Notes under the pieces: model-generated
What the model was told of the DNA's origin: nothing
What the model saw: the letters and a program-made list of their open reading frames with translations, nothing else
Database searches by the model: none
Shown here: positions 1-64,000 of the stretch, in pieces
Numbering within the stretch: the first letter of the stretch is position 1
Layout: every line of letters begins with the position of its first letter
Program-made: the position numbers and the translations under genes
NCBI GenBank assembly: GCA_025055675.1
Contig: JANWWT010000001.1
Coordinates: 248,001 to 312,000 of the forward strand
Origin: Pseudanabaenaceae cyanobacterium SKYG29
GTDB lineage: Bacteria; Cyanobacteriota; Cyanobacteriia; Pseudanabaenales; Pseudanabaenaceae
DNA length: 64,000 nucleotides
Reading direction: 5' to 3'

Positions 1-161
1 CCTTGGTTGCCGTTGACCCGATCGTTGGCAGCGCTGCCCGTGATTGTGTCATTGCCATCGAGGGCAATTAGTCCGCCGAATTTACCAGAGAGAGTGGTAG
101 GTTGAATAGTAAAGCTGTTGTTGCCGTTGTCGAGGGGAAAGAAGGGATTGTTAATTGTCAT
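1..161 (-). CDS. RTX-like calcium-binding protein, N-terminal fragment cut by the window edge
   Basis: An open frame begins with ATG at 161 on the minus strand and runs off the left edge, so only about 53 residues are visible. They contain a stretch reading LDGNDTITGSAANDRVNGNQ, which resembles the glycine/aspartate nonapeptide repeats (GGxGxDxUx) of RTX and hemolysin-type secreted proteins that fold as a calcium-bound beta roll. There is no signal peptide at the start, as expected for type I secretion substrates, whose signal is C-terminal. The next gene on the same strand is a HlyD-family protein. The family is recognisable but the specific function is not. Confidence 0.6.
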   Translation of the reverse strand, partial: MTINNPFFPLDNGNNSFTIQPTTLSGKFGGLIALDGNDTITGSAANDRVNGNQ

Positions 162-243
162 ACGAGACCCAATGCAGACAATAAACCCAATTTCCCACAC
201 TGAGGTTAAGGCAAGATTTAGGGTAGGTTAACAAGGGGTTACC

Positions 244-1494
244 CTACCGGCGGGGTAGTTCTAAATAGATGCGTTCTCCTCCCGTCAAGCCGCTGAGAAT
301 TTGGGTTTGTTGATTAAAGGTACTCCCGATCGTCACTGGTCTAAACTCTGGCTTGCCGCCTTGATCGACATACACTCCCGTTTGTCCCCCTTCTGTGACA
401 ATGGCGACGGTGGGCACAACGATCGCTTGGGGAATCTCCCTGCCCTTGAGTTTTAGTTCCACGTTCATACCCGATCGGAGTTGGTCCTGCCCCGTGAGTA
501 AGTCGATGCGCACCTGGAAGGAAGTGACATTTTGCTGGACAACCGCTTCAGGAGCAATCAGACGGACTTTACCTTGATAGACCCGATCGGGATAGGCATC
601 AGCAATGATCTCTACGGCTTGACCCACTTGCACCTGGCTAATATCAACTTCCGGGATTTCTGCCAGAATTTCTAAACCCCTAGCAAGGGCAACGATCGAG
701 GTGGATGTCGCAGAAGAGGTAAGAGTTGCCGTAGTCGTAGGAGTGACAAACGCACCAACATTGGCGTATTTCTGAGTGATAATGCCAGCAAAGGGAGCAC
801 GAATGATAGTATCTTCCAGCTGCACTTTCACTGCCGCCAGGCGAGCTTGGGCTTCCTGTAGTTGGGCTTCCGCTTGGGCGATTTCTTCTGGACGCGCACC
901 ATTGAGCAACCTTTCCAACTGCTTCTGTCTATCCCGCAAATTCGCCTGGGCACTGTTGGCTTCCGCAATAATTTCATCCATCCGATCGGTAGGAATCACT
1001 CCCTCTTTGGCAAGGGCGACAAACCGATCGAGTCTTTTTTGCGCTAACTCCGCTCTAGCCTGGGCAGCTGCCACTTGCGCTTTGGCGGCATTAATTTCCT
1101 CCGGGCGGGCACCATTTCGCAAGCGCGCTAAATTAGCTTGGGCACTGGCAACTAGGGCGGCTGCCTGCTGCAGTTGCGGTTCAATACTACTGCTGTCCAT
1201 CCTGGCCACAATTTGCCCTTCTACAACCCTGTCTCCCTGGTCTACCAAGAGTTCAACTAGCTTTCCCCCCACTTTGGGACTGAGATTGACCGTCTGACTA
1301 GGGACAACTTTGCCACTGGCACCAAGGGTGACTGGCAGGGTAATCCGCTCCACCACTGCTGTTTTTGCTAAACTGACCGCCGGTTCTCGATTGGGGCGCA
1401 AAGACAGAAGGGCTATTGCTCCTAAACAAACGACGCTACCCCCTAGCCACCATAGCCAGTAAGGAGTTCTACCCTTAGAAATAGTGACTGCCAT
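244..1494 (-). CDS. HlyD-family periplasmic adaptor (membrane fusion) subunit of an efflux or secretion system
   Basis: This 416-residue protein has one N-terminal membrane anchor (about residues 13-32) and then a lipoyl-like/barrel-sandwich half (SPKVGGKLVELLVDQGDRV). A long helical hairpin follows, in which the phrase NGARPEEI occurs twice, and then a second lipoyl half (IIRAPFAGIITQKYANVGAFV) and a C-terminal beta-barrel domain. This is the order of RND/ABC adaptor proteins, which bridge an inner-membrane pump to an outer-membrane channel. No pump or TolC gene is visible beside it, because the window ends to the left. The RTX-like fragment next door makes type I secretion possible, but cyanobacteria also carry many ABC and RND adaptors of this form. 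The ATG at 1494 is the only sensible start. Confidence 0.85.
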   Translation of the reverse strand: MAVTISKGRTPYWLWWLGGSVVCLGAIALLSLRPNREPAVSLAKTAVVERITLPVTLGASGKVVPSQTVNLSPKVGGKLVELLVDQGDRVVEGQIVARMDSSSIEPQLQQAAALVASAQANLARLRNGARPEEINAAKAQVAAAQARAELAQKRLDRFVALAKEGVIPTDRMDEIIAEANSAQANLRDRQKQLERLLNGARPEEIAQAEAQLQEAQARLAAVKVQLEDTIIRAPFAGIITQKYANVGAFVTPTTTATLTSSATSTSIVALARGLEILAEIPEVDISQVQVGQAVEIIADAYPDRVYQGKVRLIAPEAVVQQNVTSFQVRIDLLTGQDQLRSGMNVELKLKGREIPQAIVVPTVAIVTEGGQTGVYVDQGGKPEFRPVTIGSTFNQQTQILSGLTGGERIYLELPRR

Positions 1495-1601
1495 GAGTGT
1501 TCCCCAATGTAGGGCTACTTTATATTAACATTTGTTTCTAGCAGCAACCCAATACCCATAAAGTTTATATTTTCCCTCGGTTAATAACAACTGTAGGAAA
1601 C

Positions 1602-1617
1602 TTAAACAATTGTTTAA
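1602..1617. promoter_or_regulatory. 16-bp perfect palindrome upstream of bciB, possible operator
   Basis: TTAAACAATTGTTTAA is a perfect inverted repeat lying 48 bases before the bciB start codon, between the divergently transcribed HlyD gene and bciB. A near copy (TTAAACAATTGCTTAA) sits ahead of the small membrane protein gene at 4056. No known cyanobacterial regulator motif was matched. Binding by a dimeric regulator is inference. Confidence 0.35.
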
Positions 1618-1665
1618 CTATCTCTGCGGGATTACAATAAACATTAGTCATAACAAATTATTTTT

Positions 1666-2850
1666 ATGAAGCATTGGAAAGCTAAAGGGCAGACAAACAG
1701 TAACCGCCGCCCTGCAAAAGAGCTGTGCAGTGAATGTGGTCTTTGTGATACATACTACATCCACTATGTGAAAGAGGCTTGTGCATTCTTACATCAACAA
1801 TTTGATCATTTGGAAGCAAATACCCACGGTAGACCAAGGGATTTAGCCAATGACCAGGAACTATACTTCGGTGTGCACCAGGAAATGTGGATGGCAAAAA
1901 AGATAGACCCCATCCCAGGCGCACAGTGGACAGGCATCGTCACTACGATCGCTACTGCCATGCTCACCCAGGGCAAGGTGGAAGGGGTAATCTGTGTGCA
2001 GTCCGACCCCACCGATCGGTTTCAACCCAAGCCTATTCTGGCTACCACCCCCGCGGAAATCTACAAAGCCAGAGTGAACAAACCTACCCTTTCCCCCAAT
2101 TTATCCCTGCTGGAACAGGTGGAACGATCGGGGATGAAGAAACTGCTAGTAATTGGTGTGGGCTGTCAGATTCAGGCTTTGCGGGCAGTGGAAAAACATC
2201 TAGGTTTGGACAAGCTCTACGTTTTGGGGACGCCCTGTGTCGATAATGTGACCAGAGCAGGCTTGCAGAAGTTTTTAGAAACTACCAGTCGGTCGCCCCA
2301 TACAGTTGTCCACTATGAATTCATGCAGGATTTTAATGTGCACTTCAAACATGAAGATGGTTCCGTGGAGAAAGTCCCCTTCTTTGCTCTCAATACGAAA
2401 GAACTAAAAGATGTGTTTGCTCCTTCCTGTATGACTTGTTTTGATTATGTCAACAGTTTAGCGGATTTAGTAGTGGGCTATATGGGGGCTACCTTTGGTT
2501 GGCAGTGGATCGTTGTGCGCAACGAGCGGGGGCGGGAGATGCTAGAAATAGCGAAAGAGGTGTTGACGTTCCAACCTGTTATTTCCCAGGGCAATCGCAA
2601 AGCAGCAGTCCAACAATCGATCGCAGCCTATGACCGGGCTGTCACTCTGCCCCTGTGGTTAGGGTGGCTGTTGGGGTTTATCATCAATCGCATTGGTCCC
2701 AAGGGTTTAGAATATGGGCGCTTTTCCATTGATTCCCATTTCATTCGCAACTTTTTGTATGTCAAACGCCGCTATCCCCACAAACTCCTGAGCCATGTGC
2801 CTGAATTTGCCCGCCGCATCATCAGTCAATATCAGCTACCCGCCGACTAG
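1666..2850 (+). CDS. bciB: Ferredoxin-dependent 3,8-divinyl (proto)chlorophyllide a 8-vinyl reductase, BciB type
   Basis: The 394-residue protein belongs to the coenzyme F420 hydrogenase/dehydrogenase beta-subunit family. It shows an N-terminal iron-sulfur motif (C21, C24, C27 in ELCSECGLCDTYY) and further conserved cysteines in IGVGCQIQALR, TPCVDN and PSCMTCFDYVN. The overall sequence looks like the cyanobacterial Slr1923 type, which reduces the 8-vinyl group of divinyl chlorophyllide to ethyl in chlorophyll a synthesis using ferredoxin electrons, an FAD and [4Fe-4S] clusters. The close relative 7-hydroxymethyl chlorophyll a reductase is an alternative, but the Slr1923-type family is the normal one in cyanobacteria. 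There is no clear Shine-Dalgarno sequence. A 16-bp palindrome lies just upstream. The wecA-like gene follows after 51 bases. Confidence 0.88.
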   Translation: MKHWKAKGQTNSNRRPAKELCSECGLCDTYYIHYVKEACAFLHQQFDHLEANTHGRPRDLANDQELYFGVHQEMWMAKKIDPIPGAQWTGIVTTIATAMLTQGKVEGVICVQSDPTDRFQPKPILATTPAEIYKARVNKPTLSPNLSLLEQVERSGMKKLLVIGVGCQIQALRAVEKHLGLDKLYVLGTPCVDNVTRAGLQKFLETTSRSPHTVVHYEFMQDFNVHFKHEDGSVEKVPFFALNTKELKDVFAPSCMTCFDYVNSLADLVVGYMGATFGWQWIVVRNERGREMLEIAKEVLTFQPVISQGNRKAAVQQSIAAYDRAVTLPLWLGWLLGFIINRIGPKGLEYGRFSIDSHFIRNFLYVKRRYPHKLLSHVPEFARRIISQYQLPAD

Positions 2851-2901
2851 ACTATCCTGCCTACCCCACCTATCATAGGTCTTATGATCTCTTAAGACTC
2901 C

Positions 2902-3972
2902 ATGGTGCGGGAACCCTTACCCTTTCTTGTGGCATTTGGTCTGTCGGCAGTAGTTGTGTGGGTAACTACTCCCTTGGTGCGTACCATTGGTCTGCGCCTA
3001 GGTATCGTTGATAAACCAAGCAGCCGCAAGATGCACAAAGAACCTGTAGCTAGGATCGGGGGGGTATCTATATTTTTGGGGACAGCTACGGCTTTATTGT
3101 TTTGCTGGTGGGCGGGGTGGTTTGGCGTGTTGCCCACACCTAAGGAATACGAGATTTGGGGCGTAACGATCGGGGGATTGTTGTTTTTTGCTATTGGTCT
3201 AGCGGATGACTTCCTGGACTTGCCTGCTCTGTCCCGCTTGGTCGGGCAATTGTTGGTGGCGGGGTTAGCATGGTGGGTAGGTGTGCGCATTGAGTTTATC
3301 ACCTTGCCCTTTGTCGGGCTAGTACAGTTGGGCGTACTGAGTTTTCCTGTGACAGTGCTGTGGCTGGCAGGAATTGCCAATGCGGTGAATTGGATTGATG
3401 GGTTGGATGGCTTAGCGGCAGGGGTGTCAGCGATCGCGGCACTGATTTTGTTGATCACCAGTCTGTTTATGAAGCAATCAGGGGCGGGTTTGATTGCCGC
3501 TGCCCTCTCAGGAGGATGTGTAGCATTCCTACGCTACAACTTCAAGCCCGATCGTCCGGCGGAAATCTTTATGGGGGATGGGGGAGCCTACTATTTAGGC
3601 TTCACCTTGGCTGGCATCAGTGTGATTGGTGTGGCAAAGACAGTGGCAACGATGGCAGTAGTTTTACCCTACCTCATTCTGGCTGTACCTCTATTTGATG
3701 CCTTAACAGTAATCTTGACACGGCTTTATAGAGGACAATCACCTTTTGTAGCCGATAAAAGGCACCTACACCATCGTTTGGTAGCTGCAGGAGTGTCCAA
3801 GCGCCATACGGTTTTGTTCATCTATGCCTTGACCCTTTGGGTTGGGAGTTTAGCCCTGGCTATTTCAGGGATGACGGCCGGGGGAACCTACGCTGCGATC
3901 GGGACAGGGATTATGGTCTATGCGGGCTGGCGTACCTGGCAGCGGATTCGCCGTAACAATAACGCTACCTAA
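2902..3972 (+). CDS. MraY/WecA-family undecaprenyl-phosphate sugar-1-phosphate transferase
   Basis: This polytopic membrane enzyme (356 residues, about ten hydrophobic segments) transfers a sugar-1-phosphate, probably GlcNAc-1-P, from UDP-sugar onto undecaprenyl phosphate, the first step of a surface polysaccharide. Family landmarks are DKPSSRKMHKEPVARIGG near residue 37, the metal-binding Asp-Asp pair in GLADDFLDL (102-103), NWIDGLDGLAAG, EIFMGDGGAYYLG, and the His-rich DKRHLHHRL motif that separates WecA/TagO types from MraY. The start ATG gives MVREPLPFL. No glycosyltransferase cluster surrounds it, so the polymer it serves cannot be told from context. WecA/TagO type is likely; exact substrate is not established. 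Confidence 0.85.
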   Translation: MVREPLPFLVAFGLSAVVVWVTTPLVRTIGLRLGIVDKPSSRKMHKEPVARIGGVSIFLGTATALLFCWWAGWFGVLPTPKEYEIWGVTIGGLLFFAIGLADDFLDLPALSRLVGQLLVAGLAWWVGVRIEFITLPFVGLVQLGVLSFPVTVLWLAGIANAVNWIDGLDGLAAGVSAIAALILLITSLFMKQSGAGLIAAALSGGCVAFLRYNFKPDRPAEIFMGDGGAYYLGFTLAGISVIGVAKTVATMAVVLPYLILAVPLFDALTVILTRLYRGQSPFVADKRHLHHRLVAAGVSKRHTVLFIYALTLWVGSLALAISGMTAGGTYAAIGTGIMVYAGWRTWQRIRRNNNAT

Positions 3973-3995
3973 CGGTTCTGTAAAGTTCTACAAAA

Positions 3996-4013
3996 GTTAA
4001 ACAATTGCTTAAC
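3996..4013. promoter_or_regulatory. Imperfect 18-bp palindrome upstream of the small membrane protein gene
   Basis: GTTAAACAATTGCTTAAC is an inverted repeat with a single mismatched pair, 42 bases before the ATG at 4056. Its core differs at one base from the perfect palindrome found ahead of bciB at 1602-1617. The shared sequence suggests a common regulator for the two genes, but the motif was not recognised. Confidence 0.35.
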
Positions 4014-4055
4014 CCTTCTTGGGTAACATGACTTAGCTGAGTTAGCTAGTAGGCA

Positions 4056-4223
4056 ATGAGTCTACCGCTGTTCATAACTACTTTAGTGCTCCTCACCGTT
4101 TTAGTGTTGGCTGCTTCCTTGCCTAATCGGGTCTACGCTGGCAACGATCGGGTCTTTGTTATCATTACTCTCATCTTTTGCTTCCTTACTTTAGGAGCAC
4201 TGGTGATGTTTATCAAAATCTAG
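4056..4223 (+). CDS. Small two-helix membrane protein, unknown
   Basis: A 55-codon frame starts at ATG 4056 and ends with TAG. The peptide begins MSLPLFITTLVLLTVLVLAA, followed by a short polar turn (SLPNRVYAGNDR) and a second hydrophobic stretch ending ALVMFIKI, so it should be a two-pass hairpin in the membrane. Its size and layout recall small photosystem subunits such as PsbZ, but the residues conserved in PsbZ (the VPVAYASP turn) are absent, so that name is not given. It lies between the wecA-like gene and metK on the same strand, with its own palindromic element upstream. The reading frame looks real from its amphipathic organisation, but no family was recognised. Confidence 0.6.
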   Translation: MSLPLFITTLVLLTVLVLAASLPNRVYAGNDRVFVIITLIFCFLTLGALVMFIKI

Positions 4224-4255
4224 CGGAAAATGTTAGGTTAAAATCTACCCAAACT

Positions 4256-4262
4256 AGGAGGT
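4256..4262 (+). promoter_or_regulatory. Shine-Dalgarno sequence fixing a TTG start for metK
   Basis: AGGAGGT, a full anti-16S complement, ends six bases before the TTG at 4269. No in-frame ATG is available upstream that would preserve the MetK N-terminus, so this site decides the start. The DUF3155 gene shows the identical arrangement (AGGAGGT, six bases, TTG). Confidence 0.75.
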
Positions 4263-4268
4263 CAAGCC

Positions 4269-5489
4269 TTGCTCTTCACATCTGAATCCGTCACAGAAGG
4301 ACATCCAGATAAAATCTGCGACCAAATTTCCGATGCGATCGTGGATGCCCTGCTGGCCCAAGACCCCCAATCCCGCGTGGCGGCAGAAGTGGTGGTAAAT
4401 ACGGGGTTAGTGTTAATTACAGGGGAAATTACCTCCAAGGCACAGGTAAATTATGTAGAGCTGGCGAGAAAGAAAATTGCCGAAATTGGTTACATCCATG
4501 CGGAAAACGGTTTTGCTGCCCATAGTTGCGCAGTCATGGTTGCCCTCGATGAGCAGTCCCCTGATATTGCTCAGGGAGTCGATCGGGCTTTAGAGGTGCG
4601 CCAGGGTAGCGAAGATGACCTACTAGAAGCGATCGGAGCCGGCGACCAGGGAATCATGTTCGGCTTTGCCTGTGATGAAACGCCGGAACTGATGCCGATG
4701 CCCATTGCTCTCGCCCACCGCATTGCCCGCCAACTCAGCTACTGTCGTAAATCGGGGCAGCTCCCCTACCTCCGTCCCGATGGCAAAACCCAAGTGACTG
4801 TCGTCTACGACCAGGGCAAAGTTGTAGGCATAGACACAATCCTAGTGTCCACCCAGCACGCCCCCGCCATCGACGGTATCACAGACAATACCAAGGTACA
4901 AGCCCGCATTCGCCAAGACGTGTGGGAACAAGTAGTAGAACCCGTCTTTGCTGACCTAGAAGTAAAACCTAGCTCCCACACCCGCTTTTTGGTCAACCCC
5001 ACGGGCAAATTTGTCATCGGCGGACCCCAAGGGGACTCCGGTCTCACGGGGCGCAAAATCATTGTTGATACCTATGGCGGTTATGCTCGCCATGGCGGCG
5101 GTGCCTTCTCTGGCAAAGACCCCACCAAAGTTGACCGTTCCGCTGCCTATGCCTGTCGCTATGTTGCCAAGAACATTGTGAAAGCGGGACTTGCCCGCAA
5201 ATGTGAATTACAAGTGAGTTATGCCATCGGTGTTGCCCGCCCTACCAGTCTCACGATCGAGACCTTCGGTACAGGCAAACTAGACGATGCCAAGCTCCTA
5301 GAGTTGGTCAAAGCGGAATTTGACCTCCGACCCGCTGCCATCATCAAGAACTTTGGTCTAACCGACCTGCCCAGCAAACGCCAGGGGCGCTTCTATCAAG
5401 ATGTGGCTGCCTATGGTCACTTTGGCAGAACTGACCTAGACCTACCCTGGGAAAAAACCGATCGGGCTGCCAGCCTAGCCAGTTCTTAA
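4269..5489 (+). CDS. metK: S-adenosylmethionine synthetase
   Basis: MetK (406 residues) makes S-adenosylmethionine from methionine and ATP in the cytoplasm. Signature segments are [13 protein letters not shown] at the N-terminus, [12 protein letters not shown] in the middle, and [16 protein letters not shown] then [16 protein letters not shown] with the catalytic lysines and metal-binding residues. Family members usually begin MxxRYLFTSES; here the protein begins directly at (M)LFTSESV from a TTG codon with a strong Shine-Dalgarno sequence. The C-terminus ([16 protein letters not shown]) is complete. It is convergent with the DUF3155 gene, with only four bases between the two stop codons. No SAM riboswitch-like structure was recognised upstream. 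Confidence 0.97.
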
Positions 5490-5493
5490 GAAG

Positions 5494-5799
5494 TTAAGAG
5501 GATTGAGCTACTCCTACTTTTTCTGCCGAACAGCGCAGACTGGGAAATAGGAAGTGGTTCTCCTCTACATACTGGGCACCAAACAAGCCCTTCTCTGCCC
5601 AAAAATAACGATCGGTGGTGTGTTCATTGCGACGCACCAGCAACAGAGCAGGGGGGACAATGTTAAAGGCTTGAATGAACTTGCGCGCAGCCGTTACGGG
5701 TTTATCATCACCACTGTCGAGGCAAAATTGAGGTACATTCTCCAGAATCTTTCTCCCTTCTTGGCGACGCTTACTTTTGCGCTTACGTCTTCTTGCCAA
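5494..5799 (-). CDS. DUF3155 family protein, conserved in cyanobacteria
   Basis: This 101-residue basic protein begins MARRRKRKSKRRQEGR and contains the conserved block NEHTTDRYFWAEKGLFGAQY followed by VEENHFLFPSL, which marks the DUF3155 family. The family has no established function. The very basic N-terminus would suit nucleic-acid or ribosome contact, but that is inference. The start codon is TTG at 5799, supported by AGGAGGT at 5806-5812 (minus strand) six bases upstream, and by family members that begin MARRRKRKS. It is convergent with metK. Confidence 0.85.
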   Translation of the reverse strand: MARRRKRKSKRRQEGRKILENVPQFCLDSGDDKPVTAARKFIQAFNIVPPALLLVRRNEHTTDRYFWAEKGLFGAQYVEENHFLFPSLRCSAEKVGVAQSS

Positions 5800-5805
5800 C
5801 TTACT

Positions 5806-5812
5806 ACCTCCT
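5806..5812 (-). promoter_or_regulatory. Shine-Dalgarno sequence fixing the TTG start of the DUF3155 gene
   Basis: On the minus strand AGGAGGT is followed after six bases by TTG, which opens MARRRKRKS. The arrangement is the same as that in front of metK. Confidence 0.65.
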
Positions 5813-5894
5813 CGTCACAGCAATTTGGAATCACACCCCTTAATTATTACGCCAAAAGAGGGATATTTCAACTTTTCTTTACAAATTTTCGCCA

Positions 5895-6554
5895 CTACAG
5901 TCTGCCTAAAGCAATGCGAGCTTTTTCCGTCTCCTGTAAAGCCCTCGTCCACAGCAGGCGCAACACCCGCTTTTGTTCCACCGCGGGGATGTATTCCACG
6001 GTTTCCCGCAGGGAGACATGGACACGGGTATTGACCCAGGGTTGGGGGAATTTGACAGCAATTTCGGCGGGGGAGGCAATTTTCTCTGCCATACGTGGCT
6101 TGGCATAGAGGCGCAGCACAGCCGCTACTGCGGGGCGATTTTCATCACAGAGGAAGTCATCAGGTTTGAGATAGCAGGTCTGCCAGAAATCATAGGCAAG
6201 AGTGTGGGCAGCTAGGGCATTTTGCAAAGGGGGAATACCAACTGCACTAGGGTCAAGGAGAGCAGTCCCGATCGCTGCCCGCGCTTTCTGCAGGGCTAAC
6301 CCGTATTCAAATAGGGAAAATTCTGTTTCCAGTAGCTTGTTGAGGGCTTCCATGGCATCTAAGGCTTCTAGGTCAGCCGTTGTCAGAATGGGAGTTGTCG
6401 GCAGGTACTGGGGCAGTTGAAACTTACCCTGTAATTGCTGGGACAGGGGTGCCGTCTGGGGCTTGCCTTGGGTCTGATACTCTAAAGGCGCTGCTATCAC
6501 CCCATAACTAAGCAATAAGCAGCTCAAACCGCAACCTAACCACCGATTACCCAT
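5895..6554 (-). CDS. Secreted or membrane-anchored protein of unknown function
   Basis: The protein has 219 residues when read from ATG 6554, which has GTGAGGA upstream; a TTG two codons earlier is less likely. The N-terminus (MGNRWLGCGLSCLLLSYGVIAA) is a signal peptide with a cleavage site near residue 22 and no proper lipobox. The mature part is mostly helical, with DLEALDAMEALNKLLETEFSLFEYGLALQKARAA and two cysteines (TCYLKPDDFLCDENRP) that could form a disulfide. No family was recognised. It is probably periplasmic or thylakoid-lumenal. It stands alone between DUF3155 on the same strand and the divergent thrC. Confidence 0.75.
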   Translation of the reverse strand: MGNRWLGCGLSCLLLSYGVIAAPLEYQTQGKPQTAPLSQQLQGKFQLPQYLPTTPILTTADLEALDAMEALNKLLETEFSLFEYGLALQKARAAIGTALLDPSAVGIPPLQNALAAHTLAYDFWQTCYLKPDDFLCDENRPAVAAVLRLYAKPRMAEKIASPAEIAVKFPQPWVNTRVHVSLRETVEYIPAVEQKRVLRLLWTRALQETEKARIALGRL

Positions 6555-6746
6555 ACTCAATCCTCACAACTCCTACTAGAAGCATACTCCCATCCCTCCA
6601 ATTCCCTGACAAGGAGTTAACTGTTCCCTTGTACCAGATATTGACAGAAAAAGCCTGATTCTTGAATTCAGACTATTTTAGTCGGGATTACTTGGGGGGT
6701 AGTTGTAGTTGTGGTAAACTGAGGCTTGACCTTGATAGAAATAGCC

Positions 6747-8039
6747 ATGACTGCGACCCTAACCCGTACAGAGAAGACCTTTAGCTTGCTCCGCTGTAAG
6801 GAGTGTGGTGCTACCTATCAACCCAAAGCAATGCATGTGTGCGAAAAGTGTTTTGGTCCTTTGGAGGTGGTTTACAACTATGAGGCGATCGGGGCGAGGG
6901 TAACGCGGTCTGGCATTGAGGCAGGGCCCCATTCGATTTGGCGGTATCGGGATTTCCTGCCAGTGGAGACGGAGGATTATATTGACGTGGGGACGGGCAT
7001 GACTCCCCTGCTGCGGGCATCACGGTTGGCGAAAAGGCTAGGGCTAAAGCGTCTTTACATCAAGAACGATGCGGTGAATATGCCGACTTTGAGCTTTAAG
7101 GATAGGGTTGTCTCAGTAGCCCTGAGTCGGGCACGAGAGTTGGGCTTTACTACCGTGGCTTGTGCCAGTACCGGCAATTTAGCTAATTCGACAGCAGCGA
7201 TCGCTGCCCATGCGGGGTTGGACTGTTGTGTATTTATTCCTGCCGATTTAGAAGCGGGTAAGATTTTAGGTACGGTGGTCTATGCCCCCAAGGTGTTTGC
7301 TGTGCACGGCAACTATGACCAGGTGAATCGCCTTTGCTCGGAGGTGGCAAATACCTATGGTTGGGGCTTTGTCAACATCAATCTCCGCCCCTATTACTCG
7401 GAAGGTTCCAAGACCCTGGGGTTTGAGGTGGTAGAGCAGTTGGGATGGGAATTACCCGATCGGATTGTGGCTCCTCTGGCTTCAGGTTCTCTCTTTACCA
7501 AGATTTACAAAGGCTTCCAAGAATTTATCAAGGTGGGGCTGGTAGGGGAGAAAGCCGTGAGATTTAGTGGGGCACAGGCAGAAGGATGTTCCCCTATTGC
7601 CCAGGCATTTAAGGAAGGGCGGGACTTTATTGCCCCGGTTAAACCCAAGACCATTGCTAAGAGTATTGCCATTGGCAATCCGGCGGATGGTATCTATGCC
7701 CTAGAAGTTGCCCGCCAGACGGGAGGGGAAATTGAGTCAGTCACTGATGGGGAGATTGTAGAAGCCATCAAGCTCCTAGCGGAAACAGAGGGTATTTTTA
7801 CGGAAACCGCAGGGGGTACCACAGTTGCTGTCCTGAAAAAGTTAGTGGAACTGGGCAAGATTGAACCAGAGGAAACAACAGTTGTTTACATCACGGGCAA
7901 TGGTTTGAAAACCCAGGAGGCGGTACAGGGTTATGTGGGCGAGCCTTTCCAAATTGAAGCTAAGTTGGACAGCTTCGTACGCGCCTACGAACGTTCCCAG
8001 ACCCTCGATCGCCTGGAGTGGCAAACTGCTCTGGTCTAA
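6747..8039 (+). CDS. thrC: Threonine synthase
   Basis: ThrC converts O-phosphohomoserine to threonine with pyridoxal phosphate. The 430-residue product has an N-terminal zinc-ribbon-like motif (C17, C20, C32, C35: LRCKECG and HVCEKCFGPLE), the PLP lysine K118 in NMPTLSFKDRVV, the ASTGNLANSTAA phosphate-binding loop and a typical fold-type II C-terminus (YITGNGLKTQEA). The ATG at 6747 (MTATLTRTEKTF) was preferred over an in-frame TTG seven codons upstream because family proteins begin shortly before the Cys-rich motif. It is followed after 42 bases by dxr on the same strand. Confidence 0.95.
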   Translation: MTATLTRTEKTFSLLRCKECGATYQPKAMHVCEKCFGPLEVVYNYEAIGARVTRSGIEAGPHSIWRYRDFLPVETEDYIDVGTGMTPLLRASRLAKRLGLKRLYIKNDAVNMPTLSFKDRVVSVALSRARELGFTTVACASTGNLANSTAAIAAHAGLDCCVFIPADLEAGKILGTVVYAPKVFAVHGNYDQVNRLCSEVANTYGWGFVNINLRPYYSEGSKTLGFEVVEQLGWELPDRIVAPLASGSLFTKIYKGFQEFIKVGLVGEKAVRFSGAQAEGCSPIAQAFKEGRDFIAPVKPKTIAKSIAIGNPADGIYALEVARQTGGEIESVTDGEIVEAIKLLAETEGIFTETAGGTTVAVLKKLVELGKIEPEETTVVYITGNGLKTQEAVQGYVGEPFQIEAKLDSFVRAYERSQTLDRLEWQTALV

Positions 8040-8081
8040 ACCGCTGGTAGGGGTTAGACTAGAAGAAAACCTAAAGAAATT

Positions 8082-9242
8082 ATGAAGCCCATCACTCTCC
8101 TTGGTTCGACGGGGTCGATCGGCACCCAGACCCTTGACATAGTGGCGCAATATCCCGATCGGTTTTCTATAGTGGGGTTAGCGGCGGGTAGCAATGTAGA
8201 GTTACTAGCCCATCAGGTACGGCGTTTCCAGCCAGAAATAGTGGGGATTGCCAGGGAAGAGAAACTGGAGGAGTTGCGGGAGGCACTCACAGGGGTTGAC
8301 CCCATGCCGATTGTGGTAGCAGGGGGGGAGGGTTTACAAGTGGTAGCCAGCTATGGGGCGGCGGAAACAGTAGTTACAGGTATAGTGGGTTGTGCGGGAT
8401 TGTTGCCCACGATCGCTGCCATCAAAGCAGGGAAAAACATAGCCCTGGCTAACAAGGAGACTCTGATTGCTGGTGGTCCAGTCATCAATCCCCTAGTGGC
8501 AGAGTATGGCGTTAAGTTACTGCCGGCTGATTCCGAACATTCAGCCATCTTTCAATGCCTCCAGGGAGTGCCGGCGGGGGGGCTAGCCAGAATTATTCTC
8601 ACTGCTTCCGGGGGAGCCTTTAGGGATTTGCCCGTGGAAGCCCTAGCCCATGTCACTGTCGCCGATGCCCTCAAACATCCCAACTGGAGTATGGGCAAAA
8701 AAATCACGATCGATTCTGCCACCCTGATGAACAAGGGGTTAGAGGTAATTGAGGCTCACTACCTATTTGGCTTAGACTATGACCACATCGAGATTGTTAT
8801 CCATCCCCAGAGCATTATCCATTCTTTGATTGAATTGCAGGACACTTCTGTGCTAGCCCAGCTAGGTTTGCCGGATATGCGGTTGCCCTTGTTGTATGCC
8901 CTGTCCTATCCCGATCGGGTGACCACTAACTGGGAACGCTTAGACCTGGTCAAATGTGCTAGTTTGACATTCCGTGCCCCTGACCATCGCAAATATCCCT
9001 GCATGGAATTAGCTTACAACGCAGGCAGAATCGGCGGGACAATGACCGCAGTACTAAACGCAGCTAATGAAGAGGCGGTTTCTCTCTTCCTGAGTGGCAG
9101 AATTGCTTTTATGGACATTCCCAAACTGATTGAAGCTACCTGCCAAGCCCATAGCTGTATCTCCCAACCCAGACTAGAGGACATCCTAGAAGCCGATCGG
9201 TGGGCGCGCAACTTTGTGCAAGCTCAACTACTGAGGGTGTAA
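8082..9242 (+). CDS. dxr: 1-deoxy-D-xylulose 5-phosphate reductoisomerase
   Basis: This is the second enzyme of the MEP isoprenoid pathway, turning DXP into 2-C-methyl-D-erythritol 4-phosphate with NADPH. The 386-residue protein begins with the nucleotide-binding loop GSTGSIG (8-14) and has [12 protein letters not shown], the metal and substrate motif [21 protein letters not shown], and [21 protein letters not shown], all diagnostic of Dxr. Length is normal. In a cyanobacterium this pathway feeds carotenoid, phytol and quinone synthesis. It is probably cotranscribed with thrC. Confidence 0.96.
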
Positions 9243-9296
9243 GGAAACTGGTAGCGGCAATTTCCGTCTAAAATAGTGCTCAGGAAGTCGTGGGCT

Positions 9297-10184
9297 ATGA
9301 GAAAGTTACTAGCGATCGGTCTATTAACCACTACTTTGTCTTTGGGAATTCCTCCCCATACTTTTGCCTTTACCAACGACGAACAAATTACAATCAATGT
9401 CTACAAATTAGCTGCGCCAGCAGTAGTGACACTAAGGGGAGGTGGTAGCACAGGTTCAGGCAGTTTCATTAGCGCTGATGGGTTGATACTCACCAACGAA
9501 CATGTAGTTGGCAGAGCTAGTCAGGTAGAAGTTCGTACCCAGGATGGACGTAGATTCATCGGCGATGTAATTGCCACCGATCGGCGTAACGACCTTGCCC
9601 TAGTGCGTGTGCGCAGTAATGAGCGCTTTCCCTTTCTCCGCTTAGCAGATTCCAGTGGTATTCAGGTGGGGCAGCGGGTATTTGCCATTGGTGCTCCCTT
9701 TGGCTTAGCAGGCACGTTGACAACAGGGATTTTGAGCCGCATTGCCCCTAATGGCGATTTACAGACCGATGCCGCGATCAATCCTGGGAATTCCGGTGGA
9801 CCGCTCCTTAATTCCAAGGGGGAACTGATTGGGATTAACAAAGCCATTGTCGGCAATGGTCAGGGGATAGGTTTTGCCACTAGCGCGATTGCTGCCCGCA
9901 ATTTCATCCATCAAACGGCTAACCGTCCCACTCCCCCACCAGAAAGCAGAGGGCAAAGATTAGGGGTAACGATCGATACCCAAACTTTTACCATTCAAGA
10001 GATCAATCCCAACTCCATTGCCAGCCGTGTGGGGTTACGACCGGGGGATAGAATTTTAGCTATCAACAATCAGCCTCTACGGGATGTCCAGGAATTGCTG
10101 GCTGTATTGGATCAGAATCCCAAAATCCTAGTACTGACAATAGCCCGCGAGCGGAGAATCGGTAAAATTCTGATTGAGTTTTGA
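9297..10184 (+). CDS. HtrA/Deg-like trypsin-type serine protease with PDZ domain
   Basis: The 295-residue product has a signal peptide (MRKLLAIGLLTTTLSLGIPPHTFAF). A trypsin-like domain follows with catalytic triad H69 (LTNEHVVG), D99 (RRNDLALV) and S166 (INPGNSGGPLL), and then one C-terminal PDZ-like domain (LGVTIDTQTFTIQEINPNSI... VGLRPGDRILAINN). It is shorter than classic HtrA/HhoA/HhoB proteins (about 380-450 residues), having a short linker and a single compact PDZ. It should act in the periplasm or lumen in protein quality control. The ATG at 9297 is preceded by AGGAAG nine bases upstream and starts the signal peptide cleanly, so a GTG seven codons earlier was not used. Its stop overlaps the trmB start by one base. 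Confidence 0.88.
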   Translation: MRKLLAIGLLTTTLSLGIPPHTFAFTNDEQITINVYKLAAPAVVTLRGGGSTGSGSFISADGLILTNEHVVGRASQVEVRTQDGRRFIGDVIATDRRNDLALVRVRSNERFPFLRLADSSGIQVGQRVFAIGAPFGLAGTLTTGILSRIAPNGDLQTDAAINPGNSGGPLLNSKGELIGINKAIVGNGQGIGFATSAIAARNFIHQTANRPTPPPESRGQRLGVTIDTQTFTIQEINPNSIASRVGLRPGDRILAINNQPLRDVQELLAVLDQNPKILVLTIARERRIGKILIEF

Positions 10185-10852
10185 TGGCGCGTCTAGTAAG
10201 AGTACGGGAACACGTCAATCCCCTGGCAATTCAATACCAAAAACCAACACCGCCCCCTGACTGGTCAGCGGTCTATCAGGACTGGTCACTGCCCTTAAGT
10301 TTGGATTTGGGTTCAGGACAGGGGGAATATTTACTCCAAATGGCACAGAAATATCCCGATCGGAATTTTTTAGGCTTAGAAATACGCCAGCCCCTGGTAG
10401 AATACAGCAACGATCGTCGAGCAGAACTGGGTTTAACCAACGTTTACTTTCTCTTTTGCAACATCAATCAAACCTTGCCCTATCTCTTACCTGCTGACAA
10501 AAAGGTGAAGGAAGTCACTATTCACTTCCCTGACCCTTGGTTCAAGCGTCGCCAACACAAACGCCGTCTTGTCAATAGGGAATTAGTCAATACTTTAGCG
10601 CAAATTCTGTGTCCCACAGGACAGGTACTAGTACAGTCAGATGTTTGGGATATAGCCCGCAGTATTTTACAGCAATTTGAAGCTCACCCCGATTTCATAA
10701 ACCTGGCAGGCGCAGGGCAATTTAGCGACCACTACCCTGACCACATTCCTACGGCGCGGGAACTCTGGGCAGTCCGCCGAAACCGACCTATCTATCGCAT
10801 GGTGTTCCAGTTAGACAGTGAAAAAAAGGGAGGCATTCCTCCCCTCTCCTAA
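10184..10852 (+). CDS. trmB: tRNA (guanine-N7-)-methyltransferase
   Basis: TrmB methylates G46 in the variable loop of tRNAs using S-adenosylmethionine. The 222-residue protein shows the SAM-binding motif LDLGSGQGEYLLQMA, FLGLEIRQP, the signature IHFPDPWFKRRQHKRRL and PTARELWAVRRNRPIYRM near the end. The start ATG overlaps the TGA stop of the protease gene (TGATG), implying translational coupling. The last 25 bases contain a hairpin that is a terminator for psaD on the other strand, so the C-terminal residues KKGGIPPLS are partly dictated by that structure. Confidence 0.93.
   Translation: MARLVRVREHVNPLAIQYQKPTPPPDWSAVYQDWSLPLSLDLGSGQGEYLLQMAQKYPDRNFLGLEIRQPLVEYSNDRRAELGLTNVYFLFCNINQTLPYLLPADKKVKEVTIHFPDPWFKRRQHKRRLVNRELVNTLAQILCPTGQVLVQSDVWDIARSILQQFEAHPDFINLAGAGQFSDHYPDHIPTARELWAVRRNRPIYRMVFQLDSEKKGGIPPLS
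10821..10843 (-). terminator. Rho-independent terminator of psaD, nested in the 3' end of trmB
   Basis: Read on the minus strand, downstream of the psaD stop, the sequence is GGGAGG-AATG-CCTCCC followed by TTTTTTT. That is a six-pair GC-rich stem, a four-base loop and a run of seven T. It lies 25 bases after the psaD stop and wholly within the trmB coding region. Confidence 0.8.
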
Positions 10853-10868
10853 TCACTTCTCCACAAAA

Positions 10869-11297
10869 CTAGGGGTCGTAGGGTTCCTTCCCAGAAAACT
10901 TGATACTGCCGGGACTGGGATTGTCACCGATCTTGCGGGGCACGCTGCCCACAGCTACACGACCTTGGTTGACTTTTTCTGGGAACACGCCATCGGCAGG
11001 ATGGAGGTACACCTGGTCACCGTTGGGGAACTCCCGCCAGATTTTGTAGTTGGTGATCTTGAAATTGCGCAGTTGCCGTCCCAGAGCCAGGGCCTGTTCC
11101 TTCTTAGCAAAGTAAAGCATGTTATCGCCTTCGTGCATGATGGCGGCACCACCGGTCGGCATTTCAAAGTATTGCTGCTTAGGGCTGTTCCAGGTGATCA
11201 GGTACTTTTCCTCCGTGAAGGCGGCAGAGAGTAAGCCCCCCGTACTCCCACCCCAAATGGGCACCTTGCCCGTAGGCTTTTGGGTTTCTTCAGACAT
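10869..11297 (-). CDS. psaD: Photosystem I subunit II (PsaD)
   Basis: PsaD is the stromal/cytoplasmic subunit of photosystem I that docks ferredoxin and helps hold PsaC. The 142-residue protein contains the hallmark segments [59 protein letters not shown] and [26 protein letters not shown], and ends near [10 protein letters not shown]. Length is typical for cyanobacteria. It is monocistronic: the FG-GAP gene lies 96 bases upstream on the same strand, and a clear terminator follows. A sequence resembling the RpaB-bound HLR1 element lies in the upstream gap. Confidence 0.98.
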
Positions 11298-11363
11298 AGC
11301 GTCGTCTCCGTAAAAGAATTAGGATTAAAGATAACATTTCCCGATCCCTTCTCTCCAAGACAA

Positions 11364-11382
11364 CTTAACTTTCCTTTACATT
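11364..11382 (-). promoter_or_regulatory. HLR1-like direct repeat upstream of psaD
   Basis: The plus strand reads CTTAACTTTCCTTTACATT, about 70-85 bases before the psaD start codon. The right half (TTTACATT) matches the RpaB/HLR1 half-site KTTACAWW exactly. The left half, ten bases away, matches only partly. RpaB control of PSI genes through HLR1 is established in other cyanobacteria; its use here is inference. Confidence 0.35.
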
Positions 11383-11393
11383 GGCAGTAGGGG

Positions 11394-13352
11394 CTAGACC
11401 ACTCTGGTGTTGGGGACAAAGACGAGGTCGGACAAGTCTAATTGCACATCAGAAAAAGCGGCAATCATGACTGCACCAAAGGGGCAATTACACCGTCTTG
11501 CCAAGATGGTATTGGGAATGGCACTAGTATCTGTCGATCGGTGTTTCAGAAAAGGAGCATTCTTGTTATCCAGCCAGGCGTTATTGTCCTCCACAAAGAA
11601 GTAGTCGTTGGCAGTCCCGTGCACAACCACTTTATCCTGACCTTTTTCAAAATCCCAAATGACGGCAAAACTTTTACCGATTTGCAGACCATACTGATCT
11701 TTCAAAACAAACGCATCATTCCCCGGTCCGCCGCTAAATTGATCCATGTGTCCAGATTCTCCGACTAAGGTATCATTCCCCCAACCGCCATACACCCAGT
11801 CGGGACCGTTATTAGAGGCATAAAAGACTAGACTATCGGCATTCGTATATCCCAATTGGGGAAAGGAAAAGTGATGATAAACACCGCCCGTCACACTCAG
11901 GTATGTACGGGAATTGTTGATACGATCGGTACCCAAAATGACCAGACCACCTTTTGCCAAATCCACCCTACCATCACCATTAAAATCTCCTACTGGTGTA
12001 AAGCCTGTACCAATGAAAATGCCGTTTTTACCGTCTACTTCTGCATCCTCTAACCGTCGAATTAATGTACCACCAAACAAAATCTTGTCGTGGGCATAGA
12101 GGTCAGTTATGCCATCACCATTAAAATCACCAATATTTTTTGTCTGGATAGCAATCCCTTGCGGTTGTGAAAACCCCTGTAATCCCCCGAAGGCAATATA
12201 GGTGGCGGGGGACCCAGACTGTCTAAAGGCGGGAGGACTACTATGGGTAGCCATTAACAAATCAACAAACCCATCATTGTTGAAGTCAGCAGCATCGTAA
12301 ACACCATAACCAGGGGGAAAGGAGAGGCTAGAATCCTTGGCAGTAATCTGACTGGGATTAGCACTACCGAAATACAGAGTAGTTGTACCAGCTTCAGTAG
12401 ACCATGGGAGATTTATCACGTAGGCAAAGTCAGCAAAGCCATCCCGGTTTACATCTCCCAAGGGGCGAATTCGTGCCAATGCCAAGGGGGTTGACGGTGG
12501 CATTTCTATCAACAAACTAGGGTTGGGGACAGTTAGATCAAACACAGGCGGATAATTACTCGAGGAGAGCAAGATGCGATTAGGAGCAACAATCAGATCA
12601 CTCCGTCCGTCTCCATTTACATCCTTGGCATTTCTAATGAACACAGTATTGTTACCGTTTTTGATCAGAAAGCCATTGCTGCCGTCAATTAAGCCATGGT
12701 GTAGAACTGGCGGAAAGTCCCCTCTTGTACCAAAGAAAACAAAACCAGGACCAGCCAGATCAACAATCCCATCTCCGTTGACATCCCCATCAAAATCACT
12801 ATAAACACCAGTGGCAAGATAAAAATCATTATGAACACCAGTAGCAAGATAAAATCCTCTCTTGCCATCTAGTTCTCCTGGGTCAAGCAAAATCTCATTG
12901 AGAGTAAAACCCTCCTTTTTGCCAAATAAAATGTAACTTCGTCTGTCAGAAGGTAAGTCACTATTAAAAACCACCAGTTCTTTGAGACCATCGCCATTGA
13001 CATCCTGCCCCAACCGAAACGATCGACCTCTACTGTCGTAGGACTGAAAAAGGGGCTTATTATTGACAAGGAGAGGAGCGGGACGATCGAGATCAACAGG
13101 CACAGCCGCCGCGAAAGGAGAGGAGTTAGGGGAATTTTTGGGTGGTTTACCTGGAGCATGACCGTAGACAATGTACTTGTCTGTACCATTAGTATTTATG
13201 AGAAGGTCACCATAGCCGTCGTTGTCTAAATCACCGATCGGTTCAATCCAGAGAGCCTTTCTGGGGTCGCTACCGAAGAAAAACTCTAGTCCATTGTAAC
13301 CGGTCAGTTGACTAGGGCTGAAGGGAGTACTCAAGGTCACAGGATTAAACAT
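11394..13352 (-). CDS. FG-GAP/VCBS repeat protein with C-terminal RTX-like region, probable extracellular calcium-binding protein
   Basis: The 652-residue protein is built from many FG-GAP-type repeats, each with a calcium loop such as GDLDNDGYGDLLI, DVNGDGLKELVV, DVNGDGRSDLIV, DFNNDGFVDLLM and DFNGDGRVDLAKG, a pattern that folds as an integrin-alpha-like beta-propeller. Near the C-terminus, residues like WGNDTLVGES and SGGPGNDAFVLKD are RTX nonapeptides, and the end (SDVQLDLSDLVFVPNT) resembles type I secretion tails. There is no N-terminal signal peptide, consistent with type I export. A 30-base tandem duplication at 12801-12860 gives a repeated FYLATGV phrase. Adhesion, surface-layer or enzyme-carrier roles are all possible; nothing specific is visible. 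Confidence 0.85.
   Translation of the reverse strand: MFNPVTLSTPFSPSQLTGYNGLEFFFGSDPRKALWIEPIGDLDNDGYGDLLINTNGTDKYIVYGHAPGKPPKNSPNSSPFAAAVPVDLDRPAPLLVNNKPLFQSYDSRGRSFRLGQDVNGDGLKELVVFNSDLPSDRRSYILFGKKEGFTLNEILLDPGELDGKRGFYLATGVHNDFYLATGVYSDFDGDVNGDGIVDLAGPGFVFFGTRGDFPPVLHHGLIDGSNGFLIKNGNNTVFIRNAKDVNGDGRSDLIVAPNRILLSSSNYPPVFDLTVPNPSLLIEMPPSTPLALARIRPLGDVNRDGFADFAYVINLPWSTEAGTTTLYFGSANPSQITAKDSSLSFPPGYGVYDAADFNNDGFVDLLMATHSSPPAFRQSGSPATYIAFGGLQGFSQPQGIAIQTKNIGDFNGDGITDLYAHDKILFGGTLIRRLEDAEVDGKNGIFIGTGFTPVGDFNGDGRVDLAKGGLVILGTDRINNSRTYLSVTGGVYHHFSFPQLGYTNADSLVFYASNNGPDWVYGGWGNDTLVGESGHMDQFSGGPGNDAFVLKDQYGLQIGKSFAVIWDFEKGQDKVVVHGTANDYFFVEDNNAWLDNKNAPFLKHRSTDTSAIPNTILARRCNCPFGAVMIAAFSDVQLDLSDLVFVPNTRVV
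12801..12860. repeat. 30-bp imperfect tandem duplication inside the FG-GAP gene
   Basis: Two adjacent 30-base units (12801-12830 and 12831-12860) share most of their sequence, including AACACCAGT and GCAAGATAAAA. In the protein this doubles a ten-residue unit, FYLATGVHND then FYLATGVYSD. It is in frame, so it lengthens one loop between propeller blades. Confidence 0.8.
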
Positions 13353-13646
13353 ACTTACTCTCCAATAGTGTTGAATGACAGCCGAACCTCAAATGAAAAA
13401 GGCATAAAACATGCAAGCTCTGCAAAGCTTAAAGCAGTCAATGATTAACCCAAACTCAAAATAATTTTTAAGTCCTGGCAGATGTCAGATGTCCAACTAA
13501 GGGTGAATGGCAACATCAATATACATACTGCGTAATTCGAGGTCATCATTACTAGCTTGAAACCCACTGCTCCGGCAACCAACATAGTTAGTATGGACAG
13601 CTGCTATAGCGGGGTTTAAGCCTTTGGGGAGCAGCTCCGTAACAAA

Positions 13647-14207
13647 TCAAAATAGAGCGTTGATGGCACTGCCACTGCGTTCGAGGCGATTATTGTCCAA
13701 GCGACAGTCGTCATTGTGGGGGTTGTTGTCTATACGAATGTCTGGGTCATAGCCCACCTCTACAATATAGCTGGGGGGAAATTCTCCTTCAGCTGGAGAG
13801 GAGCGATGCCAATTGCGCTCAAAAACCACCCTAACTTCCTGACCAAGACCAAGGTTTTGGAAAGGCTGTTGGGCCAGAAGGCGGGGCTGTCCACCAGGAT
13901 TTTGTTCATACAAATAAACCATCTGCTGGTTGGCATTGGATAAGTAAGCGGTTGTCCCCTGGTTGCGAATTACGCCAGTAATCCGTACCCGCCCCTGAAA
14001 GGCATTGGTGCGGCTGAGGAGGGTGAAATTGATCCCTTGTGCCGCCAAATCAGGGCATGCTAATACTTGGGCGGGATTGGTAATCGGGCGTATATGCTGT
14101 TTTAGCTGTTCAACGGTCTCAGGACGAATGGGAGTCTGAGCTACAACGGGACATCCGACGGCAGTCAATGCTGTCAGTAGGGCTGCGGTCAGTTGGCGCG
14201 TCATCAT
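13647..14207 (-). CDS. Small secreted protein of unknown function
   Basis: Read from ATG 14207 (AGAGG six bases upstream) this is a 186-residue protein starting MMTRQLTAALLTALTAVGCPVVAQ, a signal peptide. The mature part is beta-rich: INFTLLSRTNAFQGRVRITGVIRNQG, then YIVEVGYDPDIRIDNNPHNDDCRLDNN. It resembles CARDB-like or immunoglobulin-like periplasmic domains, with one likely disulfide (C in ACPDLA and C in DDCRL). An ATG at 14228 is in frame but gives a poorer signal sequence. The frame stays open for 49 codons beyond the TGA stop, which is reported separately. No partner gene is evident. Confidence 0.75.
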   Translation of the reverse strand: MMTRQLTAALLTALTAVGCPVVAQTPIRPETVEQLKQHIRPITNPAQVLACPDLAAQGINFTLLSRTNAFQGRVRITGVIRNQGTTAYLSNANQQMVYLYEQNPGGQPRLLAQQPFQNLGLGQEVRVVFERNWHRSSPAEGEFPPSYIVEVGYDPDIRIDNNPHNDDCRLDNNRLERSGSAINALF

Positions 14208-14770
14208 TGTGAACCTCTGTGGATACATGATTCAGGAATACTTCCTTAGTCAGTATTGTGTCGGGAGTACTCCGATATGACAGTGTGATCGATCATTCTC
14301 CATCAGTTATCCAAATCACTAAGTTATTTTGTTGTCACTCCCAGTCATACAGTGGTAGGTCAGCCCCGTTGCTCACTAATGCCCCTGAAACTGGGCAGCA
14401 GTCCTCCGTCCAAAGAGCTAATCTCAGTGTCCGATTATTCTTTATTCTTTTTATTACTGCCAGTGACTAACTGATTGAAGCAGGCAGGGGCGGATGTGAT
14501 TGAACCCTGCTTTCCCTGTTTTGACTCTTTCATGCAAGCAGCTGCAAACTAAAACACTGAAAAGGGAAACGACCCTAGCTCAAATTCTCCTGGAAATAGT
14601 ACAACTATTATCACCCTTTGTTTTTACTTAACTGGGAGTTTCGACTTTCTAATGATATAGCTTATTTTGTTAAAAAAACTCTGACTTATGAGTCAACCTT
14701 GTCTCTCTTGTCCCAGACGTAATCATCACTTTCGTCTATTGATTTTTCATGAAAACCTCATCTTGAGGTA
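14208..14770. other. Intergenic stretch of about 560 bases without a supported gene
   Basis: The region separates the small secreted protein gene from lptC, both on the minus strand. It is AT-rich towards 14640-14700. A possible stem (AAGCAGG pairing with CCTGCTT, around 14477-14513) is present but without a T run. No tRNA, ribosomal, RNase P, SRP or tmRNA signature and no convincing small protein was seen. Confidence 0.5.
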
Positions 14771-15886
14771 CTAAGGGGGTATAACTAGAGTCTCTACTGC
14801 CTTAGCACTAGAAACTTCGATCGTTTGTCTTGCTAAATCTGCCACTGCTCGATCGCCCCTAACCTGAAGGTCACTGCGAGCCTGCTGATAAAAAACATTG
14901 CCCTCGGCAGTGACTAGTTGTTGGGGGATATTCCAGGTTGCCCGATCGGCGTTGACCTGAGATTGGTCAAAGGTAGAAATAGCCTTAACGTTGCCAGAGA
15001 GCTGAATAATCTGTTGTGCCAGATTAACTACACCTTGTTGACTAGAGACCAGGTAACCGCGGGAGGGACTTTTAATTTCCACAGGTTGGGGGAGTTTCAC
15101 TAGACTTTCTTTAATATGCCACTCTAGATTACGGGAATTCAGTTCCCATCCCCTTTTAGTCGCTACAAGTCTGGCAGATTGGGGGAGTTGCAAAATTTGC
15201 TTCTGAATTTGCCAAACACCTTTTTGCGCCTTAAGCGTTAAATCTTCCTTTTGGTAAGTAGCTTGGAAAGGTACATCAATGCGGACTATCTGCTCAGGTG
15301 CTGCCCAAGTTAAAGCAGGTGCTTTGATAGAGATAGGGGGTTGTGCACTGCTAATTTGTACTGCCTCCGCTAAAGTGAAATGACTTTTACTAGGAGTAGC
15401 ACGCAGAGATTTGCCCACAAGAGTAATTTTCCGATCGGGTTGTTGAATTTTGATATTGCCTGTAGCTGTGAGGAGGTCCTCATCTGCTTGCCAAACTAAA
15501 CGATCGGCTTTTAGTTCAACATTTTCATCCAGGAGGCGGGCTTTAATGTCCCCATCAATAGTGATTTTGCGCTCCTTTTGATTGACCGAACCCGCCTTAC
15601 CCTCTGCCTCAATTAAAACCTTGCCCTGGCGATAGAACTTACCTGAGACGGTGACAATTGTAGCGGTGAAATTTTCTTCGTTATAGTCTGCTTTACTAGC
15701 TTTGATTTCCCAGATTAAGTTGCCCTGACTATCAAATTCTGTCAGAGTGACATTGCCGAGGGTAGAACCAGGGGGAGGGACAGGCGTAACTTTTTGCTCT
15801 GTGATGGGGTTCAAGTACACCCATAGCCCCGCTCCTATGGCAACTCCCACTGTCGTTAGAGTTAAAGCCAGGGGTAAAGGTCTCAT
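14771..15886 (-). CDS. lptC: LptC-family lipopolysaccharide transport protein
   Basis: The 371-residue product begins with a single membrane anchor ([21 protein letters not shown]) followed by an LptC domain ([23 protein letters not shown]). The rest is a long beta-jellyroll/OstA-like series of paired phrases such as [25 protein letters not shown] and [27 protein letters not shown]. In the Lpt bridge LptC takes LPS from LptB2FG to LptA; cyanobacterial LptC proteins are long and carry extra jellyroll repeats, as here. Its ATG overlaps the dusB stop by four bases, so the two are likely cotranscribed. Assignment of the family is good; the symbol follows the family name. Confidence 0.8.
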
Positions 15887-16872
15887 GGGCTGGCTGCCTC
15901 GATCGCTCGATCGATGAGGTCTAAACCCTCCTGCAGAGTGTCAAAGCGACAGAGTTGATCCCGCAGGGTGGCAGCACCGGGAAACCCCTTAGCGTACCAA
16001 GTCATGTGTTTACGCGCTTGTCTCAGCCCGCTAGTGCCCTTGTATTCGTAGAGAGCTTGTAAATGTTCTCGCGCCAACAGCAGCTTCTCCTGGATAGTGG
16101 GAGGAGCTTTTCTCTGACCCGTTTGGAAAAAGTAGTCAATCTCTCCCACCAAATAGGGATACCCCATTGTCCCGCGTGAACACATCACCCCATCTGCCCC
16201 CGTCTGCTCCAGGCAAGCGATCGCTGCTTCCAGGGAAAAAATATCCCCATTAGCAATCACGGGAATCCTGACTACCTCTTTCACCCGCCGAATCCACTCC
16301 CACCTGGCACTGCCATTATAGCCCTGGGCACGGGTGCGAGCGTGGACAGTGATCAATTGCGCTCCTGCATCCTCCATCCGCTGGGCAAATTCCACAATGT
16401 TAATCTCTTGGTCTGACCAACCAATGCGGGTTTTAACCGTGACAGGTACAGGAACCGCTGCTGCCACTCGCCGCACAATTTCTTGGGCAAGCCGTGGTTG
16501 CCTGAGCAGAGAAGACCCCCCCCCATTGCGCGTAATCTTATTCACAGGACAACCCATATTAATGTCCACCAAGTCTGCCCCCTCTGCCACCGCCTTCTCT
16601 GCTGCCTCTGCTAAAAAATCCGGTCGACAGTCAAATAACTGGATGGCAATGGGTGTTTCTGCCTCCCTGTCCACCTCCATGATCTGGGGTAAACCTTTGA
16701 CATAGTGCAGTCCCGTAGCGTTGACCATTTCTGTGTACATCAGCGACCGGGGGGCAAACCGTCGGACAAAGCGCCGAAACACCATGTCTGTTACTCCCGA
16801 CAGGGGGGACTGAAACACACGGCTGTAGAGAGTGAGGTTGCCAATTTTAAGGGGCTGTTTGACATCCACCAT
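15883..16872 (-). CDS. dusB: tRNA-dihydrouridine synthase, DusB-like
   Basis: This FMN-dependent enzyme reduces uridine to dihydrouridine in the tRNA D-loop. Motifs are [18 protein letters not shown], the catalytic cysteine in [57 protein letters not shown], and [17 protein letters not shown]. The start was set at ATG 16872 ([24 protein letters not shown]), giving 329 residues as usual for DusB. An in-frame upstream extension to 16974 would run through the tRNA-Leu gene on the other strand and is rejected. The gene is followed by lptC with a four-base overlap. Confidence 0.92.
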
Positions 16873-16915
16873 AGGGTAGCGCTTTTGCGATTTCTCTGCT
16901 ATTATAAAAAGTCCT

Positions 16916-16999
16916 GGGCGGATGGCGAAACTGGTAGACGCAGCAGACTCAAAATCTGCCGGTGGCAACACCATGAGAGTTCGAGTCTCTCTCTGCCCA
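16916..16999 (+). tRNA. tRNA-Leu (anticodon CAA)
   Basis: This is an 84-base class II tRNA. The acceptor stem is GGGCGGA paired with TCTGCCC (one G-U), with discriminator A. The D-arm is GGCGAAACTGGTAGACGC. The anticodon stem is GCAGA/TCTGC with loop CTCAAAA, placing CAA at 16950-16952. The long variable arm is CGGTGGCAACACCAT, and the T-arm GAGAG-TTCGAGT-CTCTC is perfect. CCA is not encoded. It reads UUG leucine codons. It is divergent from dusB and convergent with the DUF4126 gene. Confidence 0.95.
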
Positions 17000-17011
17000 T
17001 AGACACAAAAT

Positions 17012-17578
17012 TCACTTGTTCTTTGTAACCCACTTTGGTAGCTCCAGCCATGAATAACGCAAGGCTACCCCTGCCAAACCCAAAGCACTGCAAGCCCCCA
17101 GATGGGGTTCTAGCAAAGCCAGAAGTAGTAATCCCAAACAGCCACCCAACTCCATCGTCGCGAATAACCCGTTATTAATTCCCCCTGTTCTCTTGGTAAT
17201 ATCTGCCCTCAGCAGCGTAGTGGTTATTTTTAACAGAAGGGCGACTCCCCCCCCTAGAAGTATGGCAATCAACCACTGCCCCCAGTTAGGGAAGTTATAC
17301 AGTACACTTGCCATGGTCAGACTCCCAACTACAGCAGAGAGGGGAAGGGCTACGGCATCCAGTAAATTGTCCCAGCGAGGACGGAAAAAAAGCATAACTT
17401 CTACCACAGCCCCGATCGTGAAAATACTGAGCAGTTGGAGGGAGATTGACCAACTCTGATCAATGATAATTAAGCCCATTTTGCTAGTTATTGCCCATAC
17501 CAGTAAAGCCACAAACACCCTCAGTCCCGCGGCACTGGCAAGACAAAGACCGAGTGCTATTTGTCCCAGAGTGTTCAT
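17012..17578 (-). CDS. DUF4126 family integral membrane protein
   Basis: The 188-residue hydrophobic protein has four or five membrane segments and begins with the family pattern [22 protein letters not shown], followed by [26 protein letters not shown]4126 proteins are widespread and have no assigned function. The start ATG overlaps the stop of the upstream ABC ATPase gene by four bases, which suggests translational coupling with it, although there is no known functional link. Confidence 0.8.
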
Positions 17579-19050
17579 ACTTGTTTGACTAGCTCCTGGG
17601 TGTAAGGGTGTTGAGGATTAGTCATAATTTGTGCCGCTGTACCAGTTTCTACAATTTGCCCCCTATACATAACTAATAGACGATCGCAGAAGTGTCGTGC
17701 CAAGTTCAAGTCATGGGTAATAAATAGGAGGGAAAGATGGTATTGTTTTTGCAAGTCTGCTAACAGTTGTAAAATCTGCCATTGCCAATTTGCGTCTAGC
17801 ATACTGACAGGTTCATCACAGATGAGAATTTGGGGCTGTAAAATTAATGCCCTAGCGATCGCTACGCGTTGCAGTTGCCCCCCTGACAGTTCCTGGGGAT
17901 AACGATGCATGAATTGGGCAGATAAACCCACCTGTTCCAATAAGTTACGCACAGATTGGTAACGGTCACAGTCAATGTTGTGAATCATAAGGGGGTCAGC
18001 AATGGCTTGCCCGATCGTCATTTTGGGATTGAGGGAAGCCCTAGGGTCTTGGAAAATCATCTGTACTAAGCGAGCTAGTTTTTTGCCAGATAATTTTTGG
18101 TTGTGAATCAGGACGTTGCCCCCGTCGGGTTTAATTAAATCAGCCACCATTCTAGCGGTGGTACTCTTGCCACTACCACTAGCACCAATTATGCCTAACA
18201 CCTCCTGGGGGTACAGCACAAAACTAACATTATCTACTGCCTTAAATTGCCCGTATTTTTTCGTCAACTCCCTTGCCACTAGAACGGGCCCATCGCTATT
18301 TACCAAAGATTGTCTGGCATAGGGACGACAACTCTCCACTAACTGGCGGGTATAGGGATGCTGGGGCACTTTGAGCAACCGATCGGGACTGGCAACTTCC
18401 ACTATTTTCCCTGCTGCCATGACTGCTACACGATCGCAATAGCGCCTGACCAACTCCAAATCGTGGCTGATCAGTAGTAACCCCTTCTCCTGCTGGCGAC
18501 AGAGAGAGGTCATCAGGTGTAAAACCGATCGAGCAGTTTGCCCGTCCAAGCTGGTGGTAGGTTCATCGGCAATCAACAGTTGGGGTTGGAGCAGGAGTGT
18601 TAAAGCAATCATCACCCGTTGGCGCATCCCCCCACTTAACTCATGGGCATAGCTGTAGGCATAGCGGGGATCAATTTGCACTTGTAGCAACGCCTTCTCT
18701 AGGCGGGACTTGACCTCCCTTGCACTGATCCCATGGGCAACCAGCATTTCCCTGGCATGGGCTATGACTGTCATAAAAGGATTAAACCTAGTCATGGGGT
18801 CTTGCAAAATTAAGCCTACCTTCCGCCCCCGCCAGTTGGGTGACCAGGACTCTCCCCCTAGGCGTATTTCCCCCGTAACCATTGTTCCTTGGGGCAGAAT
18901 CCCCACCACTGCCCGTGCCAATGTGGACTTGCCGCAACCACTTTCCCCCACCAAACCTAATACCTCCCCCTCCGCCAATGTCAGGCTCACCCGATCGAGG
19001 ACTTTACCCCCCGCCCGATAGGACACCGATAACTCCTGCAGCTGTAACAA
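17575..19050 (-). CDS. Fused dipeptide/oligopeptide-type ABC transporter ATPase (DppD-DppF-like)
   Basis: The 491-residue protein contains two complete ABC nucleotide-binding domains. The first has Walker A GESGCGKST, signature LSGGMRQRV and Walker B LLIADEPTTSLD. The second has GASGSGKST, LSGGQLQRV and LICDEPVSMLD. Each is followed by the peptide-ABC C-terminal motif (HPYTRQLVESCRPY and [11 protein letters not shown]). Such ATPases energise uptake of peptides, nickel or related solutes, and fusion of the two ATPase halves is common in cyanobacteria. No permease or binding protein is adjacent. A paralogue lies at 59875-61500. The start is TTG at 19050, as no ATG precedes LQLQELSVSYRAGG. Confidence 0.88.
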   Translation of the reverse strand: MLQLQELSVSYRAGGKVLDRVSLTLAEGEVLGLVGESGCGKSTLARAVVGILPQGTMVTGEIRLGGESWSPNWRGRKVGLILQDPMTRFNPFMTVIAHAREMLVAHGISAREVKSRLEKALLQVQIDPRYAYSYAHELSGGMRQRVMIALTLLLQPQLLIADEPTTSLDGQTARSVLHLMTSLCRQQEKGLLLISHDLELVRRYCDRVAVMAAGKIVEVASPDRLLKVPQHPYTRQLVESCRPYARQSLVNSDGPVLVARELTKKYGQFKAVDNVSFVLYPQEVLGIIGASGSGKSTTARMVADLIKPDGGNVLIHNQKLSGKKLARLVQMIFQDPRASLNPKMTIGQAIADPLMIHNIDCDRYQSVRNLLEQVGLSAQFMHRYPQELSGGQLQRVAIARALILQPQILICDEPVSMLDANWQWQILQLLADLQKQYHLSLLFITHDLNLARHFCDRLLVMYRGQIVETGTAAQIMTNPQHPYTQELVKQV

Positions 19051-19120
19051 TCGTCCTGGGAAAGTTTATAGATTTTAGGATGACAGAAATCTATGATATA
19101 GGAGGGAATCAATCAAGACT

Positions 19121-20350
19121 ATGCGCCTTCTCCAGTTTCTCAGTCTTCTCAGTGGCGAGACCAGCATCCCTCCTGAGGGGCGTAAAGACTTCATCAGGGA
19201 AGTCACCTTTAGGAATTATGCCCGATCGAAGGTCTTAGTTTGGTTTACCTTTATCTTAGCAGTAGGAATTTGTGTCGGTGTTGTCTATATTACCAAGCGC
19301 TTACCTATCCTAGAGTTCAGTTTGGCGGGGTTTGTCATTTGGCTGCAGGTATTTCTGGTATTTAGCTCCTCAGCGTTTTTGTACCTATCCTCCGTTGAAG
19401 ATGCTCTTACTGTTCCGGAATTACAAGCTCGCCATGAAAAACTCTGGTATAGCTATGGCATTGCCCTACTGTTTTATACCAATGTCATGTTTCTGTTGAA
19501 CTGGATACAAACGGGCTTTGTCACTGCTTACATCATTGGTATTTTTATTTTTGCTGTTTTCTTCTACTACCCCAACCGATCGGGGTTTTTAATTTTTAGT
19601 CTCAATGCTCTCTTCTACTTCATCTGCATTACTTTTATTCCCAGTCAAGCCACCATGAATAAACCCATTTACTTAACTAACGCTTGGCTCTCGGGCATTG
19701 TGGTAACAGGAGCAGCTTGGTTATTTAATCGATTGTTACTGGACTCCCAACTGCGGGATTTTCGCAGCCGTAAAAAAATTGAACAACAAGCGCAAGAACT
19801 GCGCAATGCTAACGAACAATTGCAACGCCTAGCTATGATTGATGGCTTGACCCAGGTGTCCAACCGCCGTCTGTTTGACGAAAAATTGGAGCAGGAATGG
19901 CGCAGACTCAGCCGATCGGAAAGTCCTCTGTCCATAATTCTCTGTGATGTGGATTACTTCAAAAAGTACAATGATACCTACGGGCACCTGGCAGGGGATG
20001 CCTGCCTCAAGGAAGTGGCAAAGGCGATTCAACTGGCTGTCAGACGCCCCGCCGATGTTGTTGCTAGGTACGGGGGGGAAGAATTTGCCGTCATTTTGCC
20101 TGAAACTGGGGCAGCGGGAGCATTACACGTAGCCGAAAAAATTTTACAGCAGGTCAGTAGCTTAAAAATTCCCCACCGCACCTCCAGTGTTGCTGACCAT
20201 GTCACTGTCAGTGTGGGGATTGCCACGACTATACCCAGCATGGATATGCAGCCCACCCAACTGCTACAAAAAGCGGATGAATCCCTCTACCGTGCCAAGC
20301 AAGGTGGTAGAAATAGAGTAGTACATCAGTCATTGACCCTAGTGCCATGA
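19121..20350 (+). CDS. Membrane-bound diguanylate cyclase (GGDEF domain)
   Basis: The 409-residue protein has an N-terminal half with about six membrane helices (residues 38-205), a short coiled linker (KKIEQQAQELRNANEQLQRL), and a C-terminal GGDEF domain. The catalytic signature is GGEEF at 318-322, and an inhibitory-site RxxD (RPAD, 309-312) sits exactly five residues before it, so the enzyme is expected to be active and feedback-inhibited by its product cyclic di-GMP. The substrate is GTP. The input domain is not a recognised sensor. The last four bases overlap the start of the DUF751 gene, so it heads a same-strand run of five genes through 22571. Confidence 0.92.
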   Translation: MRLLQFLSLLSGETSIPPEGRKDFIREVTFRNYARSKVLVWFTFILAVGICVGVVYITKRLPILEFSLAGFVIWLQVFLVFSSSAFLYLSSVEDALTVPELQARHEKLWYSYGIALLFYTNVMFLLNWIQTGFVTAYIIGIFIFAVFFYYPNRSGFLIFSLNALFYFICITFIPSQATMNKPIYLTNAWLSGIVVTGAAWLFNRLLLDSQLRDFRSRKKIEQQAQELRNANEQLQRLAMIDGLTQVSNRRLFDEKLEQEWRRLSRSESPLSIILCDVDYFKKYNDTYGHLAGDACLKEVAKAIQLAVRRPADVVARYGGEEFAVILPETGAAGALHVAEKILQQVSSLKIPHRTSSVADHVTVSVGIATTIPSMDMQPTQLLQKADESLYRAKQGGRNRVVHQSLTLVP

Positions 20351-20550
20351 AGGACTTTTTTGTCAACGTCAGTCGTTACCCCCGCTACCTAATTTCCATC
20401 ATGTTGGGGGTGATTTGGTTTGCCCTCCAGCCCCTCGCTCCCCTACTGCGAAAACCTGTGACCGCAATTGCCCTCATCAGTGCTACCATTAGTGCCACAA
20501 TTTGTCTAGTCCTAATTTTACGGGCCATGTTGGGGCTAGATAGTCTCTAA
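20347..20550 (+). CDS. DUF751 family small membrane protein
   Basis: This 67-residue protein reads MKDFFVNVSRYPRYLISIML, then a hydrophobic stretch, a short loop (LRKPVTAIALI) and a second membrane helix ending LRAMLGLDSL. The NVSRYPRYL and LRAMLGL motifs identify the DUF751 family of cyanobacteria, related to plastid Ycf33. Function is unknown; a thylakoid or plasma membrane location is likely. It overlaps the cyclase gene by four bases. Confidence 0.85.
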   Translation: MKDFFVNVSRYPRYLISIMLGVIWFALQPLAPLLRKPVTAIALISATISATICLVLILRAMLGLDSL

Positions 20551-20584
20551 CTTGTTATCCTAGGAGTAGTGAGAAGGAGAAGTT

Positions 20585-20974
20585 ATGTCGGTACTGGAGG
20601 ACATTGATCAACGGCTAAAGCAACTGGTGACGGTGGTGGAAAAACTAACCCAATATACGGGAGTTTATATGGAATTAGCTCAAGCCCAGGGCGCGCGCCT
20701 CGATAAGATTACAGAGGTAATTATCACCCAATCCCATAACATGGAACGATTGTTGCACATATCCATCTCCCAGCAGGAATCCCTCAACACCACCTACAAG
20801 ACCTTTAATGAGCAAGCCTGTGCTATTTTGGAGCTGTCGCGGACAATGCGGGATGCTATGGAATCTTCCCGAGAACTACTGCGCATGACGGAGGTGGCAT
20901 CGGATTTAGCTAAGAACAACCAGGCAACCATCCGCGACCTGCTGGAAGAACTGCGCCAGTCCCGCAATAACTAG
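20585..20974 (+). CDS. Small coiled-coil protein of unknown function
   Basis: The protein has 129 residues, almost entirely helical with heptad-like spacing (VLEDIDQRLKQLVTVVEKL, then RLDKITEVIITQSHNMERLL and ASDLAKNNQATIRDLLEELR), and no signal peptide or membrane segment. GAGAAGGAG just upstream of ATG 20585 provides a ribosome binding site. No family was recognised. It sits between DUF751 and the phosphatase gene, with only four bases to the latter, so coexpression is likely. Confidence 0.7.
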   Translation: MSVLEDIDQRLKQLVTVVEKLTQYTGVYMELAQAQGARLDKITEVIITQSHNMERLLHISISQQESLNTTYKTFNEQACAILELSRTMRDAMESSRELLRMTEVASDLAKNNQATIRDLLEELRQSRNN

Positions 20975-20978
20975 TCCC

Positions 20979-21446
20979 ATGCCTAAGAAATTACTGTTTG
21001 TCTGCCTCGGCAATATTTGCCGATCGCCTGCAGCCGAGAATATCATGAATTTCCTCATAAAACAGCGGGGACTGGAAGGGGAAATCATTTGTGACTCAGC
21101 GGGGACAGCGGGTTACCACATCGGTGCACCTCCCGATCGGCGGATGCAGAAAGCGGCTAGGGCAAGGGGAATTGAGATGGTGGGGTCAGCTAGGCAGTTA
21201 GAACCAATGGATTTGCGGGAATATGATTTAATTTTGGCGATGGATTACAGTAACTATCGCGATATTCTCAGTCTTGACCCCCAGGGCAAGTATCACGATA
21301 AGGTAAGGATGATGTGTAGTTATTGCCGCCAGTACAAGGTGAGGGAAGTGCCAGACCCCTACTATGGTGGGGAGGAGGGTTTTAATTATGTCCTGGATTT
21401 GCTGTTGGATGCCTGTGAGGGCTTATTGGAGTCGTTAACTAAGTAG
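20979..21446 (+). CDS. Low-molecular-weight protein tyrosine phosphatase
   Basis: The 155-residue cytoplasmic phosphatase has the P-loop CLGNICRS with nucleophile C9 and R15, and the general acid D126 in VPDPYYGG. These are the complete active site of the LMW-PTP family, which dephosphorylates protein tyrosine, or arginine in some members. The substrate is unknown. In other bacteria such enzymes often act with tyrosine kinases of polysaccharide export; no kinase is nearby. The stop is followed immediately by the ATG of the DUF4336 gene. Confidence 0.92.
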   Translation: MPKKLLFVCLGNICRSPAAENIMNFLIKQRGLEGEIICDSAGTAGYHIGAPPDRRMQKAARARGIEMVGSARQLEPMDLREYDLILAMDYSNYRDILSLDPQGKYHDKVRMMCSYCRQYKVREVPDPYYGGEEGFNYVLDLLLDACEGLLESLTK

Positions 21447-22571
21447 ATGCACTTATCCCGTTTTTGGGGGTATTGGTTTTTATTACCCCTCTACCCCTAT
21501 AGTCAACGCCCCACTCTCTGTCGGGAAATTGTCCCCGATCGGGTTTGGGTGTTCGACCAGTTGCAGGGAATTTTGTACGCGGTGGTGCCAATTCGCATGA
21601 CGGTTGTGGCGTTGGGGGGGGGAGGTTTGCTAGTCTATGCCCCTGTTGCTCCTACCCAGGAATGTCTGTCCCTGTTACAGCCCTTGATCGATCGTTACGG
21701 TGACGTCAAGCACATCATACTGCCTACCACTTCGGGGTTAGAGCACAAGGTATATTTACCCGCTTTTCGCCGCCGCTTTCCCCAGGCGCAGGTATGGTTA
21801 GCCCCAGGGCAGTGGAGTTTTCCCATCAATTTGCCCAGCAGTTGGTTGGGCATACAAGGGGAAGTGATTAGGGAGGGGGTTACACCTTGGGGGACAGAAT
21901 TTGACCATGCAATTTTGCAGATTGATTTGGGTAAGGGCAATTTCGCGGAGATAGCCCTGTATCACAAACCGACGCGCAGTCTCTTGCTGACGGATTTGGT
22001 GATTGCCTTTAGCCTGGAGCCACCGGAAATTCTCACGGTTGACCCTTTTCCTCTCCTGTTCCACAGCCGTGACACTGCTGCTGAGATGCCTACGGATACC
22101 CCTGAACACCGCCGCAAGGGTTGGCATCGGATTGCTTTGTTTGCCACCTATTTCCGTCCCGCTGCTGTACAATCCCTCTCCCTGTGGGCAACTGTCAAGC
22201 AAGCCCTTAGCTCCCCCGATCGTTCTCCCCGTAACTACTTTGGTCTCTATCCTTTCCGCTGGCAACACAATTGGGAGGAGTCTTTCTATCACCTGTGGGG
22301 GGGCGGCAGACCGATCGTGGCTCCTATTCTGCAAGAGTTAATATTGCCCCAAGCTCCCTATGCTGTGAAAAATTGGCTTGATCGGGTATGTCAGTGGGAT
22401 TTTACCCAGATCATTCCCTGTCACTTAAAGGCACCCATCCCTGCTACTGCACAAGATTTGCGTCAAGCCTTTGAGAATACCAAGTTGCCAGACTCTGACA
22501 CTAAATTTGTCATGGAATTGGAAGCGTTTCTAGTAGAAAAAGGGATTGCTAGACCAAGACCGAAGTCTTAA
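21447..22571 (+). CDS. DUF4336 family protein (metallo-beta-lactamase-like fold)
   Basis: The 374-residue protein begins directly after the phosphatase stop. Features include REIVPDRVWVFDQLQGILYAVVPIRMTVVALGGGGLLVYAPVAP, then HIILPTTSGLEHKVYLPAF and a late RVCQWDFTQIIPCHLKAP. DUF4336 proteins resemble metallo-beta-lactamase folds in which some metal ligands are replaced; here H in LEHK and H in IPCHLKAP remain, but the classical HxHxDH motif is not visible. Function is unknown. It ends the run of genes starting with the diguanylate cyclase. Confidence 0.8.
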   Translation: MHLSRFWGYWFLLPLYPYSQRPTLCREIVPDRVWVFDQLQGILYAVVPIRMTVVALGGGGLLVYAPVAPTQECLSLLQPLIDRYGDVKHIILPTTSGLEHKVYLPAFRRRFPQAQVWLAPGQWSFPINLPSSWLGIQGEVIREGVTPWGTEFDHAILQIDLGKGNFAEIALYHKPTRSLLLTDLVIAFSLEPPEILTVDPFPLLFHSRDTAAEMPTDTPEHRRKGWHRIALFATYFRPAAVQSLSLWATVKQALSSPDRSPRNYFGLYPFRWQHNWEESFYHLWGGGRPIVAPILQELILPQAPYAVKNWLDRVCQWDFTQIIPCHLKAPIPATAQDLRQAFENTKLPDSDTKFVMELEAFLVEKGIARPRPKS

Positions 22572-22657
22572 GAGGCAGCGGTTGGTGTTGTGCAACACAG
22601 TGCTATCCAGCATAGGCGAGTGCTAGGATAAAGGCAAGGCTCTGGCGGGGATGAGTT

Positions 22658-25600
22658 ATGGTACAGGTTTTTGGCAAAATTGGTGTGGTTTTGGGTTGCG
22701 CTTTTCTGTTAGCTAGTCCTGTTCTATCTGATGTGATGTTTGTTAGTCAAGCTACTGTCAGTCGTCGTGCCACTGTTGTGAGAGTTAGTTCTCCCAGAGA
22801 TGTGATCAATCGTTTTAGTCCTAGTACTGCTATCTATATCCAAGGTAACCCTGTCAGTGCCAGAGACATCGATCGGTTACAGCAGTTAGTGGAACGTCAC
22901 CCGAATTTATTCTTGGTTTTGGTGGAATATTCTTCCAACTTGGCGCAAGACCAAACTGCTATTACTGAGGCGGTTAGTCGTCATCCTGGTTTTTTGTCTG
23001 TTCGGAATCGGATCACCAATGAAAGGGAGGGAGTGCTAATCACTGTTTATTTTGGTAGTAATGAAGGACGTAGGGTTTTCTTTTTAACAGACCAGCTACC
23101 CGATCGGCTCAATGTAGGAGAAAACAATCCTGAACTATTGGAAATTTTTCGTGCCACTGTGCAGTCTGGGGGGGACATTGCCACCGCGATCGAGAGAGTA
23201 ATCAGCCGTATCAATGGCAGGATTAGACAGGCAGTAGGGTCAGCAGTACAGAGTCAGCCTATTTTCGCCCAAGTCACAGGTGGTCGTAATAACCGTGGTT
23301 TGCTACTAGGAATAGGAGTGGGGGTAGGAATTCTCCTTCTGGGTGGTCATGCTTGGTCGATCAGTTATACAGGTAAGAAGAGAAAAGAAGCGATCGGGCT
23401 TTTTCCTGATATTGAACGCAAACTGCGGCAGAAGACGGAAGAACTGCTAGAACTCATGCAGACAGCTGATTTTAATGTAGTGGCTAACTACGCCGGTGAG
23501 ACAGGAGCAATAGTACAGAAGGCAGTAAATGATTTGAATGACTGCTTGTTGTTGCTAGAGATGGGGAAAAAAATTCTGGCAGAGGCAAAAGCAATCATCG
23601 ATCGCAAAGACATCCTGAGTCAGATTTATCCCTTCGCAGCTACTAAAGCTATCAAACTCCTGACAGACCGCAACACACAGTATAGATTCACTCCCACTGA
23701 AAGTCCCTTGGTGGCAGGGGCGGGAGTAGGTTGGCAAGAGCAATTAGCTAACTACAGCAGAGAGACAACGATGGAGAAATCTTTTCCCGATTTGATGGAG
23801 GAGTTGGTACAAAAACAGAGGCAATCCCACCAGGTGCTGACAGAGGTGATGCAAAAAGACGCAGAGATTGCTGGATTTCTGACCCAGATAGAGGAGAAAG
23901 GGAAGAGACTAATACCGATCGTGCAACCTTGGCAGAGGGCATCTAGCCCTGAATTTACAGCGCGGCAATTGTGGCAAACTTTAATTCCTAACGTCATTGG
24001 GGAGCAAGGATTGATTGCCGAAGCGAGGCAGATGATGCAGAGAGACCCCGTCGGTGTCTGGAATAGGCAGGGTAAGACGGCAGAACGGATGCTACAAGAA
24101 GCAGAGAGAATGATTGCCATCTGTCAGCAAGCGCAGTCAGTATTGATACCGCAAACACAACAAACAGAACAAATGTTAGCGAGTAATGGCATTACTACAA
24201 ACTGGCTGGTTAACATACTGCGGCAACTCTCCGATCGGTTAGAAACTTTTGCCGTCAACTCCCTCAACAGTCCCTGTGGTGAAGGCTTAGCTCAGTTGGA
24301 ACAGGATATTGTGTCTTTTCGGGAACAGCAGCAACAAGCGATCGCCCAAGATGAACAACGAAGGGTGATTCTACCCCAACAGATTCGGGACACAGAAAAC
24401 ATTATCATCAATAGCAGACAGGAGATTAGTTCTATCTATCGGCAGCGAGGCATATCTTTCACTGAACAGCAAGTTCTGGTAGAAACTGACCGTAACCCCA
24501 GCCACAGAGTTACCCAAGCGCAGCAGGAATTACTCCCCCTCAAGGAGAGTCTCGATCGGGGGGATGTCCAAAGGGCTGCCACTTGTATCAACAAGATAGA
24601 AGGACTGCTAAAAGATGCTAGGGACATTTGTTCTGACAGTTTGACTTTCCTCAATAACTACACCAATGAAAGCAACAAAATCAAAAACTACAAGAAGTCT
24701 GTCACTGATAAAATTCCCCTGACTTACAGACCCATTGCCGATCGGTTGCAGCAGACTTATCATCCCGATGCCCTGGCTTTAGTTGCCAATGAATTAGAAT
24801 GCCCACCCACTGTGGCTAACATCTTAGATAGAGTAGATGTAGAACTAAAAGAAGTGGAGAGGCTGACGCAGGAAGCCAACGATCGGTATGAACAGGGATG
24901 GTTACTGACCAGTCGAGATTTAATTCAGACAGGTACACAGAAGTTACAGGGAATAGAAGTCTTGCTAGAAAAACTCCCCCGCGCTGAACAACTCCTCCAG
25001 AAAAAACAACAGGAAGCCAGACAGGCAATCCAGCAGATGGAGAATGACATCCGCTACACCCTCGATCGGCGCCATGAGTTCTATGCCCGCGAACAAGCCC
25101 GTAACCTCTGCAGTCGTCTAGAAATCCAAAGAAGAGATGTCAACAACATTATCACTTTAACGCCGCAAAACCCCTATCGTGTGGAGGAGTTAATCCTGCA
25201 AATTCGCCAAACGCAGGCAGATGCCCGTCGCTTGTTAGATGAAGACCAAGAGGCTTGGCGGGATGCTGAAAGAGCGATCGAGGAGGCAGAGAGGGAGTTG
25301 TCCTATGCTGAAAGTGCCATTTCCCAGGCAAGAAGTGCGTCTTTTACCTACGCGAGAGTGAACTACCATCGTTACAACGTAGATGATGAAAGCTATGAAC
25401 TGAGAGAAATTCGTAGTTCGTTTAATAGCAAAGCCTTTGAATCGGCCCGCTCTCGCGCGGAAAGCCTAGCCCATAGCCTACGCAGAATCACAGAAGAAGC
25501 AGAAAGAGCGATCGAGGAAGCCCGTCGTGAAGATGAAAGGCAGAGAAGTTATTACAGCAGTTCCAGTAGCGATTACGGTGGTTCTTCTGGCGGCAGCTGG

Positions 25601-25663
25601 GAAAGCAGTAGTTCCTCTTCTGACGATCAGGACTATGGTGGTTCCAGGGGTGGCAGTTGGTAG
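22658..25663 (+). CDS. Large membrane-anchored coiled-coil protein with TPM-like N-terminus and GGSW tail repeats
   Basis: The 1001-residue protein has a signal peptide (about 1-25) and an N-terminal alpha/beta region (about 40-190, with NLFLVLVEYSSNL and GVLITVYFGSNEGRRVFFLT) that looks like a diverged TPM domain. One membrane helix follows (LLLGIGVGVGILLLGGHAW, near 215-233), then some 730 residues of cytoplasmic coiled coil. The tail is Ser/Gly-rich and carries two copies of a motif (DYGGSSGGSW and DYGGSRGGSW), similar to the Gly/Ser-rich GSW-type ends of TPM proteins such as YgcG. Function is not known. TruB starts two bases after its stop. Confidence 0.75.
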   Translation: MVQVFGKIGVVLGCAFLLASPVLSDVMFVSQATVSRRATVVRVSSPRDVINRFSPSTAIYIQGNPVSARDIDRLQQLVERHPNLFLVLVEYSSNLAQDQTAITEAVSRHPGFLSVRNRITNEREGVLITVYFGSNEGRRVFFLTDQLPDRLNVGENNPELLEIFRATVQSGGDIATAIERVISRINGRIRQAVGSAVQSQPIFAQVTGGRNNRGLLLGIGVGVGILLLGGHAWSISYTGKKRKEAIGLFPDIERKLRQKTEELLELMQTADFNVVANYAGETGAIVQKAVNDLNDCLLLLEMGKKILAEAKAIIDRKDILSQIYPFAATKAIKLLTDRNTQYRFTPTESPLVAGAGVGWQEQLANYSRETTMEKSFPDLMEELVQKQRQSHQVLTEVMQKDAEIAGFLTQIEEKGKRLIPIVQPWQRASSPEFTARQLWQTLIPNVIGEQGLIAEARQMMQRDPVGVWNRQGKTAERMLQEAERMIAICQQAQSVLIPQTQQTEQMLASNGITTNWLVNILRQLSDRLETFAVNSLNSPCGEGLAQLEQDIVSFREQQQQAIAQDEQRRVILPQQIRDTENIIINSRQEISSIYRQRGISFTEQQVLVETDRNPSHRVTQAQQELLPLKESLDRGDVQRAATCINKIEGLLKDARDICSDSLTFLNNYTNESNKIKNYKKSVTDKIPLTYRPIADRLQQTYHPDALALVANELECPPTVANILDRVDVELKEVERLTQEANDRYEQGWLLTSRDLIQTGTQKLQGIEVLLEKLPRAEQLLQKKQQEARQAIQQMENDIRYTLDRRHEFYAREQARNLCSRLEIQRRDVNNIITLTPQNPYRVEELILQIRQTQADARRLLDEDQEAWRDAERAIEEAERELSYAESAISQARSASFTYARVNYHRYNVDDESYELREIRSSFNSKAFESARSRAESLAHSLRRITEEAERAIEEARREDERQRSYYSSSSSDYGGSSGGSWESSSSSSDDQDYGGSRGGSW

Positions 25664-25665
25664 AA

Positions 25666-26544
25666 ATGGGTAATCGGCGGGATGCTAGCACCTGTGGATT
25701 TCTCAATATCAATAAACCCCTAGGGATCACTTCCCATGATTGTCTGCTACAGGTGAAGAAAGCTCTGGGAGTTAAGAAGGCAGGGCACAGTGGTACTCTC
25801 GATCCCTTAGCAACGGGAGTATTACCGATCGCTCTCAATCAAGCCACCCGTCTACTGCCCTATCTTCCTGGGGGCAAAGCCTATCGCGCCGTGATTAAGT
25901 TTGGTCTAGCTACCACTACAGACGACAGAGAAGGAGAAGTTATGCAGGACCAACCCTGTCCCCATCTGCACCTAGACGAGGTAGAGAAACTTCTACCCCA
26001 ATTTGTGGGCACGATCGAGCAAATTCCCCCCGCCTACAGCGCTATCAAAGTCCAGGGGAAAAAAATGTATGATTTAGCCCGATCGGGTCTCTCAGTTGAG
26101 CTACGCCCCCGCACCGTCACCATAGACAAGATTGAGGTTTTGGCCTGGCAACCAGGGGACTACCCCCAGCTGACCCTCCACATCGCCTGTAGCCCAGGGA
26201 CATACATCCGATCGATCGCGCGCGACTTGGGTAAATTGCTAGGTTGTGGCGGCATGTTGACTGCCTTGGAGCGCACTTGCAGCAACGGCTTTCACCTGCA
26301 AGACAGCACTCCTCCCGATCGGGTAACCCTCGACAGCCTGGTCGACCCCAAACAAGTGTTCTCCCACTTAGAGAGAATAGAGTTAGACCCACAGCAAATC
26401 CGCCAGTGGCAACAGGGACAAAAAATTCAACTGGAGATAGAAATAGGAGAGAGAATGGTACAGGTCTGCAGCTCAGACAAATTTCTAGGGCTAGGCAAAG
26501 CCAAAGGGGGCACGATTTACCCCCGCGTAGTGTTAGCGAACTAA
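25666..26544 (+). CDS. truB: tRNA pseudouridine(55) synthase
   Basis: TruB makes pseudouridine 55 in the T-loop of tRNAs. The 292-residue protein has GFLNINKPLGITSHD, the catalytic aspartate in AGHSGTLDPLATGVLP, RAVIKFGLATTTDDREGE, QIPPAYSAIKVQGKKMYDLAR and CSPGTYIRSIARDLG. ATG 25666 (MGNRRDAS) begins two bases after the upstream stop; a TTG three codons earlier would overlap that gene and was not chosen. Its 3' end overlaps the convergent aroF gene by 12 bases. Confidence 0.95.
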   Translation: MGNRRDASTCGFLNINKPLGITSHDCLLQVKKALGVKKAGHSGTLDPLATGVLPIALNQATRLLPYLPGGKAYRAVIKFGLATTTDDREGEVMQDQPCPHLHLDEVEKLLPQFVGTIEQIPPAYSAIKVQGKKMYDLARSGLSVELRPRTVTIDKIEVLAWQPGDYPQLTLHIACSPGTYIRSIARDLGKLLGCGGMLTALERTCSNGFHLQDSTPPDRVTLDSLVDPKQVFSHLERIELDPQQIRQWQQGQKIQLEIEIGERMVQVCSSDKFLGLGKAKGGTIYPRVVLAN

Positions 26545-27591
26545 GGCAGGTTCTGGTCTCTCCCGACCCATCAATTTAACAAAGGGCTTAATGGACTGCA
26601 TCAGCTGGTCAAACTGGTCAAAATTGAGAGACTGGGGACCATCCGAAAGCGCCTTTTGGGGATTGGGGTGCACCTCTACCATAATCGCATCTGCCCCTGC
26701 CACGATCGCTGCCATCACCATCGGCGGCACATAATCCGACCAACCCGTACCATGACTGGGGTCAATCATCACCGGCAGGTGCGTCAACTTCTTCAACACA
26801 GGAATACAAGCCAAATCTAGGGTGTTACGCGTGTACTTGCTATCAAAGGTACGAATCCCCCGTTCGCACAGAATTACATTGGGGTTACCCGCTGCCAGGA
26901 TGTATTCCGCTGCCATCAACCAATCATCGATCGTGGCTGCCATCCCCCGCTTGAGCAAAACAGGTTTGGGTTGCCGACCGATGCGCTTTAACAGGGCAAA
27001 ATTCTGCATATTCCGTGCCCCTACCTGCAATACATCAGCGACCTCCGCCACCTTGTCAATATCAGGGCTATCCATGACCTCTGTAATTACCCCTAGACCC
27101 GATGCCTGCTTTGCCGCTGCCAGTAACTCCAGAGCACTTTCCCCATGTCCCTGGAAAGAATAGGGAGAAGTACGCGGCTTGTAAGCTCCACCCCGCAAAA
27201 ACTGCGCTCCCGCTGCTTTCACCTTAAGGGCAGTAGCAATAATCATCTCCTCATTCTCTACTGAGCAAGGACCCGCTGTAACCACCAAGGGATGATGCTG
27301 CCCAAATACTACCTCCCCACTGGGAGTATGGACTACGACTTCACTATACTCATTGTGGCGGTACTCCAGGCTGGCGCGCTTAAAGGGCTTCTCTACCCGC
27401 AACACCGACTCTATCCAGGGGCTGAGTTCCTCAATGCGGAAGGGGTCTAACTCCTGGGTTTCCCCCACCAGCCCGATTACTACCTTGTGTTTACCGACAA
27501 TCTTCTCCGGTGACAACCCCCAACTGGCTAACTCCGCACTGATACGGTTAATTTCTTCCTGGGGCGTACCCACCTTCATCACCACAATCAT
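26533..27591 (-). CDS. aroF: 3-deoxy-7-phosphoheptulonate (DAHP) synthase, AroF type with N-terminal regulatory domain
   Basis: This enzyme starts the shikimate pathway, joining phosphoenolpyruvate and erythrose 4-phosphate. The 352-residue protein has an N-terminal ferredoxin-like domain (MIVVMKVGTPQEEINRIS, about 1-70) typical of type I-beta enzymes, and then the barrel with VTAGPCSVENEEM, RGGAYKPRTSPYSFQG, LQVGARNMQNFALLK, KPVLLKRGMAATIDDWL, ILCERGIRTF and MIDPSHGTGWSDYVPP. The start overlaps the stop of the PAM68 gene by four bases, placing it at the end of a rpsO-PAM68-aroF run. Its stop overlaps convergent truB. Confidence 0.93.
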   Translation of the reverse strand: MIVVMKVGTPQEEINRISAELASWGLSPEKIVGKHKVVIGLVGETQELDPFRIEELSPWIESVLRVEKPFKRASLEYRHNEYSEVVVHTPSGEVVFGQHHPLVVTAGPCSVENEEMIIATALKVKAAGAQFLRGGAYKPRTSPYSFQGHGESALELLAAAKQASGLGVITEVMDSPDIDKVAEVADVLQVGARNMQNFALLKRIGRQPKPVLLKRGMAATIDDWLMAAEYILAAGNPNVILCERGIRTFDSKYTRNTLDLACIPVLKKLTHLPVMIDPSHGTGWSDYVPPMVMAAIVAGADAIMVEVHPNPQKALSDGPQSLNFDQFDQLMQSIKPFVKLMGRERPEPALVR

Positions 27592-28019
27592 TGTTTTACC
27601 TCTCCTTTACTGCGCATAGCTTTCCAGGCATCCGTTAAATAGCCCAAATTCCTCTGAAACTCTGACCACCCCCACCAACTACCGACCCGATCGGCATCCC
27701 AGGAAGCAGACAGAGCGCCATAGCTCAGCCCCGCTACCCCCAAGCCTAAAAACAGCATACTAACCGCCACTACTGCCCCATTAGGTAACGGGAAGAGGTG
27801 ATGGGAGACGATCCAATAACTAATTAGCAGTACCGCAAACCCAGTCAAAGTGGGCACACCACAGAATAGAGCTACCCGCCTTACCATGCGCCGACTAACC
27901 ACCTCAGGCATCCTTGGTGTAGGCTCTTTATCCTGTTCCACCTTAGCTGCGGCAGGGGCAACTTTGGCTGGTTTCTTTTTTTTACTGCGGCGGGCAGGCT
28001 CAAAGGGTAGCTTGCTCAT
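27588..28019 (-). CDS. PAM68-like photosystem II assembly protein (DUF3464)
   Basis: The 143-residue protein has a charged, lysine-rich N-terminus (ARRSKKKKPAKVAPAAAK), the conserved lead-in IPE/MPEVVSRRMVRRVALF, two membrane helices (GVPTLTGFAVLLISYWIV and VAVSMLFLGLGVAGLSYGALSA), and the C-terminal block SWDADRVGSWWGWSEFQRN. This pattern is that of plant PAM68 and cyanobacterial Sll0933, thylakoid proteins that help insert chlorophyll into CP47 during photosystem II assembly. It starts one base after the rpsO stop, a pairing common in cyanobacteria. Confidence 0.88.
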   Translation of the reverse strand: MSKLPFEPARRSKKKKPAKVAPAAAKVEQDKEPTPRMPEVVSRRMVRRVALFCGVPTLTGFAVLLISYWIVSHHLFPLPNGAVVAVSMLFLGLGVAGLSYGALSASWDADRVGSWWGWSEFQRNLGYLTDAWKAMRSKGEVKQ

Positions 28020-28020
28020 C

Positions 28021-28290
28021 TTACCCCCTGATCCCCAGCCGAGTAACCAGCTCTTTGTACTGGGCAGGATTTTCCCGTTTCAGGTAGGCTAGCAGCCGTT
28101 TCCGCTGACCAATGATTTTCAGAAGAGAGCGCCGGGAAGAAAAATCCTTGGGGTGCTCCTTGAGGTGATTGGTGAGTTGGTTGACCCGCTCCGAGAGTAG
28201 AGCAATTTGCACCACTGAAGACCCCGTATCCGTGGGATGAGCGCGAAAAGTTTTTATGATCTCTTGTTTACGTTCTTGGAGCAGAGGCAT
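28021..28290 (-). CDS. rpsO: 30S ribosomal protein S15
   Basis: S15 binds 16S rRNA and bridges the subunits. The 89-residue protein has HPTDTGSSVVQIALLSERVNQL, the loop HLKEHPKDFSSRRSLLKIIGQRKRLLAYL and ends LGIRG, all typical. The ATG at 28290 gives exactly the usual 89 residues (MPLLQERKQEII), so an in-frame GTG two codons upstream was not used. It is followed at one base by the PAM68 gene. Confidence 0.95.
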   Translation of the reverse strand: MPLLQERKQEIIKTFRAHPTDTGSSVVQIALLSERVNQLTNHLKEHPKDFSSRRSLLKIIGQRKRLLAYLKRENPAQYKELVTRLGIRG

Positions 28291-28333
28291 GGGCACACAT
28301 ACTAAAAAGACATCTAAGGATCATAGCACAACT

Positions 28334-28468
28334 CTAGTGGGCAGACCCATTGCCGTGGTACTTGTCCGTGTCGTAGAAACCATTCTGTGTACCAAAGAAT
28401 AGGCAACTTACGCTGAAGAGAACACTCAGGACTAACAACAAGGTCTTGAAATCAAATAGGGTTTCCAT
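28334..28468 (-). CDS. 44-residue single-helix membrane peptide ending in YHGNGSAH
   Basis: The frame starts with ATG 28468 and encodes METLFDFKTLLLVLSVLFSV, then SCLFFGTQNGFYDTDKYHGN and GSAH. There is one membrane helix with a short conserved-looking polar tail rich in Tyr, Asp, His and Gly. The composition is that of a small thylakoid accessory subunit, and I believe similar tails occur in other cyanobacteria, but I cannot name it with certainty; a Psb35-like or comparable small photosystem protein is one untested idea. It lies between amt and rpsO on the same strand. Confidence 0.65.
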   Translation of the reverse strand: METLFDFKTLLLVLSVLFSVSCLFFGTQNGFYDTDKYHGNGSAH

Positions 28469-28549
28469 AGGCGTTAATACGCAAAGCCATTTATCACTGT
28501 AGGTCACCTAGAGGCAAATATACGGGAAACTTTACACAACTTTTAAGTT

Positions 28550-30142
28550 CTACTGGTTAGTCTGGAGGTTGGAGTAAGCAATCACCCCTGTTTCGGCAAT
28601 GTCTAGCCCTTCTACCTCCACAGCGGCAGGCACTCGCATACCCACAAACTCATCAAGGAGAGTGAAGAACCCAGCCGATACTGCATATCCCCAGATGATT
28701 AGCACTATTGCCCCAATCAACTGGGCGATAAACTGCCCCACGTCCCCATAGAGCAAGCCGCGTACTGCTCCCTCTACTCCATTCCAACTGCCCCCATAAA
28801 TTGCTGTGCCATCGGCAAAAATCCCTACACACAGCACTCCCAAAATGCCACACACGCCATGCACAGAAATTGCCCCCACGGGGTCATCGATACCTAAACG
28901 ATCGATCGTTTCCACGGAGTAGCACACCACCACTCCAGCAATTACGCCAATAACAAAACCCGCCGTTGCGCCAATAAAGCCAGAGGCAGCCGTAACTGCT
29001 ACCAGTCCCGCCAAGAGACCATTGGCGATCATAGTGGGGTCAGGTTTGCCTGTGCGACAAATCATGTAAATAGCTGCTGATAGCGCCCCCCCTGCACTAG
29101 CCAGCATAGTCACTGTGGCAATCACGCCAATCCGTAGGAGACCGCCTCCCGCTGCCCCTAGTGTACTGCCCGCATTAAAACCAAACCAACCAAAGGCAAG
29201 GATGAACGCCCCTAAAATGCCCATGGGGATATTGTGCCCAGGTAGAGCATTGATTGAACCGTCAGGGTTGTACTTGCCTAATCTCGGTCCCAGACGTTGC
29301 GCCCCCGCCAAAGCGCACATACCCCCGATCGCGTGTACTACCCCCGAACCCGCAAAGTCCACGTAGCCATGACCCAAACCAAAGTTAGTACCCAAACTAG
29401 CTAGCCAGCCACCCCCCCAAGCCCAGTTGCCAAACAGCGGATACAAAAACATAGACATGAACAAGCCATAGATAGCAAAGGACTTGAGACTCCAGCGCTC
29501 TGCCATTGCCCCCGTCGGAATGGTAGCTGCCGTGTCCATAAACACCATTTGGAAGAGAAAGATGGCATAAACACCTATGTCGTAAGTGTCGCCCCCCAAA
29601 AACCAACCCTTGGTAGCAAATAGACCAAAAGACTTGCCTAAAATATTGATAGTGAACTCATGGGCTGTCCCCAGAGGTGTTGTTCCCCCCAAGGTAGGTA
29701 CACTTGTCCCGCCGTACATCAAGGCAAAACCCGCTATCCAAAAACCTGTCATGCCAATTACATAAATTAAAAAGTTCATCAGCATGGTGTGGGCAGCATT
29801 CTTAGCTTGGGTAAAGCCCGTTTCTACCAAAGCAAACCCAGCTTGCATGAGCATCACTAAGAATCCAGAAATAAGTACCCACATTAGATTGATAGCTATG
29901 CGGTTTTGCCCTACGGCATCGGCCAGTTGCACAGCGAGCGGTTCCTGTTGCTTTTGTCTGAAGAATTCGAGACTACCCTCTGGCGCAATGATTGTTTCTC
30001 CCTGGGCATTCTGCACATCAACAGCCTTGCCTGTAGCAGTACCGCTGGGGTCACCTGCTAAAACATATATTCCTCCACCACTGAGGCACAAAATACATAA
30101 GAAAGCAAAGAAAGATTTGAGCCAAAATCGTTTCTTTCTCAT
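28550..30142 (-). CDS. amt: Ammonium transporter (Amt/MEP/Rh family)
   Basis: The 530-residue protein begins with a signal-like segment (MRKKRFWLKSFFAFLCILCLSGGGIYVLA). About 60 periplasmic residues follow, and then eleven membrane helices with Amt signatures: GFALVETGFTQAKN, FQMVFMDTAATIPTGAMAERW, GYVDFAGSGVVHAIGGMCALAGA, FGWFGFNAGSTLGA and DDPVGAISVHGVCGILG. It takes up NH4+/NH3 across the cytoplasmic membrane. The start codon directly follows the TAA of the pseudo-receiver gene (TAA ATG) with no spacer. No glnB/glnK is adjacent. A GTT-N8-TAC sequence ahead of the pair may be an NtcA site. Confidence 0.95.
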   Translation of the reverse strand: MRKKRFWLKSFFAFLCILCLSGGGIYVLAGDPSGTATGKAVDVQNAQGETIIAPEGSLEFFRQKQQEPLAVQLADAVGQNRIAINLMWVLISGFLVMLMQAGFALVETGFTQAKNAAHTMLMNFLIYVIGMTGFWIAGFALMYGGTSVPTLGGTTPLGTAHEFTINILGKSFGLFATKGWFLGGDTYDIGVYAIFLFQMVFMDTAATIPTGAMAERWSLKSFAIYGLFMSMFLYPLFGNWAWGGGWLASLGTNFGLGHGYVDFAGSGVVHAIGGMCALAGAQRLGPRLGKYNPDGSINALPGHNIPMGILGAFILAFGWFGFNAGSTLGAAGGGLLRIGVIATVTMLASAGGALSAAIYMICRTGKPDPTMIANGLLAGLVAVTAASGFIGATAGFVIGVIAGVVVCYSVETIDRLGIDDPVGAISVHGVCGILGVLCVGIFADGTAIYGGSWNGVEGAVRGLLYGDVGQFIAQLIGAIVLIIWGYAVSAGFFTLLDEFVGMRVPAAVEVEGLDIAETGVIAYSNLQTNQ

Positions 30143-30808
30143 TTATTTTTCCTGTTTCGGTTCATAGGAAATACTAGGATGTACTATTTGGGAATGTTTA
30201 TTAGCAGCCACAGAAAAACGCGGCACTTTTACACCCCGATAGATAATATACTCTGTCTTTTCTTCAGGGCAAGATTCTACTGCTTGTTCCTCCTGGTCCT
30301 CTGTTGCTTTATCATTTTGTTCCTCTGCCTCTGTAGCTGCTTCAGCAGCAGCAGGTAGGGGGTTATACTTTGCCACTAGACCAAGAATAGTGGTTGTTAG
30401 CTCTTGCTTGGGTTCTCTGCCGATCGCTGCTAACACTCTGCTAATAGAGTCGAGGGCACTGCGGGTAGTTAATTTGGGTAAAAAATCGATCGCTCCCCGC
30501 CTTGTCGCCCACCTTCTTTCTAGTTCAGTTACTTCAATGCGCAGGGGATTAACTATGAAGACTTTTAACTCCTTCAAGTGTGCTTGCGCCCACCGACAGA
30601 CAGAACCACAGATAAGGGTATTTTCCCTTTGAGCACTATAGTTTATCAGGAGTAGATGGGGATTCGTGTCACGCAGGTAGACATAGATATTGTCTAATTC
30701 TGTCTTCACTACCACGTCTAGCCCTTGTAGTTTCAGAATCGCTTGCCACAGCAGTCCCTCTGGGTTTTGTAAATATGCAATCAGGGCAGTAGGTACATCA
30801 GAGTTCAT
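30143..30808 (-). CDS. Response-regulator-like protein with a degenerate receiver domain
   Basis: Read from ATG 30808 this is a 221-residue protein; a GTG seven codons earlier is also in frame. Residues 1-125 have the alternating pattern of a CheY-like receiver: TALIAYLQN, a helix, PHLLLINYSAQ in which the phospho-acceptor position is Asn rather than Asp, VFIVNP, and GAIDFLPKLTTRSALDSI, where the conserved Lys remains. The C-terminal part is an acidic, low-complexity linker (AAEAATEAEEQNDKATED) and a short end motif (YIIYRGVKVPRFS). It should therefore not be phosphorylated normally. The frame abuts amt without a spacer, hinting at a role in nitrogen uptake control; that is inference. Confidence 0.65.
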   Translation of the reverse strand: MNSDVPTALIAYLQNPEGLLWQAILKLQGLDVVVKTELDNIYVYLRDTNPHLLLINYSAQRENTLICGSVCRWAQAHLKELKVFIVNPLRIEVTELERRWATRRGAIDFLPKLTTRSALDSISRVLAAIGREPKQELTTTILGLVAKYNPLPAAAEAATEAEEQNDKATEDQEEQAVESCPEEKTEYIIYRGVKVPRFSVAANKHSQIVHPSISYEPKQEK

Positions 30809-30861
30809 GGGTGAATTAGCTACTTTCACTCTATTAAAAACTGAATGTGAAAATTAAGTTT

Positions 30862-30875
30862 GTATTAAGGGTAAC
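30862..30875 (-). promoter_or_regulatory. Possible NtcA site upstream of the pseudo-receiver/amt pair
   Basis: On the minus strand the sequence is GTT-ACCCTTAA-TAC, one mismatch from the NtcA consensus GTA-N8-TAC. A TAATAG-like -10 box follows at roughly the distance expected of an NtcA-activated promoter, though about two bases too far. If used, the transcript would start close to 30830, which favours ATG 30808 as the start. Confidence 0.3.
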
Positions 30876-30877
30876 AT

Positions 30878-31528
30878 TTATGTGCCGAAGGCGCGATCCC
30901 CTGCATCCCCCAAACCTGGTATAATAAAGCCTTTATCATTGAGGCTCTCATCAATAGCAGCGGCAAAGACTTGTAAATGGGGATAGCGATTGCTTAGTTT
31001 TTGCAGAGCAGGTGGCGCACAGATAATACTGATAATGCGCATTAGTTGGGGGTCAGCTCCCCGTGCAGTCAGCATCTCCAGCACTTGCATAATTGTCCCC
31101 CCTGTGGCCAGCATCGGCTCTAAAATTAATAGGCGAGTGGTCGGCTCTATAACAGAGGGAAGACGATCGAGATAACAGGAAGGTAGAAGAGTTTCCTCAT
31201 CTCTGACCATGCCCAAATGATAGACCCTTGCCCCAGGAATAAGACTCTGACAGGGTTCCAGCAAAGCTAAACCAGCCCTAAGGATAGGCACGATCGCAAG
31301 GGGTACCTGGCTGGGAATGATTTTGCCCGTGGTTACAGCCAGAGGTGTCTCCACCTCTATGGTTTGAGTGGGCAGCCAATCTCTAATTGCTTCATAGGTC
31401 AGCCAGCGACTCAATTCCTGCAAAGCAGTGCGAAACAGGGGAAAAGGGGTGTATTTATCCCTCGCCACCGTTAGCCAGTGTTGAATCAGGGGATGGGGCA
31501 GGACGAAAACCTTGAGCTGGAGAACCAT
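30878..31528 (-). CDS. upp: Uracil phosphoribosyltransferase
   Basis: Upp salvages uracil to UMP with PRPP. The 216-residue protein has the PRPP loop EPMLATGGTI, the substrate segment LAIVPILRAGLALLEPCQ, and the C-terminal uracil-binding end DKGFIIPGLGDAGDRAFGT. Length is normal. The gene stands alone on the minus strand between the DUF1501 gene and the pseudo-receiver gene. Confidence 0.94.
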   Translation of the reverse strand: MVLQLKVFVLPHPLIQHWLTVARDKYTPFPLFRTALQELSRWLTYEAIRDWLPTQTIEVETPLAVTTGKIIPSQVPLAIVPILRAGLALLEPCQSLIPGARVYHLGMVRDEETLLPSCYLDRLPSVIEPTTRLLILEPMLATGGTIMQVLEMLTARGADPQLMRIISIICAPPALQKLSNRYPHLQVFAAAIDESLNDKGFIIPGLGDAGDRAFGT

Positions 31529-31603
31529 GACCTAGATTGAACTGTTCACAATCAAATTTTAACCCCCTGCAGGAACCAGCCGCGATTGCCAGCGAGTGAC
31601 CTA

Positions 31604-32752
31604 CTAAGCCAGAAATTCTACGTAGGGAAAACTGCCACCTAGGATGTCTACAGAATTGCCGTGCAACCACCGATCGATCGTTTCTGCGTACAAACTACGA
31701 AAGTCAATTTGCCAAGGTAAGTTGCCATTGACTAAACTGTCTAGGTTTGGTTGCCCACCCAAAATACCGCCTTTGAGATTGTTACCCAGGAAGAAAACAG
31801 GGGTAGCTGTGCCATGGTCTGTGCCCCCTGAGCCGTTTTGCGCTACTCGCCGTCCAAATTCTGTCTGTACCATGATCAACACATTGCCATCGCTGCCTCT
31901 GGTTTTTAGGTCATTCATCAGAGCTGCCAGACTGTCCCCTACACTTTTAAGCAACCGTTGATGTTGGGGTAGTTGGTTGACATGGGTATCCCACCCCCCC
32001 ACTGTCAGATAAACGATCGGGGGTAAAGCTTCCAATACTACAGAAGCAAAGGCAAATTGATTGCCGATATTGTCCTGGGGATAGTCACCACTATTTGTCT
32101 TTTGATTAACCTTGCTTTGGAACTGATCCACTGCTGCTTGACCTGCTAAAACCGCTTGGCGGACAACTTCTGCTAAGGGGTGAGATTGGGTGACGTTGTA
32201 GGCAACCTGGACTGCCCGCCCAACTTTGTCCCCCGTTGCCAGCCTCAGATTGGGAGACAGTTGTAAATACCGTTCATCTTTTGCTCCCAGGAGAGCGAGG
32301 GGGTACTCGTCGCCGATAAAAACAGCATCCGCAGTATCAGCTTTGATAGTGGATAGATACCGCGCTAACCAACCACTGATGCTCCCTTCTGTAAGTTGTC
32401 CACTTTGCCAGATGTCCTGGGAACGAAAATGGGACAGACTAGGATTGGGATAGCTGACGTTTTGCACGATCGTTAGTTTTTGGGCATCAAACAAGGGTTT
32501 TAGCTTCTCTAAACTGGGATGGAGAGCGATTTGACTAGTGATGGGAATGCCGTCTTTAATGGCTAAACTAGGGCGCAGGCGGATATAGTTAGGGTCTCTA
32601 TAGGGTATGCAGGTATTCAAACCATCGTTGCCGCCCACTAGTTGCACGACTAACAGAGTGCGTTGCTTACTAGAGAGATTCTGGGCACGGGCTTGCCAAA
32701 TACTGGCAAAGGTAGTAAGAGCAGCGAGAGTGAAAAATGTACGCCTTTTCAT
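31604..32752 (-). CDS. DUF1501 family secreted protein
   Basis: The 382-residue protein has an N-terminal signal (MKRRTFFTLAALTTFASIWQARA) that may be a weak twin-arginine/Sec type. Motifs VVQLVGGNDGLNTCIPYRDP, LSHFRSQDIWQSG, GGWDTHVNQ, TEFGRRVAQNGSGGTDHG and ATPVFFLGNNLKGG are those of the DUF1501 family, related to the alkaline phosphatase/sulfatase fold. The biochemical activity is unknown. ATG 32752 lies eight bases after the DUF1800 stop; an in-frame TTG further upstream would overlap it. The pair DUF1800-DUF1501 is a common unit in many bacteria. Confidence 0.88.
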   Translation of the reverse strand: MKRRTFFTLAALTTFASIWQARAQNLSSKQRTLLVVQLVGGNDGLNTCIPYRDPNYIRLRPSLAIKDGIPITSQIALHPSLEKLKPLFDAQKLTIVQNVSYPNPSLSHFRSQDIWQSGQLTEGSISGWLARYLSTIKADTADAVFIGDEYPLALLGAKDERYLQLSPNLRLATGDKVGRAVQVAYNVTQSHPLAEVVRQAVLAGQAAVDQFQSKVNQKTNSGDYPQDNIGNQFAFASVVLEALPPIVYLTVGGWDTHVNQLPQHQRLLKSVGDSLAALMNDLKTRGSDGNVLIMVQTEFGRRVAQNGSGGTDHGTATPVFFLGNNLKGGILGGQPNLDSLVNGNLPWQIDFRSLYAETIDRWLHGNSVDILGGSFPYVEFLA

Positions 32753-32760
32753 AGCAAACC

Positions 32761-34023
32761 TCAAGCTAGTTGATAAAGGGGGGTAGAAAGCAAAACAGCA
32801 GCAAATTCGTGGACAGCTAAGTTATCCGTAGATGGGGGAATTGCACCTGCAGGGTTGTTGTCTAACAGTAAAAAGATGAGGTCTGACTGGGAGAACTTCT
32901 GCCGATCGAACTTGAATCCCCCCATATCACCGCTAGTAAGAGTTATTTGCCTAGCTATATTCAACCGACTGAGTAAAGATGAAGCGGTCAGCCATCCTTC
33001 GTCATTTGCCCAGCCCTTGACCGTGGGTGGATTATACATAGCCTGTCCCATCGATCGTAAGGCGCTGTTGACACGTCTGGGGTCAGCCTGCACCTGCAAT
33101 TGCCGTAGAGCAGCCACCATAAACTCCTGGGGTGTGCGGATTTGACTGCGATAGGCTCGATCGCTATAAAACTCATCACTAGTAAAGATTGCCTCTAGCA
33201 CCTTGGCAATAGAACGATCGTTTTCTTGATAGACTTTGCCTAGACGTTCTACGATATGGGGTTCAGGGTGGGGATGCACAAAGGTACGCCAGAGCTTTGC
33301 CCCCAATTGCCGACCTGTTTGGGGATGATTGGCAAGAATCTGAACAATATCCTCTGTACGGAAATTACCTCTTTTCCCTAGGAAAGTTTTCACCCCGTTG
33401 TCGTGTTGACTAGGGCGAAAGATAGCTGTAGAACTACCCTCCTGGAAGTTAGTTTGTATTGTCCAACCTGTCAAAGCCCGTGCCCCTTCTTGCACATCGG
33501 TTTCCGTGTAGTTGCCGATCCCAATTGTGAATAGCTCCATCACTTCGCGGCTGTAGTTTTCGTTGATGTTGCCTTTGCGATTTTGGTTACTATCGAGGTA
33601 GTGGAGCATGGCGGGGCTGGTTGTCACTTGCCACAATAAATCTTGAAAATCCCCCAAAGCATAGTTGCGCAGTCGCCTTTCGTAGTCCAATAACATGTAG
33701 GGGTTGCTGGTTTTGCGTAGACTGATGACAAAGTGATCGCGCCAGAAGCTAACTATACGCTCATGCAGGGGGTTAGTGGCAGTGAATGTCTGTTTTGTTA
33801 GCCAGTCTAAAAACTGCTGGCGGACTTGCGTAAGTAATTGGGGGTCATTGGCATTGCTGGGTAAACCAGGTAAGGAGGGGACTGGGTCAGGGGTGACATC
33901 GTTTAGCCACCGTTCTAGATAGTCTATGGGAGACCAGTTGCTGTTCAACTCCTCCAGGGTACCACCACCTGTACTGCGGCGGAGAAAGTGGGCTTTCTGT
34001 TGTTGGGGGTTCACAGTAGTCAA
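32761..34023 (-). CDS. DUF1800 family protein
   Basis: The 420-residue protein contains HFLRRSTGGGTLEEL, ERIVSFWRDHFVIS, NYSREVMELFTIGIGNYTETDVQEGARALTGWTI and HDNGVKTFLGKRGNF, the signatures of DUF1800. The function is unknown; members are normally encoded together with DUF1501 proteins, as here, and both are thought to act outside the cytoplasm. No signal peptide is obvious at the N-terminus. The start is uncertain: TTG at 34023 or GTG at 34014, with no ATG available and no clear Shine-Dalgarno sequence. Confidence 0.87.
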   Translation of the reverse strand: MTTVNPQQQKAHFLRRSTGGGTLEELNSNWSPIDYLERWLNDVTPDPVPSLPGLPSNANDPQLLTQVRQQFLDWLTKQTFTATNPLHERIVSFWRDHFVISLRKTSNPYMLLDYERRLRNYALGDFQDLLWQVTTSPAMLHYLDSNQNRKGNINENYSREVMELFTIGIGNYTETDVQEGARALTGWTIQTNFQEGSSTAIFRPSQHDNGVKTFLGKRGNFRTEDIVQILANHPQTGRQLGAKLWRTFVHPHPEPHIVERLGKVYQENDRSIAKVLEAIFTSDEFYSDRAYRSQIRTPQEFMVAALRQLQVQADPRRVNSALRSMGQAMYNPPTVKGWANDEGWLTASSLLSRLNIARQITLTSGDMGGFKFDRQKFSQSDLIFLLLDNNPAGAIPPSTDNLAVHEFAAVLLSTPLYQLA

Positions 34024-34135
34024 GTACGCTACTGTTTAGACTATACCCCTAGCTGTAGACCCAGGTAGCAGCTGCCTCATATTGACCGTCTTGCTTTTCC
34101 CTACTAACCTAGTACAGACTCTCAACACAGTGGCA

Positions 34136-35647
34136 ATGACTAAACTAGCTCTCCTCAGTGTAGCGGACAAAACAGGGATTGTGGAGTTGGCAAGAGTCCT
34201 GACCGATCGGTTTCACTACCAAATTTTGAGCAGTGGCGGCACAGCGGAAGTCCTCCAGGCAGCAGGCATAGCAGTTACCAGGGTTTCGGATTACACAGGG
34301 GCACCAGAGATTCTCGGCGGCAGAGTGAAAACACTCCACCCCAAAATTCACGGCGGTATTTTGGCACGGTTAGCCCTGGCAGAAGATGTGGCGGATTTGC
34401 AAAAAGAGGGTATTGCGCCCATTGACTTGGTGGTTGTCAATCTCTACCCCTTCCAACAAACAATTGCCCAAGCGGGTGTGACAGAGGCGGAAGCGATCGA
34501 GCAAATTGACATTGGCGGTCCAGCTCTGTTGCGGGCAGCAGCGAAGAATTTCCACTATGTCACCGTCCTGTGTCAGCCCTGTCAATACAATCGTTATCTT
34601 AAGTACTTAGAGCAGGGGGGCACAACCCTAGAATTTCGCAGGGAGCTGGCAATAGCAGTGTTTGAGCACACCCAGGCATATGACCGTGCTATCAGCAACT
34701 ATCTCTCTGGCACCCAGGATTTTGTAGTGCGGGGAACAAACCCCCAACCCCTACGCTACGGTGAAAATCCTCATCAACAAGCCACTTGGTATCAGACGAG
34801 TAATCAAGGTTGGTCATCTGCAATTCTATGTCAGGGGAAAGAACTCAGCTACAACAATTTGTTAGACTTAGAAGCTGCCCGTGCCCTTGCTGCTGAATTT
34901 GTTAACGATCGTCCCACTACGGTCATCATCAAACACACTAATCCCTGTGGTGTGGCCCAGGGGGAAACATTGCAGGATAGTTACTTGCGGGCGCTGGCTG
35001 CCGATCCTGTATCAGCATTTGGGGGAATTGTGGCGTTGACAAGAACGATCGATGTCCCTACTGCGCAAGAATTGACCCGCACGTTTTTGGAATGTGTAGT
35101 TGCCCCAGGAGCAGAACCAGCAGCATTGACAATTTTGCAACAAAAGCCCAATCTCCGTGTACTCCTTTTATCTGACTTCACTCAAAGCCCGTCGGAGTTA
35201 ATTAAGTGCATCAGTGGTGGATTTCTAGTACAAACAGCGGACACTATACCTGTTGCAACCCAGGCATGGGAGACAGTTACTGATATTGCTCCCTCTGCCC
35301 ACACTTTGGCAGATTTAGTCTTTGCGTGGCAAGTCTGTCGTCATGTCAAATCCAATGCCATTGTGATTGCCAAAGCTGGTGTCACTGTAGGGATTGGAGC
35401 AGGACAGATGAATCGAGTTGGTGCTGTAGAAATTGCTCTCAAACAAGCAGGGGAAAAAGCCCAAGGTGCGGTTCTAGCCAGTGATGGCTTCTTCCCCTTT
35501 GATGACTCCGTCCGAACAGCGGCACAAGCAGGAATTACAGCGATCGTGCAACCAGGCGGTAGCATTAGGGATCGGGATTCTATCAAAGCCGCTAATGAAC
35601 TAGGAATTGCCATGGTCTTTACGAAAGTGCGTCACTTCTTGCATTGA
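34136..35647 (+). CDS. purH: Bifunctional AICAR formyltransferase/IMP cyclohydrolase
   Basis: PurH carries out the last two steps of de novo IMP synthesis. The N-terminal IMP cyclohydrolase domain has LALLSVADKTGIVELAR, ISSGGTAEVL-type loop and GRVKTLHPKIHGGIL. The C-terminal transformylase domain has LRYGENPHQQATWY, IIKHTNPCGVAQGETL, SAFGGIVAL, and the final ASDGFFPFDDSVRTAAQAGITAI. ATG 34136 begins MTKLALLSVADK as in relatives, giving 503 residues; an upstream TTG in frame adds an unrelated leader and was rejected. The gene is divergent from DUF1800. Confidence 0.95.
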   Translation: MTKLALLSVADKTGIVELARVLTDRFHYQILSSGGTAEVLQAAGIAVTRVSDYTGAPEILGGRVKTLHPKIHGGILARLALAEDVADLQKEGIAPIDLVVVNLYPFQQTIAQAGVTEAEAIEQIDIGGPALLRAAAKNFHYVTVLCQPCQYNRYLKYLEQGGTTLEFRRELAIAVFEHTQAYDRAISNYLSGTQDFVVRGTNPQPLRYGENPHQQATWYQTSNQGWSSAILCQGKELSYNNLLDLEAARALAAEFVNDRPTTVIIKHTNPCGVAQGETLQDSYLRALAADPVSAFGGIVALTRTIDVPTAQELTRTFLECVVAPGAEPAALTILQQKPNLRVLLLSDFTQSPSELIKCISGGFLVQTADTIPVATQAWETVTDIAPSAHTLADLVFAWQVCRHVKSNAIVIAKAGVTVGIGAGQMNRVGAVEIALKQAGEKAQGAVLASDGFFPFDDSVRTAAQAGITAIVQPGGSIRDRDSIKAANELGIAMVFTKVRHFLH

Positions 35648-36046
35648 CCAACCATGTATCGCCCGCTTTGAATTAGCCAGTGTTTAATTTAGGCAGCCTT
35701 CAACTTGGGGCTAAGGAATTCCCTCTGTCTGCATACTTATGAGGTATCCCCTTCAATTCAAAGACACGTAGCTGTTCAATCATCTTGACTAGTGAAAATC
35801 TTAGAATACTTAGAGTCTATTGCTGACAGATAGGTAGGAATCTTATAGGTACTTTGGATGACGGCTCAGGGCTTTTCAGAATTGCAGGTCTGTTTCGCTT
35901 CAATAGGTCAACTGCATACTACCCGTACCTTATTTAGGGATGGGACTTATGCTTACACTGGAGATCAACAAACTTAAACACACCTTAACTTCTAGGTTGC
36001 GACTTGGGTATTATCCTTATGTAATTGTCTTTTTCTGCAGCGACCT
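35648..36046. other. Intergenic stretch of about 400 bases without a supported gene
   Basis: It lies between purH and the EndoU gene on the same strand. A 39-codon frame (ATG 35858 to TAA 35975-35977) has no ribosome binding site or recognisable product and is not called. No clear terminator or structured RNA was identified. Confidence 0.45.
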
Positions 36047-37360
36047 ATGCTTAAACACACTACTTTGGTGGCATTACCTGTGTGCCTGGGCAGCCTCATC
36101 CTACCAGCTTATGCTGCTACGACTCTACCTACTGGTACACAATTTACTGCTACCTCCAATTGTCAAGTTGCTAGTTCCATTAGCGGAATTAGCTCCAGCT
36201 CCCAAAGACTGGTTGTCAACTCCAAATACAATGCCCGTGAAATTAACAGAAGTTACAACGACTCTACCCATGTACGAATTGAATACAACGGTCAGCTCAT
36301 GTGGGTGGCCATCAGCGGTTGTGGCAACTTGCCTGTGTTCCAATCCACTAACACCTGCCGCGTAGCTAGCAGTATCGCAGGTATTCCTACCAGCAATAAA
36401 AGGTTACAAAACGGTGCATTCTATGCCATTACTGCTTTCAATCAACAAACCAATCCCGAAGCTTCTACCCATGTGCAGTTAAATAATAGTGGTGTTTTGG
36501 ACTGGACGGCTATTAGTGGCTGTGGCAATGTCATTCGGGTTGCTGCTTCTAGTAGTCCCTCTCCCAGTCCTACCCCAACACCTACTCCAGGTGGCAGTGG
36601 CATTCCTGGTACCGGCCCGTTCTTTGATACGGTGAATAATCCGGAAAACAATGCTTTTGGCGGTAATGCTGACCCCACCCCACCCCCTCCTACCTTGACT
36701 GCCTTCGATCGGGAAATGGCTGCTATCTGTGGTGCTCCTGGTACTGCTGTTAGCCCCACCACCTTCAAGAATGCCCTCAAAAAATATCCTGCGGAACTCA
36801 ACCGCATCATGCAATTTACGGGTTATCGGGTCTTTGGTAATCGTCCCAGTCAATACACTAATCCTGACCAATACCTTGACCAATTGGCAGAAGCCTGGTT
36901 TGACCCCAATACTAAGGGTTTTGACCACATCTTCTGTGGTGAACCTGAGCCTGGGGGTAAGGTAGGAGGGTTGCACTTCCACGGTCGCTACCTAGACTTG
37001 CAGGAGAAGGGTTTGGCCGGTCGTCTCTTGAATAATAGTAGCAAGCAAGAAATTATGCCGCTAGTGATTTACACGATCGGGGTACGGATGCGCAATGCCA
37101 GCGGTGGTATTTCCGAGAGTGCTATCAAGGGCTACGGCTATACCCTCAGTGCTGAAGACATTCTGAAGTTTGTCACCAAAGCCTTCCGGGACAACCCTTC
37201 CAGCAACACTGCTAGTAGTGATGGTTGTATTCTGGATGTCAGCGATGATGGCAAGAACTTTAAGACCATGTTCTTCCGTCGTGCCTCTGGTATCCGTACT
37301 TTCTATCCTGATGCCACCCCTGAACCTGGCAAGTTTCCTGCCTGCAACGTTAGACCATAG
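36047..37360 (+). CDS. Secreted protein with two N-terminal Cys repeats and a C-terminal EndoU-type ribonuclease domain
   Basis: The 437-residue protein has a signal peptide ending near A23. Two tandem repeats of about 60 residues follow (about 34-95 and 99-162), each with paired cysteines and the phrases CxVASSIxGI, STHVxxxxxG and WxAISGCGN. Then comes a Ser/Pro/Thr linker (SPSPSPTPTPTPGG) and a domain from about 218. In that domain GFDHIFCGEPE and VGGLHFHGRYLDLQEKG match the two histidine motifs of the EndoU/XendoU family; H294 and H310 are 16 residues apart, the spacing of the catalytic pair in Xenopus XendoU (H162, H178). EndoU enzymes cut single-stranded RNA near uridines. No immunity gene is evident beside it. 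Confidence 0.8.
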   Translation: MLKHTTLVALPVCLGSLILPAYAATTLPTGTQFTATSNCQVASSISGISSSSQRLVVNSKYNAREINRSYNDSTHVRIEYNGQLMWVAISGCGNLPVFQSTNTCRVASSIAGIPTSNKRLQNGAFYAITAFNQQTNPEASTHVQLNNSGVLDWTAISGCGNVIRVAASSSPSPSPTPTPTPGGSGIPGTGPFFDTVNNPENNAFGGNADPTPPPPTLTAFDREMAAICGAPGTAVSPTTFKNALKKYPAELNRIMQFTGYRVFGNRPSQYTNPDQYLDQLAEAWFDPNTKGFDHIFCGEPEPGGKVGGLHFHGRYLDLQEKGLAGRLLNNSSKQEIMPLVIYTIGVRMRNASGGISESAIKGYGYTLSAEDILKFVTKAFRDNPSSNTASSDGCILDVSDDGKNFKTMFFRRASGIRTFYPDATPEPGKFPACNVRP

Positions 37361-37377
37361 TTTGACCTAAGAGTCCC

Positions 37378-37400
37378 GGGGAGATCACTTTGGTCTCCCC
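37378..37400. terminator. Strong hairpin between the convergent EndoU and Uma2 genes
   Basis: GGGGAGATCA pairs with TGGTCTCCCC (ten pairs, one G-U) around a three-base loop CTT. It lies 18 bases after the EndoU stop and four bases before the Uma2 stop. No long T run follows on either strand, so termination strength is uncertain, but the position suggests a shared end for both transcripts. Confidence 0.6.
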
Positions 37401-37403
37401 TTC

Positions 37404-37985
37404 CTAGTCAAAAATTTCTTGGACGGCGCAGGTGAAATTGGGGAGTAAGGGAGAAGTGAGGAGGTCGTTGTTATACAAAGTCATGGCTAATTTGAGAACG
37501 CCCCCTTCCCTTCTGTAGACCTCTATCTGCCTGGACTGCCAATCTGCCAGCCAATACTCTAAAACCCCGTAGACAGAATAGAGCTTCAACTTAACCTGCC
37601 GATCGCGTCTGACATTTTCTGCCCCTGGCGATAGCACTTCAATCACTAAATCTGGCGCTCCCCGTAGATGACCGGCTTCATCGATTAGAGATTGAAACTT
37701 TTGCTTGCTGACCCAAACTACATCAGGAATCACGTCATTCTGCTCACTAAAAATCACGCCTGGATTTAGGCAAACGTACCCCAAATTTGTTCGTTCAGAC
37801 CACAACTTTAACTTGGTGTAAAAGTTGCCGCAGGTAGTTTGATGTTGCCAGTGGGGTGCTCTGGTCACAAACAACTCTCCCTCTACAATTTCATAGCGGC
37901 TACTGTCCTGGGGCAACAGCTCTAGGTCGGCACTTACCCAAGGGCGCAGGTCATGGTTTGGGCTAGATAGTTTGCTGGTAGTCAT
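37404..37985 (-). CDS. Uma2 family (DUF820) endonuclease-like protein, copy 2
   Basis: The 193-residue protein belongs to the PD-(D/E)XK-like Uma2 family, greatly expanded in cyanobacteria. It has RYEIVEGELFVTRAPHWQHQ, NDVIPDVVWVSKQKFQSL, the putative catalytic core GAPDLVIEVLSPGAENVRRDRQVKLKLY, and YGVLEYWLADWQSRQIEVYRR. Biological role is unknown. It is nearly identical in its C-terminal half to the gene upstream, so it is a tandem duplicate. The start is ATG 37985 (MTTSKLSSPNHD), eight bases after the upstream stop. Confidence 0.88.
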   Translation of the reverse strand: MTTSKLSSPNHDLRPWVSADLELLPQDSSRYEIVEGELFVTRAPHWQHQTTCGNFYTKLKLWSERTNLGYVCLNPGVIFSEQNDVIPDVVWVSKQKFQSLIDEAGHLRGAPDLVIEVLSPGAENVRRDRQVKLKLYSVYGVLEYWLADWQSRQIEVYRREGGVLKLAMTLYNNDLLTSPLLPNFTCAVQEIFD

Positions 37986-37993
37986 AACTGTAG

Positions 37994-38557
37994 TTAACCA
38001 AAAATTTCCTGCACAGGGCAAGTGAAGTTGGGTAGCAGAGGGGAAGTAAGCAGGTCGTTGTTATACAAAGTCATGGCTAGTTTGAGGACACCCCCTTCCC
38101 TTCTGTAGACCTCTATCTGCCTAGCCTGCCAGTCTGCTAACCAATATTCCAAAACTCCATAGACAGAGTAGAGTTTCAATTTGACCTGCCGATCGCGTCT
38201 GGCATTTTCTGCCCCTGGCGATAGCACCTCAATCACCAAATCCGGTGCTCCCCGCAGATGTCCTGCCCCATCCAGCAAACTCTGATATTTCTCTTTGGTC
38301 ACCCAAACTACATCAGGGATCACATCGTTTTCTTCACTAAAAATCACACCAACATGCATGCCCACATATCCTAAACCCGTAGCTTGTGACCACTGTTGCA
38401 GAGCCAGACAAAAGTTAAGGCAAGTAGTTTGATGCTGCCAATGGGGTGCTCTCGTCACAAACAACTCTCCCTCTACAATCTCATAGCGGTTGCCGTTTTC
38501 TGGCAGTAAATCTAAATCTCCCCTCGTCCATAACTGTCGGATTGTAAGTTCACTCAT
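37994..38557 (-). CDS. Uma2 family (DUF820) endonuclease-like protein, copy 1
   Basis: The 187-residue paralogue of the next gene has the same blocks: NRYEIVEGELFVTRAPHWQHQ, NDVIPDVVWVTKEKYQSLL, GAPDLVIEVLSPGAENARRDR and YGVLEYWLADWQARQIEVYRR. Residues D, E and K of the PD-(D/E)XK-type core appear present (PDLVIEVLSP, VKLK). The two copies diverge mainly in the N-terminal 25 residues and in the central segment after HWQHQTTC. The start ATG 38557 gives MSELTIRQLWTRGDLDLLPENG. Confidence 0.88.
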   Translation of the reverse strand: MSELTIRQLWTRGDLDLLPENGNRYEIVEGELFVTRAPHWQHQTTCLNFCLALQQWSQATGLGYVGMHVGVIFSEENDVIPDVVWVTKEKYQSLLDGAGHLRGAPDLVIEVLSPGAENARRDRQVKLKLYSVYGVLEYWLADWQARQIEVYRREGGVLKLAMTLYNNDLLTSPLLPNFTCPVQEIFG

Positions 38558-38601
38558 ATCGCTTCTGTCTCATAAATTCAGTGGCTATAGCGGTTGTAAT
38601 G

Positions 38602-38631
38602 AAAAAACCGACCGGCAGATAACCGATCGGT
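38602..38631 (-). terminator. Rho-independent terminator of clpC
   Basis: On the minus strand, ACCGATCGG and CCGGTCGGT pair over nine positions (one G-U) around TTATCTG and are followed by TTTTTT. It begins 23 bases beyond the clpC stop codon. The stem incorporates a CGATCG motif. Confidence 0.85.
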
Positions 38632-38653
38632 GAGAAGCTAGACGAAGACAGAC

Positions 38654-41140
38654 CTAAGCAGAAGGAAGCAGTTGCAGGTTATTGTCTGAACCTTCTACAG
38701 TTTTTTTCTCGCTGGTAACAAACACCTTACCATCGTCATCCACATCCACAACCACAGTTGCCCCTTCTACCACCTTACCTGTGAGAATTTCCTCTGCCAG
38801 AGAGTCTTCTAGCAGGCGCATAATGGCACGGCGCAAGGGACGCGCACCGTAGCTGGGATTGTAACCTTCCCGTACCAGTAAATCCTTAAACCGCTCTGTC
38901 ACTGTGAGAGTAATGCCCTTCTCTGCCATCCGCTTGTAAACCTCAGAGAGCATGAGTTCGGCAATCTGCTTAACTTCATCTACCGTCAGTTGACGGAAGA
39001 CAATGATCTCATCCACACGGTTGAGGAATTCAGGACGGAAGTAGTTCTTCAGCTCCTCGTTGACCAGAGAGCGGATACGGTTGTAGTGAGACTCTTCCTC
39101 GTTTTCCGAGAACTCAAAGCCTAGACCACCACCACCCTTCTCAATCACCTTAGAGCCAATATTGGAAGTCATGACAATCAAAGTGTTCTTGAAATCGATC
39201 GTTCTTCCCTTGGAGTCCGTCAAACGTCCATCTTCTAGGATTTGCAAGAGCAAGTTAAAGACATCAGGGTGCGCTTTTTCAATCTCATCAAAGAGAACGA
39301 CCGTATAAGGTCTGCGTCTGACAGCCTCTGTTAACTGCCCGCCTTCGTTATAGCCCACATAACCAGGAGGAGAACCAATCAGCTTAGACACTGTATGGCG
39401 CTCCATGTACTCGGACATATCTAGACGAATCATGGCTTCCTCTGAGCCAAAGAAGTAGGCAGCCAACGCCTTAGTTAGTTCCGTCTTACCTACACCCGTC
39501 GGACCAGAGAAGATGAAGCTAGCGATCGGACGGTTAGGATTCTTCAAACCAACCCTCGCACGGCGAATGGCACGGGAGATTGCCCTCACTGCCTCGTCTT
39601 GCCCAATTACCCGCTTGTGGAGTGTGTCTTCCATCTGCAGGAGCATTGCAGACTCTGACTCGGTCAGTTTGTTGACATGGATACCTGTCCAGGAGCTGAC
39701 AATGTAGGCAATATCCTCTTCTGTTACCACAGGCACCACATCAGATTGGGCTGCCTCTGCCTTCTTGGCTTGGGTAATCGCCCGAATCTGTTGCTTGATT
39801 TCAATCTCTCTATCCCTGAGAGCACCTGCCCGCTCAAAATCCTGCGCCCTTACCGCCTCATCTTTCTCTTTCATCACCTTGCGCAGTTCCTTGTCTAGTT
39901 CCTTGGCTGCTGGCGGGAGCTGGGAGTTGATTAGACGAACACGGGAACTAGCCTCATCAATCAAGTCGATCGCCTTGTCAGGCAGATAACGGTCAGAGAT
40001 ATACCGATCGGACAGTTGGGCAGCTGCCACGAGGGCGGCGTCAGAAATCTTTAATTTGTGGTGCTGTTCGTAGCGCTCCCGCAGACCAAAGAGAATCTCG
40101 ATCGTTTCTTCTACCGAAGGCTCACCCACCATAACAGGTTGGAAGCGCCGCTCCAAGGCTGCATCCCGTTCAATATGCTTGCGGTATTCATCTAGGGTAG
40201 TAGCCCCAATGCACTGCAATTCACCACGGGCTAGAGCAGGTTTGAGGATATTAGCCGCATCGATCGCTCCTTCCGCTGCCCCCGCCCCGATCAGGGTGTG
40301 CACTTCGTCGATGACCAGGATGACATTACCCGCCGATCGGATCTCATCCATGATCTTTTTAAGGCGTTCTTCAAATTCCCCTCTGTACTTTGTACCTGCT
40401 ACCAGCAGCCCAATATCGAGGGTAACTACCCGCTTGTCTTCCAAAATATCGGGGACATCTTTGTTGGCAATGCGTTGAGCTAAACCCTCAGCAATGGCAG
40501 TTTTACCTACCCCTGGTTCCCCAATGAGGACAGGGTTATTTTTGGTACGACGACCGAGAATTTGGATCACCCGTTCAATTTCCTTTTCCCGTCCCACCAC
40601 GGGGTCTAGCTTGCCCTCCGCCGCCAGTTGGGTGAGATTAGAACCAAATTCGTCCAGTGTAGGGGTCTTCGTCCTGCCGCTATTGCCACCCACAGATACT
40701 TCTGCCGTTTCACCTAGCATTCTGATGACCTGCGTGCGGACTTTGCCCAAATCTACGCCCAAATTCTCCAGGACTCTGGCTGCTACACCTTCCCCTTCCC
40801 GAATTAGACCTAACAGGAGATGTTCCGTACCGATGTAGTTGTGCCCAAGTTGCCGCGCTTCTTCCAGGGATAACTCTAACACTCGTTTTGCTCTCGGAGT
40901 GAAGGGAATCTCTACCGCGACAAATCCAGAACCGCGCCCGATAATTTTTTCTACTTCAATTCTGGCATCCTTGAGGTTGACCCCCATAGATTTCAGGACT
41001 TTGGCAGCAACGCCAGTACCTTCTCCAATCAAGCCCAAGAGAATCTGCTCCGTGCCCACAAAATTGTGCCCCAGCCGGCGCGCTTCTTCCTGAGCCAGCA
41101 TGATGACCTTGATAGCCTTTTCTGTAAAGCGTTCAAACAT
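38654..41140 (-). CDS. clpC: ATP-dependent Clp protease ATP-binding subunit ClpC
   Basis: The 828-residue AAA+ unfoldase delivers proteins to ClpP in the cytoplasm and is a major housekeeping chaperone in cyanobacteria and plastids. It has the duplicated Clp N-domain ([28 protein letters not shown] and the matching second copy). The first AAA module has Walker [10 protein letters not shown] middle UVR/M-domain ([20 protein letters not shown]) follows, and then the second module with [15 protein letters not shown] and the ClpP-docking loop region. The C-terminus is complete. The gene is monocistronic with a clear terminator. Confidence 0.97.
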
Positions 41141-41357
41141 GGCGTTTTTCCATAACCTGCTGCGTTAAAGTAATGGTAACATAGCTATCTTATACTTGGT
41201 GGAGTTCGGGAAACCCCTCTGCCTAAAGTAAATTTTAATTTTGTTGGTCTGGACTGTTCCCTATTCTTAACTTCTGCTGGGAAGTAGGTATTTTTTTGTG
41301 CTACCAAAAAAACGTAAGGATTTATACTGAAATCGCACTGCAACCGATGGATTTCTT

Positions 41358-42524
41358 ATGGCGAAATTGTTTGCCGATCGGCTGGCTTTTTTAGGGGGAA
41401 ACGTATTTGCCACGATCGACCAAGTTAAACAAGAGAGACTACGACAGGGAAAGCCTTTAATTGACCTCTCCCTGGGTTCAGCGGACTTGCCCACCCATCC
41501 TGTTATTCTGGCAGCGATCGCTGCGGCTTTGCAGGATACTAGCACCCATGGCTATGTCTTGTTTGGGCAGACCAAATATTTTCGGGAGGCAGTGGCGCAG
41601 TGGTTTGAGCAGAGATTTGGTATCCAAGTTGACCCTGAAACGGAAGTACTTCCCCTCATTGGCTCCCAGGAAGGGACAGCCCATTTGCCCCTGGCTCTTT
41701 TGAATCCTGGTGACTATGCCTTGGTGCTTGACCCTGGTTATCCGTCTCACTACGGTGGAGTGTATTTGGCTGGTGGTGTGCCCTGGGGGATGCCTCTCCG
41801 ATCGGAGTTCAATTTTTTACCCGACCTAGGAGCAATTCCCCCCTCGGTTTTACAGCAGGCAAAGCTGATGATTTTGAGTTACCCCCATAATCCTACCACC
41901 GCCATTGCGGATATGGATTTCTTTCGCTCTGCCGTTGAGTTTTGCCAGAGATACGGACTGTGGTTAATTCATGATTTCCCCTACATGGATATTGTCTTCG
42001 ATGGCTATGTTGCCCCTGCTATGTTGCAAGCCGACCCCGATAAATCAGTAACGATCGAGTTTTTCACCCTCTCTAAGTCCTACAATATGGGGGGATTTCG
42101 GGTGGGATTTGCTATTGGTAATTCCCAGTTAATCAGTGCCTTAAGACAGATTAAAGCTGTAGTCGATTTTAATCAGTACCAAGGTATCTTACGGGGAGCA
42201 ATTACTGCCCTTACCAGTGATGAAATTGTAGTTAAGCAATCAGTATTGGAGTTGCAAAAACGGCGGGATTTTATGGTGGATGCTCTGCAACGGATTGGCT
42301 GGCAAGTACAAAAACCCAAGGCTACTATGTATCTATGGGCGAAAATTCCCCATGCCAATTCTATGGAATTCTGTCGGCAATTAATTTGGGAACAGGGAAT
42401 TGCTCTATCTCCCGGTGCAGGCTTTGGTAAACAGGGGGAAGGATTTGTCCGCTTTGCCCTCGTTCACCCCATAGAAACACTACAAGAAGTTATCGATCGG
42501 TTACCAGTTTTCTCACTCTATTAA
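41358..42524 (+). CDS. Class I/II pyridoxal-phosphate aminotransferase, possibly acting on diaminopimelate precursors
   Basis: The 388-residue fold-type I aminotransferase has the PLP lysine K240 in FFTLSKSYNMGGFRVG, the N-terminal DLSLGSADLPTHP, IGSQEGTAHLPLALLNPGDYALVLDPGYPSHYGG, YPHNPTTAIAD and a C-terminal arginine region (GFVRFALVHP). The sequence resembles the LL-diaminopimelate/succinyldiaminopimelate aminotransferase-like group often annotated in cyanobacteria, but aspartate or alanine aminotransferase activity cannot be excluded. It starts at ATG 41358 and ends 60 bases before the dynamin gene. Confidence 0.85.
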   Translation: MAKLFADRLAFLGGNVFATIDQVKQERLRQGKPLIDLSLGSADLPTHPVILAAIAAALQDTSTHGYVLFGQTKYFREAVAQWFEQRFGIQVDPETEVLPLIGSQEGTAHLPLALLNPGDYALVLDPGYPSHYGGVYLAGGVPWGMPLRSEFNFLPDLGAIPPSVLQQAKLMILSYPHNPTTAIADMDFFRSAVEFCQRYGLWLIHDFPYMDIVFDGYVAPAMLQADPDKSVTIEFFTLSKSYNMGGFRVGFAIGNSQLISALRQIKAVVDFNQYQGILRGAITALTSDEIVVKQSVLELQKRRDFMVDALQRIGWQVQKPKATMYLWAKIPHANSMEFCRQLIWEQGIALSPGAGFGKQGEGFVRFALVHPIETLQEVIDRLPVFSLY

Positions 42525-42584
42525 TATTGCTTTTGCTAACTGACTCTGTTAGATTTGTGTTGTCCCCCCCCGATCGAGCTACTT

Positions 42585-44999
42585 ATGGTGCAATTACTCA
42601 TTCCTGCCTGTGCCAAGCTTGCCGACAACACGCAAAAAATACTGGACTTACTCAAACAAGAGCCGACACTGCGTCATACAGACACAACCATGGTGCAGGC
42701 TTCTTTGCGCAAAATTACTAGTACTAGTTTTGAGGTGGTGTTTGCTGGTGCTTTCAGTGCAGGCAAGTCTATGCTCATCAACGCTCTGTTGGGGCGGGAG
42801 TTACTCTACAGTGCTGAAGGGCATGCCACAGGTACAGAATGTCGGATTGCCTATGCCGAAAGCCCCGATCGGGAACGGGTAGTTTTGACATTTTTAAGCG
42901 AAAAAGAGATCAAGAACTTAGTAGAAGCTCTATGTCAAGAATTGGGTATACCAGGGGGGGTAAATCTGCACAGTGATGACAGTTTAGAAAGATTACAACT
43001 AGAAGCGAAGGAAATTATCAGGCAGGCGGGGGGAGAAAATCAATCAGAGAAAGCGAAACGAGCTAATGCCTTACAACTTTTAATCAAGGGTTATCTAGCC
43101 AATCGGGAGCGCATACAACCCGAGAGCAATTCTATTTTTGCCATGGATAAACTGAACTTTTCTAGTTTACAGGAAGCAGCTAACTACGCGCGCCGTGGTG
43201 TCAACAGTTCTGTGCTCAAAAAGATAGAGTATTACTGTCATGACCCCATGTTAGAAGATGGGAATGTAATTATTGACACTCCTGGTATTGATGCCCCTGT
43301 CAAGGAAGATACCCAGATAACATTTAGAAAAATTGAAGACCCCGATGTATCAGCAGTTGTCTGTGTCCTTAAATCTGCTTCTGCAGGGGAGCTAACCGCA
43401 CCGGAAACGGAATTACTAGAAAAAACCAAGGCAAATCCTAATATCCGCGATCGGGTCTTCTATGTCTTTAATCGTGTTGATGAAACTTGGTATAACACTC
43501 AACTAAGGCAGAGATTGGAGCGCTTAATCAACAGTGATTTCCGTAACTTACCTAGGGTCTACACCACTAGTGGCTTATTAGGGTTCTACGGTAAGCTTGT
43601 GCAAAATACTAGCTATCACGATCGGTTTGGTTTAGATTCGGTATTTGCAGAAAGTGTGAAGGGGGAAGGGGGCAAAGAAGAAACGCCCCAATTTGTTTAT
43701 GCTTTTTTGAATTACTGTGCCAATTCTGGCAAACTACCTAGTTCGTTTCGGGTGGATGTACGCAGCTATGAGACTGGCAATGAAAATTATGTCAGGATTT
43801 TGCAGGAATGGGGTACACCTTTGTTACAGCAACTAATCTGGGACAGTGGTATAGAGCAATTTAGGGAAGCAGTTATTCGTTATTTAAGGGAGGAAAAAAG
43901 ACCGTTACTGTTTATCAATTTAGCTGACGACTTGCAGCCTCTCTGCATTGCGTTACAAAAGCACTGTTTAGAACAATACCAAGGAGTGACAAGCCAGCCC
44001 CAGGAAGCAGAAACAATGAAGTCCCAGGAGCTGGGTAAAATCGGTCAGCAGTTACAATCGATCGGTCTAGCCTATAGCAAACACTTACAAGAGGAGCTAA
44101 ATAAAGCTGTTGCTAGCGAGTTAAATACCAGCTACGAAAAAGATTACCGTGCACTGCAAGCGGCTATGGTGGCGCGTTTAGATGAGTTATTAGCTAACTT
44201 TTCTGTAGCCGATGTCCATCGCCGTGCCCAAGCTAGTCATCCCCGCAATTCCACTGTGCCTGTCATGGGTATTTTAGTGGAGGCTTTCTATTACTTAGCT
44301 AATGAACTAGAGGTAGTTTTGGTAGAGTATTCCCGCCGGGTTGTTGCTAACTTTTTTGACCAGTTAATTGATGCTGTTCAGAAACAGGACTATTACAAAG
44401 AAATTTATCGCTTGCTGGGTAATGACGGGGGTATAGAAGCAGAGCTAAGGCAGTTGCAACAGAGGGTAGAAATTGCTATTGAAAATGAGGCAAAGACGGA
44501 ATGCGATCGGTACGTAAGAGAGCGACCAGAGATATATACAGCTACTGTATGGCAACTACGATCGGTTTTACAGCAGTCCTGTCGCAGTTTTGACTTCGAT
44601 AGTATGATTGAGGCTGAACCAGCTATTAAGCAACTTCTAAAGATGGATTTTGAGCAGAAAGTTGGGGACACGATTAAAAGAACCTATAGGCAAACAATCA
44701 ATCAAACCCTCAATGATCACATCCTTAAGCATGCCCAAGAGTACCCCCACCAAATACTAAATTATTACGATCGGGCTAGGAGTTATTTAGAACAGACCCT
44801 GGATAAAGAAGTTCAAGAAAAACTAGAGGCTAATCGTAAGTTACAACAGGAAATACTAGCAAAGGTTGACACTTACAATGCAGCGGTGAGTGGGATAAAT
44901 GCCTGCCTACAAGCCCTGCAACTCGATCGGAAACAGCTACCACTAATTTCTCTAGATGAGTTTGAGTCCACTGAAACTTCTACGGGAGGTGAGGAATGA
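42585..44999 (+). CDS. Bacterial dynamin-like GTPase
   Basis: The 804-residue protein (from ATG 42585) has a complete G domain: P-loop GAFSAGKS at 55-62, switch threonine in GHATGTECR (81-87), DTPG at 231-234 and NRVD at 296-299. The gap between the switch and DTPG holds a charged insert (about 105-220). The rest is long helical bundle with a hydrophobic stretch around VPVMGILVEAFYYLANELEVVL that may be the membrane paddle. Bacterial dynamin-like proteins remodel membranes; cyanobacterial examples include Nostoc BDLP. Its stop overlaps the start of the first KGK gene by four bases. An in-frame TTG ten codons upstream was rejected. Confidence 0.87.
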   Translation: MVQLLIPACAKLADNTQKILDLLKQEPTLRHTDTTMVQASLRKITSTSFEVVFAGAFSAGKSMLINALLGRELLYSAEGHATGTECRIAYAESPDRERVVLTFLSEKEIKNLVEALCQELGIPGGVNLHSDDSLERLQLEAKEIIRQAGGENQSEKAKRANALQLLIKGYLANRERIQPESNSIFAMDKLNFSSLQEAANYARRGVNSSVLKKIEYYCHDPMLEDGNVIIDTPGIDAPVKEDTQITFRKIEDPDVSAVVCVLKSASAGELTAPETELLEKTKANPNIRDRVFYVFNRVDETWYNTQLRQRLERLINSDFRNLPRVYTTSGLLGFYGKLVQNTSYHDRFGLDSVFAESVKGEGGKEETPQFVYAFLNYCANSGKLPSSFRVDVRSYETGNENYVRILQEWGTPLLQQLIWDSGIEQFREAVIRYLREEKRPLLFINLADDLQPLCIALQKHCLEQYQGVTSQPQEAETMKSQELGKIGQQLQSIGLAYSKHLQEELNKAVASELNTSYEKDYRALQAAMVARLDELLANFSVADVHRRAQASHPRNSTVPVMGILVEAFYYLANELEVVLVEYSRRVVANFFDQLIDAVQKQDYYKEIYRLLGNDGGIEAELRQLQQRVEIAIENEAKTECDRYVRERPEIYTATVWQLRSVLQQSCRSFDFDSMIEAEPAIKQLLKMDFEQKVGDTIKRTYRQTINQTLNDHILKHAQEYPHQILNYYDRARSYLEQTLDKEVQEKLEANRKLQQEILAKVDTYNAAVSGINACLQALQLDRKQLPLISLDEFESTETSTGGEE

Positions 45000-45340
45000 A
45001 TCTACAGCCTACAGATTTGGTGCGCTTCAAACTCTTGGATCAGTCTGTGAATATCAATCTGCCGAATTTTAACAAACAAGACTACAATAGGAGCATAAGC
45101 AGAATGCTAAGTGATGAAATTGATACTATCTTTGAGTTTAAGAAAATGTCTAAACGAATTATTGAATATTATTTGCCTGATGACTTCCGAGAGTATGTCA
45201 TGGGTTTAGGTTTAGTGTGTGAAGTTTTGCGGATTGGAGATCCGGGGTGGCGGCAAGGGAAGATTAAAGCAAAAGTAGTAATTGAATTTGAACCTGATGA
45301 ACCAGATTCTCCTCTAGAAGATATTCGCCAGTCTCTATGA
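44996..45340 (+). CDS. KGK-domain protein 1
   Basis: The 114-residue protein overlaps the dynamin stop by four bases (ATGA). Its C-terminal half, GDPGWRQGKIKAKVVIEF followed by EPDEPDSPLEDIRQSL, matches the KGK domain found in small cyanobacterial proteins, where a W-x-x-GK-h-+ strand precedes a C-terminal acidic PDEP...SPLDDIR block. The N-terminal part is helical and shows no signal. KGK domains have no known biochemical role. Close coupling to a dynamin-like GTPase suggests a partner or regulator, by inference only. Confidence 0.72.
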   Translation: MNLQPTDLVRFKLLDQSVNINLPNFNKQDYNRSISRMLSDEIDTIFEFKKMSKRIIEYYLPDDFREYVMGLGLVCEVLRIGDPGWRQGKIKAKVVIEFEPDEPDSPLEDIRQSL

Positions 45341-45405
45341 CCGGAGTTATTGGAGGAACTGTAAGATACATGTTAAAATAACGGAGACCCAGTCAGAGGT
45401 GTAGC

Positions 45406-45732
45406 ATGGAAGGATTAGAACCACAAGCTCTGATTCGTTTAGTAAATCCAGAAGAATACGGTGAAGTCGGGAAAGAAAACTACTTGAATATGGTGAATCA
45501 AATTGATTATTACTGGCAAAGTTACATATTTGAAGGAAAATCCATAACTTGGAAGATTTGGAACACAATTAATTACAATAAGTATTTAATTATAAAGGAG
45601 CTAGGAATTTGCTGCGAAAAATTGATTCCAGGAGATCCACGGGGCTGGGTCAGAGGTAAGATTAAGATCAATATGTGGTTTGAACCTGATGAACCTGAAT
45701 CTCCCCTAGATGAGTTGCGTGATTCCCTATGA
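45406..45732 (+). CDS. KGK-domain protein 2
   Basis: The 108-residue protein has a C-terminus (GDPRGWVRGKIKINMWFE then PDEPESPLDELRDSL) closely similar to the preceding gene; the N-terminal halves are unlike. It begins 65 bases after the first KGK gene, with AGAGG ten bases before ATG 45406. Its TGA overlaps the ATG of the HNH gene. The two KGK genes are likely an old tandem duplication. Confidence 0.72.
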   Translation: MEGLEPQALIRLVNPEEYGEVGKENYLNMVNQIDYYWQSYIFEGKSITWKIWNTINYNKYLIIKELGICCEKLIPGDPRGWVRGKIKINMWFEPDEPESPLDELRDSL

Positions 45733-45962
45733 CCCCTAGAGTGCCTATTCCTGAGGCAGTGAGGCAATATGTTTTCCAAAGAGATAACTATCGCTGTTGC
45801 AGTTGTGGTGCAACTAAAGATTTAACTATCGACCACATCATTCCTCTAGCTAAAGGTGGCACTAATGACATAAGTAATTTACAAACTCTCTGTCTCAGCT
45901 GTAATGCTCGTAAAAACGATCGGTATGACCCACGGTTTCGGCGCTACTGGACAGAATATTAG
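45729..45962 (+). CDS. Small HNH endonuclease
   Basis: The 77-residue protein is a bare HNH domain: RDNYRCCSCGATKDLTIDHI, IPLAKGGTNDISNLQTLCLS, CNARKNDR. The first DH pair supplies the general base histidine, Asn in ISNLQ and the final His-equivalent in CNARK region complete the fold, and two CxxC pairs bind structural zinc. Such stand-alone HNH proteins are common in cyanobacteria and cut or nick DNA, with unknown physiological targets. The start overlaps the KGK2 stop by four bases and the fluC pair starts two bases after its stop. Confidence 0.88.
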   Translation: MTPRVPIPEAVRQYVFQRDNYRCCSCGATKDLTIDHIIPLAKGGTNDISNLQTLCLSCNARKNDRYDPRFRRYWTEY

Positions 45963-45964
45963 TT

Positions 45965-46351
45965 ATGCTTAACCGCCCTGTAGTAGCTATTGCCCTGGGC
46001 GCGATCAGTGGTTCCCTCTGTCGTTATTACCTGCTGAAAACGATCGGGCATGTGCCCTGGAATACCCTAATTGTTAACACCACTGGCTGCTTTTGTCTGG
46101 GACTACTAGTGCCTCTTACTATGGGGCGTTTGGATTTAAGATTGACCCTCATCCCTGGTTTTCTTGGCTCCTATACAACCTTTTCTAGCTATGAATTGGA
46201 CAGTGTCAAATTGTTATTGGCACGGGATTTTTCCCAAGATTTACTCTACTGGGGAGGGAGCTTGATACTGGGCTACCTGAGCTTGCACCAGGGGTTCAAT
46301 CTAGGCAACTATATCCGCAACAAACTGCAAAAACAAATTGATGACAACTAA
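45965..46351 (+). CDS. crcB: FluC/CrcB fluoride channel subunit 1
   Basis: The 128-residue protein has four membrane helices and the family motifs GAISGSLCRYYLL, LIVNTTGCFCLGLL and FLGSYTTFSSYELD. FluC proteins form dual-topology dimers that export fluoride; tandem genes usually encode a heterodimer, one subunit in each orientation. This one begins two bases after the HNH gene and overlaps the second fluC gene. No fluoride riboswitch was recognised upstream. Confidence 0.9.
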   Translation: MLNRPVVAIALGAISGSLCRYYLLKTIGHVPWNTLIVNTTGCFCLGLLVPLTMGRLDLRLTLIPGFLGSYTTFSSYELDSVKLLLARDFSQDLLYWGGSLILGYLSLHQGFNLGNYIRNKLQKQIDDN

Positions 46352-46727
46352 CGAATTTTTACCCCTTTGGGTGGTTATAGGAGCAATTCCTGGTGCCTTG
46401 AGTCGTTACTATCTCACTCTATTTGTAGCAGAAAAGGTAAATTTTGATTTTCCCCTAGGTACTCTTTTAATTAATATTTCTGGTGCATTCCTGATGGGCT
46501 TTCTTGCCCCTCTCCTGCCTTCTCTACCAACCAACCAGTGGTTAAACGAAATAACGATTGCGGGCTTTGTCGGCTCCTACACTACCTTTTCCACCTATAT
46601 CCTTGACCTTTTTTACCTCAGCCAAACTGGCAAGTGGCGAAAAGTTTTCCTCTATGGACTAGGCACACCCTTGGGAGGACTGCTAAGTGTGGAGTTGGGC
46701 ATCGCCCTAGCTCAACTTCTCTCATAA
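46341..46727 (+). CDS. crcB: FluC/CrcB fluoride channel subunit 2
   Basis: The 128-residue second subunit has GAIPGALSRYYLTLF, LLINISGAFLMGFL and FVGSYTTFSTYILD, matching the Asn and TTFST elements of the fluoride pore. ATG 46341 overlaps the end of subunit 1 by 11 bases; a TTG one codon earlier is also in frame. Fluoride export is the expected role, probably as a heterodimer with the preceding product. Confidence 0.9.
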   Translation: MTTNEFLPLWVVIGAIPGALSRYYLTLFVAEKVNFDFPLGTLLINISGAFLMGFLAPLLPSLPTNQWLNEITIAGFVGSYTTFSTYILDLFYLSQTGKWRKVFLYGLGTPLGGLLSVELGIALAQLLS

Positions 46728-46872
46728 GTAAACCTGAACACACTCATAAGAAACATTGAGGGTACCTGATATTTACAACTTCATAGACTGCATTATATGC
46801 TTAGCTTAGCCTGAATAGATGGAAGTCTATAAGGATTGGGCGCAAATTCATAACTGAAGGGAGTTGAGTGTT

Positions 46873-48222
46873 ATGTCGAGCACTTCGCGTAGGCGATTTA
46901 TTGGCACTTTTGCTACCACAGCGATCGGGTCAATCTTGTTGAAGGGTTGTCCGGGGAATCCGCCTACCACCAATGCTCCTACTGCTACGCCTACAACAAC
47001 AGCAGCAGGGGGAGGTCCAGTTGGTGAACCACCGGAGACTACTAAGATTAAGTTGGGGTACATTCCTATTTTGGAGGCAGCCCCTCTGATCATTGCCCAG
47101 GAAAAGGGTTTCTTTGCCAAGCATGGCATGACGGAAGTGGAAGTGGCTAAGCAAGCCAGTTGGGCAGCGGCGCGGGATAATGTCGTTCTCGGTTCTGCGG
47201 GGGGCGGGATCGATGGTGGTCAGTGGCAGATACCTATGCCCCATTTGATCACTGAGGGGATTATCACTAATGGCAACAAAGTACCGATGTATGTCCTGTT
47301 GCAGACCAGTACCCAAGGAAATGGAATTGCCGTAGCGGGTATCCACAAAGGGAAGGGGCTAAACCTAGATGTCAGTAAGGCGGCAGATTATATCAAAGGC
47401 TATGCTAAAACTAATGGTCGTAAATTTAAGGCAGCCCATACGTTTCCCAACGCTAACCAAGAGATATGGATTCGTTATTGGTTTGCTGCAGGTGGTGTTG
47501 ACCCCGATAAAGATATTGAGTTATTGACGGTACCAGCGGCAGAAACAGTACAGGGAATGCGCAATGGCACGATGGATGCCTTTAGTACAGGTGACCCCTG
47601 GCCCTACCGCATAGTTTCAGATAAGATTGGCTTCATGGCAGCTCTAACGGAACAAATCTGGGAATTCCATCCAGAGGAATATTTAGCCATCCGTGCTGAC
47701 TGGGTGGACAAGCATCCTAAGGCTACCAAAGCCATTCTCAAAGCCGTGATGGAAGCACAACAATGGTTGGATGACCCTAACAATCGCCCAGAAGCTGTCC
47801 AAATTCTCGCAGCTAGGAATTTCTTCAATGTCCCCGCGGATGTGCTCACGCCACCTTTGCAAGGTAAGTATGACATGGGAGATGATCAACCAAAGATCGA
47901 TGATTTCAAAGCGGGCCCACTTTTCTGGAAGGATGGGTTAGGTAGTGTTTCTTATCCCTACAAGAGCCATGAGTTATGGTTTTTGACAGAGACAATTAGA
48001 TGGAATTTCCATGGTGGCAAGATCAAAGATTTTGCCATGGCGAAAGCCCTAATCGATCGGGTCAATCGCGCCGACTTGTGGGTAGAGGCAGCTAAGGAAC
48101 TGGGAGTGACCGACATACCCACGAGTGATTCCAGGGGTGTAGAAAAACTCTTTGACGGTAAAGTTTTTGATCCCGCTGACCCTGAAGCCTACCTAAAAAG
48201 TCTAGCGATCAAAAGGGTATAG
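46873..48222 (+). CDS. cmpA: Bicarbonate-binding lipoprotein of the BCT1 transporter
   Basis: CmpA captures HCO3- at the cell surface for ATP-driven uptake. The 449-residue precursor has a twin-arginine-like start (SRRRFIGTF) and a lipobox (SILLKGC), followed by [27 protein letters not shown]. The segments [34 protein letters not shown] and [13 protein letters not shown] are CmpA-like, whereas nitrate-binding NrtA has [26 protein letters not shown] also carries Glu where NrtA has Lys, as in CmpA. ATG 46873 has AAGGGAG nine bases upstream. It heads the cmp operon. Confidence 0.93.
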
Positions 48223-48224
48223 CC

Positions 48225-48425
48225 ATGGGGCGGAGTAGAACCCAGGCGGAATTCTTCTACCTCGATCGCAAAAGTCGCAGGTTACGCCGATTGCCGTCTA
48301 CAGATTTACCTATTTGTTCTTTCTTTCTGCCTTTAGTAGTTTTGTTGTGGAACTATTACGCTCAGCAGAATTTAGTCCCCCTAGCCCCTTGGCAAAGTTT
48401 GGAGTCGTTTTCTTTTTTGTATTAG
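48225..48425 (+). CDS. Possible small protein between cmpA and cmpB
   Basis: A 66-codon frame starts at ATG two bases after the cmpA stop and ends 17 bases before cmpB. The N-terminal third is strongly basic (RSRTQAEFFYLDRKSRRLRR), followed by a hydrophobic stretch (ICSFFLPLVVLLWNYYAQQ) that could span the membrane. It has no ribosome binding site of its own but could be translated by coupling. No family was recognised, and it may be a chance frame in an intercistronic spacer. Other cmp operons sometimes carry an extra gene, for instance a porin in Synechocystis, but not of this kind. Confidence 0.4.
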   Translation: MGRSRTQAEFFYLDRKSRRLRRLPSTDLPICSFFLPLVVLLWNYYAQQNLVPLAPWQSLESFSFLY

Positions 48426-48442
48426 TTTTATAGGAGTAAGTT

Positions 48443-49279
48443 ATGGCAACAACACAGTATCGCGGTTCCGCCAATAATGGCAATTTTCTTGCTACTTTCT
48501 GGCGCAAAAACGCTGGTAATATTGTCCCCCCCATGGTTGGCATTCTTGGCTTTCTCATAGTTTGGCAGTTATTTTCTTCTTCTGGCTTAACCAGACTGCC
48601 TGGTCCCATCAATATCTGGCTAGATGAACGGGCTAGGACTCTGATTCTGTATCCTTTCTATGACCGCGGTGGCTTGGACAAGGGCTTAGCTTTACAAACA
48701 CTGGCCAGTCTGACTAGAGTAGCGAAGGGGTATTCTCTGGCAGCGATCGTGGGCATCAGCATGGGAATTCTGGTTGGTCTGCAACCGTTAGTCAGCAAAG
48801 CCCTTGATCCTATCTTCCAGTTTTTACGCATGATTGCTCCGTTGGCGTGGGTACCGATCGCCCTTGTAGCTTTGCAAAATAACCAACCGGCAGCAATTTT
48901 TGTTATCTTTATCACAGCAGTGTGGCCTATCCTAATCAATACCGCAGAGGGAGTGAGACAAATTCCCCAGGATTACATCAATGTTAAACGGGTGTTGAGA
49001 CTGTCTAATTACAAGTTTTTCACCAAGATTCTCTTCCCTGCCGCTCTGCCCTATATCTTTACAGGACTGAGAATAGCGATCGGGTTAGCTTGGCTCGCGA
49101 TTATTGCTGCTGAAATTGTGATGTCGGGGATTGTGGGCATTGGTTTCTTCATTTGGGATGCCTATCAGCAAAACTATGTCAGTGAGATCATTGTGGCAGT
49201 GATTTACATCGGGGCTGTGGGGTTAATCCTCGATCGGTTGGTGTCCTTCTTACAAAAATTGATTGTTCCAGAAAAATAG
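48443..49279 (+). CDS. cmpB: Bicarbonate ABC transporter permease
   Basis: The 278-residue integral membrane protein has about six helices and the ABC permease EAA-type loop (SNYKFFTKILFPAALPYIFTGLRIAIGLAWLAIIAAE). It also has the family segments GWGFLIVWQLF-like start and GIGFFIWDAYQQNYVSEII. It forms the channel of the CmpABCD complex in the cytoplasmic membrane. TAGGAGT precedes ATG 48443. NrtB and CmpB are alike in sequence; the assignment follows CmpA. Confidence 0.9.
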   Translation: MATTQYRGSANNGNFLATFWRKNAGNIVPPMVGILGFLIVWQLFSSSGLTRLPGPINIWLDERARTLILYPFYDRGGLDKGLALQTLASLTRVAKGYSLAAIVGISMGILVGLQPLVSKALDPIFQFLRMIAPLAWVPIALVALQNNQPAAIFVIFITAVWPILINTAEGVRQIPQDYINVKRVLRLSNYKFFTKILFPAALPYIFTGLRIAIGLAWLAIIAAEIVMSGIVGIGFFIWDAYQQNYVSEIIVAVIYIGAVGLILDRLVSFLQKLIVPEK

Positions 49280-49289
49280 GAGATAAAAG

Positions 49290-51272
49290 ATGGTGCAAAC
49301 CTTGGTAAAAGCAGAAGGGATTGTTAAACGTTTTCCCCTCAGTGGTGGCAATGAGTATCTCGCCCTTAAAGGGATTGATTTGGAGATTAGGAGAGGTGAA
49401 TTTATTTCCCTCATTGGGCACTCGGGCTGTGGTAAGTCCACTTTGCTGAACATGATAGCGGGTCTCGATCGTCCGTCCGAGGGTGTGGTTTTGCTGGAAG
49501 GTCAGACAGTGCGCAGTCCTGGACCGGACAAGATGGTGGTCTTCCAAAATTACTCCCTCTTGCCCTGGTTAACAGTGTGGGAAAACGTTGCTCTGGCAGT
49601 AGATGAAGTCCATGCGGGGTTGAGCAAGAAAGAAAAGGAAGAGATTATTCGCCATCACATTCAGTTAGTGGGTCTGGAGCATGCGGCAGATAAAATCCCT
49701 GCCCATCTATCAGGGGGAATGAAACAAAGAGTAGCGATCGCGCGGGCATTGGCAGTCCGACCGAAGTTGCTGTTACTCGATGAACCTTTTGGCGCTCTGG
49801 ATGCCTTGACGAGGGGGAATTTGCAAGAACAACTCCTACGCATCTGTGAAGAGAACCAAATTACAGCCGTGATGGTCACCCACGACGTGGATGAAGCGGT
49901 GCTCCTCTCCGATCGGATTGTCATGCTCACCAATGGACCTGGGTCTAAAATTGGGCAGATTTTGGAAGTGGATATTCCCCGTCCCCGCAAGCGCTTGGAG
50001 GTAGTCAATCACCCCAGTTACTATGCCCTGCGCAGTGAAATGTTCTACTTCCTAAATCAACAAAAACGGGTGAAAAAACTCAATGCCCGCAGAGTAGCAG
50101 TATTATCGCGTCACGGACTGGAAAAGGTTAACCTGGAAATTGGCTTTGTGCCTCTTACTGCCTGTGCCCCTCTAGCCGTGGCGAAAGAAAAAGGCTTTTT
50201 TGCTAAACATGGCTTGGATGAGGTCAATCTAGTGCGAGAGACCAGTTGGCGGGGGATTGTCGATGGCATGGTGGAAGGCTACCTAGATGCGGCTCAGATG
50301 CCCTCTGGGATGCCAGCTTGGTTAACTTTGGGGGGAGCAGGGAAATTGACCCAAGTGGTTACAGCTCTGACTATGACGCGCAATGGCAATGCTATCACCC
50401 TGGGTAAATCCTTCTACGACCAAGGCATTTATTCCTTGCAGGAATTCCACACTTATCTGCAGGAGAACCCGCAAGTTCATCGCATGGGAGTTGTTCATCC
50501 TTCTTCCATGCACAATCTCTTACTTAGGTATTGGTTAGCTAGCGGCGGCATCGACCCCGATCGGGATGTGGTGTTGAAAAATATCCCCCCTGCTCAGATG
50601 ATTGTGGATTTGAAAGCTGGCAGTATTGATGGCTTTTGTGTGGGCGAACCCTGGAATTTCCGTGCCACCATGGAAGGGATTGGCTTTGTTGTTGCCACTG
50701 ACCTGGAGATTTGGAATGGTCACCCTGGCAAGGTTTTGGGAGTACGGGAGGAATGGGCAAAAGCTTATCCCAACACCCATATCGCCCTAGTGAAGGCACT
50801 CTTGGAAGCAGGCAAATATTGCGCTGACCCCAACAATGCCACCGAAATTGAACAAATCCTAGCCCGCCGCGAATATGTGGGTATGCCCAGCCAATACATT
50901 CACCTGAGTAATCCCAATCAAGCAGCTTGTAGTTTGGACAAACCCCTACGGCAATACGCCCACCATCAGTTTTTTGGCACTAGTGTCAATCGTCCTAGTC
51001 GTACAGAACAACTCTGGCACATAGCCCAGATGGCAAGGTGGGGAATTGTTCCCTTTCCCAGAAATTGGGTGGAAGTGATGGAGAAAATTTGCCGTGTGGA
51101 TGTTTTTAGTACGGCTGCCAGGGAACTGGGGCTAGCAGACATTTCCTACAGTCGCGGTCCCATTCAACTATTCGATGGTTCTACTTTTACTACTGATGAC
51201 CCCTTGAGTTATCTCAACAGCCTAGCAATCAAGCGTGATTTCACCATTGCTGAAATTCCCTTAACTGTGTAG
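49290..51272 (+). CDS. cmpC: Bicarbonate ABC transporter ATPase with C-terminal substrate-binding-like domain
   Basis: The 660-residue protein joins an ABC ATPase (about 1-255: GHSGCGKSTLLNMIAG, HLSGGMKQRVAIARALAV, LLLLDEPFGALDA, THDVDEAV) to a C-terminal domain (about 275-660) homologous to CmpA. The latter includes [31 protein letters not shown] and HPGKVLGVREEW. This architecture is shared by NrtC and CmpC; the extra domain is thought to sense cytoplasmic substrate and regulate transport. AGGAGAT overlapping the cmpB stop serves as ribosome binding site. Confidence 0.92.
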   Translation: MVQTLVKAEGIVKRFPLSGGNEYLALKGIDLEIRRGEFISLIGHSGCGKSTLLNMIAGLDRPSEGVVLLEGQTVRSPGPDKMVVFQNYSLLPWLTVWENVALAVDEVHAGLSKKEKEEIIRHHIQLVGLEHAADKIPAHLSGGMKQRVAIARALAVRPKLLLLDEPFGALDALTRGNLQEQLLRICEENQITAVMVTHDVDEAVLLSDRIVMLTNGPGSKIGQILEVDIPRPRKRLEVVNHPSYYALRSEMFYFLNQQKRVKKLNARRVAVLSRHGLEKVNLEIGFVPLTACAPLAVAKEKGFFAKHGLDEVNLVRETSWRGIVDGMVEGYLDAAQMPSGMPAWLTLGGAGKLTQVVTALTMTRNGNAITLGKSFYDQGIYSLQEFHTYLQENPQVHRMGVVHPSSMHNLLLRYWLASGGIDPDRDVVLKNIPPAQMIVDLKAGSIDGFCVGEPWNFRATMEGIGFVVATDLEIWNGHPGKVLGVREEWAKAYPNTHIALVKALLEAGKYCADPNNATEIEQILARREYVGMPSQYIHLSNPNQAACSLDKPLRQYAHHQFFGTSVNRPSRTEQLWHIAQMARWGIVPFPRNWVEVMEKICRVDVFSTAARELGLADISYSRGPIQLFDGSTFTTDDPLSYLNSLAIKRDFTIAEIPLTV

Positions 51273-51296
51273 TTATTCATGGCAGGAAGAAAAATG

Positions 51297-52130
51297 ATGC
51301 AAACTGTAACTATGGATGTTGCTGCCCCCCCAGGCCTCGACCCCCAACAGTCTTTCGTCACCTTTACCGATGTCAGTAAAGTCTATCCCACCCCCAAAGG
51401 GGATTACGTGGTGTTGAAAGATATAAACCTATCCATCGCCCAGGGAGAATTCATCTGTGTCATTGGTCACTCTGGTTGTGGCAAATCAACTTTGTTGGGG
51501 ATGGTCTCAGGCTTTGTGCAACCCACCACAGGGGAAGTGCGTGTAGAAGGAAAACGGGTGACCAAACCAGGTCCCGATCGGATGGTTGTGTTTCAAAACT
51601 ATGCCCTGCTGCCCTGGTTGACAGTCTATGAAAATGTCTTTTTAGCCGTAGATGAAGTCTATAAAAACCGATCGTTAGTAGAAAAAGAAGAGATCGTTCG
51701 CCATCACCTAGCCATGGTGGGTCTGCTGGAGGCAATGGAGAAAAAGCCTAGCCAGATTTCTGGTGGTATGAAACAAAGGGTAGCAATTGCCCGTGCTCTC
51801 GCTATCCGTCCCCAGGTGCTGATTTTAGATGAACCCTTTGGTGCTCTTGATGCCATCACTAAAGAAGAGTTACAAGAGGAACTCCTGCAAATCTGGCAAG
51901 AACAGGACTGTACAGTGTTGATGATTACTCACGACATTGATGAAGCTCTGTTTCTCGCCGATCGCCTAGTAATGATGACCAACGGACCCGCTGCCACCAT
52001 TGGGGAGATTGTCACTATTCCCTTTGCCCGTCCTCGCGATCGTACCCAAATTATGGAAGACCCCACCTACTACAGTTTGAGAAACTACATTTTGGACTTC
52101 CTATACAATCGCTTTGCCCATGCTGAATAG
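51297..52130 (+). CDS. cmpD: Bicarbonate ABC transporter ATPase
   Basis: The second ATPase of the transporter has about 277 residues. It has GHSGCGKSTLLGMVSG, QISGGMKQRVAIARALAI, LILDEPFGALDAITKEELQEELL, the switch THDIDEALFLADRLVMM, and ends YNRFAHAE, all as in CmpD/NrtD. Several in-frame ATG codons exist (51279, 51294, 51297); 51297 is preferred because AGGAAG stands seven bases before it and relatives begin MQT. It closes the operon, and a promoter for the next gene overlaps its 3' end. Confidence 0.92.
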   Translation: MQTVTMDVAAPPGLDPQQSFVTFTDVSKVYPTPKGDYVVLKDINLSIAQGEFICVIGHSGCGKSTLLGMVSGFVQPTTGEVRVEGKRVTKPGPDRMVVFQNYALLPWLTVYENVFLAVDEVYKNRSLVEKEEIVRHHLAMVGLLEAMEKKPSQISGGMKQRVAIARALAIRPQVLILDEPFGALDAITKEELQEELLQIWQEQDCTVLMITHDIDEALFLADRLVMMTNGPAATIGEIVTIPFARPRDRTQIMEDPTYYSLRNYILDFLYNRFAHAE

Positions 52131-52141
52131 CCAGGTATAAT
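52114..52141 (+). promoter_or_regulatory. Sigma-70-type promoter for the DUF6671 gene
   Basis: TTGCCC (52114-52119) and TATAAT (52136-52141) are separated by 16 bases, with the -10 a perfect consensus. The gene starts at 52173, about 25 bases after the expected transcript start. A short inverted repeat (CAGGT/ACCTG) surrounds the -10 box. Confidence 0.55.
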
Positions 52142-52172
52142 AACAGACCTGACCAGCATCTTAAAGGGGGAA

Positions 52173-52994
52173 ATGACCAGCAACTGGCAAGGACAGACCG
52201 CTGTTGTGGCCACCATGCACCACAAGGAAAAGGTAATTGCTCCGCTGCTAGCTGAAATCGGGATTCAATGCTGTACGATCGCCAATTTTGACACCGATCG
52301 GTTTGGCACCTTTACCCGCGACATCCCCCGCCCCCACAACCAGCTGGAAACCGCTAAATTAAAAGCCAGATCGGTTTTAGACCTCTGTGACCATCCCCTA
52401 GCGATTGCCAGTGAGGGCAGCTTTTTCCCCCACCCTGCTATTCCCCTGCTTGCCTGTAATCGGGAGGTAGTGGTACTCTACGATCGACGACAGGACATCT
52501 ATATTTGGGCGGAAGAAGTTTCTACTAACACAAATTTTAATCACTGCCAGGCAAAAACTTGGCGAGAGGTGGAGGAATTTGCCGAAAAGGTAGGCTTTCC
52601 TGAGCATGGACTAGTGGTCATTGCCGATCGGATCACCAAAGGCATCACTGATTGGGAGGTATTGAAAAGAGTTGTTACTGAAGTTTGGCAGCAGCAGACA
52701 AAAGTACATATAGAAACTGATATGCGGGCGATGTTTAACCCTACGCGGATGCAGAATATTGCCCAAGCCACCGAAAAGCTAGTCCGCAAATTACAATCTC
52801 ACTGCCCCGCCTGTAACTGCCCTGGTTTTGACGTTGTCGAACACCGTCCTGGTCTACCCTGTGCCTGGTGTGGCACACCTACCCAGCAAACTGCTGCCAT
52901 TGTGTATGGCTGTCTTTCCTGTTCCTATACCAAGGAAGAAAGAGTCACCCCAGCTCAGGCTGACCCCCAATTTTGTCCGTTTTGTAATCCCTAG
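52173..52994 (+). CDS. DUF6671 family protein with C-terminal zinc-ribbon cysteines
   Basis: The 273-residue protein begins with TAVVATMHHKEKVIAPLLAE and has FDTDRFGTFTRDIPRP, LETAKLKARSVLDLCDHPLAIASEGSF, HGLVVIADRITKGIT and TDMRAMFNPTRMQNI, conserved blocks I associate with DUF6671. The C-terminal 60 residues hold CPACN, CAWCG, CLSC and CPFC pairs, enough for two zinc-ribbon sites. No enzymatic role is known. It is downstream of cmpD but has its own likely promoter, and its stop overlaps the convergent ferredoxin gene by four bases. Confidence 0.75.
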   Translation: MTSNWQGQTAVVATMHHKEKVIAPLLAEIGIQCCTIANFDTDRFGTFTRDIPRPHNQLETAKLKARSVLDLCDHPLAIASEGSFFPHPAIPLLACNREVVVLYDRRQDIYIWAEEVSTNTNFNHCQAKTWREVEEFAEKVGFPEHGLVVIADRITKGITDWEVLKRVVTEVWQQQTKVHIETDMRAMFNPTRMQNIAQATEKLVRKLQSHCPACNCPGFDVVEHRPGLPCAWCGTPTQQTAAIVYGCLSCSYTKEERVTPAQADPQFCPFCNP

Positions 52995-53344
52995 AGCAGG
53001 TCTACATTCCAGGTTGCCCTGTGCCCCCGTCTGGCATTATCTCCTACCAAACCAATGTTAGGAATGACCTGGTGTTTACGCCGTTCTTCTAGGAGAGCTA
53101 GCTCCCGCTCATTCACCCAGGCAATACAGTCTACAGGGCAAGTATCGATCGCTTCTTGAATCAAAGCCACGTTATCTCCCGTCTGGTTGATCACCCTTGC
53201 CCTGCCGTAGTCTTCTTCCAGAAAGAAGGTATTGCGCGCAACGTAGGCACAGTGACCACAGCCAATACAGGTGGACTCATCGACATAGACGTATTTTTGC
53301 CGCAGAGCACCACCCAGTTCTGGTTCAAAGCCCGTTCTATCCAT
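52991..53344 (-). CDS. [4Fe-4S] ferredoxin
   Basis: The 117-residue protein has one ferredoxin motif, with C26, C29 and C32 (STCIGCGHCAYVA) and a distal CPVDC (C69, C73) completing a single [4Fe-4S] cluster. The N-terminal extension (MDRTGFEPELGGALRQKYVYVDE) and the C-terminal 40 residues (RRKHQVIPNIGLVGDNARRGH) are typical of the cyanobacterial version. It is the last gene of a DUF2997-Ycf35-ferredoxin run and its start overlaps the Ycf35 stop by eight bases. The redox partner is unknown. Confidence 0.9.
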   Translation of the reverse strand: MDRTGFEPELGGALRQKYVYVDESTCIGCGHCAYVARNTFFLEEDYGRARVINQTGDNVALIQEAIDTCPVDCIAWVNERELALLEERRKHQVIPNIGLVGDNARRGHRATWNVDLL

Positions 53345-53720
53345 GCCAGCGTTGCAGGACTACCCGCACTGCCCCCGTTTCCAGGTTCTGTTGTTCCGTC
53401 AGAGTAAACCCTTGCTTGAGGGCTTCGCTTTTCACAGTTTGCAGAGCGTAGCGCTGGGTAACTTTTTGCAGGAAACTTTCCACTGTCCAAGGCTGTTGCC
53501 AATACTGCAGGTCAGCAACCAAGGCATATTCCTTGCCGTTCCAGCGAAAGCCAATATCATAACCGTTTGCCTGGGGAATGACGACTTCCGCCCGATCGGT
53601 CGTACCTTGATAGCCGCGCACTGTCTCCCCTTGCTTCCATTGGATGCCTAGGTCAGTGAGGGCTTGCTGTAGCGGTTCTAAGTGACGAATCTGCGTCTTA
53701 ATGTGTGTGAAGTGGGACAT
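53337..53720 (-). CDS. ycf35: DUF1257 protein, homologue of plastid Ycf35
   Basis: The 127-residue protein starts MSHFTHIKTQIRHLEPLQQA and has LGIQWKQGE, GYDIGFRWNGKEYALVADLQYWQQPWTVESFLQKVTQRYA, which identify the DUF1257/Ycf35 family conserved in cyanobacteria and red-algal plastids. Function is unknown. ATG 53720 is the family start; a TTG two codons earlier was not used. It overlaps the ferredoxin gene, and DUF2997 lies 18 bases upstream. Confidence 0.9.
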   Translation of the reverse strand: MSHFTHIKTQIRHLEPLQQALTDLGIQWKQGETVRGYQGTTDRAEVVIPQANGYDIGFRWNGKEYALVADLQYWQQPWTVESFLQKVTQRYALQTVKSEALKQGFTLTEQQNLETGAVRVVLQRWHG

Positions 53721-53738
53721 AGGCAATTTCCTGTCTTG

Positions 53739-53936
53739 CTACCATTGACTAACTGTTTGCACTTCTGTTAAGGTGACTTGCTGGGCAAAATGCTCAGACG
53801 TTAACTCTCTGGCGATAACAGACCCTAGCTTCTCCTCGATGGCAGCGGTGACCGCCTCGCAGGTAGAGCCAACAATGCCTGTTACCCTCTCTTCCACCCT
53901 GCCGTCAGGATGAATAATGAATTCCAGAGTCTCCAT
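53739..53936 (-). CDS. DUF2997 family small protein
   Basis: This 65-residue protein has the DUF2997 pattern METLEFIIHPDGRVEERVTGIVGSTC, followed by a helix (CEAVTAAIEEKLGSVIAREL). The family is nearly always encoded with Ycf35, as here. No function is known. It is the first gene of the three-gene run on the minus strand. Confidence 0.87.
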   Translation of the reverse strand: METLEFIIHPDGRVEERVTGIVGSTCEAVTAAIEEKLGSVIARELTSEHFAQQVTLTEVQTVSQW

Positions 53937-54116
53937 GTTCTAGTAAGTGCTCAATTACTTAGTAGTTTCTCTTAATAATCCCTGTGCCGTCAAGAAATTT
54001 ACAAATCTTAGTAATTTGCCCTAAGCATTGATACAGCTCTATTTTTGCCTGTGGGATAACTCTAGGTTAGTCTAAGGGAAGAGCGATAGAATGGGTGGTG
54101 AGGTTGTCTGGTTGCC

Positions 54117-55718
54117 ATGAAAATTACCATTTACGATACAACTTTGCGGGATGGGGCGCAGACGGAGGGGTTAGCTCTGTCGGTGGAAGACAAGTTAAAA
54201 ATTGCTCGTCTCCTCGATCGCTTAGGGGTTGATTTTATTGAGGGGGGGTGGCCTGGGGCTAATCCCAAGGATGAGGAGTTTTTCCAGCGTTTGCGGGGGG
54301 AGGGGTTACGCCACAGTCGGCTGGTCGCTTTTTGTGCTACCCGTAGGGCCGGTGGCCAAGCTAGCAGTGACCCCATGTTTGTCCCTATTTTGGCAGCTCA
54401 GACGGAGTGGATAACGATTTTTGGCAAGTCTTGGGATTTACATGTGACGGAGGGGTTGCGCACCACCCTGGAAGAAAATTTAGCAATGATTGGGGACACG
54501 ATCGGTTTTTTGCGCAGTCAGGGACGCAGGGTGATTTACGATGCGGAACATTGGTTTGATGGCTACAAACGCAATCCCGACTATGCCCTGGCAACTTTGA
54601 AAACGGCGGCGGTGAGTGGAGCGGAATGGCTGGTACTCTGTGATACCAATGGCGGGACGTTGCCCCAGGAGGTGACCACGATCGTTTCCCAAGTGCAGCA
54701 ATTCCTCGACTCCCTAGAGATTGGCACTCCCCTTGGTATTCACACCCACAATGATTGTGATGTGGCGGTGGCAAATACGATCGGGGCGGTTATGGCGGGC
54801 TGTCGGATGGTGCAGGGGACAATCAACGGCTATGGGGAGCGCTGTGGCAATGCCAATTTGTGTTCGGTAATGCCCATCTTGCAGTTGAAGTTGGGGTATG
54901 AATGCATCACGCCTGAGCAGATGATGGGGTTGACTAGCACGGCAAGGGAGATCAGCGAAATTGCCAATTTAGCTCCCAATGAACATGCACCCTTTGTAGG
55001 TCTATCAGCCTTTGCCCATAAGGGAGGAGTCCATGTCAGTGCTGTGGAGCGCAATCCCCTCACCTATGAACACATTCCACCAGCAGCGGTGGGGAATCAT
55101 CGCCGTATTGTCATTTCGGAGCAGGCGGGGTTGAGTAATGTGTTGGCGAAGGCGCGCGCCTTTGGTCTTGACCTCGATCGGGGGGATGAGGCCTGTCGGG
55201 TGATCCTGCGCAAGATGAAGGAGCTAGAACAGATGGGCTACCAATTTGAGGCAGCGGAGGCCAGTTTTGAGTTGTTGATGCGCTCAGCCCTCGATCGTCG
55301 GCCCCACTTCTTCTACCTAGAGGACTTCCATGTCCATTGTCACGGGGAACATAACGGTCAGTTGACAGCCCTGGCTACAGTGAAAGTAGTGGTCAAGGGG
55401 GAAGAGCACCTCACAGCGGCGGAAGGGAATGGTCCTGTCTCTGCCCTCGATACTGCCCTGCGGAAGGCTTTAGTGGCGTTTTACCCCCAAATCGATCGGT
55501 TTCACCTCACGGACTACAAGGTGCGTATCCTCAACAGCAATGACGGAACAAGGGCAAAAACACGGGTGTTGATTGAATCCAGTAATGGCAACGATCGGTG
55601 GACGACGGTGGGAGTCTCCTGCAACATCATTGCTGCTTCCAGCATTGCCCTGGTGGAATCCCTGGAGTACGGCTTGTTAAAATTCTCAGATGCCCAGCCG
55701 CTGGTAAATGGTGTCTAG
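54117..55718 (+). CDS. cimA: Citramalate synthase
   Basis: CimA condenses pyruvate and acetyl-CoA to (R)-citramalate, the first step of the threonine-independent isoleucine route. The 533-residue protein has IYDTTLRDGAQTEGLALSVEDKLKIARLLD, FIEGGWPGANPKD, GIHTHNDCDVAVANTI, NGYGERCGNANL and a C-terminal LeuA allosteric domain. The extended YDTTLRDGAQTEG form and the length separate it from LeuA isopropylmalate synthase. Its last 33 bases overlap the convergent purB gene. Confidence 0.93.
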   Translation: MKITIYDTTLRDGAQTEGLALSVEDKLKIARLLDRLGVDFIEGGWPGANPKDEEFFQRLRGEGLRHSRLVAFCATRRAGGQASSDPMFVPILAAQTEWITIFGKSWDLHVTEGLRTTLEENLAMIGDTIGFLRSQGRRVIYDAEHWFDGYKRNPDYALATLKTAAVSGAEWLVLCDTNGGTLPQEVTTIVSQVQQFLDSLEIGTPLGIHTHNDCDVAVANTIGAVMAGCRMVQGTINGYGERCGNANLCSVMPILQLKLGYECITPEQMMGLTSTAREISEIANLAPNEHAPFVGLSAFAHKGGVHVSAVERNPLTYEHIPPAAVGNHRRIVISEQAGLSNVLAKARAFGLDLDRGDEACRVILRKMKELEQMGYQFEAAEASFELLMRSALDRRPHFFYLEDFHVHCHGEHNGQLTALATVKVVVKGEEHLTAAEGNGPVSALDTALRKALVAFYPQIDRFHLTDYKVRILNSNDGTRAKTRVLIESSNGNDRWTTVGVSCNIIAASSIALVESLEYGLLKFSDAQPLVNGV

Positions 55719-56984
55719 GTGCTTGAGGTGAGCGGTGGGGTCAAAGCAGTGGTCCAGTTCTGCGGGGGTGAGGTATTGCTGCACGATCGGGTCAGCACTG
55801 ATGAGGGCACGGAAATTGCCTGCAGGATTGTTCCAGGCTTGGTGGGCATACTTCTGCACCAGGCGATAGCTGTCCTCTCGGCTCATCCCCTTTTGCACCA
55901 GTGCTAGTAACACCTGTTGACTGAAGACCACTCCCCCATAGCAAAACAAATTGCGCTCCATGTTGGCGGGATAGACCTGCAGATTCTGGATGAGGTCAAT
56001 GATTTCCGTGAGCATGAAGTGAATGAGGATGCAGCAATCGGGCAACATGACCCGTTCGGGGGCAGAGTGAGATATATCCCGTTCATGCCACAGCGCCACA
56101 TTTTCCACTGCTGTGAGGGCATAGCCCCTGAGCATCCGCGCCATGCCTGTCAGCCGCTCCGATCGGACGGGATTCCGTTTGTGGGGCATCGCCGACGAAC
56201 CCTTTTGACCAGGAGCAAAATATTCCTCTACTTCCAGTACATCAGTACGTTGCAGATGGCGAATTTCCGTGGCAAAGCGTTCGATAGTGGCACCCAACAA
56301 AGCCATCACCTGCACAAATTCCGCATGCCGATCGCGGGAGATCACCTGGGTAGAGGCACAATCAGGAGTCAACCCCAACTTGCGACAGGCGATCGCTTCC
56401 ACCTGGGGGTCCACATTGGCGTAGGTCCCCACTGCACCGGAAATTTTCCCCACGGCAATCATCTTGCTCAGATTGACCAAGCGTTCCCGTTGCCGCATTA
56501 CCTCTGCTAGCCAGCCTGCCAATTTGAATCCAAACGTGATCGGTTCTGCCTGTACCCCGTGGGTCCTGCCCGCCATGATGGTGTAGCGATGTTGTTGGGC
56601 TTGGTAGCGGATAGTTTGAATTAACTTTTCCACCAACTCCAGAATCAACTGCAAGCTGCGGGTGAGTTGCAAAGATAAAGCCGTATCCAGGACATCAGAG
56701 CTTGTCAACCCCAGGTGAATATATCTGCCTGCGTCCCCCACATACTCGTTGACGTTCGTTAAAAAGGCAATCACATCGTGGCGCACCTCCGCTTCAATTG
56801 CTGCAATCCGATCGGGGTCGAACTTCGCCTTTGCCTTGATCTCCTCTACCGCTTGGGGGGGGATATAGCCCAATTCCGCCTGCGCTTCACACACAGCAAT
56901 TTCCACATCCAGCCAGGTCTGGAACTTGTAGGACTCTGTCCAGATTTGCCCCATGGCAGGGAGAGTATAACGATCGATCAACAC
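55686..56984 (-). CDS. purB: Adenylosuccinate lyase
   Basis: PurB acts twice in purine synthesis, releasing fumarate from SAICAR and adenylosuccinate. The 432-residue protein has GLTSSDVLDTALSLQL, MAGRTHGVQAEPITFG, GAVGTYANV, RDRHAEFVQVMA and the signature GSSAMPHKRNPVRSERL. The start is GTG at 56984 or TTG at 56981; relatives begin MIERYTLPEMG, which aligns best with the TTG (MIDRYTLPAMG). Its 3' end overlaps convergent cimA by 33 bases. ileS lies 20 bases upstream on the same strand, suggesting cotranscription. Confidence 0.95.
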   Translation of the reverse strand: MLIDRYTLPAMGQIWTESYKFQTWLDVEIAVCEAQAELGYIPPQAVEEIKAKAKFDPDRIAAIEAEVRHDVIAFLTNVNEYVGDAGRYIHLGLTSSDVLDTALSLQLTRSLQLILELVEKLIQTIRYQAQQHRYTIMAGRTHGVQAEPITFGFKLAGWLAEVMRQRERLVNLSKMIAVGKISGAVGTYANVDPQVEAIACRKLGLTPDCASTQVISRDRHAEFVQVMALLGATIERFATEIRHLQRTDVLEVEEYFAPGQKGSSAMPHKRNPVRSERLTGMARMLRGYALTAVENVALWHERDISHSAPERVMLPDCCILIHFMLTEIIDLIQNLQVYPANMERNLFCYGGVVFSQQVLLALVQKGMSREDSYRLVQKYAHQAWNNPAGNFRALISADPIVQQYLTPAELDHCFDPTAHLKHLDTIYQRLGI

Positions 56985-57004
56985 CGTTTAGGAACGCAAC
57001 CCTA

Positions 57005-59815
57005 CTATTGTAGCGCCTCTAGGGCTTCCACACAGCGTTCACAGAGAGTGGGATGTTCAGGGAACGTACCAACCTTTACAGAATAGTTCCAGCAGCGGGC
57101 GCACTTTTGCCCTTCCGCGTGATCCACACCGATCGTCAACTCCTCTGTGGTCAACTGATGGGGAACAGGGGGCATTTCCTCCACCAAATACACCTGGGAA
57201 GTAATGAACAGATAACGCAAATCCTCTGCCACGCTAGATAGAATTGCTTTCAATCCCTCATCCTGTACCTGCAGGAGCACCTTTGCTTCCAAAGAAGAGC
57301 CAATCATCTTTTCATTGCGCGCCACCTCCAAAACCTTGTTCACCTCTCCCCGCACATGGAGCAGCTTTGTCCACCGATCGTTTAACTCTGGATTACACCA
57401 GGCAGACGGAAACTCATACCAACCACTTTGAAAGACAGACTTAGTGGGAGTAGGGTAAGGATAATACTGCCAAATATCTTCTGCGGTATGACATAGGACA
57501 GGGGCAATTCCCTTTGTCACTAATTCCAGGGCTGCTGCTAGGACAGTTTGACAAGCACGACGCAGACGGGACTTGGGCGCACGAATATACAAACGGTCCT
57601 TTGCCACATCCAGATAGAAACTAGATAAATCCACCGTACAGAAATTCTGCATCGTCTGGAAGAAGCGATAAAACTGAAAACTGTCGAAGGCATGGGTGAT
57701 TTCTTGTCCTACTGTATAGATGACATGGAGGAGATACCGATCGATTTCCTCCAGCTCCTCATACTTCACACTATCTTGCTGCGGTTGAAAATCATAGAGA
57801 TTAGATAGCAAAAACCGTGCCGTATTCCTAATCTTGCGACTGACATCCGCAATCTGGGCAAGAATAGTTTTACCGATCGGTACATCACTAGTGTAATCCA
57901 CACTAGCTACCCACAAACGCAGGACATCCGCACCGTAGGCAGGCTCTTGCTTCTTATCCTTACCACCGTTAATGATGACCATAGGGTCAATCACATTGCC
58001 CAAGGACTTACTCATCTTTTGTCCCTTTTCATCCAAGACGAACCCATGGGTGAGGACAGCCTTGTAGGGAGCCTGGTCGTGCACCGCCACAGAAGTCAAC
58101 AAAGAAGACTGAAACCAGCCCCGATGTTGGTCAGAACCTTCCAAATACAAATCAGCAGGATAACTCAACTCCGGTCTTTGTTTTGCCACCGCCGCCCAGG
58201 AAGACCCCGAATCAAACCACACATCCATGGTGTCCGTCCCCTTGCGATAGCGATCGGCATCTTTTCTGTATTTCTCAGGCAGCAACTCGGCTACCGAGAG
58301 TTCCCACCAGGCATCCGACCCCCGCTCCCGAAAGATGTTTTGAATATGAGCGATCGTCTCTTCATTTAACAGATACTCTTCCGTCTCCTTGTCATAAAAG
58401 ACAGGAATGGGCACACCCCAAGCCCGCTGGCGGGAAATACACCAATCCGATCGCTCCTGCACCATAGCCGTAATGCGGTTTTCACCTACAGGAGGAATCC
58501 ATTTCACTCCTTTGATTGCTCTTAATGCCTGCTCCCTAAACCCATCCACAGAAGCAAACCACTGTTTTGTGGCTCTTAGGATTACTGGTTTTTTCGTCCG
58601 CCAGTCATAGGGATACTTGTGCACATAGGGTTCTTCTTTCAATAAAACTCCCTTCTCCTGCAGAGCAGCAATCACCGCTCGGTTACCATCCCCCAACACC
58701 GCCAAACCCGCAAACTGCCCTGCCTCCGCCGTAAACACCCCATAGTCATCCACCGGCGACAGCACCCCCAAGTGATACTTGTTCCCCACCACAAAGTCAT
58801 CCTGCCCATGCCCAGGGGCTGTATGCACCAAACCCGTCCCCGACTCCGCCGTCACGTGATTACCGCAGATAATGGGACTCGATCGGTCAAACAGGGGATG
58901 CCGACAAATTATTCCCTCCAAATCCTTCCCTACAAACTGGCAGACAACCGCTAAAGACCGTTCTAACTTCTGTTGCAAACTGGTCAACAAGTCCGTGGCC
59001 AGGATGAGATAGCGCTCCCCCTCCGCCACCAAACTGTAAGAAAGACTAGGATTGACAGAGATAGCCAAATTGGCAGGAATTGTCCAGGGAGTAGTCGTCC
59101 AAATAACAGCATAGGCAGGTTTATCTGTCGGTAACAGCCCCCGTTCATCCTTCACCACAGGAAAAGCCACATAGATACTGGGGGAAGTGTGACCTTCAGG
59201 GTATTCCAACTCCGCTTCCGCCAAAGCCGTCTGTGAACTAGGCGACCAATAGACAGGCTTCAAACCCCGATAGATATAGCCCTTGAGCACCATCGCCCCG
59301 AACACACCAATTTGGGCAGCCTCATACTCAGGAGTCAAGGTGAGATAGGGATTTTCGTAATCCCCCCACACCCCCCAGCGCTTAAAGCCTGCCGCCTGCT
59401 CTGCCACCGTACTTAAGGCAAATTCCTTCGCTTTTTGTCTGATCTGTAGGGGAGTTAATTTCTTTCTCTCCTCTGGCTTGATATTTTGCAAAACCTTCAA
59501 CTCGATCGGTAGCCCATGACAATCCCAACCCAAGACATAGTTGACCTTACGCCTTCGCAAGATATGATAGCGATTGATAATATCTTTCAAAATCTTATTG
59601 AGAGCATGACCCATGTGCAGACTACCATTAGCGTAGGGCGGTCCGTCATGGAGGACAAACTTTTCCCCTGGGTTGGAGCTAGCCAGACTTTCATAGATAC
59701 GATGTTCTTGCCAGAACTGTTGAATTTGGGGCTCCCGCTCCACGGCATTAGCCCGCATGGGGAATTCTGTCTGAGGCAAATTAACCGTATCTTTGTAGTC
59801 GTGGGTAGTAGTCAT
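57005..59815 (-). CDS. ileS: Isoleucyl-tRNA synthetase
   Basis: The 936-residue class I synthetase has the HIGH-type motif SLHMGHALNKI, the editing (CP1) domain with [27 protein letters not shown] as KMSKS motif, WFDSGSSW, and a C-terminal zinc site (CARCWNYSV... CERCVEAL). It charges tRNA-Ile and edits valine. Length is typical of the bacterial type. It lies just upstream of purB on the same strand. Confidence 0.97.
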   Translation of the reverse strand: MTTTHDYKDTVNLPQTEFPMRANAVEREPQIQQFWQEHRIYESLASSNPGEKFVLHDGPPYANGSLHMGHALNKILKDIINRYHILRRRKVNYVLGWDCHGLPIELKVLQNIKPEERKKLTPLQIRQKAKEFALSTVAEQAAGFKRWGVWGDYENPYLTLTPEYEAAQIGVFGAMVLKGYIYRGLKPVYWSPSSQTALAEAELEYPEGHTSPSIYVAFPVVKDERGLLPTDKPAYAVIWTTTPWTIPANLAISVNPSLSYSLVAEGERYLILATDLLTSLQQKLERSLAVVCQFVGKDLEGIICRHPLFDRSSPIICGNHVTAESGTGLVHTAPGHGQDDFVVGNKYHLGVLSPVDDYGVFTAEAGQFAGLAVLGDGNRAVIAALQEKGVLLKEEPYVHKYPYDWRTKKPVILRATKQWFASVDGFREQALRAIKGVKWIPPVGENRITAMVQERSDWCISRQRAWGVPIPVFYDKETEEYLLNEETIAHIQNIFRERGSDAWWELSVAELLPEKYRKDADRYRKGTDTMDVWFDSGSSWAAVAKQRPELSYPADLYLEGSDQHRGWFQSSLLTSVAVHDQAPYKAVLTHGFVLDEKGQKMSKSLGNVIDPMVIINGGKDKKQEPAYGADVLRLWVASVDYTSDVPIGKTILAQIADVSRKIRNTARFLLSNLYDFQPQQDSVKYEELEEIDRYLLHVIYTVGQEITHAFDSFQFYRFFQTMQNFCTVDLSSFYLDVAKDRLYIRAPKSRLRRACQTVLAAALELVTKGIAPVLCHTAEDIWQYYPYPTPTKSVFQSGWYEFPSAWCNPELNDRWTKLLHVRGEVNKVLEVARNEKMIGSSLEAKVLLQVQDEGLKAILSSVAEDLRYLFITSQVYLVEEMPPVPHQLTTEELTIGVDHAEGQKCARCWNYSVKVGTFPEHPTLCERCVEALEALQ

Positions 59816-59874
59816 GGGTAGTCTTTGGCCACTGTTAAGGAATTATGTCTGATTGTACAGGAGATTGCCATTCT

Positions 59875-61500
59875 TTAGGCAGGAATCGATCGGAGTAGCT
59901 GGCGGGTATATTCCGCTTGGGGTTGTTGATAGATTTGGTCAGCTAAGCCCTGTTCTACAATCCTGCCGCCGCACATAACCACCATCCGATCGCTCATGAA
60001 TTTCACCACACTCAAATCATGGGAGATGAAAATATAGGTGAGCTGGAATTCTTTTTGCAGAGACTTTAACAGATTCAGGACTTGGGCTTGCACTGATACA
60101 TCCAGCGCCGAAACAGCCTCATCAGCAATGACCAAGCTTGGGCGGAGAATCAAAGCCCTGGCGATGGAAATCCGTTGTTTCTGTCCCCCTGAAAAGGCAT
60201 GGGGATAGCGGGACATAGCGTCTGCATCTAGTCCTACCTTGCGTAATAATTCAACTACTGCTCCTCTTCTTTCCTCCCTTGTGCGATAAACACCATGGAT
60301 GATTAAGGGTTCTTCCAGGGCAGCCCCGATCGTCATTTTGGGATTGAGGGAACCCACCGGGTCTTGAAAGACCATCTGCATCTGTCTTCTTACCGATCGG
60401 GGTCTGGATTTACCTAGTAGCTGATTTTGAAAAATGATCTTGCCCCGTTGGGGAGAAATAAGACCGACGATCGCCCTTGCTAGAGTTGTCTTACCGCTGC
60501 CTGATTCCCCTACAATCCCCAGAGTTTCCCCAGGGAAAACCTCAAAGCCCACATCTTCCAGAGCATAGGTTTGTTTTATGTAACTAACACTCAGTCCTTC
60601 CACCTGCAGGAGGGGAGCAATTCCTGCTGGCATCTCATAGGCAGGCGCAGGCACACCGAGCAAAGGATTATCGGGTATTTTGGGAATAATTTTGCCGTCG
60701 GCTGTTTCTGTCATATAGTCCTGCACAGTTGGTAAATACAGAAGACGCAGATGGGGACGGGGACGACAGGCGAGCAGACCCCTAGTGTAAGGATGGCGAG
60801 GTTTATTAAACACTTCTTGGGTTGTGCCACTCTCTACACAACGACCGCGGTACATAACCACCAATTTATCACTCACTTGTTTCACCACACCCAGGTCATG
60901 GCTAATGAAGATCAAAGACATCGATCGGGAACGGCGTAGATTATTCAGCAATTCCAAGATCGTTGCTTGCACAGTCACATCCAAGGCAGTAGTGGGTTCA
61001 TCGGCAATCAAGAGGTCAGGATTACCCGCCAAAGCCATGGCAATCATCACTCGCTGTACTTGACCACCAGAAATCTGGTGAGGATAACGTTTAGCAAAAC
61101 TAGCAGGCAACTGCACTTCTTGTAAGAGAGAAATTACCTGCTCTTCTGCCTGTCTAGCAGTTACATTTTGGTGCTGTAAAATTGCCTCTCTAATCTGATA
61201 ACCACAAGTAAATAGGGGATTGAGAGAACTCATTGGCTCTTGAAAGATCATCCCGATTCTCTTGCCCCGATAGTTTTCCTTGGCGGTCAAAAGATTGGTC
61301 CCATCCAACTCTATGCTACCTGCCACTACTTTTCCATTAGCTGGCAGCAGTCCCATAATTGCTAGTGCTGTTGCGGACTTACCAGACCCCGATTCCCCCA
61401 CAATTCCCAGGGATTCCCCCCGATCGAGGCTGAAAGACAAATCCTGGACAACTGTTTTGCCATCAAAGGCAATGGCAAGATTTTGTACGTCTAGAAGCAT
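59875..61500 (-). CDS. Fused dipeptide/oligopeptide-type ABC transporter ATPase, paralogue 2
   Basis: The 541-residue protein again has two ABC domains in one chain. The first has GESGSGKSATALAIMG, ISGGQVQRVMIAMAL and LLIADEPTTALD; the second has GESGSGKTTLARAIVG, FSGGQKQRISIARALIL and LVIADEAVSALD. In this last, Ala replaces the usual Pro. Unlike the copy at 17575-19050, a 60-residue insert joins the halves (VQDYMTETADGKIIPKIPDN). It resembles E. coli GsiA/YejF-type ATPases. Transported solute is unknown and no permease is nearby. ATG 61500 opens MLLDVQNLAIAF; longer in-frame starts would cross the divergent gene at 61550. Confidence 0.9.
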   Translation of the reverse strand: MLLDVQNLAIAFDGKTVVQDLSFSLDRGESLGIVGESGSGKSATALAIMGLLPANGKVVAGSIELDGTNLLTAKENYRGKRIGMIFQEPMSSLNPLFTCGYQIREAILQHQNVTARQAEEQVISLLQEVQLPASFAKRYPHQISGGQVQRVMIAMALAGNPDLLIADEPTTALDVTVQATILELLNNLRRSRSMSLIFISHDLGVVKQVSDKLVVMYRGRCVESGTTQEVFNKPRHPYTRGLLACRPRPHLRLLYLPTVQDYMTETADGKIIPKIPDNPLLGVPAPAYEMPAGIAPLLQVEGLSVSYIKQTYALEDVGFEVFPGETLGIVGESGSGKTTLARAIVGLISPQRGKIIFQNQLLGKSRPRSVRRQMQMVFQDPVGSLNPKMTIGAALEEPLIIHGVYRTREERRGAVVELLRKVGLDADAMSRYPHAFSGGQKQRISIARALILRPSLVIADEAVSALDVSVQAQVLNLLKSLQKEFQLTYIFISHDLSVVKFMSDRMVVMCGGRIVEQGLADQIYQQPQAEYTRQLLRSIPA

Positions 61501-61549
61501 AGAGCTGGCTAAAATGTGATAGGATTTGACTATGTTATTGTAGCCAATT

Positions 61550-61933
61550 ATGACCCCTGAAACAGAGCAGAGGATTATAGATACCCTCGATCGGTTGGTT
61601 CGCACGGTCGACCAATTGACAGCAAGAGTTGACAATCTAACTACGAGAGTTGACCAACTAACTGCAGAAGTTAGTTCCCAACGCCAGGAGTTAGAAACTC
61701 AGCGGGCGGAATTACGAGTGCAGGAAGAACGCTTGACGCGCGTGGAAGATAGACTAACCCGTGTAGAAACTGACCTAGGGGAATTGATTAATGAAGTAAG
61801 GAGGTGGAACGAGCGTATAGAAACATACCAGAAGGGCTCAGACAAACTAGTGAATTTAGCCTCCAGTCTGATTGTGGGTGCTTGTGTAGCAATTATTGCA
61901 GGCGTCGTATTGGCGATCGTAAGAGGGATGTAG
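61550..61933 (+). CDS. Coiled-coil protein with C-terminal membrane anchor
   Basis: The 127-residue protein is a long heptad coiled coil (QLTARVDNLTTRVDQLTAEV, then LTRVEDRLTRVETDLGELIN) followed by one membrane helix (LASSLIVGACVAIIAGVVLAIV) at the C-terminus, giving a tail-anchored topology. Similar short proteins (TRVDRLE-type repeats) are frequent in cyanobacteria with no known function. It diverges from the ABC ATPase gene with 49 bases between starts, and the thioredoxin-like ferredoxin gene begins two bases after its stop. Confidence 0.75.
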   Translation: MTPETEQRIIDTLDRLVRTVDQLTARVDNLTTRVDQLTAEVSSQRQELETQRAELRVQEERLTRVEDRLTRVETDLGELINEVRRWNERIETYQKGSDKLVNLASSLIVGACVAIIAGVVLAIVRGM

Positions 61934-61935
61934 AA

Positions 61936-62448
61936 ATGAAGGCAGAGACAACCACAGTTACTTATCAGGGGAAGTTTTTGGGGTTCACAACCCTCGATGG
62001 TTACAAACTGAAATACTTTCGCTTACTAACAGACAAGGGTGAATACATTATTAAAATTCCCAAGGAAGAGCGACTGCACTACTACAAGACCTTGCAGGTG
62101 GGTGATGATGTGGTTACCACTGTCACGGAATGTTTTGATTGGAAGAAGGGGATCACAAAGAGGAAAGCGATCGAGATTGACAAACAGCAAACTACTACAG
62201 CTGACACGGAAGACAGGAAAACAAAGGTAGCTATCAAAGTATTAGTGTGTCAGGAATGCAAGGGCAGCAATCAATTGATAGGAGAACTGCAAAGACAGCT
62301 AGGGACTGCAGTGACAATCAAGCCGACCGGCTGTATGAAACGATGTAAAACTGGTCCCAATGCAACAGTTATGCCCCTTAAGCAGTCATTTACTAATGTG
62401 CAAGATGTCACACCGATCGTCAACCTTATCAACGAAAGTTTACAGTAG
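61936..62448 (+). CDS. Thioredoxin-like (2Fe-2S) ferredoxin domain protein
   Basis: Read from ATG 61936, two bases after the upstream stop, this is a 170-residue protein. The N-terminal half (VTYQGKFLGFTTLDGYKLKYFRL, about 1-85) is a beta domain with no recognised name. The C-terminal half has four cysteines, C105 and C108 (LVCQECKG) and C133 and C137 (PTGCMKRCKTGPN), in the arrangement of thioredoxin-like [2Fe-2S] ferredoxins. A redox or metal-handling role is likely but the partner is unknown. It is followed by cysS after 11 bases. Confidence 0.8.
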   Translation: MKAETTTVTYQGKFLGFTTLDGYKLKYFRLLTDKGEYIIKIPKEERLHYYKTLQVGDDVVTTVTECFDWKKGITKRKAIEIDKQQTTTADTEDRKTKVAIKVLVCQECKGSNQLIGELQRQLGTAVTIKPTGCMKRCKTGPNATVMPLKQSFTNVQDVTPIVNLINESLQ

Positions 62449-62459
62449 AGAGGCAAGCA

Positions 62460-63968
62460 GTGAGTCTACGTTTATTCAATAGTCTGACAAGGCAGAAGGA
62501 GGAATTTGTCCCCCTAGAGCCGGGGAAGGTGAAGATGTATGTCTGCGGGGTAACGGTGTATGACTTTTGCCATCTTGGTCATGCCCGTGCCTATGTAGTT
62601 TGGGATGTTGTAAGGAGGTACTTGGAGTTTTCCGGTTATCAGGTCTGCTATGTGCAAAACATTACTGACATAGATGACAAAATTATTAAGCGAGCACAGA
62701 CAGAAGGAGTCGTTCGGCGAGGCTCACGAGCCGTGGATTTTACAGAGATAACCGATCGTTACATCCAAGCCTACAACGAGGACATGGCAAAGTTAAACAT
62801 AAAGCCTGCCGATCGTTATCCCCGTGCCACAGAACATATACCCCAGATGATCGAGCTGATTCAGTCTCTTATAGAAAAAGACATTGCCTACGAAGCTGGT
62901 GGAGATGTCTATTATGCAGTCCAGAAATTCCCTAGCTATGGCAAGTTATCCCATCGCACATTGGACAGTATGCAAGCTGGTGCTAGTGGCAGAGTGGAGG
63001 ATGAGCCTCTGAAACGTTACCCCTTCGATTTCGCCCTCTGGAAATTAGCTAAACCTGGTGAACCTTTTTGGGAGTCTCCCTGGGGCAAAGGTAGACCGGG
63101 CTGGCATATCGAGTGCTCAGCTATGGTAAAGAGCTGTTTAGGAGAAACGATCGATATTCACGCAGGGGGAGCAGACTTACAATTTCCCCACCACGAAAAC
63201 GAAATTGCTCAATCGGAGGCAGCTACAGGTGCTCCCCTGGCTAAATACTGGATGCACAACGGTTTTGTCAACATCAGTGGCGAAAAGATGTCCAAATCCC
63301 TAGGCAACTTCAAAACTATCCGCTCCCTGCTGGAATACTATCATCCCATGGCTTTGCGGTTGTTCATCTTGCAGGCCCACTACAGACAACCGATCGATTT
63401 CACGGAAGAAGCGATAGCTAGTGCGAGTAAGTCCTGGCAGTTGTTGGCAGGGGGGCTAACCTTTGCCGATGATTTTCCTACGTTAGTGGACGAAGAAGAC
63501 CAACCACTTAATCAGACTTACTTAGCAGAATTTCAATCGGCTATGGATGATGACTTCAACACACCAATGGCACTATCTGTTGTCTTTGACTTGGCTAAGA
63601 CCTTGAAGAAAGAGAGAAACCTAGTCACCCATGGTAGCCAACCGCACTATGACCAGAAGGAGCTGAAATCAATTTGGCAGACGTTTTATACTCTCTGTGA
63701 TGTCCTTGGTCTGGCACCGCCCCCTCAGATCAGAGACTACATACCACCCCAGCAACCGACTTCGGCCAGCTTCGTTGAGCCGATTGATAAGCACAAACAG
63801 CTAGGAATTACAGAAGAAACGATCGAACAATTGATTGCCCAGCGCAGAGAAGCGAAAAAACAGAAAAATTATCAGGAAGCTGATCGAATTAGAAATGAGC
63901 TACGGGAGAAGGGAATTGAGCTGATCGACCTACCCGGGGGAGTGACGAAGTGGAAATACAAAGACTAG
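62460..63968 (+). CDS. cysS: Cysteinyl-tRNA synthetase
   Basis: The 502-residue class I synthetase charges tRNA-Cys. It has the zinc-binding cysteine [21 protein letters not shown] with the HIGH-type [15 protein letters not shown] (Zn ligand Cys), [11 protein letters not shown], and the KMSKS motif [11 protein letters not shown]. The start codon is GTG at 62460 ([15 protein letters not shown]). Family relatives begin at the same point. It is probably cotranscribed with the ferredoxin-like and coiled-coil genes. Confidence 0.96.
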
Positions 63969-64000
63969 GGTACTAGCTTTAGGAACTTCTTCCTTCCTAC

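Follow-up and report, generated by a model that had tools for sequence, protein, structure and literature searches.

The gene at positions 36047..37360 of the window (the whole analysed stretch of 64,000 nucleotides, from contig JANWWT010000001.1 of Pseudanabaenaceae cyanobacterium SKYG29) raises the question of what an EndoU-type endoribonuclease does outside a cyanobacterial cell, and whether it is a toxin or an RNase with another purpose. The sequence-only reading of this locus had described a secreted protein with a signal peptide, two 60-residue Cys repeats, a Pro/Thr linker and an EndoU-like domain, free-standing, with no visible immunity gene and with repeats that may bind cell wall or polysaccharide. 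The observation was confirmed in our analysis, and its interpretation was partly supported. The encoded protein, designated P0001, has the following features:

36047..37360, + strand: gene for a secreted EndoU-type endoribonuclease (P0001), an open reading frame of 437 aa with an ATG start and a PF14436 match
36047..36115, + strand: Sec-type signal peptide, residues 1-23, cleavage between AYA and ATT placed by eye and kept in L032
36119..36328, + strand: Cys module 1, residues 25-94, C39...C92, with a weak SH3-like fold match
36329..36538, + strand: Cys module 2, residues 95-164, C104...C159, from the module alignment
36539..36616, + strand: Pro/Thr/Ser-rich linker, residues ~165-190, from the sequence
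36617..36910, + strand: "PFFDxxNNP..." stretch and N-terminal extension, residues 191-288, conserved in the secreted EndoU family
36911..37315, + strand: EndoU catalytic domain PF14436, residues 289-423, from the Pfam profile match
36926-36928, 36974-36976 and 37127-37129, + strand: catalytic candidates H294, H310 and K361, from alignment

The ATG lies at the identical position in the ortholog L032 (88-89% protein identity), which is the closest public record and comes from an uncultured Pseudanabaenaceae MAG. The EndoU gene is single-copy in the genome, and an NCBIfam search with P0001 returned no match. The signal peptide and the Pro/Thr linker were both found as described earlier. The duplication of the Cys repeat also held: the two modules share 46-48% identity in alignment, and their local score of 139 exceeded that of shuffled sequences (mean 25.4, sd 4.8) with a Z of 23.5, so the duplication is not due to chance. 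The repeat length did not hold, each unit spanning ~65-70 residues instead of 60. In the module tree, copies 1 and 2 group separately across three species; the duplication is therefore older than the split of the P0001 genus.

The catalytic domain was matched by PF14436 (EndoU_bacteria) with an E-value of 3.4e-27 and 95.8 bits, against a curated cut-off of 25.3, which agrees with the EndoU-like domain proposed before. H294 and H310 are 16 residues apart, the same as XendoU H162 and H178, and the claimed histidine spacing was thus verified. When the family profile was compared with solved structures, human ENDOU (9ftw) was matched at E 1.5e-5 and XendoU (2c1w) at E 1.1e-4, and both H294 and H310 align with histidines of these two enzymes; an alignment to XendoU had been suggested as a check, and both histidines passed it. 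Human ENDOU has the triad H285, H300 and K343, and replacing either of the histidines by alanine makes it inactive (PMC11275989). Across 23 cyanobacterial sequences, H294, H310, K361 and T418 are invariant in alignment. The third catalytic residue of the EndoU superfamily is a lysine in eukaryotes, with a Ser/Thr close by. A third catalytic residue had been sought, and the invariant K361 is a candidate; the profile alignment to the solved ENDOU and XendoU structures stops before it, and we infer this assignment, a lysine in the third position being plausible by comparison with these enzymes. C228, C297, C394 and C433 are likewise invariant in the 23 sequences, which fits an exported, disulfide-bonded protein.

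The likeness to XendoU and human ENDOU (PF09412; 2c1w, 9ftw) covers an equal or near-equal histidine spacing and the preceding stretch, which aligns too, and human ENDOU, like P0001, carries an N-terminal extension to the catalytic core. In contrast to both, P0001 is bacterial, its PF09412 match falls under the cut-off (E 0.11), and its N-terminal modules differ. A full-length AlphaFold2 model, built from a 4-sequence alignment only, had a pLDDT of 33; the EndoU fold is predicted for P0001 from sequence homology.

The best-known members of PF14436 are polymorphic and CDI toxins (PMC3482391; MafB, PMC4287609). Delivery modules together with a neighbouring immunity gene are the hallmarks of polymorphic toxins (PMC4287609). 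P0001 shares with the toxins (MafB of Neisseria, CDI EndoU) a Pfam match above cut-off and two catalytic-type histidines. Unlike them, it has its own signal peptide, conserved cysteines, an N-terminal extension and Cys modules, and lacks a delivery domain and an immunity gene. As the earlier description had it, P0001 was found to be a stand-alone protein of 437 aa with a signal peptide and not the C-terminal tip of a delivery protein. The upstream purH is common to the P0001 locus and L032. Downstream, the EndoU gene is followed by two convergent Uma2 genes in the P0001 locus, a CRISPR array in L032 and other genes in L044. No immunity gene was seen adjoining the EndoU gene, and no partner was conserved among these three loci, so a polymorphic-toxin reading is unsupported; the partner search suggested earlier bore out the claimed lack of an immunity gene.

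Two side observations concern these neighbours. The Uma2 (PF05685) pair at 37404-38557 on the minus strand contains near-identical stretches and apparently arose by tandem duplication. In L032, a CRISPR-like array lies directly 3' of the EndoU ortholog at 6420-6909, with a repeat of approximately GTTTCAGTCCCGCGATCGGGATTCATCAGAAAGAAAC in 7 copies at 72-75 bp spacing, and a 115-nt block in the array region is duplicated at 99% identity.

The family was surveyed in a wider set of genomes. Of 292 cyanobacterial genomes, 33 encoded PF14436, for the most part in exported stand-alone proteins of ~280-440 aa; in one further cyanobacterial family (f7), a stand-alone EndoU was present in 122 of the 212 genomes. 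Three architectures were distinguished: EndoU with just a signal peptide; EndoU with a different N-terminal domain (L003, L007, L010, L015 and many in an independent set); and EndoU with one or two Cys modules. The alternative N-terminal domain, ~160 residues on the long EndoU type (L003, L007, L010, L015, L150, L152-L171), gave no Pfam match in the one case tested (L010). An EndoU relative 63% identical to P0001 was noted at 1-792 of L033, a MAG labelled Rhizobiales; it is split over two frames near the contig end and may reflect contamination or transfer. Among viral contigs, neither the EndoU family nor a module-bearing T2 had a relative. The exoproteome of Anabaena includes All2314, which has been named a putative endoU-like nuclease (PMC10957091); by this description it resembles P0001 as a cyanobacterial EndoU-like nuclease outside the cell. 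The stand-alone form of P0001 is real, but the surprise expressed over a non-toxin bacterial EndoU was overstated, since such proteins are common in cyanobacteria and All2314 had already been seen in an exoproteome.

These data bear on two toxin-related explanations. It is extremely unlikely that P0001 is the remnant of a polymorphic toxin, or an orphan CDI-type effector, that has lost its immunity gene: the Pfam family is held in common, whereas the signal peptide, the conserved cysteines, the lack of both delivery module and immunity gene, and the family-wide architecture of a stand-alone family conserved across cyanobacteria speak against it. An extracellular antibacterial or anti-grazer RNase, acting without contact delivery and held on the surface or sheath by its modules, is also improbable, albeit less so. 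Secreted RNases can be put to defensive use, and the family is famous for toxins, yet toxin delivery domains are absent, the downstream gene is not conserved (Uma2, CRISPR array, others) and the catalytic domain is conserved instead of polymorphic. P0001 is better read as an extracellular RNase, for which RNA scavenging appears the most likely purpose, with surface or matrix functions as rivals.

The N-terminal Cys module provides a further line of evidence. The search for it covered 292 genomes of cyanobacteria, close relatives and, around L033, 398 genomes from its phylum (Pseudomonadota) and 289 from its class, together with 72,556 plasmid records; in each genome, scores were computed for the best 15-20 first-look candidates. 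In this sample of ~980 genomes plus plasmids, drawn mainly from two phyla, 27 of 27 clear carriers were secreted RNases with an N-terminal module, many of the RNase T2 carriers being closely related. Pfam confirmed the carrier type in every case (8/8 EndoU, 19/19 RNase T2, PF00445). The EndoU carriers belonged to the P0001 genus, L022/L035, L008/L036, L038, L046 and L077 (one genome, from the class of L033). T2 carriers were found in cyanobacteria (L037, L039, L040), in the phylum search, where 14/14 module matches were RNase T2 (Pseudomonadota; L051-L064), and on plasmids of Sulfitobacter and Legionella. Weak matches with E-values of 0.005-0.05 (L041, L078-L081, L088-L090), which were partial and in some cases contained stops, were left out. 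Two cysteines, one tyrosine and one tryptophan are invariant within the module, and the module alignments (A1, A2, A5) yielded no significant Pfam family and no PDB sequence match. The module is absent from Pfam and new here, and in our sample it occurred only on secreted RNases of two unrelated families.

The folds of EndoU and RNase T2 are not related to each other, and the module has therefore moved between them. Module-bearing T2 proteins of cyanobacteria and Pseudomonadota (PF00445; for example L037, L047, L051) have the same Cys module at the same position after a signal peptide, but differ from P0001 in their unrelated catalytic fold and in carrying one module in place of two. Module presence requires four changes on the EndoU tree, and partner type requires three on the module tree, which is based on a short alignment with weak supports. 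A single clade of module-bearing EndoUs was rejected by the AU test on the EndoU tree, with a long-branch caveat for L077; repeated gain or loss of the module is consequently likely. The presence of the module on both EndoU and T2 suggests a common task in handling RNA outside the cell, and not a toxin.

The position of the module could also suggest an inhibitory or folding pro-region that keeps the RNase inactive until it is outside, without binding substrate or wall. In every carrier the module follows the signal peptide and precedes the catalytic domain, and the carriers are only enzymes that would be harmful if misplaced. Against this, most family members manage without the module, and in the P0001 genus it is duplicated and joined by a flexible linker, which makes a pro-region very unlikely.

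An AlphaFold2 model of the module, computed from four copies, was all-beta, with a pLDDT of 78 and a pTM of 0.61. The best Foldseek matches in the PDB were SH3, tandem-Tudor and several wall-binding SH3b-type proteins, all at E >=0.5, so the SH3-like small barrel suggested by the model stays a lead and not a result. The SH3_3 profile touched 1 of 20 modules at E 0.015, with none significant. The module model thus shows a weak fold resemblance to bacterial SH3 domains (SH3_3, PF08239; SH3b), but the module differs from them in having no significant sequence match, in its two invariant cysteines and in being found here only on RNases. SH3b domains commonly bind wall polymers, and binding of cell wall or polysaccharide by the repeats, as first suggested, is possible on the model. 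Since the module was confined in our sample to EndoU and T2, an RNA-related or RNase-retention role is equally likely.

The same observations bear on a sheath or matrix RNase that trims extracellular RNA or acts in biofilm turnover, with the modules as SH3b-like polysaccharide or peptidoglycan binders. The SH3/SH3b matches of the model, wall-binding ones included, and the single SH3_3 hit are in its favour, as is the other EndoU subfamily (L003, L007, L010, L015), which has another N-terminal domain in this position, as interchangeable targeting domains would. However, the usual wall-binding SH3b domains are spread over many enzyme types and the Cys module was seen on RNases only; we consider this explanation unlikely.

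The region upstream of the gene contains two elements relevant to its regulation:

35973..35991, + strand: Pho-box-like tandem CTTAAACA-CAC-CTTAACTT, 74 bp 5' of the ATG, with 1 mismatch to YTTAAYYWNNNYTTAAYYW
35985-36014, + strand: promoter-like TTAACT-18-TATTAT, the second Pho-box-like unit overlapping the -35 position

The -10-like hexamer TATTAT lies 17 bp past the Pho-box-like site. A degenerate Pho box can be written as YTTAAYYW with 3-bp spacers. In cyanobacteria the consensus CTTAACCT occurs in tandem, with at least 3 units reported for SphR (PMC1906773). The site of P0001 comprises two clear units with an 11-bp period, where three are usual. In L032 the site has the same location, and L044 retains a related block in an upstream region that otherwise aligns poorly. 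In the P0001 genome, perfect sites lie ahead of the genes for a PstS-like phosphate-binding protein and for a CHAD protein. In the same genome, three tandem Pho-box-like units (L098, C9:7677-7706) stand before the gene of an exported protein with a metallo-beta-lactamase fold, which may be a further secreted enzyme under Pho control.

Among 39 cyanobacterial EndoU/T2 upstreams, a Pho box with <=1 mismatch was present in 5, against 0.59 expected; 40 permuted units reached <=4 in the same set and other periods (8-24) gave 0-2, so that period 11 stands out. The independent set was mixed, with 0/19 short-type and 5/21 long-type EndoU genes; in its long-type part period 11 was again the highest, yet other periods reached up to 4. 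Several long-type upstreams (L003, L007, L010, L015, L150, L152-L171 group) contain TTAATCA tandems with an 11-bp period. The 0/19 short-type genes led us to reject the idea that EndoU genes in general have a Pho box, and no PhoB box was found upstream of the proteobacterial module-T2 genes. Genome-wide, the loose pattern (<=1 mismatch) occurred 35 times versus 31 for the reversed control and was not enriched. With this and the mixed independent set, phosphate control of the P0001 gene is plausible rather than established, and not general. The extracellular nuclease nucH belongs to the cyanobacterial Pho regulon (PMC1906773), and in rice, phosphate starvation induces S-like RNases of the T2 family (PMC7793952).

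On this evidence it is somewhat probable that P0001 is an exported RNase for RNA scavenging. The Sec signal would export it across the cell membrane, and the EndoU domain would cleave single-stranded RNA through acid-base catalysis of the RNase A type, using H294, H310 and K361 and leaving 2',3'-cyclic-phosphate ends. Downstream phosphodiesterases and phosphatases could then turn these ends into nucleosides and phosphate. The two SH3-like modules, presumably disulfide-closed and set on a flexible linker, would hold the substrate RNA, or tether the enzyme to a polymer of the envelope or matrix, and so concentrate RNase activity near the cell. Expression would probably rise in phosphate shortage through the SphR/PhoB box. 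A broader proposal is put forward tentatively: the module may be a dedicated small-barrel domain of secreted RNases, gained by EndoU and T2, that captures extracellular RNA, and its carriers may together form an uncharacterised RNA-feeding system, phosphate-controlled in some cyanobacteria.

Bacterial EndoU proteins have been studied almost solely as toxin warheads. Judging by the cyanobacterial family, EndoU may have a second, widespread use outside the cell, as an RNase for housekeeping or scavenging, and the family's likeness to human ENDOU near the catalytic histidines makes its members useful for comparison when tracing how the eukaryotic extension arose. The RNase-only module gives a sequence handle on secreted bacterial RNases as a class, and raises the testable question of whether a shared accessory domain binds RNA or tethers RNases to the envelope.
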